64,000 nucleotides of DNA, taken from NCBI GenBank assembly GCA_030055615.1, contig JASFYN010000001.1, positions 327,267 through 391,266 on the forward strand, given 5' to 3'. Both the position numbers and the translations under genes were made by a program. Shown here one piece after another: positions 1-64,000 of the stretch. Every line of letters starts with the position of its first letter. The stretch's first letter is position 1. The notes under the pieces were generated by a model that saw only the letters and a program-made list of their open reading frames with translations, had not been told where the DNA came from and did not search any database. This stretch comes from Methanothermobacter sp. (GTDB taxonomy: Archaea > Methanobacteriota > Methanobacteria > Methanobacteriales > DSM-23052).

Positions 1-27
1 CCACAGAATATCAGGGAAACTTTTAAA

Positions 28-240
28 ATGCAAGAGGGCAAGTATGTGAATTATAAGCTTGTCAGGCACGCTAAGATCAGAAAGGGTGGTGTGAAAACTA
101 GGAGCATCTCTAGGACGATATGGGAGCGTCTCACACCTGATGGGGCTCTTAAGATCCCGGAGGATCAACTTGAACTCTATGACATCAGGGAAGGGGATTT
201 CGTAAGCATTTACTTACAAGAGTCTACAAGAGAAGGATGA
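28..240 (+). CDS. Small conserved-looking protein of unknown function
   Basis: A 70-residue product that I do not recognise. It is basic in the first half (several Lys/Arg between residues 10 and 35) and acidic afterwards, with a predicted beta-rich C-terminal half (residues 40-64) that ends in a hydrophilic tail. There is no signal peptide or membrane segment. The frame stays open to base 1 and no clear ribosome-binding site precedes the ATG at 28, so translation may begin outside the window. The next gene is on the other strand, so it ends its transcription unit. Confidence 0.5.
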   Translation: MQEGKYVNYKLVRHAKIRKGGVKTRSISRTIWERLTPDGALKIPEDQLELYDIREGDFVSIYLQESTREG

Positions 241-359
241 AAAGATCCCCCCAAAAAAATATCATGGAATACCCTAAAAGTAAGGTGTGGATCCCCCAAT
301 TTGTGGATATTCTTAATTTTAAATTTTGGGGTTAAATAATCCTTTAAATGTAGGCTTTT

Positions 360-677
360 TTAGCTTTTTTGGGTTTTGTATATGGCACCTGCTATGATAA
401 GTATTCCTATGATTATCATTATAGAGGGGCCTATGATGTATCCTATGTCTATTTTTAGTATGGCTGAGATTCCTATGATGATTAGGAGTGTTCCGAAGAT
501 AACGCCTATTATTAACCCACCATGGGGTAGGCCGAAGCATTCTTCTTTATAGCGTTCTTCTGGTTGGCCGAAGCATGTGTCTCCTTTTGGTTTTTGCATT
601 TGGAGGGGTGCTCCGCAGCCTGAGCAAAATTCTGCATCTTCTTCATTTTTTTTACCACATTTTGGACAATATACCAT
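360..677 (-). CDS. Zinc-ribbon membrane protein
   Basis: A 105-residue protein with an N-terminal zinc ribbon (Cys4-x2-Cys7 and Cys18-x2-Cys21), a polar linker with two further Cys, and two hydrophobic helices (about residues 54-71 and 78-98). It probably sits in the membrane with the zinc ribbon in the cytoplasm. A GTGAT site 5 bases before the ATG supports the start. The gene overlaps the end of the upstream membrane-protein gene by 26 bases, so the two are probably co-translated. The zinc-ribbon-plus-membrane-helices layout is common in archaea without an assigned reaction. Confidence 0.75.
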   Translation of the reverse strand: MVYCPKCGKKNEEDAEFCSGCGAPLQMQKPKGDTCFGQPEERYKEECFGLPHGGLIIGVIFGTLLIIIGISAILKIDIGYIIGPSIMIIIGILIIAGAIYKTQKS

Positions 678-1356
678 CTTTCATCACTCTTTTATTTTTT
701 TGGCATTTTTTTAGATCGCAATTTTGACATATCCTATTATGTGTTCTTTGGGATGATAGTATCCTGGTTATGATCCAGATGGGGATTAGTATCAAAAGGT
801 AAAGTTCGGTGAGTAGGCTATTATTTATTTCCTCTACGCCTAGGAGTAGCATGAACGCTCCCAGGACAAAAAAGGCATTTAGAAACAAATTTAAGAAATT
901 TGTGCGCCATTTAGATAAACTGTTGTATAATAGGCTGGTTAAAGTTCCTGTAAAACCCAACCAAAAAATTATGATCTTGTTTTCACATGGTAGTCTGCCG
1001 AGTAGATATGACAATATTCCGAGGAGGGAGATTATAGCCCCTATAATTAGCCCGGTGCAGCCTGCACAATAAGTTTTGCCCACTAATTGGATGACATGTC
1101 CAGAAAAGTTCCCACAATCGGGATGATGTCCCTTAAATTCCATGATACTAGAATCCTTTTTTTGGAATTTTGATGGGAAAATCCCAACCAACATACCCAA
1201 AAAGCAAATTAGACCAAAAAATGAGAAAATTAAATAGTGAGGCCAATGGGAAGTTGAATTATCCGGGATCTTGAATACCATTATAGGTAAGAAGAACAAG
1301 CCTATCAATGAAACACTTATAAAGTATATGAAGGTAAGATTTTCTGATATTTTCAA
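652..1356 (-). CDS. Multi-spanning membrane protein with HHPxC and YCAGCTG motifs
   Basis: A 234-residue integral membrane protein with about six hydrophobic segments. Between the second and third lies a conserved-looking pair, His77-His78-Pro-Asp-Cys81 and Cys97-Ala-Gly-Cys100-Thr-Gly. The C-terminal tail (about residues 211-219) has a second Cys set of the form CxxCxxxxC. Both clusters look fit to bind metal or a redox centre. The TTG start overlaps the stop of the radical SAM gene (TTGA) and follows a GGGGGA site. I do not know the function. The operon with a radical SAM enzyme and a zinc-ribbon protein hints at a shared metal-dependent process. Confidence 0.65.
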   Translation of the reverse strand: MKISENLTFIYFISVSLIGLFFLPIMVFKIPDNSTSHWPHYLIFSFFGLICFLGMLVGIFPSKFQKKDSSIMEFKGHHPDCGNFSGHVIQLVGKTYCAGCTGLIIGAIISLLGILSYLLGRLPCENKIIIFWLGFTGTLTSLLYNSLSKWRTNFLNLFLNAFFVLGAFMLLLGVEEINNSLLTELYLLILIPIWIITRILSSQRTHNRICQNCDLKKCQKNKRVMKDGILSKMW

Positions 1357-2768
1357 AACAAGTCCCCCAAAGCCTGAAGAACGCCCCTACCTGCCATGTA
1401 CCTGTAGACTTTCCCCTTTAAAATGTTTAATGAGAATAGTCCTTTTAGGCGCCTTTTTATGTTCCCATAGAAGCTCCTGTAACATTCGTATAATTCTTCT
1501 TGTACTTCTTCCCTTGAAAGGTTTTCTGTGGGCATGACTGCATGTATCATATCATAATTGGCCCAATTTTTGTCCTCTATCCATTTATTGGCTTTGGCAA
1601 TATCATAGAGCTTCGTTCCTGGGAATGGTGTTAAAATCATGAAAATTGCAAGGTCAGGGTCTACCATGTTGGCGAATTCTCGCAATTTCTCTATGGATTT
1701 GTGGGAATCTCTTCTTTCTCCTATGATGAAAGTTGCCTGTGCAAATATATCATTCTCCTTTAGGAGGTCCATAGAAACCTTGGCATCGGAAGTTCTAATA
1801 TTCTTATTGAAACCTTTGAGGGTTGGGTTGTCATGCCTTTCTAACCCGGCCATAATCCAATAATTGCCAGCTTTCCTCATTTTAGGCAGTATACGCTTAT
1901 TTTTGATAATATCATCACTTCTGGCCTGGACGAACCACATCAGATCATCTAGGCCCCTTTTTATGAGTTCGTCACATAATCTTTCGATCCTGGCACCTGA
2001 ACCTAGGTTATCATCGGTGAACCATAGGAAGGTGATCCCATATTCATTGTATAGGTGTTCTATTTCATCAGCTATACGCTGGGGTGATTTGGCCCTCCAT
2101 CTTTGCCAGTGTTTCCATTGTGAACAAAAGGTGCATTGATGGTCACATCCGCGTGAAGCTTCTATGAGAGCATATCTTGCGTTTCCTGCCATCATTTTAA
2201 AATGATACTTTTTCATATGATCTGCGACAAAATGATAACCTGGGAATGGTAATTCATCTAGGTTTTGGATAAGTGGTCTGGGAGGATTGTGTATTATTTT
2301 ATCATTGTATTTGAAGGATAATCCTCTAACCTTTGAAATGGGCATGTTCTTCTCTATGTTTTGGATGAGTTCATTAAGTGTTTCTTCACCTTCGCCACGT
2401 ATAATAAAGTCAATCTCTGGATATGATTTGAGGGTTTCTTGGGCTGTTGCTGTGAAATGTTGGCCGCCGACAACGGTTATTATATCTGGGTTGACTTTTT
2501 TTGCTGTTTCAACAGTTCTAAGAACTAGATAGGTGTTACAGGTTGCCAGAGCGCTTGGAACAACCATATCTGGTTGGAGGGAGTCTATACGTTTTTCCAT
2601 TTTCTTCCAGTCAACCCTCTCAGCCTGACAATCCAAGACTTCTATGTGTATATTTTCATTTTTAGCCTCAATGTAGGCTGCTAATCCTAATATGCCTAAT
2701 GGTGGGGGCCGGTATTCGCCCATTAGGAACCATGGATCTTTTGGAGGTTCTATGAAGAGAACTTTCAT
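1353..2768 (-). CDS. B12-binding-domain radical SAM protein
   Basis: A 471-residue enzyme of the cobalamin-binding radical SAM superfamily. Residues 1-140 form a Rossmann-like B12-type domain ending in the GEGEET segment usual for the class. The radical SAM core follows, with Cys-x3-Cys-x2-Cys in CDHQCTFC near residue 212. The C-terminal 100 residues are family-specific and end near a Lys/Arg-rich segment. Family members do methylations, ring contractions or other radical chemistry on S-adenosylmethionine; the substrate cannot be read from the sequence. The gene heads a three-gene operon with two Cys-rich membrane proteins and is divergent from trmY. Confidence 0.8.
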   Translation of the reverse strand: MKVLFIEPPKDPWFLMGEYRPPPLGILGLAAYIEAKNENIHIEVLDCQAERVDWKKMEKRIDSLQPDMVVPSALATCNTYLVLRTVETAKKVNPDIITVVGGQHFTATAQETLKSYPEIDFIIRGEGEETLNELIQNIEKNMPISKVRGLSFKYNDKIIHNPPRPLIQNLDELPFPGYHFVADHMKKYHFKMMAGNARYALIEASRGCDHQCTFCSQWKHWQRWRAKSPQRIADEIEHLYNEYGITFLWFTDDNLGSGARIERLCDELIKRGLDDLMWFVQARSDDIIKNKRILPKMRKAGNYWIMAGLERHDNPTLKGFNKNIRTSDAKVSMDLLKENDIFAQATFIIGERRDSHKSIEKLREFANMVDPDLAIFMILTPFPGTKLYDIAKANKWIEDKNWANYDMIHAVMPTENLSREEVQEELYECYRSFYGNIKRRLKGLFSLNILKGKVYRYMAGRGVLQALGDLF

Positions 2769-2841
2769 AAAAATCTATATTCCTATATGTTTCAAAGGTT
2801 GGAAATAGTTTTACATGAAATAATTTATAGATATAGGTTCT

Positions 2842-3435
2842 ATGAGGGGTTTTCTTGTTATAGGAAATAGGGCCAGTACTGGTCCTTTTAGTTTGAAGAA
2901 TATTCCAGGTGCTGGGCGGATGGATATACTGTGTCGTTGCATCTCCCAGGCCATGTTTTTGTCCCATTCCCTGAGAAAATCTTTGGAAGTTTATCTTCTC
3001 CTACTCGGCGACCCTAATCCACCAGTAGTCGTGAAGTTTAGAAGTGATGAGGTTAGGAGAATGTCACCTGATGAGAGAAGCATAGCTGGACTTATAAGGA
3101 AAGCCTTAAAGTTTAAAGCGGGAGAAGAATGGACTGAGACAAACTCTGGAGTATTCATTTCAAAAAAAGATCTTAGAAGATTATTGGAAGAACTTTCTAA
3201 CCATTATAGAGTATATTACATGAGGGAAGATGGAAAAGATCTGAGGAAATTGGCAGATAAAATGGAGGATCCGCTCTTTGTATTGGGTGATCATCTTGGG
3301 GTTAAAAAAGAAGATGAAAAGGTGATACTAGGATTTGCAGAGGATATTGTTAGCGTCTCCAAGCTTTCTTTAATGGCGGAACAATGTATAACAATTGCAA
3401 ATTATGAGCTTGACAGGGCATCAACTAAGGGGTAA
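2842..3435 (+). CDS. trmY: tRNA (pseudouridine(54)-N(1))-methyltransferase TrmY
   Basis: A 197-residue SPOUT-class methyltransferase. The N-terminal half carries the TrmY signature around GRMDILCRCISQAMFLSH. The C-terminal half has the AdoMet-binding trefoil-knot segments (PLFVLGDHLG near residue 150 and LSLMAEQCITIANYELD at the end). The enzyme methylates N1 of pseudouridine 54 in the T-loop of archaeal tRNAs. No strong Shine-Dalgarno site is visible; a TATA-like TTTATAGATATA lies just upstream, so the mRNA may have a very short leader. Length matches the family. It converges on the DUF2207 gene with one base between the stops. Confidence 0.9.
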   Translation: MRGFLVIGNRASTGPFSLKNIPGAGRMDILCRCISQAMFLSHSLRKSLEVYLLLLGDPNPPVVVKFRSDEVRRMSPDERSIAGLIRKALKFKAGEEWTETNSGVFISKKDLRRLLEELSNHYRVYYMREDGKDLRKLADKMEDPLFVLGDHLGVKKEDEKVILGFAEDIVSVSKLSLMAEQCITIANYELDRASTKG

Positions 3436-3436
3436 G

Positions 3437-5212
3437 TTAGAAGGCGTCGCCACCTCCTCCCATGTCTCCTCCTCCAATGTCCCCTATACTAATATTATCA
3501 TGTTCTGTTTCTGTTGATGTGCTCATACCAGTGGCTAGTGCAGTGCTTAAAAGTCCATACCCCCCATAGTAGTGGAATATGTAAACGTCGTTTTCTTCTA
3601 GTTCTTGTTCTGGTAATTGTAATTTCATGGCTTTTATAACATTTTCTGCTATTCCCAGGGCTGTTGCATAGACCAAGTACTTGTTCCATATTTTAACGGA
3701 CTCTGGTGGATATTCTTTTATTTGGCTGAAATCTTTGAGGTATTTTTTGAAATTGTTCCATTTTTCAATGTATTCTCTGCCTTGGGGTGTCCAGTGTCCT
3801 GGTATATCCTCGGGTAGTAATATTGCTATTATTGAAGTTGTTGCCAACAATACTGCTGTAGAGAATGGTAATTTTCCAAGCGGATCTCCCATTGTGAAAT
3901 AGGCTACTATAATAGCTAATATTATCCCTATGATACCATAAATTTTCATGTATTTGGCGCCTTTGTTTATGAATATCTCTTCTATTTTGTCTGTTATGAA
4001 TTTCTTTTTCAAGTGATTTTTCCAATTTTCATAGAGACCCTGGAAGTATATGGCGGTATTTTTTTCTGATAATTTTTTCGGGATTTCATCTAATGGTATT
4101 AAGTTGTTTTTCCTGAATCTTCGCAGGAATCTTATCACATCCATTTCAAAGTCTTCCAGGCCTTTTAAGTCCTTGTTAATTTTTAGGAATACCTTTTTTT
4201 CTTTTGTTTCTACTTTGAGATAATTTCTGTCTATTAAGTCCATTATTGTGGCTTTGAATCCGTCCATGTCTGGTTCGCCCACGCCTTTGAAGATCTTAGA
4301 AGGGTATATGGCGTTTACGAGTGCCGGAGGGTCATTGTATGGGATTTCACGCTCATATTCTGCTTTATAGTCTATCTCAGGTTCCCTTCCATATTTTAGG
4401 TATATCAATAGGGGTGTGAAGTTGGCTATGATTAACATGATCCCAGTGAGAGAGTATATCATGTTTTTGAATGCTAGTTCTTCCTGGTATTCCCTTTGTT
4501 TGCGTTCTATTATGGGTAATGCTTCCTGTTCTATGATTCTACCATTGTTTGGATTGGCCGAGAAATATTCTTTTGGTATGGTCATTTCCACTTCAAAGAA
4601 TTGGCCAGCGGGTATGGTCTTGGATGTGACTTCTAATGTGTTTTTTTGCCATTTAGCCCCTTCTAGATAATATGGTGGGTTTAACCAGTATTTGGTGCCT
4701 TCTTTTCCGGGGAGGTGTATTCTGGTATTTGACTGTTCTATGGGGACCTTCCATCCTTCACCGATTATCTTGTAATGTAATTCTGTTATGTCATTATAGA
4801 ATGTTAGTACATTGATTGCATCATATTCAAAGGTAAGGTTCACTTTTTGGTCAGTGATTGGAGTTGTTAACATTGGATCAGAATATAAATAAACCCTAAT
4901 CCTTTGGATGTTATTTTCTGTTTCTATTTCAGGATATCCTATATATGCACCTTCAGCCGACACATTCAAGTTTTGGATGCTTTGACCGGCATCTAAAGGT
5001 ATTACACGGGTTATCCCATTCCAAGTCCCTTTAAATGAGTAATGTATTTTTTCTTTAACGTGTATTGTCCCATCCTCTTTTAGGAAAAGGTCAGTGTCTA
5101 TTGCTGTTATTGAATAACTACGACCCTGTGTGGCCATGAAACCTATGATTATCAAGAAAGATAGGACACCTACTATTATTATAAGATTTCTTTTGTTTAT
5201 TTGCAATTTCAT
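3437..5212 (-). CDS. DUF2207 membrane protein
   Basis: A 591-residue membrane protein. A single N-terminal helix (residues 11-29) is followed by an extracytoplasmic beta-rich domain with the DUF2207 pattern (DGTIHVKEKIHYSFKGTWNGI). There is a helix near 250-270, a charged cytoplasmic segment, two more helices near 425-465, a second soluble region and a glycine-rich tail (GGGDMGGGG). DUF2207 proteins typically pair with LemA proteins, as here: lemA lies 11 bases upstream. The function is unknown; cell-envelope processes are often suggested. The ATG directly abuts a GGGG site, and a TTG two codons later is an alternative start. Confidence 0.85.
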   Translation of the reverse strand: MKLQINKRNLIIIVGVLSFLIIIGFMATQGRSYSITAIDTDLFLKEDGTIHVKEKIHYSFKGTWNGITRVIPLDAGQSIQNLNVSAEGAYIGYPEIETENNIQRIRVYLYSDPMLTTPITDQKVNLTFEYDAINVLTFYNDITELHYKIIGEGWKVPIEQSNTRIHLPGKEGTKYWLNPPYYLEGAKWQKNTLEVTSKTIPAGQFFEVEMTIPKEYFSANPNNGRIIEQEALPIIERKQREYQEELAFKNMIYSLTGIMLIIANFTPLLIYLKYGREPEIDYKAEYEREIPYNDPPALVNAIYPSKIFKGVGEPDMDGFKATIMDLIDRNYLKVETKEKKVFLKINKDLKGLEDFEMDVIRFLRRFRKNNLIPLDEIPKKLSEKNTAIYFQGLYENWKNHLKKKFITDKIEEIFINKGAKYMKIYGIIGIILAIIVAYFTMGDPLGKLPFSTAVLLATTSIIAILLPEDIPGHWTPQGREYIEKWNNFKKYLKDFSQIKEYPPESVKIWNKYLVYATALGIAENVIKAMKLQLPEQELEENDVYIFHYYGGYGLLSTALATGMSTSTETEHDNISIGDIGGGDMGGGGDAF

Positions 5213-5223
5213 CCCCTACTGGT

Positions 5224-5775
5224 CTAAAATTTGACTTTTGGCAGTTCTCTTGCGCTTTCTTCTACTTGGAAGAATTCTGCTTCCTTGAAATTGAAAAGGG
5301 AGGCTATTATATTGCTTGGGATCATCTGACATTTATTATTGTACATTAGTACAGTGTCGTTGTAAAATTGGCGTGAATAAGCTATTTTATCTTCAATTTC
5401 TTCTAGTTGGCCTTGTAATCTTAGAAAGTTTTCATTGGCTTTAAGGTTGGGATAGTTCTCAGCGACAGCGAATAAGCTCTTCAGGGCGCCTGTTAACATG
5501 TTATCGGCTTCGCCAATTTCTTTGACATTATTCGCATCTAGAAGCGCGCTTCTAGCTTTTGTGACATTTTCTAGGACGGTTTTCTCATGCTTTGCATAGC
5601 CTTTAACGGTCTCCACTAGATTAGGTACTAGGTCTGCTCTTCTTTTAAGCTGAACATCTATCTGCGACCAAGCATTTTCAACCCTATTTCTAAGCTGCAC
5701 AAGACTATTATAAAGATATCCAAGGTACAATATGAACAAAAATATTATACAGACGACTATTATCCATAGTAACAC
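5224..5775 (-). CDS. LemA family protein
   Basis: A 183-residue protein with one N-terminal membrane helix (residues 2-20) and a long helical-bundle domain with the LemA signature ([29 protein letters not shown], residues about 33-61), then a conserved Asn-Phe-Lys end. The GTG start lies 8 bases after GGGAGG. A TATA box sits upstream, so this gene opens a two-gene lemA-DUF2207 operon. LemA proteins are membrane-anchored with a mostly helical soluble domain. Their role is not settled. Confidence 0.9.
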
Positions 5776-5830
5776 TTCCTAAACCTCCCTAAATTTCACC
5801 CCCACAAAACATAGTATCACATTAGAACAT

Positions 5831-5841
5831 TAGCATATATA
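5831..5841 (-). promoter_or_regulatory. TATA box of the lemA operon
   Basis: Read on the minus strand this is TTTATATATGC, a strong archaeal TATA element about 60 bases before the lemA start. A start site about 25 bases further down would give a leader of roughly 35 bases containing the GGGAGG site. Confidence 0.6.
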
Positions 5842-5857
5842 AACCTTAGAGTATATC

Positions 5858-5875
5858 ATAAAAAAAAAGAAAATG
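5858..5875 (-). terminator. T-rich terminator after the pseudomurein-binding gene
   Basis: On the minus strand, a run of nine to ten T followed by more T-rich sequence lies just after the stop of the 5888-7435 gene. Archaeal RNA polymerase terminates at such U-runs without needing a hairpin. Confidence 0.45.
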
Positions 5876-5887
5876 AGTACCATTTTT

Positions 5888-7435
5888 TTAGTAGAACCTG
5901 AATATGCTCCCCTTAGCATATTTGACCATTATATACGAGTCATCCACCTTCGCATATATGTCCTTGTAGGCATAGGAATCCTGGAAAATCCTTAAAATCC
6001 TATAATTAAACCTTAGTGTAATTATATTTAAGCTACTGTTTGTTTTGCCTTGGATAGATGGTTTTAGATATACTTTGCTTCCACTGACATGTAATTTTCC
6101 ACATACTAGGCAATAATCAGCGTCGCAATGGGTACAATACCACATACCCTCGTAATTACCATCTGTTGTTCCTCCTTGTTCGAAGGCTAATGTCCCATAC
6201 CGGCCACAACATGGGCAATAATTAACAAATGCACTTGTATAATAATTGGAATAATCCTTTGACCCGCAAGTGCACCTTCCAGTAGCCTTCACATAATCTT
6301 TAGTTACCTGGATATTATATGCGCCAAGATAACCTGCTATAACCGGCGTTTTAAACTTGAAAATGTCAGAATAGGTTTCAACACTGGCTGGTAATTTCCC
6401 ATTCACTTTATACGAATTTAGAATCTTTGAAAATTCTAGGATAAGGAAATCGCATCCTAATCTCCCTATTGGACTATTAAGTGAATTTGGCAGACGACCA
6501 TAAGTTTTGATGAAACTTTCCACCCTTTTCGCCAAATCAACATAATCATTCTTTGTTAATTCACCCGCAGCAACACCATTTAAAGGGTTTGGCGCCGGGT
6601 TCACCACCCTTTGGGTTATGGTCTTAAGCTCCTCCAAGAACTTGTTATAATTCGCCGCTGCCTGCGTTGCTTTACTCGTATTAGAACTTGTAAGATCATT
6701 CAAGTAAGATATCATATGACTTGTAAGGTGCAAAAATTGGGCCTTGGAAACTGTGAGAGTATCGGAAAGTTTCACAGCTCCTGGGACCTCACTTTTATCA
6801 TCTATAAAAGTGATGATACTACCAGTACTCTTTAAAACATTCCCTGCTATAGAATTATCGTTGAGTATTAGTTTTTTCACATCATCTGGCGTTTTAACTG
6901 TTGAAGTATTCCTTCCAGTAGTTGCTGATGCAACCTTCACGCTTTTTATTGTCACAGAACTTGGCAGTCTTCCATTGGTATTGTAGAAGTTTATTATCCT
7001 GCTGTAGGCGTAGATTAGGCTTTGGTAATTCACTTTACCAATTGTCGTTGTCATGTAATCAGGTGATCTTTTGTTGGTTTCCATGTATTTTTTGATGTTT
7101 TGGGCTGTTTGTAGGTATGCTGTTTTTGTGAGTGTTCCTGTTGCGCTGTAGGTGGGTGGGTTTGTTGGTGGTTGGTAGTTGTTGGTTGTTATTGTTTTTT
7201 TCTGGTTGGTGTTTAGGTTTATTGTTGTGGTGGCTGCTGCATAGAGGTAGTTGTCTAGTGTGATATTTTTATTGTTTACTGTGATCTGGGATGGTATTTT
7301 GCCTGTTTTTGATGCTTGGTCAGCTATTACCTTGGAAGCATTTGAAACTTCATTGTATGTTAATTGGCCCGCCGAGGCATTATTTATAAATAAGGGTAAT
7401 ATTAGTAGGGTTATTATCCCTAGTAATTTTTTCAT
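5888..7435 (-). CDS. Exported pseudomurein-binding-repeat protein with Cys-rich zinc-ribbon C-terminus
   Basis: About 515 residues. A signal peptide ([22 protein letters not shown]) is followed by pseudomurein-binding (PMB) repeats. With numbering from an upstream GTG they lie at about 28-75, 104-170 and 295-356, each with the LTKxxYxxxAxxxxxYxxxNGRLPxSV type pattern. A Thr/Asn/Pro-rich linker separates the first two. The C-terminal part holds a Cys cluster (CTC, CPCC, CTHC and CLVC, about 392-449) that could bind two zincs, then a beta-rich end. The ATG is chosen because GGTG lies 7 bases before it and a TATA box fits a short leader; a GTG four codons upstream is less likely. The protein should sit in the pseudomurein wall. 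A Cys-rich domain outside the cell is unusual. No peptidase domain is evident. Confidence 0.8.
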
Positions 7436-7469
7436 GATAAACACCACTAGCCACTTATTAACAAAAAAC

Positions 7470-7480
7470 TTTTATATAAA
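7470..7480 (-). promoter_or_regulatory. TATA box of the pseudomurein-binding gene
   Basis: TTTATATAAAAG on the minus strand, centred about 40 bases before the ATG at 7435. Initiation about 26 bases downstream gives a leader near 14 bases that still includes GGTG. Confidence 0.65.
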
Positions 7481-7800
7481 CCTTATCATTTTTTCGCGGC
7501 TTATATGACATTATTTCAATTTTTAGAAAGTCTAGAAAAAGTAATACTTTTAAAATATTCCAAATTTTAATGATTTTTTTCTTATTTAGTTCCATCGCGC
7601 AAAGTATGGGGTGATGATGGATGATTTGGAAAGTTGTTTATCATATGAGGAGGGTTTATTAAAAGGGTACTTGCTTCCTGCTTTATTTCTGTTTAATCCC
7701 ATATTTACGCTTTAGGTCGTGAAATATTTGCATGGAGTGTCACACTACTGATTAGGGCAAGTTTTAATGGTTGTTTGAACCATTGTTTTTCTCATTTATG
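7481..7800. other. Intergenic stretch without a supported gene
   Basis: About 320 bases of AT-rich DNA upstream of the pseudomurein-binding gene. The only open frame of note is 33 codons on the plus strand (7614-7715), without a recognisable product. I see no tRNA, terminator hairpin or conserved RNA fold. Together with the following remnant it forms an 800-base low-information gap, uncommon in this compact genome. Confidence 0.4.
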
Positions 7801-8214
7801 TTAAAATTTACTGGTTGGGCCCATTATCGTTTCATTCTTTAGGGGGAGGATCTTATCGTGGGCGTATTGTCCGGGATAGTGGTGGAGGCCCTTGTGGGGC
7901 ATTATATCGGTCGTGAATTTGTCAAATGGCGCGTAACAATTTATACCATGTCCTGCCAAGTATGTTTCTGCTGTGGCCTTCCCATGGCGGTCGTCACAGC
8001 CAATAACCAATGGGGCATTGTTATTAATTGTTATGATGGGTTTTTTTGGAATTTGGGGTTTGGAATAGATCGTGAAATGGGGAAGAAGGGGCTTATAGGG
8101 GGGTGTTTTTTTGATAGAAATTAGAAAAGGGTGGTGTGGAGTTAAATATGATTTCGTTATACTATCGTATAACGAAGATGGTACTCCATCTACAATAAAT
8201 TCCCATTTATAAGA
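7801..8214 (-). pseudogene. Start-less gene remnant of unknown family
   Basis: The minus strand is open for 137 codons from an in-frame TAG (8215-8217) down to the TAA at 7801. The translation looks like real protein: a Pro/Lys-rich part, then APLVIGCDDRHGKATAETYL, then GHGINCYAPFDKFTTDIMP. No ATG, GTG or TTG occurs before the TTG of the PLVIG segment, and no ribosome-binding site is placed to use that codon. The simplest reading is the 3' end of a gene whose 5' part was lost. The frame runs through two perfect hairpins at 8153-8190. A non-standard start is the alternative. Family not recognised. Confidence 0.4.
8153..8190. repeat. Two adjacent perfect hairpins
   Basis: TTCGTTATAC-TATC-GTATAACGAA (8153-8176) has 10-base arms and a 4-base loop. 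It is followed immediately by GATGG-TACT-CCATC (8177-8190), with 5-base arms and a 4-base loop. Neither is followed by a T-run, so a terminator role is not obvious. They lie at the 5' edge of the gene remnant, where a mobile-element end or a regulator site would be possible. Confidence 0.6.
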
Positions 8215-8251
8215 CTATCTTATCTGATGAGTAGACTAAATACAAACTTTA

Positions 8252-8290
8252 TTATTACAATATACCAGTTTTTTGAAAATCTTGTAATAA
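8252..8290. repeat. Inverted repeat upstream of the CobN-like gene
   Basis: TTATTACAA (8252-8260) and TTGTAATAA (8282-8290) are exact inverted copies with a 21-base spacer. They lie just upstream of the likely TATA region of the CobN-like gene, which suits an operator for a dimeric regulator. Confidence 0.45.
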
Positions 8291-8294
8291 ATAA

Positions 8295-8309
8295 TTTTTT
8301 ATATTAATT
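8295..8309 (+). promoter_or_regulatory. TATA-like element of the CobN-like gene
   Basis: TTTTTTATATTAATT lies about 40-50 bases before the coding start. Initiation about 25 bases downstream would leave a leader of 15-25 bases carrying GGGAGGTGA (8339-8347). Confidence 0.45.
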
Positions 8310-8343
8310 ATCATTTTACTTTAAATGAAAAAATTAAAGGGAG

Positions 8344-11300
8344 GTGAACAAGATCAGAAAACAATTGATTTTATTGTCAGTTATGATCATTTTTGCATTG
8401 AGTTTATCTAGTACAGTGTCAGCGAATGACCTACAAATAGAACCTGAAAACCAAACAACTAATGGAATTGATCCTATTATCAAGGGGACAGTCATGGAAA
8501 ATAACACCCCAGCCGAAGGCGCTACAATAACAGTAAAAGATCCCACTACAAACATGACAATAATCACAGGAACCACCAATTCCACAGGAGAATACAAAAT
8601 AAATTTCATATCTAACCAGAACACCTTCAAGCTAGAAATTACTTACAAAAATTACAAACCATACACCACCATAGTGGAATGCAGTGGAACACCACCCACA
8701 GCAGAATTAAACCACACTTTCGTACCATCAAAAATGCTTAAACCAATTAAAATGCTAGTATTCGTCAGCGGATGCCCCACAGGAACCGTAGACCTAATGA
8801 TAAATGATGTGTACAAAAAACAACTATTACCCGAAGGCTACGACTTCGACCTTGAAATATCCAGCATGGAAACCATCAACATAAACTCAACAGAATGGCA
8901 AACACTCCTAGAAAAACTAAAAACCACAGACATATTCTTCTACCTCACAAGACCCAATTATCCACTAACAGGTATCACCTACGGGCCCAGTTACGATGTC
9001 GCTTCAGACTTTGAGACAATGGCCAAACAGATGAAACAAGGAAGCAAAATATTCCTATTAGGGGCTGTAAAACCATCATGCAATGTTACAGGTGTTGAAA
9101 TAGTGAACCTTCCGTTACAATATGGACAATTACTCAGTTTCCTTCTAAGTAAAGAAAACATCAAAAGAACCCTACTTGAAATATTAAGGGAAGCTAACGC
9201 CATATCTATCAGCCAAAATGAAACCAAACTACTACCACCACCAGGAGATTTCCTATACCATCCGGACTACCAAGGAATATTCCAAGAAAAAAATGATTAC
9301 ATAAGATGGTATAATGAAAGCGGCCACTTCAAAGAAGGCGCGCCCTGGATCGGAATTACAATATTCAATCGTCATTACATGTCTGGTAACTTGAAAATGT
9401 GGAATGAAATAATCAAAAAGCTAGAATCAAAAGGTTTCAATGTTATACCATATGTCATGGATCCTCCTGTCACTGGTGATACCACACAAGCTTCTAGAAA
9501 ATATTTCCTCTCAGAGCCGCGCATAGACCTACTGATAACATCCATACAATTCGGATATGGTGCAGACAATTATACAGTCTCCTTTTTCAAAGAATTGAAC
9601 GCACCTGTACTCAGCCCAACATATGTGTTCTTAATCGCAACACTGGACAAGTACTTGCAAGATAAAACAATCAGGGGTTTAAGCGGCCTTGAAATAGCAT
9701 TCCTAGCCATATACGAAGCCGGGGGTAGAATAGAACCAATACTTATAGGTGGAACCCAAATTTTAGGAAAAGACCCAGACACAAGCCTATCATTAAAAGA
9801 GTACTCCCCATACGAGCCAGGATTAAATCAACTAATCGACAGGGTATGCAAGTGGATAGAATTGAAATACAAACCCAACAACGAAAAAAGGGTCGCATTA
9901 ATATATTATGACAGCACACACGACGAGAAAATGCTCACAGGCTACGGTCTGAACGTACCGGCAAGTATCGCCAACGTACTCCAAGCACTACTAAAAGATG
10001 GATACAATCTAGGTAATCTAACAAAAGCTGATATCACAACTGAAAACATTCTTAGATTGATCAATGCACAAGGAAGAAACCTTATCAATTATACACAAGC
10101 CGACCTTCTAAACCTGATCCAAAAAGGCGTGCCAACAGTAACAAAAGAAGAATACCTCCAATGGTATTACAAGCTCCCAGAATCATTACGCAAACAAGTA
10201 GAAGCCACATGGGGCCCCCCACCAGGAAACATCATGGTCTACAAGGATAAAATAGTCCTCCCAGGCCTAATGCTTGGTAACATATTCCTTGGAGTGCAAC
10301 CAAGATGGGTATGGAATGGAACACTAGAAAACCTCTATAATAACACGTTACCGCCTACACATCAATACATAGCATTTTATCTCTGGCTTCAAAACAAATT
10401 CCAAGCAAACGCAATAGTTCATGTCGGAGGACAACACGGAACATTAGAACTATTACCCGGACACTTAAATGCAATGACAGCGGATGATTGGCCTAACACG
10501 CTAATCGGTAACATCCCAAATATACAACTTGTAAGAATGGATGATCCAGGACATGGGATCATAAATCCAGTGAAAAGAAGAGCATACGGGGTTGTTATAT
10601 CCCATTTAACACCCCCACTCGTAGAAGCTATAGGATATACTAAATACCGCGAATTAGACAACCTAATAAAACGTTACAATGACGCTAAATTAGCCGGTGA
10701 CAATGAAAGGATGGAACTGTTGAAATCCCAGACCCTGGCAGCGATTAAAAATGAAACAGGATTAGCTTCAAGACTAAAAATAACTGACGAAACAGACTTT
10801 GACACGGTAATCGCCCGACTCTCAGATTACATTGAATATATTGCCGAAACCTACACTACCAGTGGACTCCACACATTCGGGGCCTTACCAGATAATGAAA
10901 CCCTGGAAAAATTCATAGACACTATAGTATCATTCAATCCATCAAACAGGACAAGAGAACAAGTAAAGGACCTGTTAATCCAAAGCGTGGAAAATGAGAT
11001 CACAAACTTGTTAAGAGCCCTCAGGGGAGAATATATAGAACCTGTAGGTGTTAGCGATCCTGTATGTTCACTGGATGTTCTCCCAACAGGAAGAAACATG
11101 TATTCCCTTAATCCTTCAGGAATACCAGATATTGCTGCGATGCAAATGGGCAAAAAGGTCGTGGATAAAATACTGGAAATGTACAAGGAATCAAATGGAA
11201 AATATCCAGAGACCATTGCCATAGGCTGTGGAATTGACGTAATTTTAACAGGTGGCCAGAGTATAGCCGCGATTTTCAATTTAATCGGTGTCAGGCCAGT

Positions 11301-12582
11301 TTACGAGAGCGGGACATTGATTGGCACAGAGATAATACCATTGGAGGAACTTGGAAGGCCCAGGATTGATGTGATGATAGTCGATCCTCATAACATTCGA
11401 AGCATTTGTCCAAATACTTTCAAGATCCTTGACAATGCCATAAGACAAGTAGCATTGCTCAACGAATCCACAAATATGAATTATGTAAGAAAGCACTACC
11501 TTGCTATGCTCCCAGAGATTACAAGAGAATTAGTGGCACAAGGATTAAACCAAAAAGAAGCTTATGAAAGGGCCGAGAAACTTGCCAGGGCAAGGATATT
11601 TGGCCTTGCACCAGGTTCCGATCCTCATGGTGTGAGCGTAGATCGTATGTTATGGATAAGAACAGATTGGACAGAAAAAGAACTCAGTGAAACATACTTG
11701 AATTACTATTCATATGTATACACTAATGACATTTCAGGAATTTCAGCGCGAAAGTTACTTGAGAAGGTGCTGGGGACGGTTGACACTAGCATGATCATTT
11801 CAACACCTTACAGGACTACAGAAACGGGCGCATGCCTATATAACATAATGTCAAATATAATATTCGCGACAAAACAAGTTACAGGCAAGGATATAACAGG
11901 TTACGTGGTTAAGACCAATTACAAGGAACCTAGGATACTAACTTTACAAGAAAACATCTATGATGAAATAAGTTCCACATTACTCAACAGAGAATGGATA
12001 CAAAGAATGCTAGGAGAAGGGTATTCAGGTCAGGCGACTATTGCACTTCAGATAAGGAGTTTGTTTGTGAACAATGTATTTGCAAAGGTCACAAGCCCGG
12101 TGGTTTGGCGTCAAATTGCGAATGTGTACCTTGATCCGCAAGTTTTCGGCCAATTTGGCAGAGAACAGCAACAGATAATCGCTGGCCTATTTTATCAAGC
12201 GCATAATCGTGGTATGGTACAGTTTAGTGCTGGTGAACTCAAAACTTTGGAAAATGTCCTTGGTATAATCGGCGCTCCTACGCCTTCAATTCCAGGAGTT
12301 CCAACAACAAGTCCAGGAGATTCTGGCAATCAACCGGGGGTATCTCCTGGTTTTAGGGGTGTTGCACAAAATATAGGATCTTCAGGTTCAATGGGTGTAG
12401 GGATGGTTACAGGATCGGCTTCACAAGGTCCTGGTGCCTCTGGGGCCAAGTCCTATGAGGTGAGTAAAGTTAGTGGAGCTAGTGTAAACAGGGGATTACC
12501 AGTGTATGCTATGGCTGGTATTATTGTCCTTGTTGTGCTTGTTGGCGCTGGATACTTCTTGGCTAGTCGTGGGAAAATTTAA
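8344..12582 (+). CDS. Exported, membrane-anchored CobN/BchH-like cobaltochelatase homologue
   Basis: A 1412-residue giant. A signal peptide (about residues 4-27) is followed by a carboxypeptidase-regulatory-like beta domain (about 42-115, IKGTVMENNTPAEGATITV). A full CobN/magnesium-chelatase H region (about 130-1270) includes HVGGQHGTLELLPGHLNAM and RRAYGVVISHLTPPL. A Gly/Ser/Pro-rich linker and a C-terminal helix (about 1386-1407) with basic SRGKI end complete it. Cytoplasmic CobN inserts cobalt into hydrogenobyrinate diamide; this form should lie outside the membrane, so its substrate may be an external tetrapyrrole or a metal. No partner ATPase (CobS/T or ChlD/I type) is nearby. The GTG start lies inside GGGAGGTGA; an ATC at 8353, 5 bases after that site, gives a neater signal peptide. 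Confidence 0.8.
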   Translation: MNKIRKQLILLSVMIIFALSLSSTVSANDLQIEPENQTTNGIDPIIKGTVMENNTPAEGATITVKDPTTNMTIITGTTNSTGEYKINFISNQNTFKLEITYKNYKPYTTIVECSGTPPTAELNHTFVPSKMLKPIKMLVFVSGCPTGTVDLMINDVYKKQLLPEGYDFDLEISSMETININSTEWQTLLEKLKTTDIFFYLTRPNYPLTGITYGPSYDVASDFETMAKQMKQGSKIFLLGAVKPSCNVTGVEIVNLPLQYGQLLSFLLSKENIKRTLLEILREANAISISQNETKLLPPPGDFLYHPDYQGIFQEKNDYIRWYNESGHFKEGAPWIGITIFNRHYMSGNLKMWNEIIKKLESKGFNVIPYVMDPPVTGDTTQASRKYFLSEPRIDLLITSIQFGYGADNYTVSFFKELNAPVLSPTYVFLIATLDKYLQDKTIRGLSGLEIAFLAIYEAGGRIEPILIGGTQILGKDPDTSLSLKEYSPYEPGLNQLIDRVCKWIELKYKPNNEKRVALIYYDSTHDEKMLTGYGLNVPASIANVLQALLKDGYNLGNLTKADITTENILRLINAQGRNLINYTQADLLNLIQKGVPTVTKEEYLQWYYKLPESLRKQVEATWGPPPGNIMVYKDKIVLPGLMLGNIFLGVQPRWVWNGTLENLYNNTLPPTHQYIAFYLWLQNKFQANAIVHVGGQHGTLELLPGHLNAMTADDWPNTLIGNIPNIQLVRMDDPGHGIINPVKRRAYGVVISHLTPPLVEAIGYTKYRELDNLIKRYNDAKLAGDNERMELLKSQTLAAIKNETGLASRLKITDETDFDTVIARLSDYIEYIAETYTTSGLHTFGALPDNETLEKFIDTIVSFNPSNRTREQVKDLLIQSVENEITNLLRALRGEYIEPVGVSDPVCSLDVLPTGRNMYSLNPSGIPDIAAMQMGKKVVDKILEMYKESNGKYPETIAIGCGIDVILTGGQSIAAIFNLIGVRPVYESGTLIGTEIIPLEELGRPRIDVMIVDPHNIRSICPNTFKILDNAIRQVALLNESTNMNYVRKHYLAMLPEITRELVAQGLNQKEAYERAEKLARARIFGLAPGSDPHGVSVDRMLWIRTDWTEKELSETYLNYYSYVYTNDISGISARKLLEKVLGTVDTSMIISTPYRTTETGACLYNIMSNIIFATKQVTGKDITGYVVKTNYKEPRILTLQENIYDEISSTLLNREWIQRMLGEGYSGQATIALQIRSLFVNNVFAKVTSPVVWRQIANVYLDPQVFGQFGREQQQIIAGLFYQAHNRGMVQFSAGELKTLENVLGIIGAPTPSIPGVPTTSPGDSGNQPGVSPGFRGVAQNIGSSGSMGVGMVTGSASQGPGASGAKSYEVSKVSGASVNRGLPVYAMAGIIVLVVLVGAGYFLASRGKI

Positions 12583-12584
12583 CA

Positions 12585-12603
12585 TTTCTTTTTTTATTTT
12601 TTT
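12585..12603 (+). terminator. T-rich terminator after the CobN-like gene
   Basis: Two long T-runs separated by single A and C begin three bases after the stop codon. This matches archaeal intrinsic termination signals. Confidence 0.55.
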
Positions 12604-12755
12604 GCGTGCTTATTAGCTTGGTATCTTGTTGTATCAACTTTTGTATTACTAATTTTTGATTTTATAATATTTTATTGTGATCATAGTCACAAAAGATTGT
12701 ATACATTTGTGCATTCAAAGTACCAAGTAGAAAAAGATAATAGGAGGGTCATTAA

Positions 12756-13280
12756 ATGCGAACTCTCCACACCCTCACACCAAAAATTATAACACCACTC
12801 TTAATATTGTTACTATTAAATCCTGTTTATCCCGCATCATCAGCTACTCAGGATGTTACAGTCACTGTAACAGAAACCATCCAAATAAAAACAATATGGA
12901 ACGGGAAAGAAACAACTAACCCCTTCACATTTAATGTCTACATAGGATCATGGGGTGAATATTACTGGCCAGGAGAACAAGGCGGACTCCAAATTAAAAG
13001 CTTATCAAATATCCCCATAGATTTATATGTAAAGGCTGAAGGGGATTTACAAGGCCCAATAGGGATCATACCAATAGAAAACCTTAAATACGCCGACTAC
13101 GGGGCATGCGTGCCAAAAACATCCTTCAAAAAAGATTATGTTCTCGTGAAAGAGCACTGGAAAGTTGAAAATCTAGAGGAAGCCATCATACCAGTAGACC
13201 TTTACCTCAACATACCACCAGGCACCCCACCTGGCATCTACTCAGTCAAAATATATCATATAGCAGTAAAATCACAATAA
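12756..13280 (+). CDS. Small exported protein of unknown function
   Basis: A 174-residue protein with a clear signal peptide (basic start, Leu-rich core, cleavage near ASSA at residues 27-30). The mature part is beta-rich: a Thr/Val-rich strand pair, then WNGKETTNPFTFNVYIGSWG, and a C-terminal PPGTPPGIYSVKIYHIAV strand typical of immunoglobulin-like folds. There is no membrane anchor or Cys pair, so it is probably secreted or wall-associated. GGAGGG lies 8 bases before the ATG. It sits between two surface-protein genes and may act with them. Family not recognised. Confidence 0.65.
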   Translation: MRTLHTLTPKIITPLLILLLLNPVYPASSATQDVTVTVTETIQIKTIWNGKETTNPFTFNVYIGSWGEYYWPGEQGGLQIKSLSNIPIDLYVKAEGDLQGPIGIIPIENLKYADYGACVPKTSFKKDYVLVKEHWKVENLEEAIIPVDLYLNIPPGTPPGIYSVKIYHIAVKSQ

Positions 13281-13671
13281 TAAGCTGATTTTCACCCAAA
13301 TAAACCAATTTTTTGGGTTGGGCATATTCACGCCCATAAGAGAAGACTAAGAATGGGATTATCCCCACATGTTAACGATTAATCAATGATTACCTTTAAA
13401 CCCATTTCTCCTTTCAAAATCCCCCCAAAACAACCTTTAACAATTGAACTTTCCAGTCCATATCGTGAACTAAACTTATACCAATATAAACCTTTAAACA
13501 TCTTTCTTTAGGATCCCTTACAACACATAAACAATTTTTAAAAGGATATAATCTTAACCTAATATCCTGCTAATATATTGTAGTCCCCTAATTGGATTAT
13601 TGCACTCCAATATCTTAAACTTTTACGAAAACTTAAATATTAAATACTATAATACCTAATCACTGTAAAAA
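13281..13671. other. 391-base intergenic region before the DUF11 gene
   Basis: No credible gene on either strand. It holds an imperfect AACCAA/TTGGGTT stem near 13303-13319, a GGGC...GCCC pair near 13320-13336, three copies of an ACCTTTAA(A)C word at about 13391, 13433 and 13489, and an inverted repeat at 13591-13611. AT-rich TATA-like sequence lies near 13630-13650. It is probably the control region of the surface-protein gene. Confidence 0.4.
13591..13611. repeat. ATTGGA/TCCAAT inverted repeat
   Basis: Six-base perfect arms (13591-13596 and 13606-13611) flank 9 bases, about 80 bases before the DUF11 coding start and just upstream of its likely promoter. Possible operator. Confidence 0.3.
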
Positions 13672-14451
13672 ATGGGGGGTGAAAAAATAACTAGAAAACT
13701 AGCCCTCACAACCTCGGTATTACTGTTTTTTTCAGTTATTGCAACAGCTGCCGCGGCAGATGAAACACCTAATACTTTCATCAAGGGGACAGTAACTTAC
13801 TGTAACAGTACAGAACCTTTCCAGGGAGCTATAATAGACGTGAAATCTCCCACAGGATCGAGTATAGCATCAAACATAACAGGCAAAAATGGTGAATATA
13901 ACATTTCATTTTATTCAGAAGAGAATACCCTAATAATTTCTGCAATAGCACCAGGGCATATAATACCAACACAAACCATAAACTTAAATGAAACCCGATC
14001 TGCACAAGTAAACTTCCAGCTCGGAACACTCACACTAAAAAAAGGGTCCTGGGACACGATAGGCCTCGATCACAATAATGTAAACGCAGGCCCAAACCAG
14101 TACCTTGTACAAGTACGCGTTACCAATAATGCGCTCACAACAGCAACTAATGTAACAGCCAATTTCACATGGACAACAGACAACCACTACATAAACCTTG
14201 CACCAGGCGAAACCACAACAAAATATCTTGGAAACATACCACCAGGCGCAACTGTAGACGCATTCTACCTAATAGAAATAAAAAGAACAAGCGCCGCATA
14301 CCTAACTTCGAAGAATTACACCGTAACAGTCGCAGGTACAAATACAGGAACTCCAGACACGATAACAGGCACATTATATGTGGAAAAATTCGTATCACAA
14401 AGGCGTAATAATATAATCAGCATAACAGCCAGCAATAACACCCCACACTAG
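13672..14451 (+). CDS. N-terminal fragment of a DUF11 surface protein (frameshifted)
   Basis: A 259-residue fragment with a signal peptide (about residues 6-28), a carboxypeptidase-regulatory-like domain (about 36-110, FIKGTVTYCNSTEPFQGAII) and a beta-sandwich domain (about 125-235). The frame then ends at TAG (14449-14451) just as a new domain begins (ISITASNNTP). The next frame resumes with TLGDIIAV, which continues the sentence naturally, so a base is missing from the CCCC run at 14441-14444. The ATG at 13672 lies within GGGGGGTGA. An ATA at 13687, 4 bases after GGTGA, would give a tidier signal peptide. The N-terminal layout matches the CobN-like protein. Confidence 0.7.
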   Translation: MGGEKITRKLALTTSVLLFFSVIATAAAADETPNTFIKGTVTYCNSTEPFQGAIIDVKSPTGSSIASNITGKNGEYNISFYSEENTLIISAIAPGHIIPTQTINLNETRSAQVNFQLGTLTLKKGSWDTIGLDHNNVNAGPNQYLVQVRVTNNALTTATNVTANFTWTTDNHYINLAPGETTTKYLGNIPPGATVDAFYLIEIKRTSAAYLTSKNYTVTVAGTNTGTPDTITGTLYVEKFVSQRRNNIISITASNNTPH

Positions 14452-14471
14452 GAGACATAATAGCCGTAACA

Positions 14472-17399
14472 ATGGTATCAACTACAGCATCAACCTACGA
14501 CATTGTCAACCTACCACTCGCCTATAATCCAACAATACTCCAACCCTTAAATGTTACAACAACCTATGGGACAAACACAAACAACAACATACGCTTGGAC
14601 AATCCAGGGACAACAAACTTCGTCTCAGTATGGTACTTCAAAGTTATAGGAACAGGAACAACACACGTATATGGTACTATAACAGACCAAAGTGGTTCAA
14701 GCTTCCATTACAACGACGATTACGGTAAAAACATAACAATAACAGCACAAAAACTTGCAGACCTCGACATAATAAAAGTTGTAAACAATACAACACCTAA
14801 CCTCAACGAGCTAGTAAACTTCACCATAACAATAATTAACTACGGACCAGACAATGCAACAGGAGTCATCGTAGAAGATCTACTACCAAATGGATTACTT
14901 TTCCAGAGCGCAACAACATCCAAGGGAGTCTACAATCCAACCAGCGGTATTTGGAATGTAGGCACACTCAACTACCTTGAAACAGCAACACTAAACATCA
15001 TAGCACGCATCACCCAAGCAGGGATTATAATTAACAGAGCAAATATTACAAGCGACATCACAGACCCCAACCTCTTAAATAACAACGCAACAGCACCCCT
15101 AAATTCCCCACCAGCATCAGATTTGAGCATCGCAAAAACAGTGGACAAAGAAGAACCATACATTGGAGAAAACATACTCTACACAATAACAGTCTACAAT
15201 GCAGGCCCAGAAAACGCACCCACCGTAGTAGTTGAAGACCTATTACCACCTGGCCTGATACTCCAATTGGCAACACCATCCAAGGGAGTCTACAATCCAA
15301 ACAGCGGTATTTGGAATGTAGGCACACTCAACTACCTTGAAACAGCAACAATGACCATATTAGCAAAGGTAAATACAACAGGCCTCATAACCAACAAGGC
15401 AAATATAACATCAACCAATTATGATCCAAGCCCAGAAAACAATAATGCAACAATAGAAATTAATGCAAAACCCGTAGCAGACCTCCGAATAGTCAAAACA
15501 GTTACCAACTCCACTCCAAACCTTGGAGATACCGTAACATTCATAATTGCAGTCACAAATCTCGGCCCGAGCAATGCAACAGGAGTCACAGTCACTGACA
15601 TCCTCTCAGAAGGCCTCATATATCAAAGTCACCTTGCCTCACAAGGCACCTATGATAATTCAACCGGCATTTGGACTATAGGAACCCTCAACTACCCCGA
15701 GACAGCCTACCTAAATATCACAGTATTGGTTGACAAAGTAGGAGCCTCAAATAACACAGTATTCGTCCAAGGGAATGAATTCGACCCGGACATGACGAAC
15801 AATCGTGCATTAGCAGGATTAAACGCTCCAAAGGCATCAGATCTCAGAATCACTAAAACAGCAATTCCCGCAATAATCTACAATGGTTTAACATCCACAT
15901 ACAAAATAACAGTCTACAATGCAGGCCCAGATGATAACACAGGAGTTGTGGTCACAGACTTAATGCCAACTGGCCTCCAATTTTTAAGCTACACAGCATC
16001 TCATGGAACCTATGATAACAACACTAATACATGGAACATAGGTGACCTACAAAAATTCGAAACAGCAACATTAGATATCCTTGTAAGAGCAACCACTTCG
16101 GGCACGTTCTTCAACAGAGCCTTTGTTACGGGAGATGCACATGATCCATTTATAGGAGACAATAACGCAACCTTCACACTAATGACATTACCAGTAACAG
16201 ACATAAAAATTGAAAAAACAGCCAACGCAACAAAAGTAAACTACAATGATACAGTCAAATTCACAGTAACAGTCACAAACCTAGGACCAGACAATTCCAC
16301 TGGAGTCACACTTGTTGACCTATTACCAGCAGGCCTTGAATTAATATCAGCAACAACATCTCTTGGAATCTACACACCAATAAACGGTGCTGAATGGATA
16401 ATCGAAAGCTTACCCAAGGATGAAAGTGCAACCCTAGAGATCATAGCAAGAGTCACAATATCTAACACAACGATAACCAACCTAGCCAGTGTAACAAAAA
16501 CCAACGAATTTGATAATGACACAGAAAACAATTACGCCAATGTAACTATAGAGGTGTCACCTGCAGCAGACCTTGCGATAAGTAAGTCTGCCAACCAAAC
16601 AAGCGTAAATTACCTTGAAGCTGTTAAATTCACTATAACGGTTCAGAACCTTGGACCTGACACAGCAGAAAATGCAAGGGTAACTGATATTCTCCCAGCT
16701 AGTCTGGAGCTTGTGAGTGCAACACTTTCACAAGGAACATACACGAGTGGTGTCTGGACCATCGGAGATCTTGCAAATGGTGCCACCGCAACCCTTGAGA
16801 TCATAGCAAGGGCTGTAGCATCCAACATAAACATTGATAATGTTGCCAATGTTTCAAGCAACATATACGATCCAAACATGGCCAATAACAGGGCAAATGT
16901 CACCATTTCCGTGCCAACTGCAGCAGACCTTGCGATTAGCAAAGTTGCAGATGTAATAAAAGTGAGATATGGGGACATTGTTAGGTTCATTTTAACTGTC
17001 ATAAACCTTGGACCGGATACTGCAGTAAATGTTAGGGTCATGGATCGGCTGCCAGCAGGCTTACAATTTGTGAGTGCAAGCAGTCCAGATTACGATCCAA
17101 GGTCTGGGGTTTGGACTATTGGAAACTTAGCAAGAGGTGCGATTGCAACACTTAATATCGTGGCGAGAGTCGTGACATCCAACAGAAACATCACAAACAT
17201 GGCCATAGTAACAAGTGACACATATGATCCCAATCCAGACAATAACAAAGCCTTTGTAACCATAGAAGCGGCTAAAAGATTGATAAAACCGTCAAAACCG
17301 TGGGAAATCCCAATGCAGCCAACAGGAGCCTCATTACTATTAATGGTATTCGCAGTACTTTCAATTATCGCTGGATTCGCGGTTTCAAGAAAAGTATAA
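14472..17399 (+). CDS. Main part of a DUF11-repeat, membrane-anchored surface protein
   Basis: Residues 1-90 look like a cohesin-type beta-sandwich (YNPTILQPLNV). Seven DUF11-type repeats of about 118 residues follow (about 96-925), each opening with an ADLxIxKxV motif and containing GPDNxTGVxVxDLLPxGL. A Pro/Lys-rich stretch, IPMQPTGA, a hydrophobic helix and basic RKV end the protein. The tail resembles a sortase or anchoring signal. The frame is open from 14439, upstream of the ATG at 14472. Together with the preceding fragment it would encode one protein of about 1240 residues. It is likely a wall-spanning adhesin-like stalk. Confidence 0.8.
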   Translation: MVSTTASTYDIVNLPLAYNPTILQPLNVTTTYGTNTNNNIRLDNPGTTNFVSVWYFKVIGTGTTHVYGTITDQSGSSFHYNDDYGKNITITAQKLADLDIIKVVNNTTPNLNELVNFTITIINYGPDNATGVIVEDLLPNGLLFQSATTSKGVYNPTSGIWNVGTLNYLETATLNIIARITQAGIIINRANITSDITDPNLLNNNATAPLNSPPASDLSIAKTVDKEEPYIGENILYTITVYNAGPENAPTVVVEDLLPPGLILQLATPSKGVYNPNSGIWNVGTLNYLETATMTILAKVNTTGLITNKANITSTNYDPSPENNNATIEINAKPVADLRIVKTVTNSTPNLGDTVTFIIAVTNLGPSNATGVTVTDILSEGLIYQSHLASQGTYDNSTGIWTIGTLNYPETAYLNITVLVDKVGASNNTVFVQGNEFDPDMTNNRALAGLNAPKASDLRITKTAIPAIIYNGLTSTYKITVYNAGPDDNTGVVVTDLMPTGLQFLSYTASHGTYDNNTNTWNIGDLQKFETATLDILVRATTSGTFFNRAFVTGDAHDPFIGDNNATFTLMTLPVTDIKIEKTANATKVNYNDTVKFTVTVTNLGPDNSTGVTLVDLLPAGLELISATTSLGIYTPINGAEWIIESLPKDESATLEIIARVTISNTTITNLASVTKTNEFDNDTENNYANVTIEVSPAADLAISKSANQTSVNYLEAVKFTITVQNLGPDTAENARVTDILPASLELVSATLSQGTYTSGVWTIGDLANGATATLEIIARAVASNINIDNVANVSSNIYDPNMANNRANVTISVPTAADLAISKVADVIKVRYGDIVRFILTVINLGPDTAVNVRVMDRLPAGLQFVSASSPDYDPRSGVWTIGNLARGAIATLNIVARVVTSNRNITNMAIVTSDTYDPNPDNNKAFVTIEAAKRLIKPSKPWEIPMQPTGASLLLMVFAVLSIIAGFAVSRKV
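14757..17270 (+). repeat. Seven tandem DUF11 coding repeats
   Basis: Repeat period is about 350-360 bases. Repeats 1 and 2 share a 73-base stretch (14918-14990 and 15278-15350) that is identical except for one base, exactly 360 bases apart. Later repeats differ much more. This points to recent duplication or gene conversion between neighbours. Confidence 0.8.
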
Positions 17400-17410
17400 T
17401 ATAACTTCCC

Positions 17411-17424
17411 CTTTTTCTTTTTTT
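17411..17424 (+). terminator. T-rich terminator after the DUF11 gene
   Basis: A nearly unbroken T-run 12 bases after the stop codon, in the sense of the preceding gene. Confidence 0.5.
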
Positions 17425-17534
17425 GTGGATGCCGTGGTAAATTTTATTAGAGTTTGCTATTGCACATTTATCCATCAAATATATATGCTTTTTATGTGAA
17501 ATAATGATTTTAACTGGATTATCCCGGTGATGTT

Positions 17535-18581
17535 ATGAAGGATCTTTCAAGAGAAATAGTATCAAGGATAAATAAAATTTCACGGCCAGTTAAGATAATG
17601 CATGTCTGTGGATCTCATGAACATACTATAATGCAACATGGTATAAGATCTCTTTTGCCAGAAGAGGTTGAAGTTGTTGCAGGGCCTGGATGCCCAGTAT
17701 GTTGTGTTCCTGCTAGGGAAATTGATGAGTGTGTGGAACTTGCAAGGCAAGGTGTTACCATCACAACATTTGGAGATATGCTCCGCGTCCCGGGATCTTA
17801 TGGTTCTCTTGCTGATGCAAAGGCTGAGGGGGCTGATGTTAGAATAGTCTATGGTGTGAATAATGCTGTTGAAATCGCGAAGAACCTTGACCGTGAGGTT
17901 GTTTTCATGGCGGCAGGTTTTGAGACTACAGCACCCACAACAGCCTCTGCGATTTTGGGAGATCCGCCAGAAAACTTTTCAGTTCTTTCATGTCATCGTT
18001 TAATTCCTCCTGCTTTAAAGTTTCTCATAGAATCTGGGGAAGTGAATTTGGATGGTCTTATAGAACCTGGGCATGTTTCCACTATAATAGGTACGAGGCC
18101 TTATATCCCATTTTCAAGGGATTATGGGATACCCCAGGTTATAGCGGGTTTCAACCCTATCGATGTTCTCTTGGGAGTCTATATGATACTTCGCCAAATT
18201 AAAAATGGAGAAGCCAAGGTTGAAAATGAGTATAGGAGAGTCGTCAAGGAAGAAGGCAATGTTAAAGCTCAGGAGATTATGAAAGAGGTTTTCTATGTTA
18301 CGAGTAAGGAGTGGAGGGGATTCCCTGAGATCCCAGATTCTGTATATGAGATAAAAGATGAATTTTCGGATTTTAATGCTAGGGAAAAGTTTGATATAGA
18401 ATTGGGAGATGTGATTGAATGTCCCACAGGTTGTATTTGTGGTGCTGTATTAAGAGGTGTTGCAAGGCCTGAGGATTGTTCGCTTTTTAGGACTGAGTGC
18501 ACGCCAACTAATCCCGTGGGTGCATGTATGGTTTCAAGGGAGGGGACATGTAATATTGCATATCGTTATAGTTCATTTTAG
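17535..18581 (+). CDS. hypD: Hydrogenase maturation protein HypD
   Basis: A 348-residue protein that carries the Fe(CN)2CO precursor with HypC during [NiFe]-hydrogenase assembly, essential for the hydrogenases of a methanogen. Family motifs are plain: MHVCGSHEHT near residue 23, AGPGCPVCCVP near 52, GFETTAPTTA near 128, and the C-terminal iron-sulfur cysteines CPTGCICGAVLRG, EDCSLF and TECTP. GGTGAT precedes the ATG by 3 bases. Full length. No other hyp gene lies nearby. The 10-base gap to the phosphatase gene suggests co-transcription. Confidence 0.95.
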   Translation: MKDLSREIVSRINKISRPVKIMHVCGSHEHTIMQHGIRSLLPEEVEVVAGPGCPVCCVPAREIDECVELARQGVTITTFGDMLRVPGSYGSLADAKAEGADVRIVYGVNNAVEIAKNLDREVVFMAAGFETTAPTTASAILGDPPENFSVLSCHRLIPPALKFLIESGEVNLDGLIEPGHVSTIIGTRPYIPFSRDYGIPQVIAGFNPIDVLLGVYMILRQIKNGEAKVENEYRRVVKEEGNVKAQEIMKEVFYVTSKEWRGFPEIPDSVYEIKDEFSDFNAREKFDIELGDVIECPTGCICGAVLRGVARPEDCSLFRTECTPTNPVGACMVSREGTCNIAYRYSSF

Positions 18582-18590
18582 GGATGGATT

Positions 18591-19253
18591 ATGAGGGCAA
18601 TCGCTGTGGACATTGATGGTACCATAACTGACCCAACAAGGAAGTTGAGCATACCCGCCCTTAAAGCGCTGAGGAAGGCCGAATCCCTTGGAGTGCCCGT
18701 TATACTTGTTACTGGTAACATTTTATGTTTCACTAGGGCGGCTTCTGTACTTATAGGAACTTCTGGGGGTCTTGTAGCGGAAAATGGTGGTGTAATATAC
18801 TCTAAAGAGAAGGTTAAAGTACTGGGTGATATTAAAAAGGCTGAAAGAGCATACAAGCACCTTAAAAGTTTATATCCTGTAGAAAAGGTTCAATTTTCGG
18901 AGTTCAGGGTCTCTGAGGTAGCTATATGGCGCACAATACCTGAAGATGTCATAAAAGAAACTTTAAAGGATTTTGATGTTGAAGTTTATGATACAAAATT
19001 TGCAATTCACCTTACAGATCCGCAAGTCAATAAAGGCTCATCACTTAAAATAGTCGCAGAAGACATGGGAATCAAAACGGATGATATAATGGCAATAGGA
19101 GATAGTGAAAACGACATCGACTTCCTAAAGGTGGCCGGGTTAAAGGTCGCAGTTGCAAATGCAGACCCCCAACTCAAAAAGATGGCAGATTATGTGACAA
19201 CCAAGGAGTATGGTGAGGGAGTAGCAGAAGCACTTGAAAAATTCATATTCTAA
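18591..19253 (+). CDS. Phosphoglycolate phosphatase, archaeal HAD type
   Basis: A 220-residue HAD-superfamily phosphatase. Motif I is DIDGTITDP (nucleophile Asp9), motif II is VTGN near residue 40, the Lys of motif III is in NKGSSLK, and motif IV is GDSENDIDFL near residue 170. The cap is the small alpha/beta type of archaeal phosphoglycolate phosphatases. It clears 2-phosphoglycolate; some relatives act on sugar phosphates or mannosylglycerol precursors, so substrate is less certain than chemistry. It follows hypD after 10 bases. Confidence 0.8.
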   Translation: MRAIAVDIDGTITDPTRKLSIPALKALRKAESLGVPVILVTGNILCFTRAASVLIGTSGGLVAENGGVIYSKEKVKVLGDIKKAERAYKHLKSLYPVEKVQFSEFRVSEVAIWRTIPEDVIKETLKDFDVEVYDTKFAIHLTDPQVNKGSSLKIVAEDMGIKTDDIMAIGDSENDIDFLKVAGLKVAVANADPQLKKMADYVTTKEYGEGVAEALEKFIF

Positions 19254-19267
19254 CGGGGGGGAATAGA

Positions 19268-20572
19268 TTGTATGATATAGCAGAAAAAACATTCAAGGAA
19301 GCACTTAAACATGTCCACAATGTGGAGGTATACATTCAAAAGGAGAAAACATTAGAGGTTGACATTCAAAGGGATAAAATAGACCTTGCAAAGGAACAAC
19401 AGTTAATAGGCCTTGGTTTAAGGGTCATACAGGATAAAAGGATGGGTTTCGCTTACACCACAGACATGCGCCGAATAAAAGAAACAATAAAAATGGCAGT
19501 TTCTAATCTGGGAGCGAATGAAGCAGATGAGAATTTTAAATTTTCCAAACCATCACATTATCCACGAGTGAAAAAAATTTATGATAAGAGATTCCACGAT
19601 TTTGAAGTTTCAGATGCTCATGAATTCGCTGAGAGAATGATAGATAAGGTTTTTGATGAAGGTTGTGAGCCTACCAACGGAGGCTTCACTGCAAGCTGCC
19701 TAAAAACTCTCTTATTAAATTCTAATGGGGTTGAGGCCGAGTACAAGAGCACAGGATTTTCTGCTCATATATCAGTTAACGCAAAGGAGGGCAACCTTAA
19801 ATCCACGGCTTATGAATCTGATGCGTCATGTCTAATGAGCCTAGAACCGGAAAGGATATCCCAGACCGCTTGCAAGATAGCTAAGAACTCTATCGGAGGC
19901 GAAAAGATTGGGACGGGTGATTTGGGCATATTATTAGATTATCACGCTATAAGTGGGATTCTTGGAACATTTACATCAGCAATAAACGCCGATAACGTCC
20001 AAAGGGGAAGATCGTACCTTAAGGACAAAATAGGAGAAGAAATAGCAAACCCAGCCATGAACATATATGATGATGGAAAAATAACAGGAGGCCTCTACTC
20101 AGCCCCCATAGATGATGAAGGCACACCATCACAACGCACACCCATAATAGAAAAAGGAATACTAAAAAATTTCATATATGATCTCTACACAGCCTCTAAG
20201 GGAAATGTTAAAAGTACTGGTAATGGTATAAGAGCATCATTCTCAAGCATACCAACAGTTTCAACCACTAACATCATCCTAGATTTCCAAGATAAAATAA
20301 CAGTTGAGGATATTAAAAGGGGCATGCTTGTAACTGATGTTCTCGGCGCCCACACCGCCAACCCAATTTCCGGAGACTTCTCATTGGAAGCTAACAATCC
20401 ATTCTACATAGAAAATGGGGAGATAAAATATCCAATAAAAAAAGCCATGATCTCAGGTAACATATTCAACATCCTAAAACAGGTAAAAATGATAGATTCC
20501 AAGATAAGGCAAATAGGAACTTTCATAACACCAAGAATATTCATAGAAACTCTAAGGGTTATTGGAGGATAA
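19268..20572 (+). CDS. TldD/PmbA-family protein, PmbA-like
   Basis: A 434-residue homologue of the TldD/TldE (PmbA) metallopeptidase pair, cytoplasmic proteins that degrade or mature peptides. Family features include the N-terminal two-layer domain and the Gly-rich NPISGDFSLEANNPFYIENGEI-type C-terminal region. The zinc HExxxH motif of TldD is absent, so this is the PmbA-like partner. The TTG start lies 6 bases after a GGGGGGG site. No tldD is in the window. Confidence 0.8.
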   Translation: MYDIAEKTFKEALKHVHNVEVYIQKEKTLEVDIQRDKIDLAKEQQLIGLGLRVIQDKRMGFAYTTDMRRIKETIKMAVSNLGANEADENFKFSKPSHYPRVKKIYDKRFHDFEVSDAHEFAERMIDKVFDEGCEPTNGGFTASCLKTLLLNSNGVEAEYKSTGFSAHISVNAKEGNLKSTAYESDASCLMSLEPERISQTACKIAKNSIGGEKIGTGDLGILLDYHAISGILGTFTSAINADNVQRGRSYLKDKIGEEIANPAMNIYDDGKITGGLYSAPIDDEGTPSQRTPIIEKGILKNFIYDLYTASKGNVKSTGNGIRASFSSIPTVSTTNIILDFQDKITVEDIKRGMLVTDVLGAHTANPISGDFSLEANNPFYIENGEIKYPIKKAMISGNIFNILKQVKMIDSKIRQIGTFITPRIFIETLRVIGG

Positions 20573-20604
20573 CATACAAAAGGCAGAGAACCCCCATATA
20601 ATAT

Positions 20605-21597
20605 ATGATGCTAGAAGATTACCATCTTATAAGAGAAGATAAAAAACTTGCACGATTCAAAATAGCAGCATCCATAAAAGCCAAGGACGTGCCAAAAGAC
20701 AAACTATGGGACGAACACAAAAGAATTCAGAAAAAGTTCAAAGAATATTATGAAAAACAGGCTATAAGATCTTGTGAATCATCATTCCTAGATTTGAAGA
20801 TAAAAATAGCCGACAACATATTCAAATCATGTCATTTTTGTGAAAGACGCTGCCATGTTAACCGCAGAAAAGAACCAGGATACTGTGGCGTATTAGAAGC
20901 TAGGATAGCATCGGAATTTTTACATTTCGGGGAAGAAGCACCACTTGTCCCCAGTCATACAATATTCTTTTCAGGTTGCACATTCCACTGCGTATTCTGC
21001 CAAAACTGGGACATATCCCAAAACCCCCAAGGGGGCGTCCACATAAAACCAGAAAAACTTGCAGATATAATAGATAAAAAGAGGCGAAGAGGATCATTCA
21101 ATGTAAATTTTGTCGGGGGCGACCCCACACCCAACCTCAACTATATCTTAAAAGTTATCTCAAAATGCAAAGAAAACATCCCCGTAATATGGAACAGCAA
21201 CTTCTACATGTCAAAAGAGGCCATGAACCTATTAGATGGTATAATAGACTTATATTTAACAGATTTCAAATTTGGAAACGATAAATGCGCCAAGACATTA
21301 GCAGACGTAGACAACTACTGGAAAATAGTCACAAGGAACCACTTACTAGCTAAAGAATCGGCTGATATGATAATAAGACATCTGGTACTTCCGGGACACG
21401 TTGAATGTTGCACAATACCCATACTCTCATGGATAGCTGACAAATTAGGTAAAAACACCCCAGTCAATATAATGGGGCAATACCGGCCAGTATACCATGC
21501 CATGGAATACCCTAAGATAGACAGATACCCTACGAGAGAAGAAATTTACACAGCAAGGGAATATGCAAGGGAACTAGGTCTCACCAACCTACTATAG
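20605..21597 (+). CDS. Radical SAM protein, PflX/COG1313-like
   Basis: A 330-residue protein. A Cys-rich N-terminal segment of the form CHFCERRCHVNR...GYCG (about residues 74-95) resembles the auxiliary cysteine region of pyruvate-formate-lyase-activase-like proteins. The radical SAM core follows with CTFHCVFC (about 127-134), the usual Cys-x3-Cys-x2-Cys for a 4Fe-4S cluster. Related proteins activate glycyl radical enzymes, but no such enzyme lies nearby, so the target is unknown. Two ATGs stand in tandem and the first is used here without a strong ribosome-binding site. Confidence 0.75.
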   Translation: MMLEDYHLIREDKKLARFKIAASIKAKDVPKDKLWDEHKRIQKKFKEYYEKQAIRSCESSFLDLKIKIADNIFKSCHFCERRCHVNRRKEPGYCGVLEARIASEFLHFGEEAPLVPSHTIFFSGCTFHCVFCQNWDISQNPQGGVHIKPEKLADIIDKKRRRGSFNVNFVGGDPTPNLNYILKVISKCKENIPVIWNSNFYMSKEAMNLLDGIIDLYLTDFKFGNDKCAKTLADVDNYWKIVTRNHLLAKESADMIIRHLVLPGHVECCTIPILSWIADKLGKNTPVNIMGQYRPVYHAMEYPKIDRYPTREEIYTAREYARELGLTNLL

Positions 21598-21618
21598 GAA
21601 TGGGGAGGATAAAGAAAG

Positions 21619-22131
21619 TTGAATATTATAATAACGGGAAAACCGGGAACTGGGAAAACAACACTAATCAAAAAAATAAAAACCCACCTAGAAAAAGAAG
21701 GGGCTAGTATAGGCGGGATATTCACGCCAGAAATAAGAGAAGGCAAAAAGAGGATAGGCTTCGAAATAGTAGATATAATGACCGGTGAAAGAGGTATACT
21801 AGCAGAAAAGGGAGCTCCAGGGCCAAAAGTAGGATCCTATGGTGTTAACCTTGAAACGATCAAAAAAGTGGGCATACCCGGGATAGAAAAGGCCATCGAA
21901 TCCGCGGATTATATCATAATAGATGAAGTCGCGCCAATGGAGCTTAAAGACCCCAAATTCTTATTTAAGGTGGAAGAAGCGCTTTCAAGCGGCAAAACAG
22001 TGATAGCAGCCTTCCACAGGAAGCTAATCCAGAACATAAAGGATAGAGAAGACGTGCAAATATTCAGGATCAACCCCGAAAATCGTGAAATAGTATACGA
22101 AAAGATAAAAAGGGTAATAGAGGGAAAATAA
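21619..22131 (+). CDS. THEP1-like nucleoside triphosphatase
   Basis: A 170-residue P-loop NTPase with Walker [10 protein letters not shown] (residues 6-14) and Walker B YIIIDEV near 97. Length and motifs fit the archaeal THEP1/MJ1559 family, which hydrolyses ATP, GTP and other NTPs slowly; the cellular role is unclear. The TTG start is 10 bases after GGGGAGG. The stop overlaps the SepCysS start in TAATG, so the two are translationally coupled. Confidence 0.85.
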
Positions 22132-23270
22132 TGGAATGCGATGAATATGGACTTGCAAGGGCCATTGAGAGGGAAAATCTAAACTTAAACCCCCTTCAGA
22201 GGGGTGGTGTCCTCCCAGCAGATGCCCGTGAAGCACTTTACGAGTTCTCAGATGGTTATAGTATATGTGATTATTGTGAAGGGAGACTAGATCAGATAAA
22301 AAAACCAGACATTACAAGATTCCTTGATGATCTTGCAGACTTCATAAATGTTGACGTTGTAAGAACAGTCCATGGTGCAAGAGAGGGAAAATTTGCAGTG
22401 ATGCACGCCATCTGCGACAAGGGAGATACGATAGTGACAGATGGGAACGCACACTATACTACACATTTGGCAGCCGAAAGAAACCACCTTAGAATCATCG
22501 AAGCACCCAACAATGGATATCCAACATTCGAAATAAAACCAGAAACTTACAAGCAAGTACTAGAGGATGCCATTGACAAAACAGAGGTCAAATTAGCAGT
22601 TCTAACACATGTTGACGGGGATTATGGAAACCTTACAAATGCAAAGGCCATAGCATCTGCTTGCAGGAGATTAGGTGTCCCACTATTATTAAATTGCGCA
22701 TACTCTATGGGGCGGATGCCAATAGACGCCAAGGAGATAGGGGCTGATTTCATTGTTGGTAGTGGGCATAAGAGCATGGCAGCCTCTGGGCCGATAGGAG
22801 TGCTTGGCATGACCAGTGAATGGGAGGACATCATACTTAAAAGATCTGAGCGTCATGAAAAAAAGGAAATCGAAATGCTAGGATGTACAAGCAGGGGTGC
22901 TCCAATAGCGACGCTAATGGCATCATTCCCACATGTGAAAGAAAGAGTACAAAGATGGGATGAAGAAGTTAAAAAAACAAGATACTTTATAAAAGAGATG
23001 GAAAAATTAGGTGAAATAGTACAATTGGGGGTTAAGCCAAAAGAACACGACCTGGTAAGATTTGAAACACCAATATTCGAGAGTATAGCACGTTCACATC
23101 CAAGAAGGGGCTTTTTCTTATATGAAGAGCTTAAAAAGAGGAAGATAGTTGGTATAAAGAGGGGTCAGACACGATGGTTTAAATGTAGCATATATGCTAT
23201 GACCATGGAACAAGTAGAATACATAATCAACGCCTTCAAGGATATCATAGAAAAATATCAAAAATCCTAG
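22131..23270 (+). CDS. pscS: Sep-tRNA:Cys-tRNA synthase
   Basis: A 379-residue PLP enzyme that converts phosphoseryl-tRNA(Cys) to cysteinyl-tRNA(Cys) in the indirect cysteine pathway of methanogens. The PLP lysine is in [12 protein letters not shown] near residue 214. Catalytic cysteines Cys46 and Cys49 lie in SICDYC, with a third in [11 protein letters not shown]. The partner SepRS is not in this window. The ATG overlaps the stop of the NTPase gene. The 3' end overlaps the converging gene by 4 bases. Confidence 0.93.
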
Positions 23271-23674
23271 ATTATGGGGAACTGTATCTCCACTTTACTC
23301 CCATAGTAGATTTCCCTGGGTGAACCTATAACATCTATATTATTTTCTTCAACAAAATCTATGAGAGACTTATAGGCAGCTCCCCTACCAGAACCTTCAT
23401 AGAGAGTGTATAAAACCTTATGCCCTGGGATCGTCACAATATTCACACGATCAGTACCCTCGATCTCATCCTCTATAGGAAACCCCACATCATACTTTCC
23501 CTCGTCCTTGAGGGGGCTAGTATAGAATATCACAAAACCAGAACCCCCAATCTTGACCTCATGCTCCTTAAGCCATTCCTCAAGCTCCTGAAGTAACTTT
23601 TTAGTCTTCTTAAAACAGCCACTGTAACTTATAACAGCTATACGCTCCTCAGGGACCATTTTAGTCTTTATCAT
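23267..23674 (-). CDS. GyrI-like small-molecule-binding domain protein
   Basis: A 135-residue stand-alone domain of the GyrI/effector-binding fold (SOUL-like tandem beta-alpha-beta repeats). It matches the pattern of an N-terminal Val-Ile-Ser-Tyr-Ser-Gly strand, a central [33 protein letters not shown] part and a terminal [14 protein letters not shown] strand. Such proteins bind amphipathic small molecules; there is no DNA-binding domain here. GGGTG lies about 8 bases before the ATG. It lies downstream of tRNA-Ser in the same direction. Confidence 0.75.
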
Positions 23675-23712
23675 GACAGCACACCCAAAAGAGAATAAAA
23701 TGGTTTTTTAGA

Positions 23713-23797
<85 letters not shown>

Positions 23798-23801
23798 ACA
23801 T

Positions 23802-23831
23802 AAAAAAAGGATCACAAATTATTAATTTGTG
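23802..23831 (-). terminator. Hairpin plus T-run terminator after rps10
   Basis: On the minus strand CACAAATT-AAT-AATTTGTG forms an 8-base perfect stem, followed by ATCC and seven T. It lies 14 bases past the rps10 stop and should end the long rpo/ribosomal operon. Its centre is also about 25 bases before the 5' end of tRNA-Ser, so the AT-rich stem may double as that gene's TATA element. Confidence 0.6.
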
Positions 23832-23845
23832 GGGGGGCTTGTCTT

Positions 23846-24154
23846 CTAGCCCTTGAGTTCTATTTCTATACTAACGTTATCTGGTACGTTAACTTTCATG
23901 ACCTGGCGCATGGCCCTTTCATCGGCTTCTATCCCTACGAGTCTCTTGTGGATTCTCATTTCCCATTTTTCCCAGGTAGCGGTTCCTTCACCGTCTGGAG
24001 ATTTGCGAGTTGGTACTATAAGCCTTTTAGTGGGGAGGGGTATGGGACCTGATATGTCAACTCCGGTTCTCTCTGCTATCTTCTTTATCTGTTCACAGAC
24101 GTATTCTAATTTTTTCGGGTCGGTTCCTGTGAGTTTGATCCGTGCCTTCTGCAT
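23846..24154 (-). CDS. rps10: Small ribosomal subunit protein S10 (uS10)
   Basis: A 102-residue ribosomal protein of the 30S head. It is recognisable by [20 protein letters not shown], the P-loop [19 protein letters not shown] and an end rich in Val/Ile and acidic residues. Full length for archaea. It follows tuf after 35 bases and closes the fusA-tuf-rps10 segment, as is usual in euryarchaea. Confidence 0.97.
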
Positions 24155-24189
24155 TTACATCCTCCAAAAAAATATAATATTGGGGGGGT

Positions 24190-25431
24190 TTATTTTGCTG
24201 GTACTAGGTCTATGCACATTCCAGCTGCGACTGTCTGTCCCATGTCCCTTATGGCGAATCTTCCCATGTGGGGTATGTCTTTGATTTTTTCTATTACGAG
24301 TGGTTTGGTTGGTTGTATTTTGACCACGGCGGCATCTCCAGTTTTGAGGTAGTCTGGGTTTTCTTCTTGCACTTCACCAGTTGCAGGGTTTATCTTCTGG
24401 ACGAGTTCTGTGAAGGTGCATGCAACCTGTGCTGTGTGGCAGTGGAATACTGGTGTGTATCCTACTGTTATGACTCCTGGGTGTTGTAGTACGACTACTT
24501 GGGCTGTGAATTGTTTTGCGACTGTTGGTGGAGTGTCAGGGTGTCCTGCTACGTCACCCCTTCTTATATCATTCTTTCCAACACCTCTCACATTGAATCC
24601 TATGTTGTCACCGGGTTCTGCTTGTTCTATACGTTCATGGTGCATTTCTATGGATTTGACTTCTCCTCCAACGCCTGGTGGTTCGAATATGACATTGTCA
24701 CCAGTCTTTAGGATTCCGGTTTCAACCCTACCAACTGGTACTGTGCCCACTCCTGTGATGGAATATACATCCTGGATTGGTATCCTTAAGGGCAAGTCCA
24801 CTGGTTTTTCTGGGGGTTTTAGCTGATCTAATGCTTCAACTATTGTGGGACCCTTGTACCATGGTGTTTTATCACTCTTTTGGGTTATGTTGTCACCTAC
24901 AAATGCTGAAACTGCTACGAATGGGACTTCCTTGGGCTTGTAACCTACTGTTTTGATGAGTTCGCTCACTTCATCTTTAACTTCATTGTATCTGTCTTCG
25001 CTGTAATCTACTAGGTCCATCTTATTTATTGCGACGACTAGTTGGTCTATACCTAGTGTCCTTGCAAGAAATACGTGTTCTTTTGTCTGTGGCATCACAC
25101 CATCGTCTGCTGCCACGACTAGGACTGCGGCGTCTGCTTGTGAAGCTCCTGTGATCATGTTCTTAACGAAGTCGCGGTGTCCTGGACAATCCACAATTGT
25201 GAATTCATATTTTTTTGTTTCGAATTTTGTATGTGCAAGGTCTATTGTCAGTCCTCTCTCCCTTTCCTCTGCTAATCTGTCCATAACATACCTGAATTTG
25301 TCTTCTCCTTCAGCTAATTGCTGTTCTGTGATGACTCCTGCTTGTAGGAGAAGGTGACCTACAAGTGTGGATTTCCCATGGTCTACGTGTCCAATAAATG
25401 CCAAGTTTATGTGTTCCTTTTCTTTAGCCAT
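24190..25431 (-). CDS. tuf: Translation elongation factor 1-alpha
   Basis: A 413-residue GTPase that brings aminoacyl-tRNA to the ribosome. G motifs are GHVDHGKST (residues 14-22), DCPGH near 91 and NKMD near 146, followed by domains 2 and 3 ([13 protein letters not shown] and the C-terminal [15 protein letters not shown]). Length is standard. GGAGG stands 7 bases before the ATG. A separate TATA box just after the fusA stop suggests extra transcription beyond the operon, as fits a very abundant protein. Confidence 0.97.
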
Positions 25432-25515
25432 AATATTACCTCCGATATTCTGTGATGATTTGAAGTTTGACCTTATATCCCATGATGGGTTAAATCTCCT
25501 ATATTTATTATCTTA

Positions 25516-25527
25516 TTATATAAATTT
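25516..25527 (-). promoter_or_regulatory. TATA box upstream of EF-1alpha
   Basis: AATTTATATAA on the minus strand, within 20 bases of the fusA stop. A start about 25 bases downstream gives a leader near 60 bases. It implies an internal promoter for tuf and rps10. Confidence 0.6.
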
Positions 25528-25535
25528 ATGTACTT

Positions 25536-27728
25536 TTAACTGAGGTAATGGTCAGCACCATATGGTTCAGGTGATAATCCTTTCCTAGTTCTTATCTCCC
25601 TTATGATGGTTTTTTGAAGTTCATCTGGTAATTTTTCAAATCCTGCATTTTCAGTGGACCAGAGGCATCTTCCCTCTGTAGCTGATCTAATGTCCCCTGC
25701 GAAGCCGAACATTTCAGCAACTGGAACCTTAGCTTCCACTGTTACCATGTCACCCTCTTGACTCATATCTAGGATTTGACCGCGTCTATTCTGTATCTCC
25801 CTTGTGGCATTACCCATGTATTCTTGTGGAACGTTTATGAAAACCTTCTGTATTGGTTCGAGGATCTTAGGTTCGGCCATCATCATAGCAGCATACATGG
25901 CCCTTCTAACAGCAGGGAGCACCTGCGCGGGTCCTCTGTGCACGGCATCCTCGTGGATTTTAGCATCCACGAGTTTCACTTTAACACCCATCACTTTTTC
26001 CTTTGCTAATGGACCATCATCTATCGCACTTTCAAAACCGTCTAATATGAGCTCTTTTATCTCATCAAGGTATTGTATACCCCTTGTCATGTTTATGAAA
26101 AGGTTTTTTTCATATACGTCCCATACTCTCCTAGCCTCTTCCTTGTCTAGTCCTGCTTTTATGAATTTATTCGCCATTTCTTTTCCTTTTATTCTGCCCT
26201 CTTTGATCTGACCATCCTGTATGGCTTTGAATACTGACTCTTCCAATGGTTCTATGGTTATATAGAATCTGTTATGTTTGTTGGGCGATTTACCCTCAAC
26301 TGGCCCTGCGGTGTCCATGACAGTCTCCCTGTAGACTACGATAGGCTCCGAGGTTTCTATTTCAACACCTTTTTCGTTTATCCTGTAGGCTATTATTTCA
26401 AGGTGTAATTCACCCATACCAGAGACGAGGTGTTCACCCGTTTCTTCGTTTATCTCAACCTTTACTGTCGGATCTTCTTTAGCTATCTGCCTCAAAACCT
26501 CTATAAGTTTTGGAAGATCCTTTGTGTTCTTTGCTTCAACTGCTACCGTGACAACAGGCTCTGAAATGTGTTCTAGGCTCTCAAATGCTTCTATTTTCCT
26601 CTCGGTATCGCATACTGTTTCACCTGCAACCACATTCTTGGCACCGGTTATCGCGACAATGTTACCAGCTGGGACCACATCAGTGTTTATCCTCTCTGGG
26701 CCCATGTAAACTCCGACCTGTTGAACCCTGGAAGTTGTATGGGATCCTACAAGGAATATTTCATCACCCTTTTTGATGGTCCCGCCGAATATACGACCAG
26801 TCGCCACTTCACCAGCATGTTTATCTATCCTTACATCTGTTATCATGACTGCTAGGGGACCTTTAGGGTTTGTTTTGAGCATGCTTTGGCCTTCTTCACT
26901 TTCTAGGTCTCCTTGCCATATTATGGGTACTCTGTAAGTTTGGGATTCTGATGGACTTGGCAAGTGTTCCACAACCATTCCTAGGAGTACTTTATGTAGG
27001 GGGACTTTCTGGGCTAGTTCTTTTTGTCTGTCTTCTTTACAGTATTGGTATATGTCTTTGAATGTTATGCCGGTTTCTTGCATTATGGGGACGTTTATGG
27101 CCCAGTTGTAATAAGCTGATCCGAAGGCTACGCTACCATTTTCTACCTTTACTTGCCATTTTTGTTTGAATTCTTTGGGTGCCATGCTTTTGATTAGCTT
27201 GTTTACTTGGCTTATTATCTTTATGAACCTTTCTTGGAGTTCTTCTGGTTTGAGTTTGAGTTCGTTTATTAGGCGATCCACTTTATTTATGAATAGTACT
27301 GGTTTCACGTGTTCTTTGAGGGCTTGTCTTAGTACTGTTTCTGTCTGGGGCATCACACCTTCTACTGCGCAGACCACTACTACGGCTCCGTCAACGGCTC
27401 TCATTGCACGTGTAACATCTCCCCCGAAGTCTACGTGTCCTGGGGTGTCTATAAGGTTTATGAGGTATTCTTTGCCATTGTATGGGTGGACCATGGATAC
27501 GTTAGCTGCGTCGATGGTTATACCCCTTGCTTGTTCTTGTTCGTCAAAATCTAGGAATAGTTGGTCGCCTGCTAGTTCTGCTGATATCATCCCGGCTCCG
27601 GCTAGTAAGTTGTCTGATAGTGTTGTTTTTCCATGGTCTATGTGGGCGACTATGCCTATGTTGCGGATGTAATCTGGTTTGTACATTAATTCTTTGATCT
27701 TGCTAATCATTTTAGCACGTCTACTCAC
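25536..27728 (-). CDS. fusA: Translation elongation factor 2
   Basis: About 730 residues. The translocation GTPase has G1 [10 protein letters not shown]3 [10 protein letters not shown] and G4 NKVDR, followed by domains II-V. The diphthamide loop near the C-terminus ends in the [18 protein letters not shown] region, whose His is the modified residue. The start is placed at the GTG giving MSRRAKM, because GGTGA lies 5 bases before it. An in-frame GTG three codons upstream lies inside that site. It follows rps7 closely. Confidence 0.96.
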
Positions 27729-27738
27729 TAAAATCACC

Positions 27739-28299
27739 TTAATGCGCTGATCTGGCTATTCTCTCTTTTTCTTCCTTCTTTTGTATTGCGAAGCTTCTTG
27801 TATCATATTCTGAAGCTAATATGATCTCCTGGGCCAGGCATTCTTCTATTGATTTCTTGGTTTTGAAAGCTGCTTGCATGGCACCCTTCGTGAGGAAATT
27901 CAAAGATAAGTCGAGTCTGCGTTGTGGGGATACGTCAACAGCGACTTGGTAGGCTATACCCCCATATTTTATCCTTGTTGTTTCCTCTCTTGGGGATGTG
28001 TTCTCTATGGCCTTAACTAGGACTTCTATCGGGTTCTTCTTTGTCCGCTGGTTTATTATCTCGAATGCCTTTTTAACGATCTTGTATGCTTTATTCTTTT
28101 TTCCAGTGTTTTTTTCTGTTCTCATGACCTTGTTTATTAGTCTTTCAATTATTGAAACCTTTGATTTTGCGAATTGTCTTTTCACGTGTCTTCCCATTGT
28201 ATGTGGGACTAGTACCTCTGCTAAGGAAATGTATTTGGCCAGTCCCTTGTCTTCGACTTTCACCTCTTTTGTCTCCCATTTATCAAAGACTAAACTCAT
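27739..28299 (-). CDS. rps7: Small ribosomal subunit protein S7 (uS7)
   Basis: A 186-residue protein that nucleates assembly of the 30S head. The archaeal pattern is clear: [11 protein letters not shown], a Lys-rich helix, [40 protein letters not shown] and the end [19 protein letters not shown]. Full length. It lies 5 bases after rps12 and 10 before fusA, the conserved str-operon order. Confidence 0.97.
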
Positions 28300-28304
28300 A
28301 AGTA

Positions 28305-28730
28305 TTACCTCACTGGTTTCTCTATTTTGCCCTTAACCATTTCTTGGAGTGATACATTATTGACTTTGGTGACCTTCCAGCGGACGCCTGGAATGTCACC
28401 CATTGCTCTTCCAGCAGGGCCTCCTATACCTTCCACGATTACTTCGTCGTGTTCGTCGATGAAACCGATTGCACCGTCTCCAGGGGCGAATGCGGTTATC
28501 TGTTTACCGTTTTTGATAAGTTGGACTCTTACACATTTTCTTATGGCTGAGTTTGGCTGTTTTGCCTCTATACCTACTTTCTCTATTACTATCCCTCTTG
28601 CCTGTGGTGCTCCTTCTAGAGGGTCTGCTTTAACATCTAAGCGTAATGCTCTTCTTTTATATTGTGGGTCTTTCCATCTAAACTTTTGTCTGTCTTTTTT
28701 GAGTTTTTTTGCTGCGAAAAGTCCTGGCAA
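28305..28730 (-). CDS. rps12: Small ribosomal subunit protein S12 (uS12)
   Basis: A 141-residue decoding-centre protein with the invariant [15 protein letters not shown] and [18 protein letters not shown] regions. The archaeal N-terminal extension (residues 1-30) is Lys/Arg-rich. The start is a TTG 7 bases after GGGAGG. Between nusA and rps7. Confidence 0.97.
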
Positions 28731-28747
28731 GTGTGATTCCCTCCCAA

Positions 28748-29179
28748 TTATTTAATTATGATGTTACTTATGTTGTGCTGTCTCCTTGCTAATATCCTGG
28801 CTCTTTCAATATTCTGGCCCCCTCTGCCTATCACTGCTCTTCTATCTTTTGGGTTTACTTCTATAGTGGCTATTTTCTCCCCGTTGTCTCTTTGGAGTAT
28901 TCTTATACTCCTTAGTTTGATGGGGGCGAAGAGGTTGGCTATGAATTCAACTGGATCGTCTGAATGTTCGATCACTTCAACGCCCTTGTCAACGGCCTTC
29001 TGGACTTTGGCAACGTTGCTACCTCTTCTCCCGATGGCGAGGCCCATATCTCCCTTTTTAACAAGGAATGTTATTTTCCCATTTTTATCATCCACTATAC
29101 AATCTTTTACCATTGCACCGGTCATGCTTTCAAACAGTGCAATATATCTTATTTCGTTTGTGGTGAATTTTATATTCAC
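28748..29179 (-). CDS. nusA: NusA-like transcription factor
   Basis: A 143-residue archaeal NusA with two KH domains only ([31 protein letters not shown] in the first, [27 protein letters not shown] in the second). It lacks the N-terminal polymerase-binding and S1 domains of bacterial NusA, as all archaeal versions do. It binds RNA and is thought to act in elongation or termination. Operon position after rpl30e is conserved. Confidence 0.95.
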
Positions 29180-29184
29180 GGAAT

Positions 29185-29481
29185 CTACCCCACTATTTCT
29201 AGTATTGTTGAGTCACCAGGATCTTGTATGAGGAGAGTAGTGACGGTGAATGGTTTACCACATACTGAGCCTAATTCGACGCTACTCCCATTATAAACAT
29301 AGATGGGAATATTGGAAAGTTTGGCATAATATTCTACGTCTTCTTTTATATCTTCTGGGGCGTTTTCGGCTATTATTACCAATTTGCCTTTACCTAGTTT
29401 CAAGTTTTGGATGGACTTTTTCGAGCCTAATATGACATTACCAGTGTCTACGGCTACTCTTATTCCTCTATCTATGTCCAT
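29185..29481 (-). CDS. rpl30e: Large ribosomal subunit protein L30e (eL30)
   Basis: A 98-residue L7Ae/L30e-fold RNA-binding protein: GNVILGSKKSIQNLKLGKGKLVIIAENAPEDIKEDVEYYAKLSNIPIYVYNGSSVELGSVCGKPF. It abuts rpoA'' with no gap and nusA with 5 bases, the usual archaeal order. Archaeal and eukaryotic only. Confidence 0.96.
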   Translation of the reverse strand: MDIDRGIRVAVDTGNVILGSKKSIQNLKLGKGKLVIIAENAPEDIKEDVEYYAKLSNIPIYVYNGSSVELGSVCGKPFTVTTLLIQDPGDSTILEIVG

Positions 29482-30642
29482 TTACTTCCTCCTATCCTCT
29501 TGTTTCATTATAATGCTCACGGATCCCGTGCCTAATGGTATGGGTTGTCCTATTATGATATTTTCTATGATACCGTTGAGATTATCTACTTCTCCCCTTA
29601 TACTAGCTCTTAGGAGGTGTTTTCCTGTTTCTTCGAATGATGCTCTTGCAAGGACGCTTGCTTTCTCGCCGCTGACACCATGTCTTCCAATGGATTTCAC
29701 TGTACCGTCTGCTGTCATCATATCGGCTACTAGCATGATGTGTCTTATGTCTACTGTCAGTCCCTGTTCTTCCATTGTCTTCTTTGCCTCGTGTATTATT
29801 GCGTTCCTTGCCGCTTCTATCCCTAGAACCTTCTCTATTTCATGTATGTCATTTGTCATTGTTCTGACTTTGTCAACACCATCTATTTTGAGAACAGCTC
29901 CGAGGTTTGAACCTTCAGTATGTATTACCCATTCGTCTTCCTCTTTTCTGACAACTACTTTACCTATATTTTTAACTCCACTTATTTGGTAGTTGCGTAC
30001 TTTATCAGCTAAAAGTCTAAGATCCCTTATGGTACGTTTTGAAGGTTCAAGTTCAAATATTAACATATTATTATTTATTTCTACTTCCTTAAAAGCTTTT
30101 TTTACACGTTGGATTATATCATCATAATTAAGTCGCTTTTCCTTGATCTTTTCCTTGTCTAATTCAACAACGATGTTCATTTCAGCATAATTAATATTAA
30201 AATTCTTCAAGACATCATTTAGGGTGCTTTTACCAATCTTGTTGGCAATTTTTCTCACAAATTCTTCGTCATCCCTTTTATCTTCTTCAAAATATATGTC
30301 CATTGTAGGTGTTGAAATCTTTTTACGAGCATCGACAATCTCTATAAGCCTGGGAAGACCAAGTGTAACATTAAGTTCAGCCACACCAGCATAGTGGAAA
30401 GTACGCATTGTCATCTGAGTACCTGGCTCCCCCACAGACTGCGCTGCAACGGTACCTACAGCCTCTCCCTCCTCTACCTTAGCCCTTTCATATGCACGAT
30501 GAGCCTTATCTATCAATTCGTTGAGTTCATCATCATCTAACTGTTTCTCTTCCACTACCCTAGCCATTTCTAATATGAGTTTTTCTGGGAATTCAAGATC
30601 CTTTTTTTCCACAAATTTTTTAACTTTTTTTAATGTTTCCAC
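29482..30642 (-). CDS. rpoA2: RNA polymerase subunit A''
   Basis: About 386 residues, the C-terminal part of the largest subunit. It contains the jaw and the trigger-loop region ([42 protein letters not shown] at about 60-101) and the cleft/clamp end ([26 protein letters not shown]). The GTG start is chosen because GGGTGA lies 4 bases before it; an upstream in-frame GTG sits on the site itself. The gene begins about 20 bases after rpoA' ends. Confidence 0.95.
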
Positions 30643-30662
30643 GAAATCACCCACAATGGGAT

Positions 30663-33600
30663 TTATTTACCTGCCCTAATTTCATCTACTAGTTTTTCAA
30701 GGTCTACTATCTCACCATAATCGCTTTTTGCCGGGTCGACTCCATCTTCTCCGTAGAGTCTTTGGATTACAATTCCTCTATTGTCGATTACCATACCATC
30801 ATCTGTGACTGTTAAGTCTTGGAGAGCGTTTACAAGTCTTCTCTGCATGTAACCACTTTGAGCCGTTCTGATAGCGGTGTCAACAAGGCCTTCTCTTCCT
30901 CCCATCGCATGGAAGAAAAATTCTAGCGGATCTAGGCCTTCTTTGTAGCTGGAGTGTACGAAGCCTCTTGCTTTGGCGCCTAGTTCGCCTTTTTTGAAGT
31001 GTGGTAGTGTTCTTTTGGTGTATCCTCTTGTGATTCTGCTTCCTCTTACTGATTGTTGGCCGACGCATGCTGTTATTTGTGTGAGGTTGAGCATGGATCC
31101 TCTTGCGCCGGTGAGGGCCATTATTACTGAATGGTTTTCTTCCATGTCGAAATATTCTTCTGCTATTTCCCCTGATTTGTCTCTAGCTTCCCCTAGTACT
31201 TGCATTATTTTCATTTCGAGTGTTTCTTCGAGTGTTCTTCCAGGGAGTGGTTCTAGTTCGCCGTTTTCGTAGGCTTCGATTAGTCTGTCAACTCTTTTTT
31301 CGGCATTTTTTAGGTGGGCTTCTATTCTTTCTTTCGCTTCTTGGGGTATTTCCTGGTCTCTGATGCTTGTTGTGAATCCTACTTTCATTATTGCGGCTAT
31401 GGCCAATTTTGTGGCTGTATCCAGGAATTCTCGGGCTTTGTCTGTGCCGTATTCTTTCACGATGTGGTCTAGTATTTTTCCTGAAAATGCTCCGTAGGCT
31501 TTTTCGTCTATTACGCCGGATTTTAGTTGTCCGTTTTCTATGATGACATAAGCGTCGTATTTGCATTCCTCTTTTAGGCATTCGTCACATTTTCTGCATA
31601 TTTCTGCCTTGTATGTCATGTTAAGGTCATCGGGCAGTACCATGCTGAATATTTCTTTGCCGGTCCATTTTCTACCTTTTTTGTCTGGTAGTGGGATGCC
31701 CGCCCTTTTCAAGAGTTGGAATGCGTCTCCTTCATCAAATTCTGTGCCTCTTTTTGTTAGGAGGTATGCTCCTGAAATATGGTCATGTATGCCCCCGATT
31801 ATAGGCCCGCCAAACCTTGGTGAAAGTATATGTTCCTGTACCCTCATTAGAGTTTTTGCTTCTGCGCGGGCTTCCTCTGTCTGTAGAACGTGTAGGTTCA
31901 TCTCGTCCCCGTCAAAATCGGCATTATATGGTGGACAAACACATAGGTTTAAGCGGAACGTTTTGTATGGTAATACCCGGACTTCGTGGGCCATCATTGA
32001 CATTCTGTGCAATGATGGTTGTCTATTAAATAATACGATGTCACCATCTTTTAGGTGTCTTTCGACGATGTATCCCGGTTCTATTTTTTCAAGTATGGCT
32101 TCTTTTGTCTCCTCATAGATTCTTATTTTGCGGTTGTCTGGTCTTATAACGTAATTTGCGCCTGGGTGTTTGTCTGGGCCGTTTTTGATGTATTTTTTGA
32201 CTTCGTCTATGTTCCATTCGGTTACGTAAACAGGTACTGTAACTTCTTTGGCTATTATTTCTGGGACGCCTACTTCGTTTATGCTAATATTTGGGTCTGG
32301 GGATATTACTGTACGTGCGGAGAAGTTAACCCTTTTACCTGAGAGGTTTCCTCTGAATCTTCCTTCTTTACCTTTTAGTCGTTGGGCTAATGTTTTTAGG
32401 GGTCTTCCTGATCTGTGTCTTGCTGGTGGCACGCCTGATGCTTCGTTGTCAAAGTATGTTGTTACGTGGTATTGTAGGAGTTCCCATAGGTCTTCTACGA
32501 TGAGTTGGGGTGCTCCTGCTTCCATGTTTTCTTTGAGGCGTTGGTTGATTCTTAGTATGTCAACGAGTTTGTGTGTGAGGTCGTCTTCTGAACGTTCCCC
32601 TGTTTCTAGTGTGATTGAGGGTCTTACGGTTACTGGTGGTACTGGTAGTACTGTGAGGACCATCCATTCTGGTCTTGCAACTTCTGGGTTGACTCCGAGG
32701 AGGAGTGAGTCTTCGTCAGTTACTTTTTCGAGTCTTTCTCTGACTTCACTTGGAGTTAGCTTGTAATCGATTATGTCAAGGAGTTTTCTGAGGTTTCTGA
32801 TCTTCTCTAGGACTTCCATTGGCCTTATGATCTCTTTTAGCTCTCCTTTAATGTTCGAGATTTTCTCAGGATTCTCTTGAATTTCTTTGGTTATTTTGAG
32901 AAGTTTATTGATCTTTTCCAAAAGTTCTGGTTCGTCTTTTAAAGTTTTGTCGAGTTCTTCTAATGTTTTTGTTTTTTCTTTGAGGTTTATCCATTCGGTT
33001 GCCTGGTTATTTGATGCTTCCTCTGACTTTTCATTTTCTAGGAATTCTATGATCTCTTTGAATGTTGATTTTTCACCGGTTTTTTCAAAAACGCTTCTGA
33101 GATTTTTAACTTCTTCTATGTATTCTATGATTTCTTCTAGGCTTTCGTTGAGTTCTGTTGTTAGTCTTTTGATTTCGGTTGTTGTTAGTCTGTATTTTCT
33201 TTCTAGTAGTTCTGTTAGTTCGGGTGATGTTAGTGTGTGGCCTTCTTCTAGCATTTCGATTATATCTTCTAGTAATTCTATGATTTCATCGGTTGTTAAT
33301 TTGTAGTCTTCTTCTACGATGGATACTGGTTTGTCTATTTTGATGTCTCCTTGGTCTTCGTCACAGTGTGGGCATCTTTCACGTCTTGCAACATCATAAA
33401 CTTCTTTTATGATATCTGTAAGGTTCTCCTCCCTCTCCATAGCCTCCTGAAACAATAACCTATACTCTTCTATCTCTTTATCATCGAGGAGGATCCTTCC
33501 ACATTTTCTACATGTTGACCTGAGAATCTTATGTATGGTGTCGGCGAATCCAACATGTATCACAGGCCTTGCGAAGTTTATGTGGCCGAAGTGGCCTGGG

Positions 33601-33809
33601 CAATCACCTCCCTTGGCCCCGCATGTTTTACATCTCAAGCCAGGGTCTATAACACCGAGGCGTCGGTCCATCAGCCCGTTTTCGATGGGATATCCGTCTT
33701 CATCATATGTGTCGGGTGTTATGATCTGGGCTACTGACATTTTCCTTATCTCATCTGGTGAAAGCAGCCCAAATTCAATCTTGGAAATTTTTTTAAGAAT
33801 GCCTTTCAA
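30663..33809 (-). CDS. rpoA1: RNA polymerase subunit A' with a 180-residue insertion
   Basis: A 1048-residue product; archaeal A' is usually about 870-880. The clamp zinc sites ([17 protein letters not shown] near 60-76; CRKC near 100 with CPHC near 146), the rudder/lid parts and the catalytic [12 protein letters not shown] (629-640, three Asp for Mg2+) are intact. The extra length is a charged, mainly helical insert between DYKLT at 168-172 and DYKLT at 348-352. The TTG start follows GGGGGAG. Its place in the rpo operon and the intact active site mean it is the working polymerase subunit, not a decayed copy. Confidence 0.95.
32769..33308 (-). other. In-frame 540-base insertion in rpoA'
   Basis: Residues 168-347 of A' are extra compared with the remembered Methanothermobacter and Sulfolobus proteins, where [19 protein letters not shown] reads without a break. 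The insert is Glu/Lys/Leu-rich and predicted helical. Its first 40 residues contain variants of the host motif ([44 protein letters not shown]), as if the boundary segment had been copied several times. There is no intein signature (no Cys/Ser at the start, no His-Asn at the end). Alignment was from memory. Confidence 0.75.
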
Positions 33810-33831
33810 GGTTGGTCTCTCCCCCTTTCTT

Positions 33832-35637
33832 CTATGCTTTATCCTCTAAGATGAGTTTTGGGAATATGCAGAGGCTTTTAAGCTCATCTAATAATAGTTT
33901 GAATGCATAGGATATTTCAACTGGGAATGATTCTGAATCTTCACAAATTGGACAATATGTTTTACCCCTTATACGATCGTATATGGCTAACATACCACAC
34001 TCGGAGCAAACAAGGGCCTCATACTTGTCTGATTCATCTAGGAGCCTCTCTTTGAGTGTTAACGCCGCCCCATGGGCTATTAGACAGTCTCTTTCCATTT
34101 CACCAAATCTTAGACCACCTTCTCTAGCCCGACCTTCTGTGGGTTGTCTTGTAAGTACTTGTACAGGACCTCTTGATCGTGCATAGACCTTATCTGTTGT
34201 CATGTGATGGAGTTTCTGATAATATGCTACTCCTATGAATATTTCTGCTTGGAGTTTTTCACCTGTAACACCATCATATAATGTTTCAACCCCAGCGGTT
34301 TCGAAGCCATTTGCTCGGAGAGCCTCCTTTATATCCTCTTCTTTTTCACCAGTGAATGGTGTTCCATCAACTCTCTCAGCATCCATACAAGCGGCTTTAC
34401 CAGCCATCATCTCTAGTACTTGTCCAACGGACATCCTTGAGGGTATTGCATGGGGATTTATTATGAGATCTGGTATTATTCCATCCTCTGTGAATGGCAT
34501 GTCCTCTTCTGGCACTATAAGTCCTACAACACCCTTCTGTCCATGTCTTGAAGCGAACTTATCACCTAACTCGGGTTGGCGCTGATCTCTTAGGCGTATT
34601 TTAACCAGTCTATTGCCTTCAACAGTTTCTGTGAGTAGAACGGCATCAACAACACCCTTTTCACCATGTCTCACTGTGACTGAAGTTTCCCTCCTTCTTT
34701 CGGCAACAGTGCCGAACTCGTCTATCTCTTCGAGGAAACGTGGAGGGGATGTTTTACCGATTAAGACATCACCAGAGAAAACCTTTGATTCAGGGTTTAC
34801 TATTCCGTCTTCATCAAGATGCCTATAAGCTCTTTCTGAACGATAACCTCTCACACCCTTTTCAGGTATTTCGAAACGATCTTCTTGGCCCCCAGGGTAT
34901 CTTCTCTCAGAAGCTTCATAGGATCTGAAGAATGTTGATCTTGCAAGTCCTCTTTCAAGGGAGGCTCTATTTAGGATGAGGGCATCCTCCATATTGTAGC
35001 CTTCATAGGACATCACTGCAACTACAAAATTTTGCCCTGAAGGTCTATTATCGTATCCTATAACATCTATTATCCTTGTCTTCACAATGGGTTCTTGGGG
35101 GTAATGGAGGAGGTGGGCCCTTGTATCTGTTCTAAGCTTATAATTTGATGCGTAGAAGCCTAGGGCTTGTTTGGTCATGCCCGCTTCCATGGTATTTCTT
35201 GGTGATGAATTATGATTTGCGAAGGGTATGATACCAGCGCATATCCCGAGCATTGTTGAAGGGTCGATTTCAAGGTGTGTATGTTCTTCTGTCAGTTCAT
35301 CTTCTGACATTGCGATATAAGCGTTTTCTTCTTCTTCGGCATCTAGGTATTCTATCACACCCTCTTTTATCAGATCATCCCATCCAATTTCACCTTCTCT
35401 CAGAAGTTCTAGGTGTTTTTCTGTGAGGAGTGGTTTACCATCTTTTACTATTATGAGGGGTCTTCTAGCTCTTCCAGGGTCTGTGAAAATGTAAATTTCA
35501 TTATTCTCAGGATAATATGTGATGTTCATTTCATGGGAGACTTCTCCTCGCCTCCTTTTTTCTCTCATCTCTTCAACGAATTCTTCAGGTTCGTCACAGG
35601 TGCCTATGAGTTCTCCGTTAATATAAATTTTGGTCAT
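33832..35637 (-). CDS. rpoB1: RNA polymerase subunit B'
   Basis: A 601-residue C-terminal half of the second-largest subunit. Landmarks are [25 protein letters not shown], the active-centre lysine region [23 protein letters not shown], a hybrid-binding segment and a C-terminal zinc site (CSECGM...YCPIC). The B subunit is split in Methanobacteriales, as here; the upstream rpoB'' ends 18 bases earlier. Confidence 0.96.
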
Positions 35638-35655
35638 TTTACTGAACCCCCCATT

Positions 35656-37200
35656 TTAGTTTAGGATCCCCATTTTTTTTATCACATCTTTTATCTCGTG
35701 CGGGTCCGCGCCCTCTGAGATTTTAACCATTAATGCAAGGTTTTTGACCAAACCACAGTTGGGACCTTCTGGGGTTTCATTTGGGCATATTTTCCCGAAT
35801 TGTGTTGGATGAAGGTCTCTGGCCTCGAAGTGTGGCTGGCTCCGGCTTAGTGGGGACACTACCCTTCTGAGGTGTGATAATGTGCCCATGTAACTTGTAC
35901 GGTCGAGTAACTGGCTTATACCTGCTCTGCCACCTACCCAATTTCCTGTGGCGATTGCATGTTTTATGTTTTCTGTGAGGACGTCTGATCGGACTGCTTG
36001 TTTCACTGAAGGTTCTTTACCCCTTGCAAGGCTCCTTTCTAACTGGTAGGTCATGTCCCTTGTTAAACTTGTGAATGCTACCCTGAAAAGGTCTTCCATG
36101 AGATCCCCTGAAACTCTTAATCTTTTGTTTGTATAGTGATCTTTGTCGTGGGGTTCTCTTTCACCATATATGACCTGTAATAGCATTTCAGTCATCTCAG
36201 CAAGGTAAATTGCTTTATCGATCCTCTTTTCGGGTTCGGTGCCGATATGGGGTAAAAGATAGCGGTCTATCACGTCTTCCGCCCTTCTTATCCTGTAATC
36301 TTCTGTCATCCCCTTGGCTACTCTGTTACCAATATATTTGATGGCGCTTAATATCAGGTATTCTCTACGTTCTTCTTTGTCCAATCCCTCTAATTTCTCA
36401 TAGTCTATTTTGAGTTTTTCAGAGGAGACTTCTATATCATCAGTGACCACCATCTGGTAATTCAAGTCGTCAGAGATACTGGTTATGATTTCCTCATCTG
36501 TGGCTAATCCTAGGGCCCTTAGTAATATTACGAGTGGTATTTCTCCTGGGACGTAGGGGAATGATATGCGGAGGTATACTCCCTTTCTCCTGGGTTTTTT
36601 ATATTCGACTGATATCCGGGCCCTGAACCCGCTTTTTATCGATGTTACAATGGCCCTGGCTCTGTTCTCTTCGATTTCACCCAATCTTTCTAGGATGATC
36701 TTGTTTGGGGCTATCTCTTCTGTAGTTACGAGTGATCTCTCTGATCCGTTGACTATGAAGTATCCTCCAGGGTCACGTGGATCCTCTCCTTTTTCTATAA
36801 GTTCCTTTTCTTTGAGCCCGTGGAGATGGCATATTTCTGATTTTAACATTACTGGTAATTCTCCAATGTAGACTTTTTCGAAATCTGGCTCTGGAGCCCC
36901 TTCTTTTAAAAGTCGCATTTCGAGGCTCATATGCGCGGAGTAGGTTAAGTTTCTAAGTCTGGCTTCCATTGGGAATATTTTGGTGGTGGATCCGTCAGCT
37001 TCCTTGATGAAAGGTTTCACTATCTCGAGTTTTCCTGTCTCCACCCTATATTTTCCTTCTTCGAATTCTATGGGTTCGCTGGTATCTATTATCTCCTGTA
37101 TTCTATTGTTTACGAAATCGTTGTAGGATTCCAAGTGGTGGTCTACTAGATTGTATTTGTCAAAAAACGCATCTACCAATTCCCATGCACTTTTTCTCAT
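35656..37200 (-). CDS. rpoB2: RNA polymerase subunit B''
   Basis: A 514-residue N-terminal half of the second-largest subunit: protrusion, lobe and fork parts, with GGYFIVNGSERSLVTTEEIAPN near 155, the GGRAGISQLLDRTSYMGTLSHLRR fork region near 420 and the end GKICPNETPEGPNCGLVKNLALM. GGAGG lies 6 bases before the ATG. Second gene of the rpoH-rpoB''-rpoB'-rpoA'-rpoA'' order. Confidence 0.96.
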   Translation of the reverse strand: MRKSAWELVDAFFDKYNLVDHHLESYNDFVNNRIQEIIDTSEPIEFEEGKYRVETGKLEIVKPFIKEADGSTTKIFPMEARLRNLTYSAHMSLEMRLLKEGAPEPDFEKVYIGELPVMLKSEICHLHGLKEKELIEKGEDPRDPGGYFIVNGSERSLVTTEEIAPNKIILERLGEIEENRARAIVTSIKSGFRARISVEYKKPRRKGVYLRISFPYVPGEIPLVILLRALGLATDEEIITSISDDLNYQMVVTDDIEVSSEKLKIDYEKLEGLDKEERREYLILSAIKYIGNRVAKGMTEDYRIRRAEDVIDRYLLPHIGTEPEKRIDKAIYLAEMTEMLLQVIYGEREPHDKDHYTNKRLRVSGDLMEDLFRVAFTSLTRDMTYQLERSLARGKEPSVKQAVRSDVLTENIKHAIATGNWVGGRAGISQLLDRTSYMGTLSHLRRVVSPLSRSQPHFEARDLHPTQFGKICPNETPEGPNCGLVKNLALMVKISEGADPHEIKDVIKKMGILN

Positions 37201-37228
37201 GGACTTCCTCCAAAAAATAATAATATGA

Positions 37229-37462
37229 TCAATCTTGAACTATCCTATATGTTACAAATTTACCTGCGGTTGGACTTTCCCTTATTATCTTCAGTATATC
37301 CCCCTCTTTCGCCCCTATAGCTTTCACTACGGGGTCGTCAGTCCTTATTTTGGGTAGTTGTTCGGCGTGGATTTTCATTTCCTTGAGGACTTTCTCAGCC
37401 TCCTCTTCAGATAAAATAACATGTTCCGGTACCAGTTGATGTTTTAATATATCCTTCTTCAC
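37229..37462 (-). CDS. rpoH: RNA polymerase subunit H (Rpb5-like)
   Basis: A 77-residue archaeal H subunit, equal to the C-terminal domain of eukaryotic Rpb5: HQLVPEHVILSEEEAEKVLKEM, QLPKIRTDDPVVKAIGAKEGDILKIIRESPTAGKFVTYRIV. The GTG start follows GGAGG by 7 bases. First protein gene of the operon; tRNA-Lys lies only 45 bases upstream in the same direction, so read-through from the tRNAs is possible. Confidence 0.96.
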   Translation of the reverse strand: MKKDILKHQLVPEHVILSEEEAEKVLKEMKIHAEQLPKIRTDDPVVKAIGAKEGDILKIIRESPTAGKFVTYRIVQD

Positions 37463-37504
37463 AATTTATCCTCCACGTGAAAAATATGACCTAGAATCAG
37501 GGGG

Positions 37505-37581
<77 letters not shown>

Positions 37582-37588
37582 TATGGGG

Positions 37589-37663
<75 letters not shown>

Positions 37664-37909
37664 TCCTCTAAAATGAGATCATCCCAATTTATCCATCTCA
37701 CTCCTTTAAATATTTTACCCTCCATCTATTATCCGGATCAGACTTTTTTTTGATGAGAGTCTACACACACTAAAGGTGGAGCATGATATATATCTACTCT
37801 CTAGAAACGTTGAATGTTATATATTTTTTGTAACATTTTATAAATATTTTTCCCCCTTTTTATAGTATCGTAGTGAAGACTTATAAAATTGGTAGGGGAG
37901 GTGGGAAAG

Positions 37910-37983
37910 TCCCGCCTGCCGGACTTGAACCGGCAACCCTCGGATCTACAGTCCGATGCTCTGCCAAATTGAGCTAAGGCGGG
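37910..37983 (-). tRNA. tRNA-Tyr (anticodon GTA)
   Basis: A 74-base cloverleaf with acceptor CCCGCCT/AGGCGGG giving the C1-G72 pair of archaeal tyrosine tRNA, A73 and anticodon stem TCGGA/TCCGA around CTGTAGA (anticodon GTA). No encoded CCA. Last of a Thr-Pro-Tyr run. Confidence 0.95.
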
Positions 37984-37998
37984 CCTATGATGAAGGTA

Positions 37999-38073
<75 letters not shown>

Positions 38074-38087
38074 ATAGGATTATGTGA

Positions 38088-38164
<77 letters not shown>

Positions 38165-38235
38165 CATCATATTAGTCATTAATATTTAAATATTTTACGG
38201 TGGAATATAATATGTTTTTGAAGCATGATATAGTT

Positions 38236-39456
38236 TTAAATATTCATGGGATTGCAGAGTACTTTGACGGCTGGTAATTCTTCACCAGCCAATAAACTTA
38301 TAGCAGCACCACCACCACTACTTATATGGTTTATACCATCTTGAAAGCCCATTTGAACCGCTGCAGCGGCTAAGTGGCCGCCTCCGATTATGGAAAACCC
38401 AGAGGATGACGAAATGGCGTTAAGCAGGTCTTCAGTGCCTATACTGAACTCTGGGTTTTCGAAGACTCCTGCAGGACCATTTGCAACTATCATTTTAGCG
38501 TTCCTTATTTTCTCTGCATAAACTTTTATGGTTTCTAGGCCAATATCATAAATGGGAAGATCAGGGATATCTTTTATGGGGACATCTAATCTTTTATCGT
38601 CTTTGCATACTGCCACATCAACTGGTATAAGTATTTTGTCCTTGAATTTTTTCATGAGCTTCCTGGCTACCTTTATAAGATTTTTGTAGCCTCTTTTTTT
38701 TATTAGTTTTTCGTTACATTTACCTATATCTATTTTAGCTGCTTTCAAAAACACGTTAGCCACAAGACCCGTAGTCAATATATAATCGGCACTGCCCTTT
38801 CCTAGGACGTTTTCCATGACTTTTATGGAGTCATCGACTTTAACGCCCCCAAGAACATAAATGCAAGGCCTTTTAACATTTTCAAGGGCACTATATAGGA
38901 TTTTTAATTCTCTTTCCATGACCCTTCCAGCTGCGGAGGGTAGTTTCACTGGGAAACCTACAAGTGAGGGTTGGGATCTGTGGGCTGCTGCGAATGCATC
39001 ATTAATATAATAATCGATAAGTGGGGATAGTTTCCTTACAAGGTGGGTTTTTGCTTGGATTCTAGGCTCCCGTTTTAGGATTTCCTCTGAGTAAAAACGA
39101 ACATTCTCTAGGAGTATTATGTCGCCTTTTTTCATCTTGGAGATTTCCTCTCTGGCAGCGCATCCAAAGATATCCTCGACATATTTTACAGGACGTCCTA
39201 CAATATTTGATAGAATCTCAGCATGTTTTTCTAGTGTTGTGAAATCCTTTTTACCTGGTCTGCTTTGGTGGGCTAATATAACAACTTTCGCATCCATACT
39301 TGCAAGCTCATCTATGGTCTCTGAGTGGAGTCTGAGGCGCGTATCATCGAGTATCATCCCTGTATGTGGATCTACAGGAGAGTTTATGTCAATCCTTAGA
39401 AGTACGGTTTTACCATTTAATTCAAGGTCGTCTATGGTCTTGAAATTTAATGACAT
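38236..39456 (-). CDS. pgk: Phosphoglycerate kinase
   Basis: A 406-residue glycolytic/gluconeogenic enzyme interconverting 1,3-bisphosphoglycerate and 3-phosphoglycerate with ADP/ATP. Motifs: the N-terminal LLRIDINSPVDP substrate loop (Arg, Asp), HQSRPGKKDFTTLEKHA, RPCIYVLGGVKVDDSI and the C-terminal nucleotide loop SIIGGGHLAAAAVQ. GGGGGTGA lies about 9 bases before the ATG. It follows tpiA by 24 bases in a two-gene operon, so consecutive steps of gluconeogenesis are co-expressed. Confidence 0.95.
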   Translation of the reverse strand: MSLNFKTIDDLELNGKTVLLRIDINSPVDPHTGMILDDTRLRLHSETIDELASMDAKVVILAHQSRPGKKDFTTLEKHAEILSNIVGRPVKYVEDIFGCAAREEISKMKKGDIILLENVRFYSEEILKREPRIQAKTHLVRKLSPLIDYYINDAFAAAHRSQPSLVGFPVKLPSAAGRVMERELKILYSALENVKRPCIYVLGGVKVDDSIKVMENVLGKGSADYILTTGLVANVFLKAAKIDIGKCNEKLIKKRGYKNLIKVARKLMKKFKDKILIPVDVAVCKDDKRLDVPIKDIPDLPIYDIGLETIKVYAEKIRNAKMIVANGPAGVFENPEFSIGTEDLLNAISSSSGFSIIGGGHLAAAAVQMGFQDGINHISSGGGAAISLLAGEELPAVKVLCNPMNI

Positions 39457-39480
39457 TCAATGTTCACCCCCAAAGTTAAT

Positions 39481-40200
<720 letters not shown>

Positions 40201-40203
40201 TCA

Positions 40204-40217
40204 TTTTTTATAAAAAC
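40204..40217 (-). promoter_or_regulatory. TATA box of tpiA-pgk
   Basis: AGTTTTTATAAAAA on the minus strand, centred about 57 bases before the tpiA start. Initiation 26 bases downstream gives a leader of about 30 bases. Confidence 0.6.
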
Positions 40218-40275
40218 TATTAAATAAGCTCTCCTATTATTATTTTTTTATGACACTAAACAGATATTATATTGT

Positions 40276-40290
40276 TTAAGAAATTCTTAA
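40276..40290. repeat. Palindrome between divergent tpiA and taw1
   Basis: TTAAGAA-A-TTCTTAA has 7-base perfect arms around one base. It lies upstream of both divergent promoters, a plausible site for a regulator, though short AT-rich palindromes also arise by chance. Confidence 0.3.
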
Positions 40291-40402
40291 TATCATTACC
40301 TTGAAACATTCACATATGTTAGATTAACTCCAACTTGAATAAAAGGGGATGTGTATTCCTTTGTATTGATGTGTGAGTATTGGAAGTATTAGGTGGATAG
40401 AT

Positions 40403-41320
40403 GTGTTCATTTCAAAATTCGAGAAACTCAAAAGATTGGAGAAGATGGGGTACAGATTCGTTGGCGAAAATGCGCATGCAGCAGTGAAGACTTGTCTGTG
40501 GACAAAAAAGAGCATATTAGATGAGGGAACATGTTACAAACAGAAATTTTATGGTATCAAAAGCCACAGATGCCTGCAAATGTCCCCAAGCGTATTCTTC
40601 TGTCAACAAAAGTGTCTTTTTTGTTGGAGAGACCTTAGATACACGAAAACGGAATGGGATGGGGACTATGATGAACCAGCGGATATAATAGATGCTTGTA
40701 TAAACGCTCAAAGAAGCTTGCTTTGCGGATTCTTCGGGAACGAAAAAGCCAACAAGGAAAAACTCCTTGAAGCACAAGAACCCAATAATGCAGCTATATC
40801 ACTAGCTGGGGAACCGCTATTATATCCAATGATAAACGAACTGATCGCAGAATTCCATAAAAGGAAATTCACGACATTCTTAGTTACCAATGGTATCAAT
40901 TACAAGGCACTTGAAAATCTTTCAGAAGAACCCACCCAACTCTACATTTCACTAGACGCACCCTCCAAGAAAATTCACAAGAAACTTTGCCGACCGCAAA
41001 CAGAAAATGCATGGGAGCATCTGAACAGATCATTAGAATTACTCCCAAGTTTCAACTGTCGAAAAGTTCTGAGGATAACAGCAGTTAACGGAAAGAACAT
41101 GACAAAACCAGGTGGCTACGCATCACTTATCAAAAAGGCCCAGCCAGACTTCGTGGAAGTAAAAGCTTACATGTATCTTGGATATTCACGTCAAAGATTA
41201 GAAATGGAAAACATGCCATTATTCTTTGAAGTTTATGAATTCGCAGATAAAATAGCTAAACTAACCAACATGGACATAATCGATAAATCAAAAGAAAGCA
41301 GAGTAGTACTCTTAAGCTAA
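40403..41320 (+). CDS. taw1: tRNA 4-demethylwyosine synthase (Taw1/TYW1 type)
   Basis: About 305 residues. A radical SAM enzyme that condenses pyruvate with N1-methylguanosine 37 of tRNA-Phe to form the wyosine ring. The SAM cluster motif is CQQKCLFC near residue 79. The second cluster's cysteines are present in KTCLW, GTCYK and HRCLQ. SLAGEPLLYP and YISLDAP are also typical. The GTG at 40403 is chosen because GGTGG lies 6 bases before it; a GTG ten codons upstream has no such site. Wyosine derivatives keep the reading frame at the ribosome. Confidence 0.93.
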   Translation: MFISKFEKLKRLEKMGYRFVGENAHAAVKTCLWTKKSILDEGTCYKQKFYGIKSHRCLQMSPSVFFCQQKCLFCWRDLRYTKTEWDGDYDEPADIIDACINAQRSLLCGFFGNEKANKEKLLEAQEPNNAAISLAGEPLLYPMINELIAEFHKRKFTTFLVTNGINYKALENLSEEPTQLYISLDAPSKKIHKKLCRPQTENAWEHLNRSLELLPSFNCRKVLRITAVNGKNMTKPGGYASLIKKAQPDFVEVKAYMYLGYSRQRLEMENMPLFFEVYEFADKIAKLTNMDIIDKSKESRVVLLS

Positions 41321-41334
41321 ATTGGAGGATTTTA

Positions 41335-42168
41335 ATGAAATACATCATATTGGCTCTAATACTCTTGATATTCTCTGTTTATGGGACTTCAGGACTTTCG
41401 ATTACAATAGGAGAGACTACCTACAACAATCCAGAGTATAAAAAGGCCGTGATGGATTATTTCCAATCAAAAACAGATAAAAATATAAAAGATGTTAATA
41501 TAGAGATTATCACAGCCCAAGATGTTAATAGGATATCCGAGGATGTTACAGGCAAAGTATATAATCCAGATCAGATATTTTCATGTGCTATGGTTGATCT
41601 GGACAATGATAATCTTACAATAGTCGTTGATGAGAGTAAAATAAAGAATGTAACACCTCAAATGTATGCGAACAGTTTAAAATCCGCTGGTATAGAAAAG
41701 GGTTATGTCGTGGTTTCATCCCCATTATCAGTATCTGGAGAAACAGCTCTCATGAGCATATTCAGATCCTATGAGATCCTAATAGGGGCTAAGATACCAG
41801 ATGATGTTAAAAAAGCATCCCTTAAGGAAATGTACCTTCAAACCAAACTAGTTAATGAAACTGGTGAAGACGGTGATACTATCGCCCAGTTAATTAGTGA
41901 AGTTAAAAATAGTACAGAATCTGAAGATATAGATGATACCCAGAAGATAAAAGAGAAAGTCACCCAAACCGCAGATAAACTAGATATTGATCTAACGAAT
42001 ACCCAGATAGAGGAAATATCACAAGTAATCGCAAACTCACAGAAAGTACATGGATTAGCCACCAACTTCAAAAAGAAATATAAAACTCGTAGCGCTGGAT
42101 TAGAAGATCAATTATATTCATGGTTGCAAAGTCGCTATGATTATCTAATAGATCTACTATCAACATGA
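41335..42168 (+). CDS. Exported DUF1002-like protein
   Basis: A 277-residue protein with a signal peptide (residues 1-20). The core (about 40-190) has the DUF1002 pattern: an acidic/Val-rich strand, IFSCAMVDLD, then VVVSSPLSVSGETALMSIFRSYE. The C-terminal 90 residues are helical and charged. Function unknown; related YpuA-type proteins are envelope-linked. GGAGG precedes the ATG by 7 bases. It follows taw1 by 14 bases and precedes a membrane protein by 14 bases, so the three may be one operon. Confidence 0.75.
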   Translation: MKYIILALILLIFSVYGTSGLSITIGETTYNNPEYKKAVMDYFQSKTDKNIKDVNIEIITAQDVNRISEDVTGKVYNPDQIFSCAMVDLDNDNLTIVVDESKIKNVTPQMYANSLKSAGIEKGYVVVSSPLSVSGETALMSIFRSYEILIGAKIPDDVKKASLKEMYLQTKLVNETGEDGDTIAQLISEVKNSTESEDIDDTQKIKEKVTQTADKLDIDLTNTQIEEISQVIANSQKVHGLATNFKKKYKTRSAGLEDQLYSWLQSRYDYLIDLLST

Positions 42169-42182
42169 ACTAGGAGATTAAC

Positions 42183-43268
42183 ATGTTAATAGCAAAGAAC
42201 AACCTTCAGTTCATCATAGAAGTTGCCATAATAATCCATGCCGGTTTAATAATATTATTCAATCTAGTGGGAGTTTCCCTGAGCTTAGTCCTCTTTCTAG
42301 GCACTCTTCTCACAATGTTATTCGCCTTCTTATTCTCTGCTGACACCATCCTATTAATTTTACCGTTATTCACACATCAAGAATTTACACACCCGTTCGG
42401 CCCATTCGCAGTCCTATCATGGGTTAGTGTACTTGCAGCGTCAAATCTCTTATCAGAGGCTGGTATACGTTCAACTTCTATCAAAACACTAAATTACATC
42501 CTATTTTTCGTCATAGCAATTGCAGGGGGTTTAATGCACCGTTCATTCCTTCTTTTATGGTTCCTTGGAGGGGCCATAGGATATTATATAATGTCTAAAA
42601 GTTTCAGAAGGAGTGCGAGGATAACAAGAAAATCGATCATAGGGTTCATATCAGCCCTTATAGGCGGATTCGCGCTCATGGAATTCTTAGCAAAGATACT
42701 TGACATGCCAGTTTTAAGCCCACTTCTTAGAATTACAAGGCTGGAAAATTATACTCTCCCCAGTTTAAAGTTAGTCCTTACAAAGACAACATTTTGGGGC
42801 CATGTAGTGGGATCCTGCTATTGGAAGTCAGAGTGTCTAGGCGGGGCTGATGGTTATATAACACTCCCAGTGACCCTAATCCACGAGTTAGGATTACCTT
42901 ACCATATCTTTTATGGTGTGCTTATCTATAAGAAGGATTATATAGATTATATGCTACCAGGTATATTTGCAGTATCCTTTGACGCTGGATATTTCGGTCT
43001 TTTGTTCCTTTTATCATGGGTGCTTATAGTGACTATCACAGGACTTCAAGTCCTCAGAATATACAGAGAGAAGAGATTTAATGGTAGTAGAAGATATCTT
43101 GGAAGAGAAGCCCTCCTTATAGGTTCTCTTTCGGCTTTTCTGACGCAGAGCATCATCGGACTTTTCTTGTTTAATCGTTCATTCAATTCGTCAGCACTTC
43201 TCACTTATATTATATTATCTGCTCTTGTAATGGCGCATTCCATAAATGTTAAGAGGAGGATATCATAG
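42183..43268 (+). CDS. Polytopic membrane protein of unknown function
   Basis: A 361-residue protein with about eight to ten membrane helices. A long non-helical loop near residues 190-260 contains two Cys (GSCYWKSECLGGADGYITLPVTLIHELGL). The hydrophobic plan with a large extracytoplasmic loop resembles O-antigen-ligase/polymerase-like or other envelope proteins, but no diagnostic motif was found. AGGAG lies 8 bases before the ATG. Same strand and close behind the DUF1002 gene, facing sucC end to end. Confidence 0.6.
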   Translation: MLIAKNNLQFIIEVAIIIHAGLIILFNLVGVSLSLVLFLGTLLTMLFAFLFSADTILLILPLFTHQEFTHPFGPFAVLSWVSVLAASNLLSEAGIRSTSIKTLNYILFFVIAIAGGLMHRSFLLLWFLGGAIGYYIMSKSFRRSARITRKSIIGFISALIGGFALMEFLAKILDMPVLSPLLRITRLENYTLPSLKLVLTKTTFWGHVVGSCYWKSECLGGADGYITLPVTLIHELGLPYHIFYGVLIYKKDYIDYMLPGIFAVSFDAGYFGLLFLLSWVLIVTITGLQVLRIYREKRFNGSRRYLGREALLIGSLSAFLTQSIIGLFLFNRSFNSSALLTYIILSALVMAHSINVKRRIS

Positions 43269-43270
43269 AC

Positions 43271-44374
43271 TTATAGTTTCCTCGCGATTTCAACAGCCTT
43301 TGCAGCGGCCTTTTCAAGTGATGTTTCGAATGGTATCCCAGCTTCTTTGAGGATTCTCTGCCCTTCTTCTTCGTTCGTACCCGTAAGCCTTATTACAAGA
43401 GGTATATCCCTTTCAGCATCCTTTAGAGCTTCAACAACACCCTTTGCCACGTCATCTGCTCTTGTTATACCCCCGAGCACGTTTAAGAAGACAACATCAA
43501 CCTTAGGATATGATATTACATGGTTGATCGCCTTTCTTATAATTTCTGGAGAAGCACCACCCCCTATATCGAGGAATGTTGCGGGTTCCCCACCTTGCAA
43601 TTTTATAAGATCCATTGCTGTTAATGTGAGCCCTGCACCATTCCCTATAACTGCTATGTTACCGTCCAATTTAACAAAAGCGAATTCGCTAGTCTTATAC
43701 TCCTCCTGTTCTCTGAATTCCGGATGTCTGAATATAGAATCATCATCAATTTCGAGTTTGGCATCAACTGCGATCAGATTACCTTCAGAAAGGACAAGTG
43801 GGTTTATCTCAGCGAGAAGCGCATCATATTTTCTGAAAAGATTATAGAGTCTCCAGATTATGCCACCCACTTGGCCTATGAGTTTACCTTCCATGCCCAT
43901 TTTCCGGGCAATTTCCCTAGCCTCATAGGGTAAGAATTCCCCAAGAGGATCGACATAATACTTAATTATCTTTTCTGGGTGTTCGCGGGCAAGTTCTTCT
44001 ATTTCAACACCACCTTCGCTACTTGCCATTATAAGGGGTTTTTTCATTGTCCTGTCAACTATAATGCTAACATAAAATTCTTGTTCAATGGGGATCTTCT
44101 CTTCTACAAGGACCTTCTCTATCTTCTCGCCTTTAATCGAAGAGGATAAAAGTTCTTCACTGACTTTGTAGGCGCTTTCTGGGTTTTCAGCAAATCTTAT
44201 ACCGCCGGCCTTGCCCCTGCCCCCTGTGAGGATTTGTGATTTTATAGCAACTGGCTTCCCTAATCTTTTAGCTATTTTCTCAACATCTTCTGGCGTGTTG
44301 GCCACACCCCCATCTGGTGTGGGTATGCCCTCTTTTCTAAAGAGTTCCTTGGCATTATATTCATATAATTTCAT
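43271..44374 (-). CDS. sucC: Succinyl-CoA synthetase (ADP-forming) beta subunit
   Basis: A 367-residue ATP-grasp subunit. Motifs: KSQILTGGRGKAGGIRFAE (nucleotide loop), a Mg2+-binding NPLV near residue 192, LDIGGGASPEII and NVLGGITRADDVAKG near the C-terminus (CoA/dimer region). It makes succinyl-CoA from succinate, the substrate of the Kor complex encoded just upstream. The ATGA overlap with korC shows translational coupling. The alpha subunit sucD is not in this window. Confidence 0.95.
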   Translation of the reverse strand: MKLYEYNAKELFRKEGIPTPDGGVANTPEDVEKIAKRLGKPVAIKSQILTGGRGKAGGIRFAENPESAYKVSEELLSSSIKGEKIEKVLVEEKIPIEQEFYVSIIVDRTMKKPLIMASSEGGVEIEELAREHPEKIIKYYVDPLGEFLPYEAREIARKMGMEGKLIGQVGGIIWRLYNLFRKYDALLAEINPLVLSEGNLIAVDAKLEIDDDSIFRHPEFREQEEYKTSEFAFVKLDGNIAVIGNGAGLTLTAMDLIKLQGGEPATFLDIGGGASPEIIRKAINHVISYPKVDVVFLNVLGGITRADDVAKGVVEALKDAERDIPLVIRLTGTNEEEGQRILKEAGIPFETSLEKAAAKAVEIARKL

Positions 44375-44934
44375 CTGGGATCCCCCACTTCTAGTATTCT
44401 TTTCCCGGCTTCGAATGCTTCAAGGTTCTTCTTCTCAGTTCCTGGTGGCACACTATCATCTATGGCCTTTTTAGCCGCCTGGTCACTGATTACCTTAGTA
44501 GCCTTTGTGAGGGCTCCTATCATCACCATATTAGCAACTATTGGGATGCCTATCTTCTCTTTTGCGGTTCTAGTAGCCGGGGCCCTATAATATTTTATCT
44601 TTTTTTTCTTGATGAAATCTTTTATCTCTTCTTCTTTGATCATGTCAGGGTCGGCTATTAGTGTGGCTCCAGTTTTCAGATCATCTAAATAGGTTATAAG
44701 GGCTTCGTGTGACATTGCCACGAATATGTCAGGTTCGCGGACCTTTGGATAGTCTATTTCCCTATCACTTATAACTACTTCAGATCTGGATGCACCACCT
44801 CTTGCTTCTGGGCCATATGATTGTGTTTGCACAGCATGGAGTTCATCATATAAACTTGCGGCTTTTCCTATCACTATCCCCGCCAAGACAACACCTTGAC
44901 CCCCGAAACCTGCGATTCTAATCTCCTTTCTCAC
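44371..44934 (-). CDS. korC: 2-oxoglutarate:ferredoxin oxidoreductase gamma subunit
   Basis: About 187 residues. The gamma subunit has the family motifs RIAGFGGQGVVLAGIV at the N-terminus and TQSYGPEARGGASRSEVVIS near 45. The GTG start is chosen because GATGAT lies 5 bases before it and it gives the remembered MRKEIRI start; an ATG three codons upstream overlaps the korB end. Part of korDABC-sucC, which reductively carboxylates succinyl-CoA to 2-oxoglutarate for glutamate synthesis. Confidence 0.93.
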   Translation of the reverse strand: MRKEIRIAGFGGQGVVLAGIVIGKAASLYDELHAVQTQSYGPEARGGASRSEVVISDREIDYPKVREPDIFVAMSHEALITYLDDLKTGATLIADPDMIKEEEIKDFIKKKKIKYYRAPATRTAKEKIGIPIVANMVMIGALTKATKVISDQAAKKAIDDSVPPGTEKKNLEAFEAGKRILEVGDPR

Positions 44935-44939
44935 TTCGA

Positions 44940-45794
44940 TCATCCCCTATAAGCTGATTTTATCGATTTGAATCTTTCACCACACTTTTCCTCTATGAGG
45001 TCATAGATTACAGTGGTCAGCTCTTCCTTTTCTTCTTTTACAAAGTCTCCCACGATTATTTTACCCTCCAGTTCCTCTGGGTCCATCTTCAAGGCTTTTC
45101 TCCTATTTATGCTATTGTCTTTCATCCAGTGTAGCATCTCAACAGGGGATCTCATACGATTTTTACGGCCGAAATATGTTGGACATTGTGATAACACTTC
45201 TATAAAGGAGAATCCTTTATTTTCAAAGCCTCTTCTAATGGAATTTGCAAGTTGTAATGGATGGGCTGTTGTCCACCTGGCGACATAACTGGCTCCCGCG
45301 GCTTTCACAAGCTCGGCCAAATCAAAGGGTGCTTCAATGGCACCGTAGGGTGCTGTGGTACCATAACTTCCACGGGGGGAGGTTGGGCTTATCTGGCCAC
45401 CGGTCATGCCATAAATGTTATTGTTTATACAGATTACTGTGAGGTCGATGTTTCTCCTGGCGCCATGGATGAGATGATTACCCCCTATTGCAGCGGCATC
45501 CCCGTCACCTGTGAAGACTACAACGTCAAGGGTGGGGTTTCCTAATTTGAGTCCAGTGGCGAATGCTATTGGCCTTCCATGTGTTGTATGGAGGGAGTCG
45601 CATTTCACATAACCTGGGATCCTTGATGAGCAGCCGATACCAGATACTAGGACTATATTTTTGAAGTCAATCTTTGCAAGTTCCATGCCTTTGAAGAATG
45701 TGTTCATTACTATGCCATTTCCACATCCTGCGCAGAAAATGTGTGGGAGCCTATCTTTTCTCAGGTATTTTAAGTATGGATTTTTAATGGTCAT
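44940..45794 (-). CDS. korB: 2-oxoglutarate:ferredoxin oxidoreductase beta subunit
   Basis: A 284-residue thiamine-diphosphate subunit: FCAGCGNGIV with cysteines, FTGDGDAAAIGGNHLIHGARRN and a CINNNIYGMTGGQ stretch (the GDG-x-NN pyrophosphate motif). Ends in the ProArgGly-type tail of the family. GGAGG upstream. Overlaps korC's upstream ATG by 4 bases. Confidence 0.95.
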   Translation of the reverse strand: MTIKNPYLKYLRKDRLPHIFCAGCGNGIVMNTFFKGMELAKIDFKNIVLVSGIGCSSRIPGYVKCDSLHTTHGRPIAFATGLKLGNPTLDVVVFTGDGDAAAIGGNHLIHGARRNIDLTVICINNNIYGMTGGQISPTSPRGSYGTTAPYGAIEAPFDLAELVKAAGASYVARWTTAHPLQLANSIRRGFENKGFSFIEVLSQCPTYFGRKNRMRSPVEMLHWMKDNSINRRKALKMDPEELEGKIIVGDFVKEEKEELTTVIYDLIEEKCGERFKSIKSAYRG

Positions 45795-45807
45795 TAGGGG
45801 GATCCTC

Positions 45808-46935
45808 CTAGATCATGGATTTTATTTTGGCCTTTATTTCATCTGGGTTATGTATTTCCCCACCCAATTTTGGAAGGAGTTCGACTTCCGCCATGCCATT
45901 AGCCGCTCTTTGAACTTCATAGAAGATCTGTCCAAGGTTCATTTCCACGACAAGTAATTTATCAGCTGTTTCGGCGACCTTTCTCACTTCGTCTTCTGGG
46001 AAGGGCCATGGTGTGTCTATTTTCATATAACCTACCTTGTAGCCTTCTTTTCTCAAATCTTTTATGGCTGTTGCAACAGAGCGGCTAGGGGCTCCATATG
46101 ATATGGTTATAAGATCTGCATCTTCTGTATGGGAGTTTTTAACCCTAATTATATCTTTTTGGTGGTTGAGTATCTTGTCACATAATCTTTTCACGAGCCT
46201 TTCATGGCCTTCAGGGTTTGAAGCGTCAGGGTATCCTTTTTCGTCGTGTGTGAGTCCAGTGACAGGGATGTTGTAACCTTCACCGAATGGGGGCATTGGT
46301 GTCGTCCCATCAGCCCTTGCTTTGAATGGTACGAACTCTTTGGGGTCTTCTTGGGGTCTTTTTCTTTTTATAATTTTCACTTTGTCTGGGATTGTTATCT
46401 TTTCTCGCATGTGGCCCACTATTTCATCGGCCATCACCATTACCGGTATTCTGTACTTTTCTGAAAAATTAAACGCTTCTATGGTGAAATCGAAGCATTC
46501 TTGGACTGATGAGGGTGCTAAGGCTATGATTTCATAATCTCCGTGGGATCCCCAGCGGGCTTGCATCATGTCACTCTGGGAAGCCATTGTAGGTTGGCCT
46601 GTTGAAGGCGAACCCCTCTGGACATCTATAACTACTAGGGGTGTTTCTGTCATGGCGGCATAGCCTATATGTTCTTGCATGAGTGAAAATCCCGGGCCTG
46701 AAGTGGCTGTCATCCCCTTTAGACCGCTCCAGGCAGCTCCTATCACAGCTCCTAGCGCTCCTATCTCATCCTCCATTTGTATGAAAATGCCACCCTCCCT
46801 TGGCAAGAGTAAGGCCATTTCCTCGGCTATCTCGGTTGATGGGGTTATTGGGTAACCTGCGAAGAATCTGCACCCTGCTTTTATAGCCCCTCTTGCACAT
46901 GCCTGGTTTCCCTGTATGAAGTATTCTTCAACCAT
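45808..46935 (-). CDS. korA: 2-oxoglutarate:ferredoxin oxidoreductase alpha subunit
   Basis: About 375 residues, binding the 2-oxo acid. Motifs: GNQACARGAIKAGCRFFAGYPITPSTEIAE at the start, GPGFSLMQEHIGYAAMTETPLVVIDVQRGSPSTGQPT near 80-120 and an end with the NLGQIFYEVQRA helix. The start is placed at the second Met because GGTGG lies 6 bases before it. It overlaps the korD end by 8 bases. Confidence 0.95.
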   Translation of the reverse strand: MVEEYFIQGNQACARGAIKAGCRFFAGYPITPSTEIAEEMALLLPREGGIFIQMEDEIGALGAVIGAAWSGLKGMTATSGPGFSLMQEHIGYAAMTETPLVVIDVQRGSPSTGQPTMASQSDMMQARWGSHGDYEIIALAPSSVQECFDFTIEAFNFSEKYRIPVMVMADEIVGHMREKITIPDKVKIIKRKRPQEDPKEFVPFKARADGTTPMPPFGEGYNIPVTGLTHDEKGYPDASNPEGHERLVKRLCDKILNHQKDIIRVKNSHTEDADLITISYGAPSRSVATAIKDLRKEGYKVGYMKIDTPWPFPEDEVRKVAETADKLLVVEMNLGQIFYEVQRAANGMAEVELLPKLGGEIHNPDEIKAKIKSMI

Positions 46936-47131
46936 TTTCATCCACCGCTATGGCTTGATCTGGGCAGAATAAAATACATATCTTGCATTTCTTACATTTA
47001 TCCTCATTTTTAGGTACTGGGACGTAGACTCCCCTTTTATTTAATGTATCGGATTCTTCATAGACTTTTTCGGGGCAGAATTCTATGCATATGTTACATC
47101 CCTTGCAGAGTTCAGGATTTATACGTATCAT
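46928..47131 (-). CDS. korD: 2-oxoglutarate:ferredoxin oxidoreductase delta (ferredoxin) subunit
   Basis: About 67 residues with two 4Fe-4S motifs: CKGCNICIEFCP and CKKCKICILFCPDQAI. It passes electrons between ferredoxin and the catalytic subunits. The ATG giving MIRINPEL is preferred over a TTG five codons upstream, which would lie at the expected transcript start. First gene of korDABC-sucC. Confidence 0.94.
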   Translation of the reverse strand: MIRINPELCKGCNICIEFCPEKVYEESDTLNKRGVYVPVPKNEDKCKKCKICILFCPDQAIAVDENG

Positions 47132-47163
47132 AGGACATCTTCCCAAAATCCCTTTTTTCTATA

Positions 47164-47177
47164 CCCTTATAATATTA
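47164..47177 (-). promoter_or_regulatory. TATA box of korDABC-sucC
   Basis: TAATATTATAAGG on the minus strand, about 40 bases before the korD ATG. A start 25 bases downstream gives a leader of 15 bases or so. Confidence 0.55.
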
Positions 47178-47282
47178 CTTGACATTTAACTTATTCGGCG
47201 ATAACCTTCTAAGTAATGGTGTGGCCAATATAACATTCTCAATAAGAGGGCGAATAAAAGAGTGGTATGATTCTTTCCTTGT

Positions 47283-47648
47283 TCATTCTTCTTTTACATT
47301 TTCCACATAGATGAGTGGATATTTGAGTCTATCAATGTATTTCATCCGTATAATGGCCTTCACATTCTTGAACTTTGAGGTTATCTTAACGTCTAACATT
47401 CTCCCTTCTAGTGAAACATATCCAAACTCATTTTCAGCATCATCTAAATTTATTTCAACTTTAACATCCTCTATATTTGGTTGAAGTTTTATGGAATCCT
47501 CGATAGCTGTTTTAAGCGATTCTAGGGTATCCTGATTTACTGGGGTGCCGATGAATTGATGGAAAAGGGCACCCATACTTATAGCACCCTCAAATATAGC
47601 CCTCTCCCTATTAGAAAGGCACTTAAAATATTCATCTATACTACTCAT
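47283..47648 (-). CDS. mptD: 7,8-dihydroneopterin aldolase, archaeal MptD type
   Basis: A 121-residue protein of the archaeal DUF372/MptD family. It cleaves 7,8-dihydroneopterin to 6-hydroxymethyl-7,8-dihydropterin in tetrahydromethanopterin synthesis. The signature SNRERAIFEGAISMGALFHQFIGTPVN lies at residues 12-38. GGTGGG stands 7 bases before the ATG. Its start overlaps the sortase stop (ATGA), so it ends the asd-pssA-DUF515-surface protein-sortase run although its pathway is separate. Confidence 0.85.
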   Translation of the reverse strand: MSSIDEYFKCLSNRERAIFEGAISMGALFHQFIGTPVNQDTLESLKTAIEDSIKLQPNIEDVKVEINLDDAENEFGYVSLEGRMLDVKITSKFKNVKAIIRMKYIDRLKYPLIYVENVKEE

Positions 47649-48382
47649 AGATATCCCACCCAGAATCCCATTATATTATTTAATTCCCCGAGTTTCTCAG
47701 CTATAAACTCTGGGGGTGTTGGGAAAAGATAACCAAAAAAGAGAAAAAGGGTTAAAGCTGCTGTGGCCATGAATATAAATTTTCTATCTTCTTTCACGGG
47801 ATAAATTCTAGTAACTATGAGCCCCCCACCAAAGAAGGCGCCTATGATAAGAAGCGCATAATAGTTCTTAGGATTCTCAACCTTCAAATTTTTTTGGAAC
47901 GGTGAAATCTTGACAAGATCACATTCCACTATCAATCTTTCACTCATAGAACCAATAGGATGACAAGTTATAAGGAATAATTTATCCCCTTGATAGATTG
48001 ATATTAAATACGAAGCAGGAACGGTGAAGGACTTGTTCACAGTATACTCTGCCATCCCAATACCCGGCCAATTAAGATAAACTTTATCACCTTTCTTCAG
48101 TTTATCCAATTTAAAGAATGGGGATCCATACATTGTCCTATGACCAAAAAGGATGACAGTACCATTCCCAGGCTTAAATGATCTGGGCTCATGATAAACA
48201 CCATAAAAAACCGATTTATTATTAACCTCCTTTGTGAGGTTAATAGAGGGAATCTCCAAAATAGGGACATTAGGCTCTTTTTGTTTTATGTTGATCTCAG
48301 AAGCATAAAAACTCACCTCTATAAGGGCATAAAGGGATAGTATGAACATGCCAACTATTACCAAAACCGTTGATACTCTCAT
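47645..48382 (-). CDS. Sortase family transpeptidase
   Basis: A 245-residue membrane-anchored sortase. One N-terminal helix (about 5-25), the sortase barrel (about 38-160) and two C-terminal helices (about 172-192 and 205-222). The catalytic set is complete: His81 in LFGHRTMYGS, Cys140 in LFLITCHPIG and Arg149 in SERLIVECDL. Sortases cut a sorting signal and join the protein to an amine. The two C-terminal helices are unusual compared with Gram-positive class A enzymes. Neighbours include a likely substrate immediately upstream (48425-49375) and, further upstream, both archaetidylserine enzymes. GGTGGG precedes the ATG by 6 bases. Confidence 0.9.
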   Translation of the reverse strand: MRVSTVLVIVGMFILSLYALIEVSFYASEINIKQKEPNVPILEIPSINLTKEVNNKSVFYGVYHEPRSFKPGNGTVILFGHRTMYGSPFFKLDKLKKGDKVYLNWPGIGMAEYTVNKSFTVPASYLISIYQGDKLFLITCHPIGSMSERLIVECDLVKISPFQKNLKVENPKNYYALLIIGAFFGGGLIVTRIYPVKEDRKFIFMATAALTLFLFFGYLFPTPPEFIAEKLGELNNIMGFWVGYL

Positions 48383-48424
48383 TGTCTCCCACCAAAAAAA
48401 ATTGAAAATAAAAAGGAGGGGATT

Positions 48425-49375
48425 TTAACTTAACCTTGTATATGCTATGGCAGCCACCGTAACAAGAACACCTATCAACAACGGCCCCCATGGAGCCCCA
48501 GTCTCTCCACCAGGAACTGTAGTGGTCTTGTTACTAGGATACTCTCCGGCAGCAGCTCTCAAATTGGACTTAAGAGGCGTGCCATAATAACTGTAACCCT
48601 CACCGGCTCCTGCAGGCCACTCATAAGTGTATTCAAAATTCGAATAACTTCGACCTGGTAATGCAACATCCCATGCAGCAACATAAGCCCCTGGAACCGA
48701 TTCATAATCAATGAAGTCAACCTTTGGATAACTGTATGTAAGTTTTGAATTTGATGGTACGATAGGCGCCCTAACTATACCATAAACCCAATCATTATCA
48801 ATGTTTTTGAGGCTGAAACCAAATGTTCCAGTCCATTTCACGATCTTAAGATCAGGATTTAATGTTTCAAGCTCATTAGGCATAAACCATGAAGTGTAAA
48901 GTCCTGGTTCGCTCACAAGAGGCCAATAATATGTCGGATCCTCACCTGCGGGATAAAGATAACTAAGTTTGTCGCCGAATGGACCTGTTGCCTTTAATTC
49001 GAATGATACTGTCCTTGTTTGTCCAGGGTCTATTTCCCAGCCATAGTCCCCGCCAAGTTCTGGAAATCGTGATTTGGCCATTTTGACAGCTGGTGGATCG
49101 GTCCATTCAATCGTCCACTTTATTGTATCATTTATTGCAAGATGATCTTGGTATGCTTGGCCTATCTTGAAATAGTAGGGCCTGTTGGCTTTGTTTTTGA
49201 CTGTTACTTTTATGATCACCCAGAGACTATCCATTTGTAAGCTGGCTTTGGTATGGTTAACCCAGGTTTCTCCGCCAGTTTTATTTTGTGCAAAATCTGT
49301 TTCGGATGTGGCAAAGATCGAAAATAAAAAAATTGTAATTAATCCAACTAATAATATGTATCGTAGTCTATTCAT
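48425..49375 (-). CDS. Exported surface protein with sorting-signal-like tail
   Basis: About 316 residues. A signal peptide (MNRLRYILLVGLITIFLFSIFA) is followed by a beta-rich domain with many Trp, Tyr and Pro. The C-terminal end is tripartite: Thr-rich linker with VPGGETGA, a hydrophobic helix (PWGPLLIGVLVTVAAIAY) and basic TRLS. This is the plan of a sortase substrate; the sortase gene is next. The ATG at 49375 is used because GGGGGT lies 8 bases upstream and the hydrophobic signal begins there; an ATG 18 codons upstream adds a non-signal stretch. I do not recognise the main domain. Confidence 0.75.
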   Translation of the reverse strand: MNRLRYILLVGLITIFLFSIFATSETDFAQNKTGGETWVNHTKASLQMDSLWVIIKVTVKNKANRPYYFKIGQAYQDHLAINDTIKWTIEWTDPPAVKMAKSRFPELGGDYGWEIDPGQTRTVSFELKATGPFGDKLSYLYPAGEDPTYYWPLVSEPGLYTSWFMPNELETLNPDLKIVKWTGTFGFSLKNIDNDWVYGIVRAPIVPSNSKLTYSYPKVDFIDYESVPGAYVAAWDVALPGRSYSNFEYTYEWPAGAGEGYSYYGTPLKSNLRAAAGEYPSNKTTTVPGGETGAPWGPLLIGVLVTVAAIAYTRLS

Positions 49376-49403
49376 CCAAATTAACCCCCAAACCATTATT
49401 TTT

Positions 49404-50702
49404 TTATCCATAAATTTTATGTAATTCACGGATCATCCATTCCGGCGCGTTCTGTGTCGGGACAGTCAATATTATATTGTTCATGTTCTGTATCAAGAAT
49501 GGTACATCGTCCCTTGGCACCTCTAATATTACAAGGTAGGTGGCGTCAAGTTCTCCGAGGTTCGCGGCTCTTTCATAATCGGACAATCTTATACCATAAT
49601 TCTGTAGGATGGCCCTGATATCCTCTTCACTCAAACCACCTGCTGCAGCTGCCCTGAGGAGCTGTTCAACATCAGTAGCTGTTTTTTTCTCCATTGCCAT
49701 CCCGGAGGTCATTGTGTTCACGGAAATATTCTGTGACCTTAAAATACTAGCATCCACAGAACCACTATCCTTCGCCCTAAGAATTGCGAGTACCGTGGCC
49801 CCGCTTATCCTCGGTGTGGTCTCTTGGGGAGTTACGGTGGTGTTGTTACCAGTCTGGTTCACGTTGAGGTATACGTCCACCATGCTACCGACACCTATAA
49901 GTCCGCCGGCGGCTTGTAATCTTGATATCATAATGGGAACTGCAACAGTATCGGGGGTTTGGATCACCATATTAGCGAGTACTGTTGCATCTGCTTCGTT
50001 CACTATTTTCTGCGCATCAGAGGCTTTCATTATAATCCTCTTCGACTCTAACTGGCTCCCCATCTCTGTGACATTATACACTACCATGACTCTATTGAAT
50101 CTGTCCTTTTTGGTGCTGATTTCTTGGGTCTGGTATCTGCGCCAAGATTTGGTTGCGGGTCCGAGCACATCAACTGCTAGTACTTCCTCTGGTGTCTGTC
50201 CACTGTCTATCTCGGCAAGTATTGCCTGTTTCTGCGGGTCTGTTGCGAGCGGCCCCTTAAAGTATGCGTCTACTTCAGCTAGTTTCTGATCTTTAGCAGC
50301 TTGGAGCGTCTGCTGGTATGGTTGATATACGAGAAAATAGTATCCGCTCGCCACGATAATTATTATTATTATACCAAAAACTATGGCTCCTACGAGGGTG
50401 CGTTGATCTTCTTCCGGGATCTTTGGACGTATACCCCTACTAGGAGGCTTCCCGGGTGGTGTTAAACCAGGTTTTTTCTCAGAGGGCCTACTGGGAATTT
50501 TTAATCTAGGTTTTTCTTCTTTTTTACCTACTCTTAGGCGGGGTCTGGGCATGGGTCTTTTCTCTGGTTTTTTTGATGGTTCCTTCTTGGTGCCTCTAAG
50601 CTTGTCCACTAGACCTTTCACTTTTTTCTTGATATCATCGTCATCACCTTTTTTTCGAAGATCTGGAGGCCTATTATTATCGCCTTTTATTTTATCTATC
50701 AT
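49404..50702 (-). CDS. Membrane-anchored DUF515-like protein
   Basis: A 432-residue protein. Residues 1-95 are a Lys/Pro/Arg-rich cytoplasmic tail, one helix follows at about 102-122, then a large extracytoplasmic domain with two similar halves (each with a Val/Ile-rich strand and a Gln/Asp-rich helix) and a Met-Ile-Arg-Glu-Leu-His-Lys end. The plan resembles the methanobacterial DUF515 family; the name is tentative. A SAF-like or PilO-like role in the envelope is conceivable. The ATGA overlap with pssA and close spacing to the surface-protein gene tie it to the lipid/sortase locus. Confidence 0.6.
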   Translation of the reverse strand: MIDKIKGDNNRPPDLRKKGDDDDIKKKVKGLVDKLRGTKKEPSKKPEKRPMPRPRLRVGKKEEKPRLKIPSRPSEKKPGLTPPGKPPSRGIRPKIPEEDQRTLVGAIVFGIIIIIIVASGYYFLVYQPYQQTLQAAKDQKLAEVDAYFKGPLATDPQKQAILAEIDSGQTPEEVLAVDVLGPATKSWRRYQTQEISTKKDRFNRVMVVYNVTEMGSQLESKRIIMKASDAQKIVNEADATVLANMVIQTPDTVAVPIMISRLQAAGGLIGVGSMVDVYLNVNQTGNNTTVTPQETTPRISGATVLAILRAKDSGSVDASILRSQNISVNTMTSGMAMEKKTATDVEQLLRAAAAGGLSEEDIRAILQNYGIRLSDYERAANLGELDATYLVILEVPRDDVPFLIQNMNNIILTVPTQNAPEWMIRELHKIYG

Positions 50703-51382
50703 CTTGTACCCCTTTTTAAGCTTTTTCGGACGAATGGGATTAATATGTATGCTATTACCAATGCGAGGAGTGCTATGGCGACTATTTTGAGTTTTGCCCC
50801 TGTGAGTATGGTGAGTATCAGTAGTATAATTATTATTGTCCCGTTTTTCGCGGTGATTTTTGGATATTCTATGGAACTTATCATTATGAGTGATATCAGA
50901 GTTGCTATGATGAATATGAGATATTCATTGAAAAGACCGCTAAGGTAGAGGGAGGAAACAATGACAGCCATTACTGGTATTGGTAAGCCGATGAAGGCAT
51001 CCTTTTTGACATTTGCAATTATATTGAATCTTGAAAGCCTTAATATCCCACATGTCATTATTAGGAGACTAACTAATATATTAATGTATCGAAAACTTGT
51101 TGTGGAATATATGAAAAGTGCTGGGGCCAGACCAAATGAGATAATATCTGAAAGGGAGTCAACATTCCTCCCAAAACCTTCATCATCTTCTCTTTTTATT
51201 CTGCGAGCAACCCATCCGTCAATGGAATCAAAAATAACCGCAAGTAACATTAACTGACAAGCGAGGCCCATGCTCCCCTCTGATATCATTATTATTGATA
51301 GGAATCCAAGAGAAGCGTTTATAATCGAAAATAGGTCAGGAACCGCAATATAATATTGTATCTTATATTTTCTCTCTATCAT
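50699..51382 (-). CDS. pssA: Archaetidylserine synthase (CDP-alcohol phosphatidyltransferase)
   Basis: A 227-residue membrane enzyme that joins serine to CDP-archaeol. The CDP-alcohol transferase motif D-G-x2-A-R-x8-G-x3-D-x3-D is present in DSIDGWVARRIKREDDEGFG and the next residues (NVDSLSD). About six to eight membrane helices. It lies 3 bases after asd. Together they make archaetidylserine and archaetidylethanolamine. Confidence 0.9.
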   Translation of the reverse strand: MIERKYKIQYYIAVPDLFSIINASLGFLSIIMISEGSMGLACQLMLLAVIFDSIDGWVARRIKREDDEGFGRNVDSLSDIISFGLAPALFIYSTTSFRYINILVSLLIMTCGILRLSRFNIIANVKKDAFIGLPIPVMAVIVSSLYLSGLFNEYLIFIIATLISLIMISSIEYPKITAKNGTIIIILLILTILTGAKLKIVAIALLALVIAYILIPFVRKSLKRGTR

Positions 51383-51385
51383 CCG

Positions 51386-52060
51386 CTATAAACCTCTCTT
51401 TTTACTATGTGGGAATCGTGCTATTATTGTCTCCCCTGCCTTGGGCTTTGATCCGATATCAACTAAAATTTCGCAATCCTTGGGTATTATAAGATCCACC
51501 CGGGACCCGAAACGGATCATGCCTATCCTGGTTCCAATTTTCACTTTTTCACCCACATTTACATATTGTATTATCCTCCTAGCTATGAAACCTGCTATCT
51601 GGATGATTCCCACTCTACCATATTTACCTTCGATGACCATTAAATTTTTCTCATTTTCTGTTAAAATTTTACCCTTCGCTATTTTGAATTTTCCAGGATA
51701 ATAACTAGTATGGATGACCTTCCCGCTGATGGGGGCCCTGTTAACATGCACATCAAAGGGGGACATGAATGTGCTTACAAGGATGGCCTCATCATCATCT
51801 GTTATTTTATCTAATAATGGATAGGAGGAGTCTATCACTTCTATTCTGTCTATTTTCCCTGATAGTATCCTCCCATCAGCAGCTGCCACTATTATACCTT
51901 GTGAGTTTGGTGTTTTCCGCTGTGGGTCCCTGAAGAATTGTATTAAAAAGGCTAAAAATGATAGGATGAAGAACGTTATGATATAATATCCTAGGAGAAA
52001 GAGGAGGATGGAGCATGTTAAGAGTATCCCAAATTTTTTGGAGGATCCTTTCACAAGCAT
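51386..52060 (-). CDS. asd: Archaetidylserine decarboxylase proenzyme
   Basis: About 224 residues. A short Psd-type decarboxylase with an N-terminal membrane helix, PFDVHVNRAPISGKV in the core (catalytic Asp/His) and the self-cleavage site in RFGS, where the Ser becomes the pyruvoyl group. The ATG at 52060 is chosen because GGTGA lies 4 bases before it and the TATA box puts the transcript start near 52083, downstream of a TTG at 52093. First gene of a likely six-gene run through mptD. Confidence 0.9.
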   Translation of the reverse strand: MLVKGSSKKFGILLTCSILLFLLGYYIITFFILSFLAFLIQFFRDPQRKTPNSQGIIVAAADGRILSGKIDRIEVIDSSYPLLDKITDDDEAILVSTFMSPFDVHVNRAPISGKVIHTSYYPGKFKIAKGKILTENEKNLMVIEGKYGRVGIIQIAGFIARRIIQYVNVGEKVKIGTRIGMIRFGSRVDLIIPKDCEILVDIGSKPKAGETIIARFPHSKKRGL

Positions 52061-52101
52061 GGGATCACCAGTGGAATATATTCTTTTTTCCAAAAACTGA
52101 T

Positions 52102-52115
52102 AAAATATATATAAA
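52102..52115 (-). promoter_or_regulatory. TATA box of the asd-pssA-sortase run
   Basis: TTTATATATATTTT on the minus strand, centred about 48 bases before the asd ATG. Initiation 26 bases downstream leaves a leader of about 22 bases. Confidence 0.6.
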
Positions 52116-52180
52116 GTTTTTTAGATATTAATCTCTACATCCCCCGGATAAAATTTAAAGCTTATCTTATAACCTGTGAT

Positions 52181-52822
52181 GTGATGATGATGATAGAAAG
52201 CAAGATTAGGGTTCTTCGACAAGCAGCGCAAGTATCAAGCACCAGTTCAGGTAGGATATGGTGTGTTGCCGTTGGTAACGAGGATACTATTAACAGTGTA
52301 GCCTATGAGGCTATAGCATCTAGGGATAAAGTTAAAATACTCTTCAGGGAACATGTATCGGTTAAAGAAGCTTTTGTCAGGAAAAAATTTGATTTGATGA
52401 TGCTTTATGGTGACGAGTCCAAGATACGGGATCTATCAATCATATGTAAAGAAAACGGAGGGGCTTTTTTAAAAATAGCACCCCATTATGTTAAAAATGA
52501 GCCTCATCTCCTACTTCTCGTAGCACCGGAGAATTTGATCAAAAAATTTGTTGGAGAAGCAGAAAAGAAGAAAGCCAATTTCAAGTTGATCCTCCAGGAT
52601 AAGACAACAGGTTTTATAGAAGCAGATGTTTATTTAACTGCAAAATTGCCAAAGTTTATAAGGGAGATCATTGACCCATTATTTAAAGTTACAGATATTG
52701 TCTTAACAACATTATTGATATCAGTATCCAAAGAAGGAGAAGATGTTGAAAAGATAAAGGAAATTTCAGCCCACAATAATATATTTATTGTAGATTTCAA
52801 AGACATTTTAGAGGAGGATTGA
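52181..52822 (+). CDS. Unknown protein next to mreB
   Basis: A 213-residue soluble protein of alternating beta and alpha segments (a Rossmann-like pattern with VAVGNEDTIN near 30). The second half has DKTTGFIEADVYLTAKLPKFIREIIDPLF and an acidic end. No known motif. The frame opens with GTG followed by three ATGs, so the exact start is unclear. The stop abuts the mreB start (one base between), so it probably acts with MreB. No membrane segment. Confidence 0.6.
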   Translation: MMMMIESKIRVLRQAAQVSSTSSGRIWCVAVGNEDTINSVAYEAIASRDKVKILFREHVSVKEAFVRKKFDLMMLYGDESKIRDLSIICKENGGAFLKIAPHYVKNEPHLLLLVAPENLIKKFVGEAEKKKANFKLILQDKTTGFIEADVYLTAKLPKFIREIIDPLFKVTDIVLTTLLISVSKEGEDVEKIKEISAHNNIFIVDFKDILEED

Positions 52823-52823
52823 A

Positions 52824-53894
52824 ATGTTTTCATTTAGAAAAAAGGAAAAAGGAAAAAAAGAGGAAAGTAAGACAGTCACAGGAACCCTTGGTATAGATTT
52901 AGGGACGCTAAATACTGTGATAGCTAAGCCATCAGGGGATAAATTTGATATTTATAAAATACCTTCAGTAGTCGCCGTGAAAAAGGATGACCCATCTTAT
53001 GTCCTTGCGGTGGGTGAAGAAGCGAAAAAGATGCTTGGCAGGACACCTGAGGATATAGTGGCTGTCAGACCACTTAGGAAGGGTGTTGTGGAGAGCGTGG
53101 CACAAGCAGAGGCGCTTATAATCCATGCAATAGAAATGGGTGCAGGTGACATATCAGAGATCGAAAGGATAGTCATAGGCATTCCAGGTAACGCATCAGA
53201 AGTTGAAAGGAATGCAGTTGAAGAAATTGGCAAGAGAGCTGGCGTAAAATACATTCTAGTTATAAGTGAGGGTCTTGCAGCGGCAATAGGCGCAGGATTG
53301 CCAATAGCTGAAGCCTCAGGTACTATGGTTATCGACATCGGCGCAGGATCAAGCGACATCGTCGTCATATCACTCGGGGGGATAACAGACATTGAAACAG
53401 TACGAGTCGGCGGCGATGACATAGACGAAAACATAGTAGAACTAGTTAAAGAAAAACATAATGTAGAGATAGGATTACACGAGGCCGAAAGGGCCAAAAT
53501 CGAAGTTGGCATGGTCCATTCAAAAACAGAATTTGAGAACGAAAAAACCACGGTAATAGGAAAATGTATGGAGACGAACAAACCAAAAGAGGTTGAAATA
53601 GATTCAAAATTGGTTGCTGATGCAGCAGAACCCGTTATCACAAAAGTTATAGATGCAATTTCAAAGGTTCTTGAAAGATTATCACCAGAACTCATATCAG
53701 GAGTATACAAAAGGACAATATTGGTTGGGGGCACATCCCTCCTAAGAGGGCTTAAAGAAAGAATCTACGAGGAGGTAGGCATCCCAGCCGAGGTATCAGA
53801 AGACCCCATGACCGTAGTGGCGAAAGGAACAGCCATCGTCGCAGCCGAACCAAGAGCACTAGAACCGGAAGTAAGACTAAAAGCCATGAAATAA
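52824..53894 (+). CDS. mreB: MreB-like actin homologue
   Basis: A 356-residue actin-fold ATPase that forms filaments guiding wall growth in rod-shaped cells. Phosphate-1 loop GIDLGTLNTV near residue 23, phosphate-2 DIGAGSSDIVV near 172, adenosine motif LVGGTSLLRGLKERI near 303. A Lys/Glu-rich N-terminal tail (residues 1-16) may bind the membrane or partners. Among archaea MreB is largely confined to pseudomurein methanogens. GAGG lies upstream of the ATG. It is followed by rnhB and exbB/exbD-like genes. Confidence 0.92.
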   Translation: MFSFRKKEKGKKEESKTVTGTLGIDLGTLNTVIAKPSGDKFDIYKIPSVVAVKKDDPSYVLAVGEEAKKMLGRTPEDIVAVRPLRKGVVESVAQAEALIIHAIEMGAGDISEIERIVIGIPGNASEVERNAVEEIGKRAGVKYILVISEGLAAAIGAGLPIAEASGTMVIDIGAGSSDIVVISLGGITDIETVRVGGDDIDENIVELVKEKHNVEIGLHEAERAKIEVGMVHSKTEFENEKTTVIGKCMETNKPKEVEIDSKLVADAAEPVITKVIDAISKVLERLSPELISGVYKRTILVGGTSLLRGLKERIYEEVGIPAEVSEDPMTVVAKGTAIVAAEPRALEPEVRLKAMK

Positions 53895-53905
53895 CAGCTG
53901 ATCCA

Positions 53906-54526
53906 ATGAAAATACTCGGAATCGACGAAGCAGGTAGAGGACCCGTTATAGGACCCCTCATAATAGCAGGGGTCATGCTACCAAAAGAAAAAATAAAAAT
54001 CCTCGAAAAACTCCAAGTTAAAGACTCCAAAAAACTCACACCAAGAAAACGCACATACCTCGCTAAAAAGATAAAAAAAATCAGCAAATATTATATAACA
54101 AAAATAGACGCCCCAACCATAGACAAATTACGCAAAGAGGGTGTTAACCTCAACGAAATAGAAAAAATGGCCATCGTAGATATCATCAGCAAAGCCCGGC
54201 CAGACCATGCAATAATAGACTCGATTGACATAAAACCCCAAAGATTCGAAAAAGAAATAAAAAAATTAATAAAATATAAAATAAACATCAAAGCAGAACA
54301 CGGTGCCGACAAAAAATATCCAATAGTATCAGCCGCATCCATAATAGCCAAAAATCAAAGAGAACAAGAAATAGAAAAAATAAAAAGAAAATACAAAGTA
54401 GAGTTCGGTTCGGGGTACCCTAACGACCCCCTTACAAAAAAATTCCTATCCAGCCTAGAACATGATAAACTACCAGATTTCATAAGAAAATCATGGGCCA
54501 CAATAAAAAACATGCAAAAAAACTAG
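53906..54526 (+). CDS. rnhB: Ribonuclease HII
   Basis: A 206-residue endonuclease that removes ribonucleotides from DNA. The catalytic carboxylates are in GIDEAGRGPVIGPLI (Asp6, Glu7), DSIDI near 110 and the AEHGADKKYPIVSAASIIAK segment near 135. Full archaeal length. No strong ribosome-binding site is seen before the ATG, which lies 11 bases after mreB, so translation may depend on coupling. Confidence 0.93.
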   Translation: MKILGIDEAGRGPVIGPLIIAGVMLPKEKIKILEKLQVKDSKKLTPRKRTYLAKKIKKISKYYITKIDAPTIDKLRKEGVNLNEIEKMAIVDIISKARPDHAIIDSIDIKPQRFEKEIKKLIKYKINIKAEHGADKKYPIVSAASIIAKNQREQEIEKIKRKYKVEFGSGYPNDPLTKKFLSSLEHDKLPDFIRKSWATIKNMQKN

Positions 54527-54537
54527 GGGGGCTCAGG

Positions 54538-55377
54538 ATGATCACAGACCCAATAATAAATTCCATCACAACAATACTAGAAATGTTCAGAAGCGGGGGC
54601 ATAATCACCTACGCCATCGCAATCATAGGAATATACGGCTTATCACTCTCCATAGAAAAAATATATTATCTACGCAAAATATCACGTATCAGCACACCAG
54701 AAATCATAGGGATAGTCAACGATTCCATGGAAAAAGGAGGCGCCCTAGAAGCCCTCAGAGCCATAGGACAGTACCAAAACCCAATCTCGAAAATAATCTC
54801 AGAAGCTCTCAAAATAGGCTACAGGAACAAGGCAGAAGTCGAAGATGCCATGGAAAGAGTTTTCATCGTCGAAATGAGCAATATGACCCGTGGCCTCGGC
54901 ACCCTCAAGACAATAATCGAAATCGCACCACTACTAGGTCTTATAGGCACAGTCATAGGAATATGGCACACATTCAAAGTCCTTGGAGTTAACGCAGACC
55001 CCACTTCAATGGCGCAAGGAATCTACATAGCCCTTATAACAACCATAGCAGGGCTCACAGTCGCAATCCTACTACTACCATTCTACTCATACATAACAAG
55101 CAGAATAGAAGCTGAAATAGATAAAATAGAACTTATAAAAAAGATGACAAACTGGAATTATGCGATTATGAAAATTAAAGTGGAAGGAAACCTTGAAGCT
55201 GTGATGGAAGCCCTAAGAGAATCAGAGGGTATAGTTAACGTGAAACCCATCAACGAACCCGAAGCAAACCTACAAGTAGCATTCAAACCTAGCATGCTAG
55301 AAAAGAGTATAAACAACATAATACTCGAAAAATGTAACAAAAGCGCAGATATAATAGAAAGCAGACTAAAACAATAA
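54538..55377 (+). CDS. MotA/TolQ/ExbB proton-channel family protein
   Basis: About 279 residues. The ExbB plan is present: a helix near residues 20-38, a cytoplasmic helical part, then two helices in a GLIGTVIGIWHTF and GIYIALITTIAGLTVAILLLPFY context, which line the channel. A cytoplasmic tail follows. The partner is the ExbD/TolR-like protein encoded next. The ATG giving MITDPI is used, being 7 bases after a GGGGGG site; an ATG 15 codons upstream lies within rnhB. Function in archaea is unknown. Confidence 0.88.
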   Translation: MITDPIINSITTILEMFRSGGIITYAIAIIGIYGLSLSIEKIYYLRKISRISTPEIIGIVNDSMEKGGALEALRAIGQYQNPISKIISEALKIGYRNKAEVEDAMERVFIVEMSNMTRGLGTLKTIIEIAPLLGLIGTVIGIWHTFKVLGVNADPTSMAQGIYIALITTIAGLTVAILLLPFYSYITSRIEAEIDKIELIKKMTNWNYAIMKIKVEGNLEAVMEALRESEGIVNVKPINEPEANLQVAFKPSMLEKSINNIILEKCNKSADIIESRLKQ

Positions 55378-55390
55378 TGGTGGAATAATA

Positions 55391-55786
55391 TTGCCCATTG
55401 ACGTTGAAAGATATAAAAGGAAGATTAGAAGGGCCAACCCACGCTTCAACCTCGTCCCATTTATAGACATACTATTTACCTTACTCATTTTCCTTGTTGT
55501 AACGAGCAGTTTTCAAGGAATAAATGAGGGAGCATCCTCCTCAGGCAAACCAGAACCAGGAGAAAGTTTAGGCCCCTCTGAATATTATCTGATCCCCGTG
55601 GCCGGCTTGACAAAGGTTATGGTCAATGGTGTTGATAAATCAGAATATATAAGAAATAGTGCGATTGCAGTCCATACACGCGTATTAGATGAAGGCGAAA
55701 TAACAATAAGACCAAGGGAGGGTCTTATAATCATACAAACACCACCAGGTTTCCCTGTAGATAAAGCAGTTAAGAGTCCAGCATAG
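55391..55786 (+). CDS. ExbD/TolR-like biopolymer transport protein
   Basis: A 131-residue protein with one N-terminal helix (about 22-40) preceded by RFNLVPFIDILFTLLIFLVVTS, where the Asp is the usual proton-carrying residue. The short extracytoplasmic domain (about 45-131) carries a conserved beta-alpha pattern ending in RPREGLIIIQTP. The TTG start lies 7 bases after GGTGG. It forms a motor pair with the preceding channel protein. What it energises is not shown. Confidence 0.88.
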   Translation: MPIDVERYKRKIRRANPRFNLVPFIDILFTLLIFLVVTSSFQGINEGASSSGKPEPGESLGPSEYYLIPVAGLTKVMVNGVDKSEYIRNSAIAVHTRVLDEGEITIRPREGLIIIQTPPGFPVDKAVKSPA

Positions 55787-55800
55787 TAAGGTGATAAAGA

Positions 55801-56406
55801 ATGTATCTTGGTAGAATATTAGCTGTTGGAAGCAACGAAGATGGCGTATTCGCCGCTTATAGGGTGTCGAGCAGATCATTCCCCAATAGGATCGCTAAGA
55901 AATTCGAGGACAGAATCGCCATCATCCCTAAGGAGGGCCACGAAACCGATGTCTTCAAGAACCCTTATATCGCATACAATTGTATAAGGATAGTAGAGGA
56001 TACAGCAATAGTATCCAATGGTTCACACACAGATGTGATAGCCGATAAGATAAGTTTGGGCATGAACATAAGGGATGCTATAGCATTATCCCTACTTACA
56101 ATGGACTATGAAAAGGATGAACTAAACACTCCAAGGATAGCAGCAGCCATAAAAGATGATGGTGAAGGCCATATAGGGATAGTAACCTCCCATAATATAC
56201 AAGTAGAGAGGGTGCCAAGTGGGAGCTCATATTACATATCCACATATGAACATACAACACCTAGAAGAGTTAAATTCGAGGCTGAGAACGCGGATGAAGC
56301 AGCCGCTTATATAATGGATGGGGGAGAATTCTCGAAGTTCACAAATCCAGTAACAGCGGCAGCAGCTTTTAAAGGGGACCTGAAATGGGAACTTAGCACC
56401 ATTTAA
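55801..56406 (+). CDS. purO: IMP cyclohydrolase, archaeal PurO type
   Basis: A 201-residue enzyme that closes FAICAR to IMP, the last step of purine synthesis. PurO features: [10 protein letters not shown] start, an FPNRIA Arg/Asn segment, an NGSHTD segment and [24 protein letters not shown] lies 6 bases before the ATG. Found almost only in archaea, where it replaces the PurH C-terminal function. Confidence 0.92.
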
Positions 56407-56435
56407 CCGAATCTTACAATTGTAGGGTGCTCTAA

Positions 56436-57191
56436 TTGGAGATAAAAATTATAGGACTTTCCACAATCCCCCTTATAAAAAAGGGCGACGATTTGGCGAC
56501 TCTTATCATCGAAGCTTCTGAGAGGGAAGGTATAAAGATCGAAGATGGGGATATTATTGTTATCGCAGAGACCGTAGTATCCAAGGCTGAGGGAAACATA
56601 ATAAACCTTAAAGAAATAAAACCTGGATCACTGGCTAAAAGATTAGCCGAGCAGACCGGTAAAGACCCTAGTTTAGTTGAAGCAATATTGAGAGAATCAA
56701 AGGATATAATAAAAGTTGGGCACGATTTTATAATTTCTGAAACAAAGCATGGGTTTATATGCGCAAATGCTGGTATAGATGAATCAAATGTTGAAGAGGG
56801 GATGGCAACACCCCTACCAGAGGATCCGGATAATACAGCAGAAAACATAAGATTATCTTTAATAAACAAATTAGGGAAGGATATCAGCGTTATAATAGCT
56901 GATACACAAGGACGTCCTTTCAGGGAAGGTGCTATTGGGGTTGCCGTGGGAGTTTCAGGCATGAACCCGATTTGGGATAGGAGGGGAGAAACAGACCTTT
57001 ATGGTAAGAGTCTGAAAACAACAAAGATTGCGGTTGCAGATGAGATAGCATCAGCAGCTTCCATGTTAATGGGACAAGCAAACGAAGGAATACCCATTGT
57101 CATAATAAAAGGCTACCATCACAACCATCTTAAAGGCAAAGGCACATCCAAAGACCTTTTAAGGCCAAAAGAATTGGATGTTTTCCGTTGA
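56436..57191 (+). CDS. cofE: Coenzyme F420-0:L-glutamate ligase
   Basis: A 251-residue GTP-dependent ligase that adds the glutamate tail to coenzyme F420. Motifs: [17 protein letters not shown] near 35, a [19 protein letters not shown] stretch near 100 and [15 protein letters not shown] near 150 (metal and GTP sites). The TTG start follows GGGTG by 6 bases. It overlaps the longest form of cofD; with the start chosen below there is a 19-base gap. F420 is the main hydride carrier of methanogenesis. Confidence 0.93.
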
Positions 57192-57210
57192 CAAAAGTGG
57201 AGAATTTAAA

Positions 57211-58116
57211 ATGATAACCGTATTATCTGGGGGTACAGGAACTCCTAAACTCCTCCAAGGGATGAAGAAGATTATCAACCCATCCCAGATCACTGTGATA
57301 GTTAACACAGTGGAGAATGACTATTTCTCGGGCTTATATGTTGCACCTGACATTGACACAGTCCTTTATACCTTGGCAGATATTATAAACGAGGACACAT
57401 GGTATGGTATAAGAGATGATACATTCATCACACATGAAATGTTAAAAAGGCTGGGATGCCCCGAACTTTTAAGGATAGGCGACAAGGACCGTGCATTCAA
57501 GATCCAAAAAACACTACTATTAGAAAATCATAGTCTTTCAGAAGCTGTAGATATCCAAAGGAAGGCCCTTGGTATAAAATCGCAAGTAATACCAATGAGC
57601 GACGAGCCCTCAGAGATAAAAATACTAACAGAAAAGGGGCTGATGAGCTTCCACCAATTCCTCATAAAAGAAAATTCCGAACCTGAAGTTATAGACATAC
57701 AATATAATATCGTGAAACCGGCGCCCGGCGTTATAAAGGCTATAAAGGATTCAGAGATGGTTATCATAGGACCATCCAATCCGGTGACTTCCATTGGCCC
57801 GATAATCTCAACAAAGGGGGTTAAAAGGGCACTAGAGCAGGTTTTCGTGACCGCAGTATCTCCTATTGCTGGTGGAGCACCCTTCAGCGGCCCTGCAGCG
57901 AAGTTCATGAAGGCTTTAGGTTATGAGGTGTCCTCTATGGGGGTTTGCCAAATTTATGCAGATTTTCTGGACAAATTTGTCATTGATGAAAAGGATTCCC
58001 ATTTAAAAGAAAAAATAGAAAAACTAATAAAAGAGGTTACGATAACAAAGACCAAGATGGAAAATCTTGAAGACAAAATACGGTTGGCTAGAATAATTTT
58101 AGGTGAAATAGTATGA
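57211..58116 (+). CDS. cofD: 2-phospho-L-lactate transferase (F420 synthesis)
   Basis: About 301 residues. It transfers phospho-lactate or its enol form to Fo to make F420-0. Motifs: [16 protein letters not shown] start, [26 protein letters not shown]-like segment and [13 protein letters not shown] near 200. The ATG at 57211 is used because GGAG lies 8 bases before it and it gives the standard MITVLSGG start. The stop overlaps the next gene in ATGA. Confidence 0.93.
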
Positions 58117-58865
58117 TCCAAATGACCCTAATCCAAATAGATAATTATGGACCATGGACTGTAACCCCCACCCCCCGGCGGGAGTCAGATCTTCAAATAT
58201 TACAAGCCGAACTTTACGCTGACCTTCAAAGACAATTCGCCGCAAAACAGGGACTAGTTTTTTTCATGAGATTTGATAATATGCTCGCCATAAGTAATGG
58301 CATGGACATGGAAGACCATCTGAGAATACAAGAGTCCATAGGTAACAGGTACCCGATAACTGTGAGCATGGGGGTTGGAACAGCACAGACACCCTATGAT
58401 GCGCAGAGAAAAGCTACAAGGGCCCTTCAGAGTCATGGTGGCGCACAGTCCGAGGACAGGAAGGAAGTGCTTGCAATTGACGGTTTAGCTGATGAAAACG
58501 GTTTTGTGCAAATAGCCCACATTGACATTAACGGGATAACAGAAACACTCACTGATACTATGCCAGCCTATGACACATCCTTTGTGGTTAACCGAGTCCA
58601 ACATTTTTTAATGAAAAAACTGATCAAAAAAGGTTCGCTACTATTTTTCATAGGCGGAGACAATTTCATGTCCCCTTGTAATGGTCTGGCACCAGAAGGA
58701 TTGCTCAAGATCATAAATGAGATAAAAAATGAGATAAACATAGCATTAAAAGCAGGTATAGGTAAAGCTCCAACAGCTGAGAAGGCAGCTAACCTGGCAG
58801 ATCTTGCACTTGAAGAGATAAGAGGCGGTTTCACCTACGATTTAGTACATCTCATGAAGGAATGA
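58113..58865 (+). CDS. GTP cyclohydrolase III
   Basis: A 250-residue enzyme that converts GTP to a formylamino-pyrimidine phosphate, the entry to archaeal riboflavin and Fo synthesis. It has two similar halves, each a GGDEF-like fold, recognised by [22 protein letters not shown] at the start, [12 protein letters not shown] and [13 protein letters not shown]. The ATG overlaps cofD's stop. Its location beside cofE and cofD fits supply of the deazaflavin precursor. Confidence 0.92.
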
Positions 58866-58868
58866 GAA

Positions 58869-59606
58869 ATGGTCCTTAAAGTATTAGCTCCCATGGCCGG
58901 CATTTCTAATGCAAGATTTTGTCTCAAACTCATCCCCTATGGTTTTAACATGGTCACTTTAGGGGGCTACAACGCTGATAAACCAACAGTAAAAGCCGCC
59001 AAGAAAATAATGGAAAGGGGAAGATTAGAGTTCGATTTTAGTGCTGATGAATTACCAATTATAATCCAAAAGGAAGTTTCTCTGATAAAAGACAGAACAG
59101 ATGTTATGGTATCTGTTAATTTGAGGGCGGTCACACCAGATCCTATTATAGAAATTTCAAGGATAAATGAAGTCGACGTTGTGGAGATAAATGCACATTG
59201 CCGTCAAGGAGAGCTTACAAGCATTGGCTGCGGCCAAGCCCTTTTAATGGATCTTGAAAGATTGGAAGATTTCACAAGGGAGGTTGTAAGAAGATCGGAT
59301 TCAAAGGTTTCAGTTAAGATAAGAGGTAACATACCAGGAGTTGATGAAGTGGAGGTTGCCAAAGTTTTGGATGACAGCGGGGTGGATTATATCCATTTAG
59401 ATGCTATGAAACCCGGTTTTGATTGTGCAGATTTTAAACTAGTAAATGGAGTGAGTAAGGTGATAGAAAATGCTACTTTGATAGGTAATAATTCTATAAG
59501 GGACTTAGAGTCTGCTAGGAGGATGTTAAAGGCGGGTGCGGATGGTATATCCATTGCGAGGGCTGCTATAAATGGAAAATTATCATTTAACCTATCATTA
59601 TTATGA
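58869..59606 (+). CDS. Dihydrouridine-synthase-like flavoprotein
   Basis: A 245-residue TIM-barrel protein of the NifR3/DUS superfamily, read from LAPMAGISNARFC, EINAHCRQGEL and the KAGADGISIARAAI end. True tRNA-dihydrouridine synthases are longer and contain a Cys-Asn acid motif and a helical C-terminal domain; both are reduced or absent here, so another FMN-dependent reaction is likely. It lies 3 bases after the cyclohydrolase in the F420 gene run, which favours a role in flavin or cofactor metabolism. Confidence 0.65.
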   Translation: MVLKVLAPMAGISNARFCLKLIPYGFNMVTLGGYNADKPTVKAAKKIMERGRLEFDFSADELPIIIQKEVSLIKDRTDVMVSVNLRAVTPDPIIEISRINEVDVVEINAHCRQGELTSIGCGQALLMDLERLEDFTREVVRRSDSKVSVKIRGNIPGVDEVEVAKVLDDSGVDYIHLDAMKPGFDCADFKLVNGVSKVIENATLIGNNSIRDLESARRMLKAGADGISIARAAINGKLSFNLSLL

Positions 59607-59707
59607 CCAGAAAAATTGGATCCTAGAAACTTTTAATATAAAGTTTAATATCTAGTATAATTAGGTTATTATATTTACCTATGATCCACAGTTAAAAGGG
59701 TGATTTC

Positions 59708-61303
59708 ATGGCTTTTATAACACTAGAAAATGTTACAAAAACCTTTAAGGGAATAGATGCCATTAAAGATCTCAGTATAAAGATAGAGGAGGGCACAGTC
59801 CTCGGTATTTTAGGTAGAAGTGGTGCTGGGAAATCAGTGCTCATTAACATGTTACGTGGAATGAAAGAATATAAACCAGACAAAGGAAAGGTCATATACA
59901 CCGTTGCAATCTGTCCAGAATGTTTACACATTGAACCCCCATCATATGAAGGTAAAAAATGCAAATGCGGCGCCACACTAGAATTAAAAGATGTTGATTT
60001 TTGGAACACCGATAAGAAAACATTCAATGCAATCAGAAGACGAAGCGCAATAATGCTCCAAAGAACCTTCGCATTATACGAAGACGACACAGTAATCGAC
60101 AACATAACAAGAGCAATAACAGAAGGCGACTACGAAGAAAAAATCTACAAAGCCCTTGAACTATTAGAGATGACCCAGATGACCCACAGGGTAACACACG
60201 TTGCCAGAGACCTAAGTGGGGGTGAAAAACAAAGAGTTGTCCTTGCAAGACAACTTGCAAAGGACCCTATGGTCTTCTTGGCCGACGAACCTACAGGAAC
60301 ACTCGACCCTAAAACAGCAGAACTCGTACACGACGCCCTTATAAAAGGCGTGAAGGAAAAAGGCATAACAATGGTCATAACATCCCATTGGCCAGAAGTC
60401 ATAAAAGACCTTTCAGATCACCTAATATGGATCGACAAGGGAGAAATAGTCGAAGAAGGAAACCCTGAGGATATAGTGGCCAAATTCATGGAACAAGTAC
60501 CCGCCCCTGAAAGGGTAAAAGAATATGAGGTTGCAGAACCGCTAATAATCATGCGAAATGTTAAAAAACATTATTATTCCATTGAACGTGGAGTTGTTAA
60601 AGCAGTCGACGGCGTGGACTTAACAGTTTATGAGGGTGAAATATTTGGGATAGTAGGCTTAAGTGGCGCAGGTAAAACAACACTATCGAGAATACTTTTC
60701 GGATTAACAGAACCCAGTGGTGGAGAAGTATGCGTCAGACTCGGAGACGATTGGATTGACATGACAGAAAAAGGACCTCTCGGACGTGGAAGAGTAACAC
60801 CCTACCTTGGCATATTACACCAAGAATACAGCCTATACCCCCACAGGACAGTTTTAGGCAACCTCACAGAGGCTATAAGCTTGGAATTACCCGCAGAATT
60901 CGCTAAAATGAAGGCAATTTATGTCTTAAAGGCTGTGGGATTCGACGAATCCTATGCTGAAAACTTATTAGAAAAATTCCCAGATGAATTAAGTGGTGGT
61001 GAACGCCACAGGGTCGCGCTAGCCCAAGTCCTGATTAGAGAACCCAAGATAGTCATCTTAGATGAACCCACAGGTACTATGGATCCCATAACGAGGGTAA
61101 ATGTCGCAGATTCTATAATAAGGGCAAGAGAGGAATTAAACCAGACATTCCTAGTAATATCACACGACATGGATTTCGTACTAGATGTATGTGATAGAGC
61201 ATCCTTAATGAGAGCTGGTAAAATAATCAAGACAGGAGACCCAAAAGAGATAGTCACAGAACTCACACCACCCGAAAAAGAGAAAATGTTAACAGAAGAA
61301 TAA
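59708..61303 (+). CDS. atwA: Methyl-coenzyme M reductase activation protein A2
   Basis: A 531-residue cytoplasmic protein with two ABC ATPase domains (Walker A GRSGAGKS near 36 and GLSGAGKTT near 316; signature LSGGEKQR and LSGGERHR; Walker [10 protein letters not shown] and IVILDEPTG). It drives ATP-dependent activation of methyl-coenzyme M reductase. The first domain carries an inserted cysteine set (Cys69, Cys72, Cys85, Cys87) fit for zinc. GGGTGA precedes the ATG by 4 bases. It leads a gene run with marker 9, precorrin-2 dehydrogenase and hemA. Confidence 0.95.
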
Positions 61304-61340
61304 TATATTCTTCCCCTTTATTCTATCAGGAGGATTACCC

Positions 61341-61820
61341 TTGGGATGGGACGATGCACCTTCACACGTTTGTAGAGGCGGAGACAAAAGAGCGCTAGCA
61401 TTCTGCTGTCCTCCAATCAAACCTTGCCCCATACTATACGCCCTAGAAGATGCAGGCCTAACACCCGAAGAATACATAGCAATAAAAGAAGACTTCGCCA
61501 AGAAAACAAGATTAGGTGAAGGTGAAGGCACTTGTTTTGGATCCTTGGTCTGGTGCTGTAAACCCTCCAAACCTTGCCCATTCAGAGACTTAGTCATGAA
61601 AAGAATCAACATGACAGTCGACGAATACATGGAACTCAAGAAAGAATTAGCCAAAAAATTAGTCGGAAGAGCGGAGATAATCGATAAAAGGGACATAAAA
61701 GCCCTAGCAGAAGCCTTCAACGTCACCATGGAAGATGCGAGGGAGGCCCTAATACAAGCCAAAAATGACCTTAGAACAGCCATGAAAATACTTAGGATGA
61801 AAACCCTCGAACAGGGATGA
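61341..61820 (+). CDS. Methanogenesis marker protein 9 family
   Basis: A 159-residue protein with the marker-9 domain: [23 protein letters not shown] and later [10 protein letters not shown]. The Cys-rich halves suggest a bound metal cluster. The C-terminal 60 residues are helical and charged. Found in methanogens with an unknown reaction; linkage to atwA suggests a part in methyl-coenzyme M reductase assembly or F430 handling. The TTG start is 7 bases after GGAGG. It ends in a short overlap with the next gene. Confidence 0.8.
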
Positions 61821-61825
61821 AAAAA

Positions 61826-62458
61826 ATGCCATGGACTCCCTTGTTTTTTAAATTGGATGGCAAAAAAGTTTTCATACTAGGTTCGGGGGAGGTAGCTACT
61901 AGAAGAGCTATAAGATTCCGAAAAGCTGGAGCCATTGTAGCAATCTGTGGGGATAACATACAACCCCATCTTGAGGATATGGGTATCACATACAAGCCAT
62001 TGGAAGAAATGGAAGAACTGATCAAATGGGCTGACATCGTCGTAACCGCAAGTGGAGACCCCACACTAAACGAAAAAGTAGCATCCCTTGCATCAGGGAA
62101 ACTCTTAAACAGAGCCGACAAACCCCAAGATGGGAATTTGATCGTTCCAATCACATTCTCAACTGATGACGTGGAGATAGCAATATCAACTCATGGTAAA
62201 AGTCCAATAATGGCCCGAGTCATACGAGACAAGATAAAAAACGTGATAACAGGAGATGACATCTTCCAGATAAAATTACAAGATTATGCACGTCGCAAAC
62301 TTAAAAAGATCATCCCAGATCAAAAGAAAAGGCGTAGAATACTCTATAGTTTGTTCAAAGACGATAAAATCCAAGCCCACTTAAAGGATAAGGACCTAGA
62401 AGGGGCCAAAAAATATGTAGACTCCCTCCTAGAACATGTTAGGGGGTATCTTAGCTGA
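61826..62458 (+). CDS. Precorrin-2 dehydrogenase / siroheme synthase N-domain type
   Basis: About 210 residues. An NAD-dependent enzyme of the Met8p/CysG N-terminal type that oxidises precorrin-2 to sirohydrochlorin, the branch point to siroheme, F430 and B12. Rossmann motif FILGSGEVATRRAIRF near residue 16. Segment LLNRADKPQDGNLIVPITF and HGKSPIMARVIRDKI follow. The ATG giving MPWTPLF is used because GGATGA lies 5 bases before it; an upstream ATG three codons earlier lies on that site. The stop overlaps the CTG start of hemA. Confidence 0.88.
   Translation: MPWTPLFFKLDGKKVFILGSGEVATRRAIRFRKAGAIVAICGDNIQPHLEDMGITYKPLEEMEELIKWADIVVTASGDPTLNEKVASLASGKLLNRADKPQDGNLIVPITFSTDDVEIAISTHGKSPIMARVIRDKIKNVITGDDIFQIKLQDYARRKLKKIIPDQKKRRRILYSLFKDDKIQAHLKDKDLEGAKKYVDSLLEHVRGYLS
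62441..62457 (+). promoter_or_regulatory. Ribosome-binding site and CTG start of hemA
   Basis: AGGGGGT (62441-62447), 7-base spacer, then CTG (62455-62457) overlapping the TGA of the preceding gene. The site decides the start. Confidence 0.7.
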
Positions 62459-63633
62459 TACTGAATATTAGAGTAGATCACAAAATAGCAGACATTGAAG
62501 GGATAGAAAAGGCAGACAAAATACTCAATGAAATATTAGATGAACTAAAAGAGGATATAAAAGAACATATCCCCATCAAAACATGTAACAGGATAGAACA
62601 CTACCTAATAGTCAGGAAAACCACCTTGGATATAAATCACCCTAACATCATCATAGAAGAAGGCCAAAATGCACTTAAACACCTCCTAAGACTAGCAGCA
62701 GGACTAGAATCCATGATAATAGGTGAAGATCAAATATTGGGCCAGATAAAAGAAGCACGGATATCCGCATTAAAAAGCGGATCCTGCGGCCCCATCCTTG
62801 ACATGATCTTCAACAAGGCCGTGCACGTGGGTCAAATAATCCGTAACAGAACTAAAATAAACAAAGGATCGATTTCTATAGGCTCCGCCGCGGTAGAACT
62901 TGCAGAATCAGTCCAAGGAGACTTAAGATGTAAAAAAGTCCTCGTAATCGGAGCAGGGGAAATGGGCGCACTAGTTGCCAAGGCCTTGGCAGAAAAACAA
63001 TTGAAGGCTATAGTAGTCGCTAACAGAACGTATGATAGAGCAGTTAAACTCGCAGAAGAACTTGGAGGGTATGCAATCCAATTCGACAAATTAGACGAAG
63101 CACTATCAGATACTGATGTAGTTATAAGTGCAACAGCAGCCCCCCATTACATATTAACCCGTGAAAGAGTGAAAAAGGCCATACCAGTAGAACGACGTGA
63201 TAATGTTACGATGATAGACATAGCGAACCCAAGGGACATAGAAGAAAAGGTCAAAGAATTGGGGATAAAATTATTCAATATAGACGATTTGAGAGGTATA
63301 GCGGAAAAAAATCGCAGAAAGCGTGAAAAAGAAGCGCAAAAAGCAGAGCAGATCATAGAAAAAGAGCTAGAATTATTAGTCAATTCACTTAAGTATAAGA
63401 AAATAGAACCGCTCATTTCAAAAATACGTAAAAAAATGGAAGAAATCAGGGTAAGGGAAACAAAAAAGGCAATAAAAAAACTAGACAAAATAGAAGGTGA
63501 AGAAAAGATAATAGAGGATCTTACAAGATCCATAGTAAATAAGATATTCCATGACATAGTATCGAGGTTACGTGAAGCCGCCGAAAAAGATGACGAGAAA
63601 CTTATAAAAGCTTGTGAAAAATTATTTAAGTGA
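62455..63633 (+). CDS. hemA: Glutamyl-tRNA reductase with CTG start
   Basis: 392 residues. It reduces glutamyl-tRNA to glutamate-1-semialdehyde, the first step of tetrapyrrole synthesis for F430 and B12. The N-terminal catalytic domain (TCNRIEHYL with the catalytic Cys), SMIIGEDQILGQIKEAR, the NADPH motif VIGAGEMGALVAKAL and a helical dimerisation end are complete. No ATG, GTG or TTG lies between the in-frame TAG (62452-62454) and TTG at 62626, which would delete the catalytic Cys. CTG at 62455 gives the expected MILNIRVDHK, lies 7 bases after GGGGGT and overlaps the previous stop as CTGA. Confidence 0.92.
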   Translation: MILNIRVDHKIADIEGIEKADKILNEILDELKEDIKEHIPIKTCNRIEHYLIVRKTTLDINHPNIIIEEGQNALKHLLRLAAGLESMIIGEDQILGQIKEARISALKSGSCGPILDMIFNKAVHVGQIIRNRTKINKGSISIGSAAVELAESVQGDLRCKKVLVIGAGEMGALVAKALAEKQLKAIVVANRTYDRAVKLAEELGGYAIQFDKLDEALSDTDVVISATAAPHYILTRERVKKAIPVERRDNVTMIDIANPRDIEEKVKELGIKLFNIDDLRGIAEKNRRKREKEAQKAEQIIEKELELLVNSLKYKKIEPLISKIRKKMEEIRVRETKKAIKKLDKIEGEEKIIEDLTRSIVNKIFHDIVSRLREAAEKDDEKLIKACEKLFK

Positions 63634-63714
63634 TATACTTGTCCCAATTTGTTAATAGTGAGTACTGCACCCTTCCTAAAAAAAGAAACCTAACATAAAA
63701 AATAGTAGAAGGGA

Positions 63715-64000
63715 TTATGCGAACATGTGCTTTGGTTCTTTGATGTTTTTATTGTTATCTTTGAATACATTTTCTATATGTTTCTCTGTTATGGTATCTG
63801 AGTCTTCGGCTATGGCCTGGTGAAGAGCATTCTTTAATATCTTCTCTTTTATGTCTCTCCCTGACATGCCCTTTGTTAATTTCACTAATTTCTCGATGGG
63901 GTATTCTATCTTGAGTGGCATGGTCTCCATGTATCTTTTTATCATTTCCCTTCTTTCATCCTCTGTTGGGAGTGTGAACTCTATTTCATCCTCAAAACGG
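63715..64000 (-). CDS. C-terminal end of an AAA ATPase (partial)
   Basis: The frame is open to the right edge, so only the last 94 residues are seen: FEDEIEFTLPTEDERREMIKRY, then the small helical lid domain (LTKGMSGRDIKEKILKNALHQAI) and a variable end. The pattern is that of the AAA family, with an IEF-type sensor-region strand. The end lacks the usual PAN tail, so it is more likely a different AAA protein. The rest lies outside the window. Confidence 0.8.
   Translation of the reverse strand, partial: RFEDEIEFTLPTEDERREMIKRYMETMPLKIEYPIEKLVKLTKGMSGRDIKEKILKNALHQAIAEDSDTITEKHIENVFKDNNKNIKEPKHMFA

Follow-up and report, generated by a model that had tools for sequence, protein, structure and literature searches.

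A C-terminal tail with a T-G-x-P core as a probable order-wide sortase sorting signal of Methanobacteriales

A family of C-terminal tails in Methanobacteriales, each composed of a short core around a Thr-Gly pair, a hydrophobic helix and a basic end, very probably serves as a tag that is cut by sortases in order to anchor exported surface proteins. The tails are best explained as an order-wide sorting signal whose general enzyme is most likely Sortase 1, encoded in the window, i.e. the whole 64,000-nucleotide stretch of Methanothermobacter sp. DNA that was analysed, and we regard this combined reading as probable. That the tails are a sortase signal is strongly supported by their C-terminal position, by the Pro-rich or variable linkers that precede them, by the Sec signals of the proteins that carry them, by their distribution, by their loss in a sortase-less genus and by the failure to find an archaeosortase in this genome.

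Two such tails were found in the window. The gene directly upstream of the sortase gene (47645..48382, minus strand) encodes an exported surface protein, termed sub1 (48425..49429, minus strand), that has a signal sequence and a putative sorting signal and orthologues in 19 of 120 genomes. Comparison of sub1 with Pfam and NCBIfam profiles gave no hit. The core of its tail, VPGGETGA (48494..48517, minus strand; full tail 48428-48517), starts exactly 30 residues before the stop, and from there the C-terminus reads VPGGETGAPWGPLLIGVLVTVAAIAYTRLS, followed by the stop codon. The best 17-residue Kyte-Doolittle mean in this tail is 2.04. Across sub1 orthologues (n=16) the T-G pair is invariant (16/16) and the helix is also kept, while the linker preceding the motif differs in both length and sequence. 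The sub1 tail fits xTGxP alone and not an extended [IV]P-M-Q form. The pilin motif of Gram-positive bacteria (YPK) was considered for sub1 and rejected, as it is not conserved among the orthologues.

The second tail belongs to a DUF11-repeat surface protein whose gene (13672..17399, plus strand) is split by a frameshift near 14440-14452. The open reading frame at 14472-17399 is the 3' part of this gene and lacks a signal peptide, which is carried instead by the 5' part. An intact 1720-residue homologue, a single reading frame in a sister genome, aligns across the break, first to 13672-14451 and then, in another frame, to the region 14472-17399; the frameshift is either an assembly error or real. 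The gene layout comprises an N-terminal signal sequence, a carboxypeptidase-regulatory-like domain, seven DUF11 repeats and the predicted sorting signal. The core of the latter, IPMQPTGA (17307..17330, plus strand; full tail 17307-17396), again starts exactly 30 residues before the stop, the C-terminus from this point being IPMQPTGASLLLMVFAVLSIIAGFAVSRKV and then stop, with a best 17-residue Kyte-Doolittle mean of 2.85. The translated tails thus bear out the initial annotation, which had placed both motifs at these positions, with the helix and the basic end following directly.

The whole genome (1,488,638 bases) was then searched for tails by pattern and by profile. The pattern [I/V/M]PxxxTGA gave 8 matches compared to 3 for the reversed pattern. 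Four of the eight are C-terminal (L002, L004, L005, L008), and all four lie exactly 30 residues from the stop with a hydrophobic helix and then a basic end in each. Of the rest, L003 and L006 are internal to proteins of cytoplasmic appearance, and L001 and L007 fall outside convincing genes. The profile added two variants from the same genome, VPMQPTGV in a 118-residue open frame and VAMQETGI in a protein that is VWA-like by eye. Sec-type N-terminal signal sequences, judged by eye, are present in 5/5 readable tail proteins, the sixth N-terminus being masked. As all C-terminal motif carriers are exported where readable, the earlier expectation that a proteome search would return exported proteins only came true for the C-terminal matches. 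A chance resemblance of two C-termini would be favoured by the shortness of the motif and by the 3 genome matches that even the reversed pattern finds, but its probability is negligible, as it is excluded by the fact that all four C-terminal matches lie at exactly -30, together with the profile result for the order.

This profile result was obtained by searching 120 Methanobacteriales genomes with successive tail profiles (A2, A3 and A4). Profile A4 matches tails in 94/120 genomes, and a relative from outside the order (G120), which the data suggest is Methanothermus, is also tail-positive. Among 100 distinct tails, TG is present in 98, a count to which the search method itself contributes, and the distance of the Thr from the end is 22-28 residues. 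Counted from this Thr, Met occupies position -3 in 71/100 tails, position -2 is mostly Lys or Gln, Gly follows at +1 and Pro stands at +3 in 97/100. The order-wide core is M-[K/Q/H]-x-T-G-x-P, of which only T-G-x-P is near-universal. The [IV]P prefix and final Ala, parts of the pattern first noted, are specific to a lineage: [IV]P-M-Q-x-T-G-A-P is the extended form of the core in the lineage of this genome. A search of plasmids for the tail gave no match. No description of the motif was found in the open-access literature (subscription journals lay outside the scope), and it seems that this tail motif of pseudomurein-walled methanogens has gone unnoticed so far.

The tails resemble the LPxTG signals that are read by Gram-positive sortases (class A to F) in that a T-G motif, a hydrophobic helix and a basic end are combined with a signal peptide, a sortase in the same genome and, in many members, a Pro-rich linker ahead of the motif. 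They differ in that the methanogen core is M-[K/Q]-x-T-G-x-P, mostly lacking Pro at the second place, in the conserved Pro two residues after the Gly and in the pseudomurein wall of the host. A tail with MPKTG in G002 (L172) bridges to LPxTG. When 34 tails were compared with curated signal models, none scored above the cut-off, LPXTG included; the nearest was LPXTG_anchor, which made weak contact with 10/34 tails, and the strict LPxTG models TIGR01167 and PF00746 produced no more than weak matches (best E 0.0022 and 0.051). Leahy 2010 (PMC2812497) reported two sortases and no LPxTG proteins for M. thermautotrophicus, one sortase and two LPxTG proteins for M. smithii, and one of each for M. ruminantium. 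The genomes taken as these species contain the tails PMQPTGAP (G016), MAKTGNP and LAKTGIP (G008), and PMKNTGHP (G024), respectively.

Archaeosortase signals (PGF-, PEF- and VPXXXP-CTERM) are also tripartite and C-terminal on archaeal surface proteins, and this shared layout would fit a tail that is read by another enzyme, be it an archaeosortase or a rhomboid-type protease. The statement that Methanobacteriati use archaeosortases (PMC12617251) points in the same direction. The motif and the enzyme family differ, however, and a search of this genome with the exosortase/archaeosortase profile PF09721 gave no match, compared to 3/120 genomes in the order; an archaeosortase was on this account rejected as the enzyme in this genome. 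Models of archaeosortase tails made weak contact with just 1 or 2 of the 34 tails. We consider a reader of this kind very unlikely.

The distribution of the tails largely follows that of sortases, with exceptions in both directions. A PF04203 sortase is present in 96/120 genomes and 18/19 genera, and tails were found in 87/96 sortase-positive compared to 7/24 sortase-negative genomes (Fisher p=3e-9, with kinship ignored and one clade dominating). Nine sortase-positive genomes are without a tail at E<=0.01. The seven genomes with tails in which no sortase was found even at E<=10 are G051, G053, G068, G086, G101, G114 and G118; G053 is 99% complete, several of the other six are incomplete, and some of the seven may reflect assembly gaps. 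The only genus without a sortase (g5, 17 genomes) is inferred to be Methanosphaera, as the table in PMC2812497 lists a fitting genome without sortase, and 16/17 of its genomes have no tails. Since this genus is one clade, it represents essentially one loss event. In its exception, G051, the tail has decayed: it reads VTPAAGNPI, with AAGNP in place of the core and the Thr lost. Two long surface proteins of this genome (G051:C134; L238, L186, L198) end in VTPAAGNP, a helix and RKK, as if the Thr had drifted.

These observations also bear on a reading of the tails as plain membrane anchors at the C-terminus, in which TGxP starts the helix and no enzyme takes part. A single C-terminal membrane helix is frequent in archaeal surface proteins, and the DUF11 protein of the window resembles in domain order MTCT_1020, the aggregation protein of Methanothermobacter CaT2, which consists of a signal, a carboxypeptidase-like domain, repeats, DUF11 and a C-terminal helix and which its authors called membrane-anchored (Sumikawa 2019, PMC6759345). 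The window itself holds an example of such an anchor: a large exported protein labelled CobN-like in the initial annotation (8344..12582, plus strand) ends in a helix and a basic tail with no TG motif, just as had been described, and is the comparison case for plain membrane anchoring. A plain anchor would not need a conserved TG, a fixed spacing and M-[K/Q] in unrelated proteins, and disappearance of the tails upon sortase loss would not be expected of it. As TGxP is conserved and is lost with the sortase, plain anchoring is disfavoured, and we judge it unlikely.

The sorting-signal reading thus leads to the question of the enzyme. Sortase 1 (245 aa) matches PF04203 with E=4e-19 (68.9 bits, cut-off 26.6) over a sortase domain at residues 38-157, with membrane helices N-terminal and C-terminal to the domain, and is found order-wide. 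His81, Cys140 and Arg149 are invariant in an alignment of ten Sortase 1 sequences. An AlphaFold2 model built from two sequences had a mean pLDDT of 44. Its nearest solved relatives, based on profile against structure sequences, are class C (pilus) sortases (2xwg, 4d7w, 8t28), with which it shares the flanking helices; the class names of these and the class E entries below are in part what we take them to be. Unlike class C enzymes, it falls far below the NCBIfam class cut-off of 160 bits (class C 42.3, class E 35.8), and the adjacent candidate substrate lacks a conserved pilin motif.

Sortase 1 is part of a conserved gene run (window positions 47283-53894) that contains two lipid-synthesis-like genes (archaetidylserine type, by eye), a DUF515 / RcpC-CpaB-like membrane protein (49404..50702, minus strand), sub1, Sortase 1 and a dihydroneopterin aldolase-like gene (47283..47648, minus strand). 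At the loci examined across the order, no more than one gene separates the CpaB-like gene from Sortase 1. The aldolase-like gene overlaps the end of the sortase gene and is a conserved neighbour that is probably outside the mechanism. In Lupo 2025 (PMC11915815), CpaB-like and 'Sortase E' groups turn up jointly in a set of pseudomurein-archaeal genes and are linked to pilus or surface proteins, with no substrate named in the passages on them; the 'Sortase E' group appears to be Sortase 1. The run is divergent from a pair of genes that resembles, by eye, the pair of coiled-coil/MreB-like genes that the same work describes as part of 'cluster C'.

This genome encodes a second, short sortase of 195 residues outside the window (G000:C2:184107-184691, equal to L077:7105-7692; PF04203 60.6 bits). 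Class E sortases (5go5, 5go6, 5cuw) are among its best-scoring solved relatives in the comparison of profile against structure sequences, but, like Sortase 1, it scores far below all NCBIfam class cut-offs (class E 53.3 vs 160 bits) and, unlike class E, misses the canonical Arg after the Cys. The His and Cys are kept, while the Arg position is Ala in TCYPPGxxxAAWIT; an invariant DIR[WY]DY some 23 residues before the Cys might supply an Arg. Two genomes (G098:C89, L228; G097:C171, L229) have a version of about 320 residues with an extra N-terminal stretch in which an ER dipeptide after the Cys is kept. A broken remnant with in-frame stops is found in G058:C243 (7936-8398, inside L226), and the intact gene is absent from G058.

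It is possible, though clearly less likely than the assignment to Sortase 1, that the short sortase handles the [IV]PMQxTGAP tails and sub1, with Sortase 1 handling general MKxTGxP tails or another task. Pro at -4 is present in 39/48 tails from short-sortase genomes compared to 8/52 elsewhere, and the narrow [IV]P-type profile A2 finds at least 3 tails in 18/18 short-sortase genomes and in one other (G049). Sub1 is likewise present in 17/18 carriers and in two further genomes (G049, G100), and in G120 a sub1 homologue (L237:7-285) is found some 5 kb away from the short sortase (L237:5195-5812) and not beside Sortase 1. Against this, the carriers group together in the Sortase 1 tree, so that the link between the short sortase and [IV]P amounts to one or few events and may be due to descent, and the short sortase lacks the Arg at its usual place. 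An apparent tracking of the short sortase alone by the tails was traced to the narrow profile and discarded, as the wider A3 and A4 found tails in genomes with only Sortase 1. In fact, Sortase 1 is favoured as the general enzyme because such genomes also carry tails, with up to 37 M[K/Q]xTGxP tails in G056. The initial proposal that the tail is the recognition signal of the sortase at 47645-48382 accordingly stands firmly as far as a sortase signal is concerned, but its pattern has to be shifted from [IV]PxxxTGA to M-[K/Q]-x-T-G-x-P, and the enzyme is probable and, given the second sortase in the genome, not settled.

By analogy with bacterial sortase biochemistry, the newly made exported protein would carry a signal peptide at its N-terminus and the core, hydrophobic helix and basic end at its C-terminus, and the helix would retain it in the membrane until cleavage. 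The sortase, whichever of the two acts, would cut between Thr and Gly and form a thioester intermediate, and an amine would receive the new C-terminus, the most plausible site of this acceptor being the pseudomurein wall, although this is a guess. A more elaborate version, which we hold to be doubtful, has the two sortases sharing labour as in Gram-positive pilus systems. Here Sortase 1 would be the class C-like member, the short, class E-like enzyme would read an extended [IV]PMQxTGAP signal, and DUF11 adhesins or sub1 would be polymerised or joined covalently to pseudomurein.

Sortases of pseudomurein methanogens have long been listed with few or no substrates, and the motif names candidates in most genomes of the order. 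These candidate substrates make covalent anchoring to pseudomurein in archaea directly testable, and the motif would re-annotate adhesin-like proteins of gut and rumen methanogens that are now termed membrane-bound.
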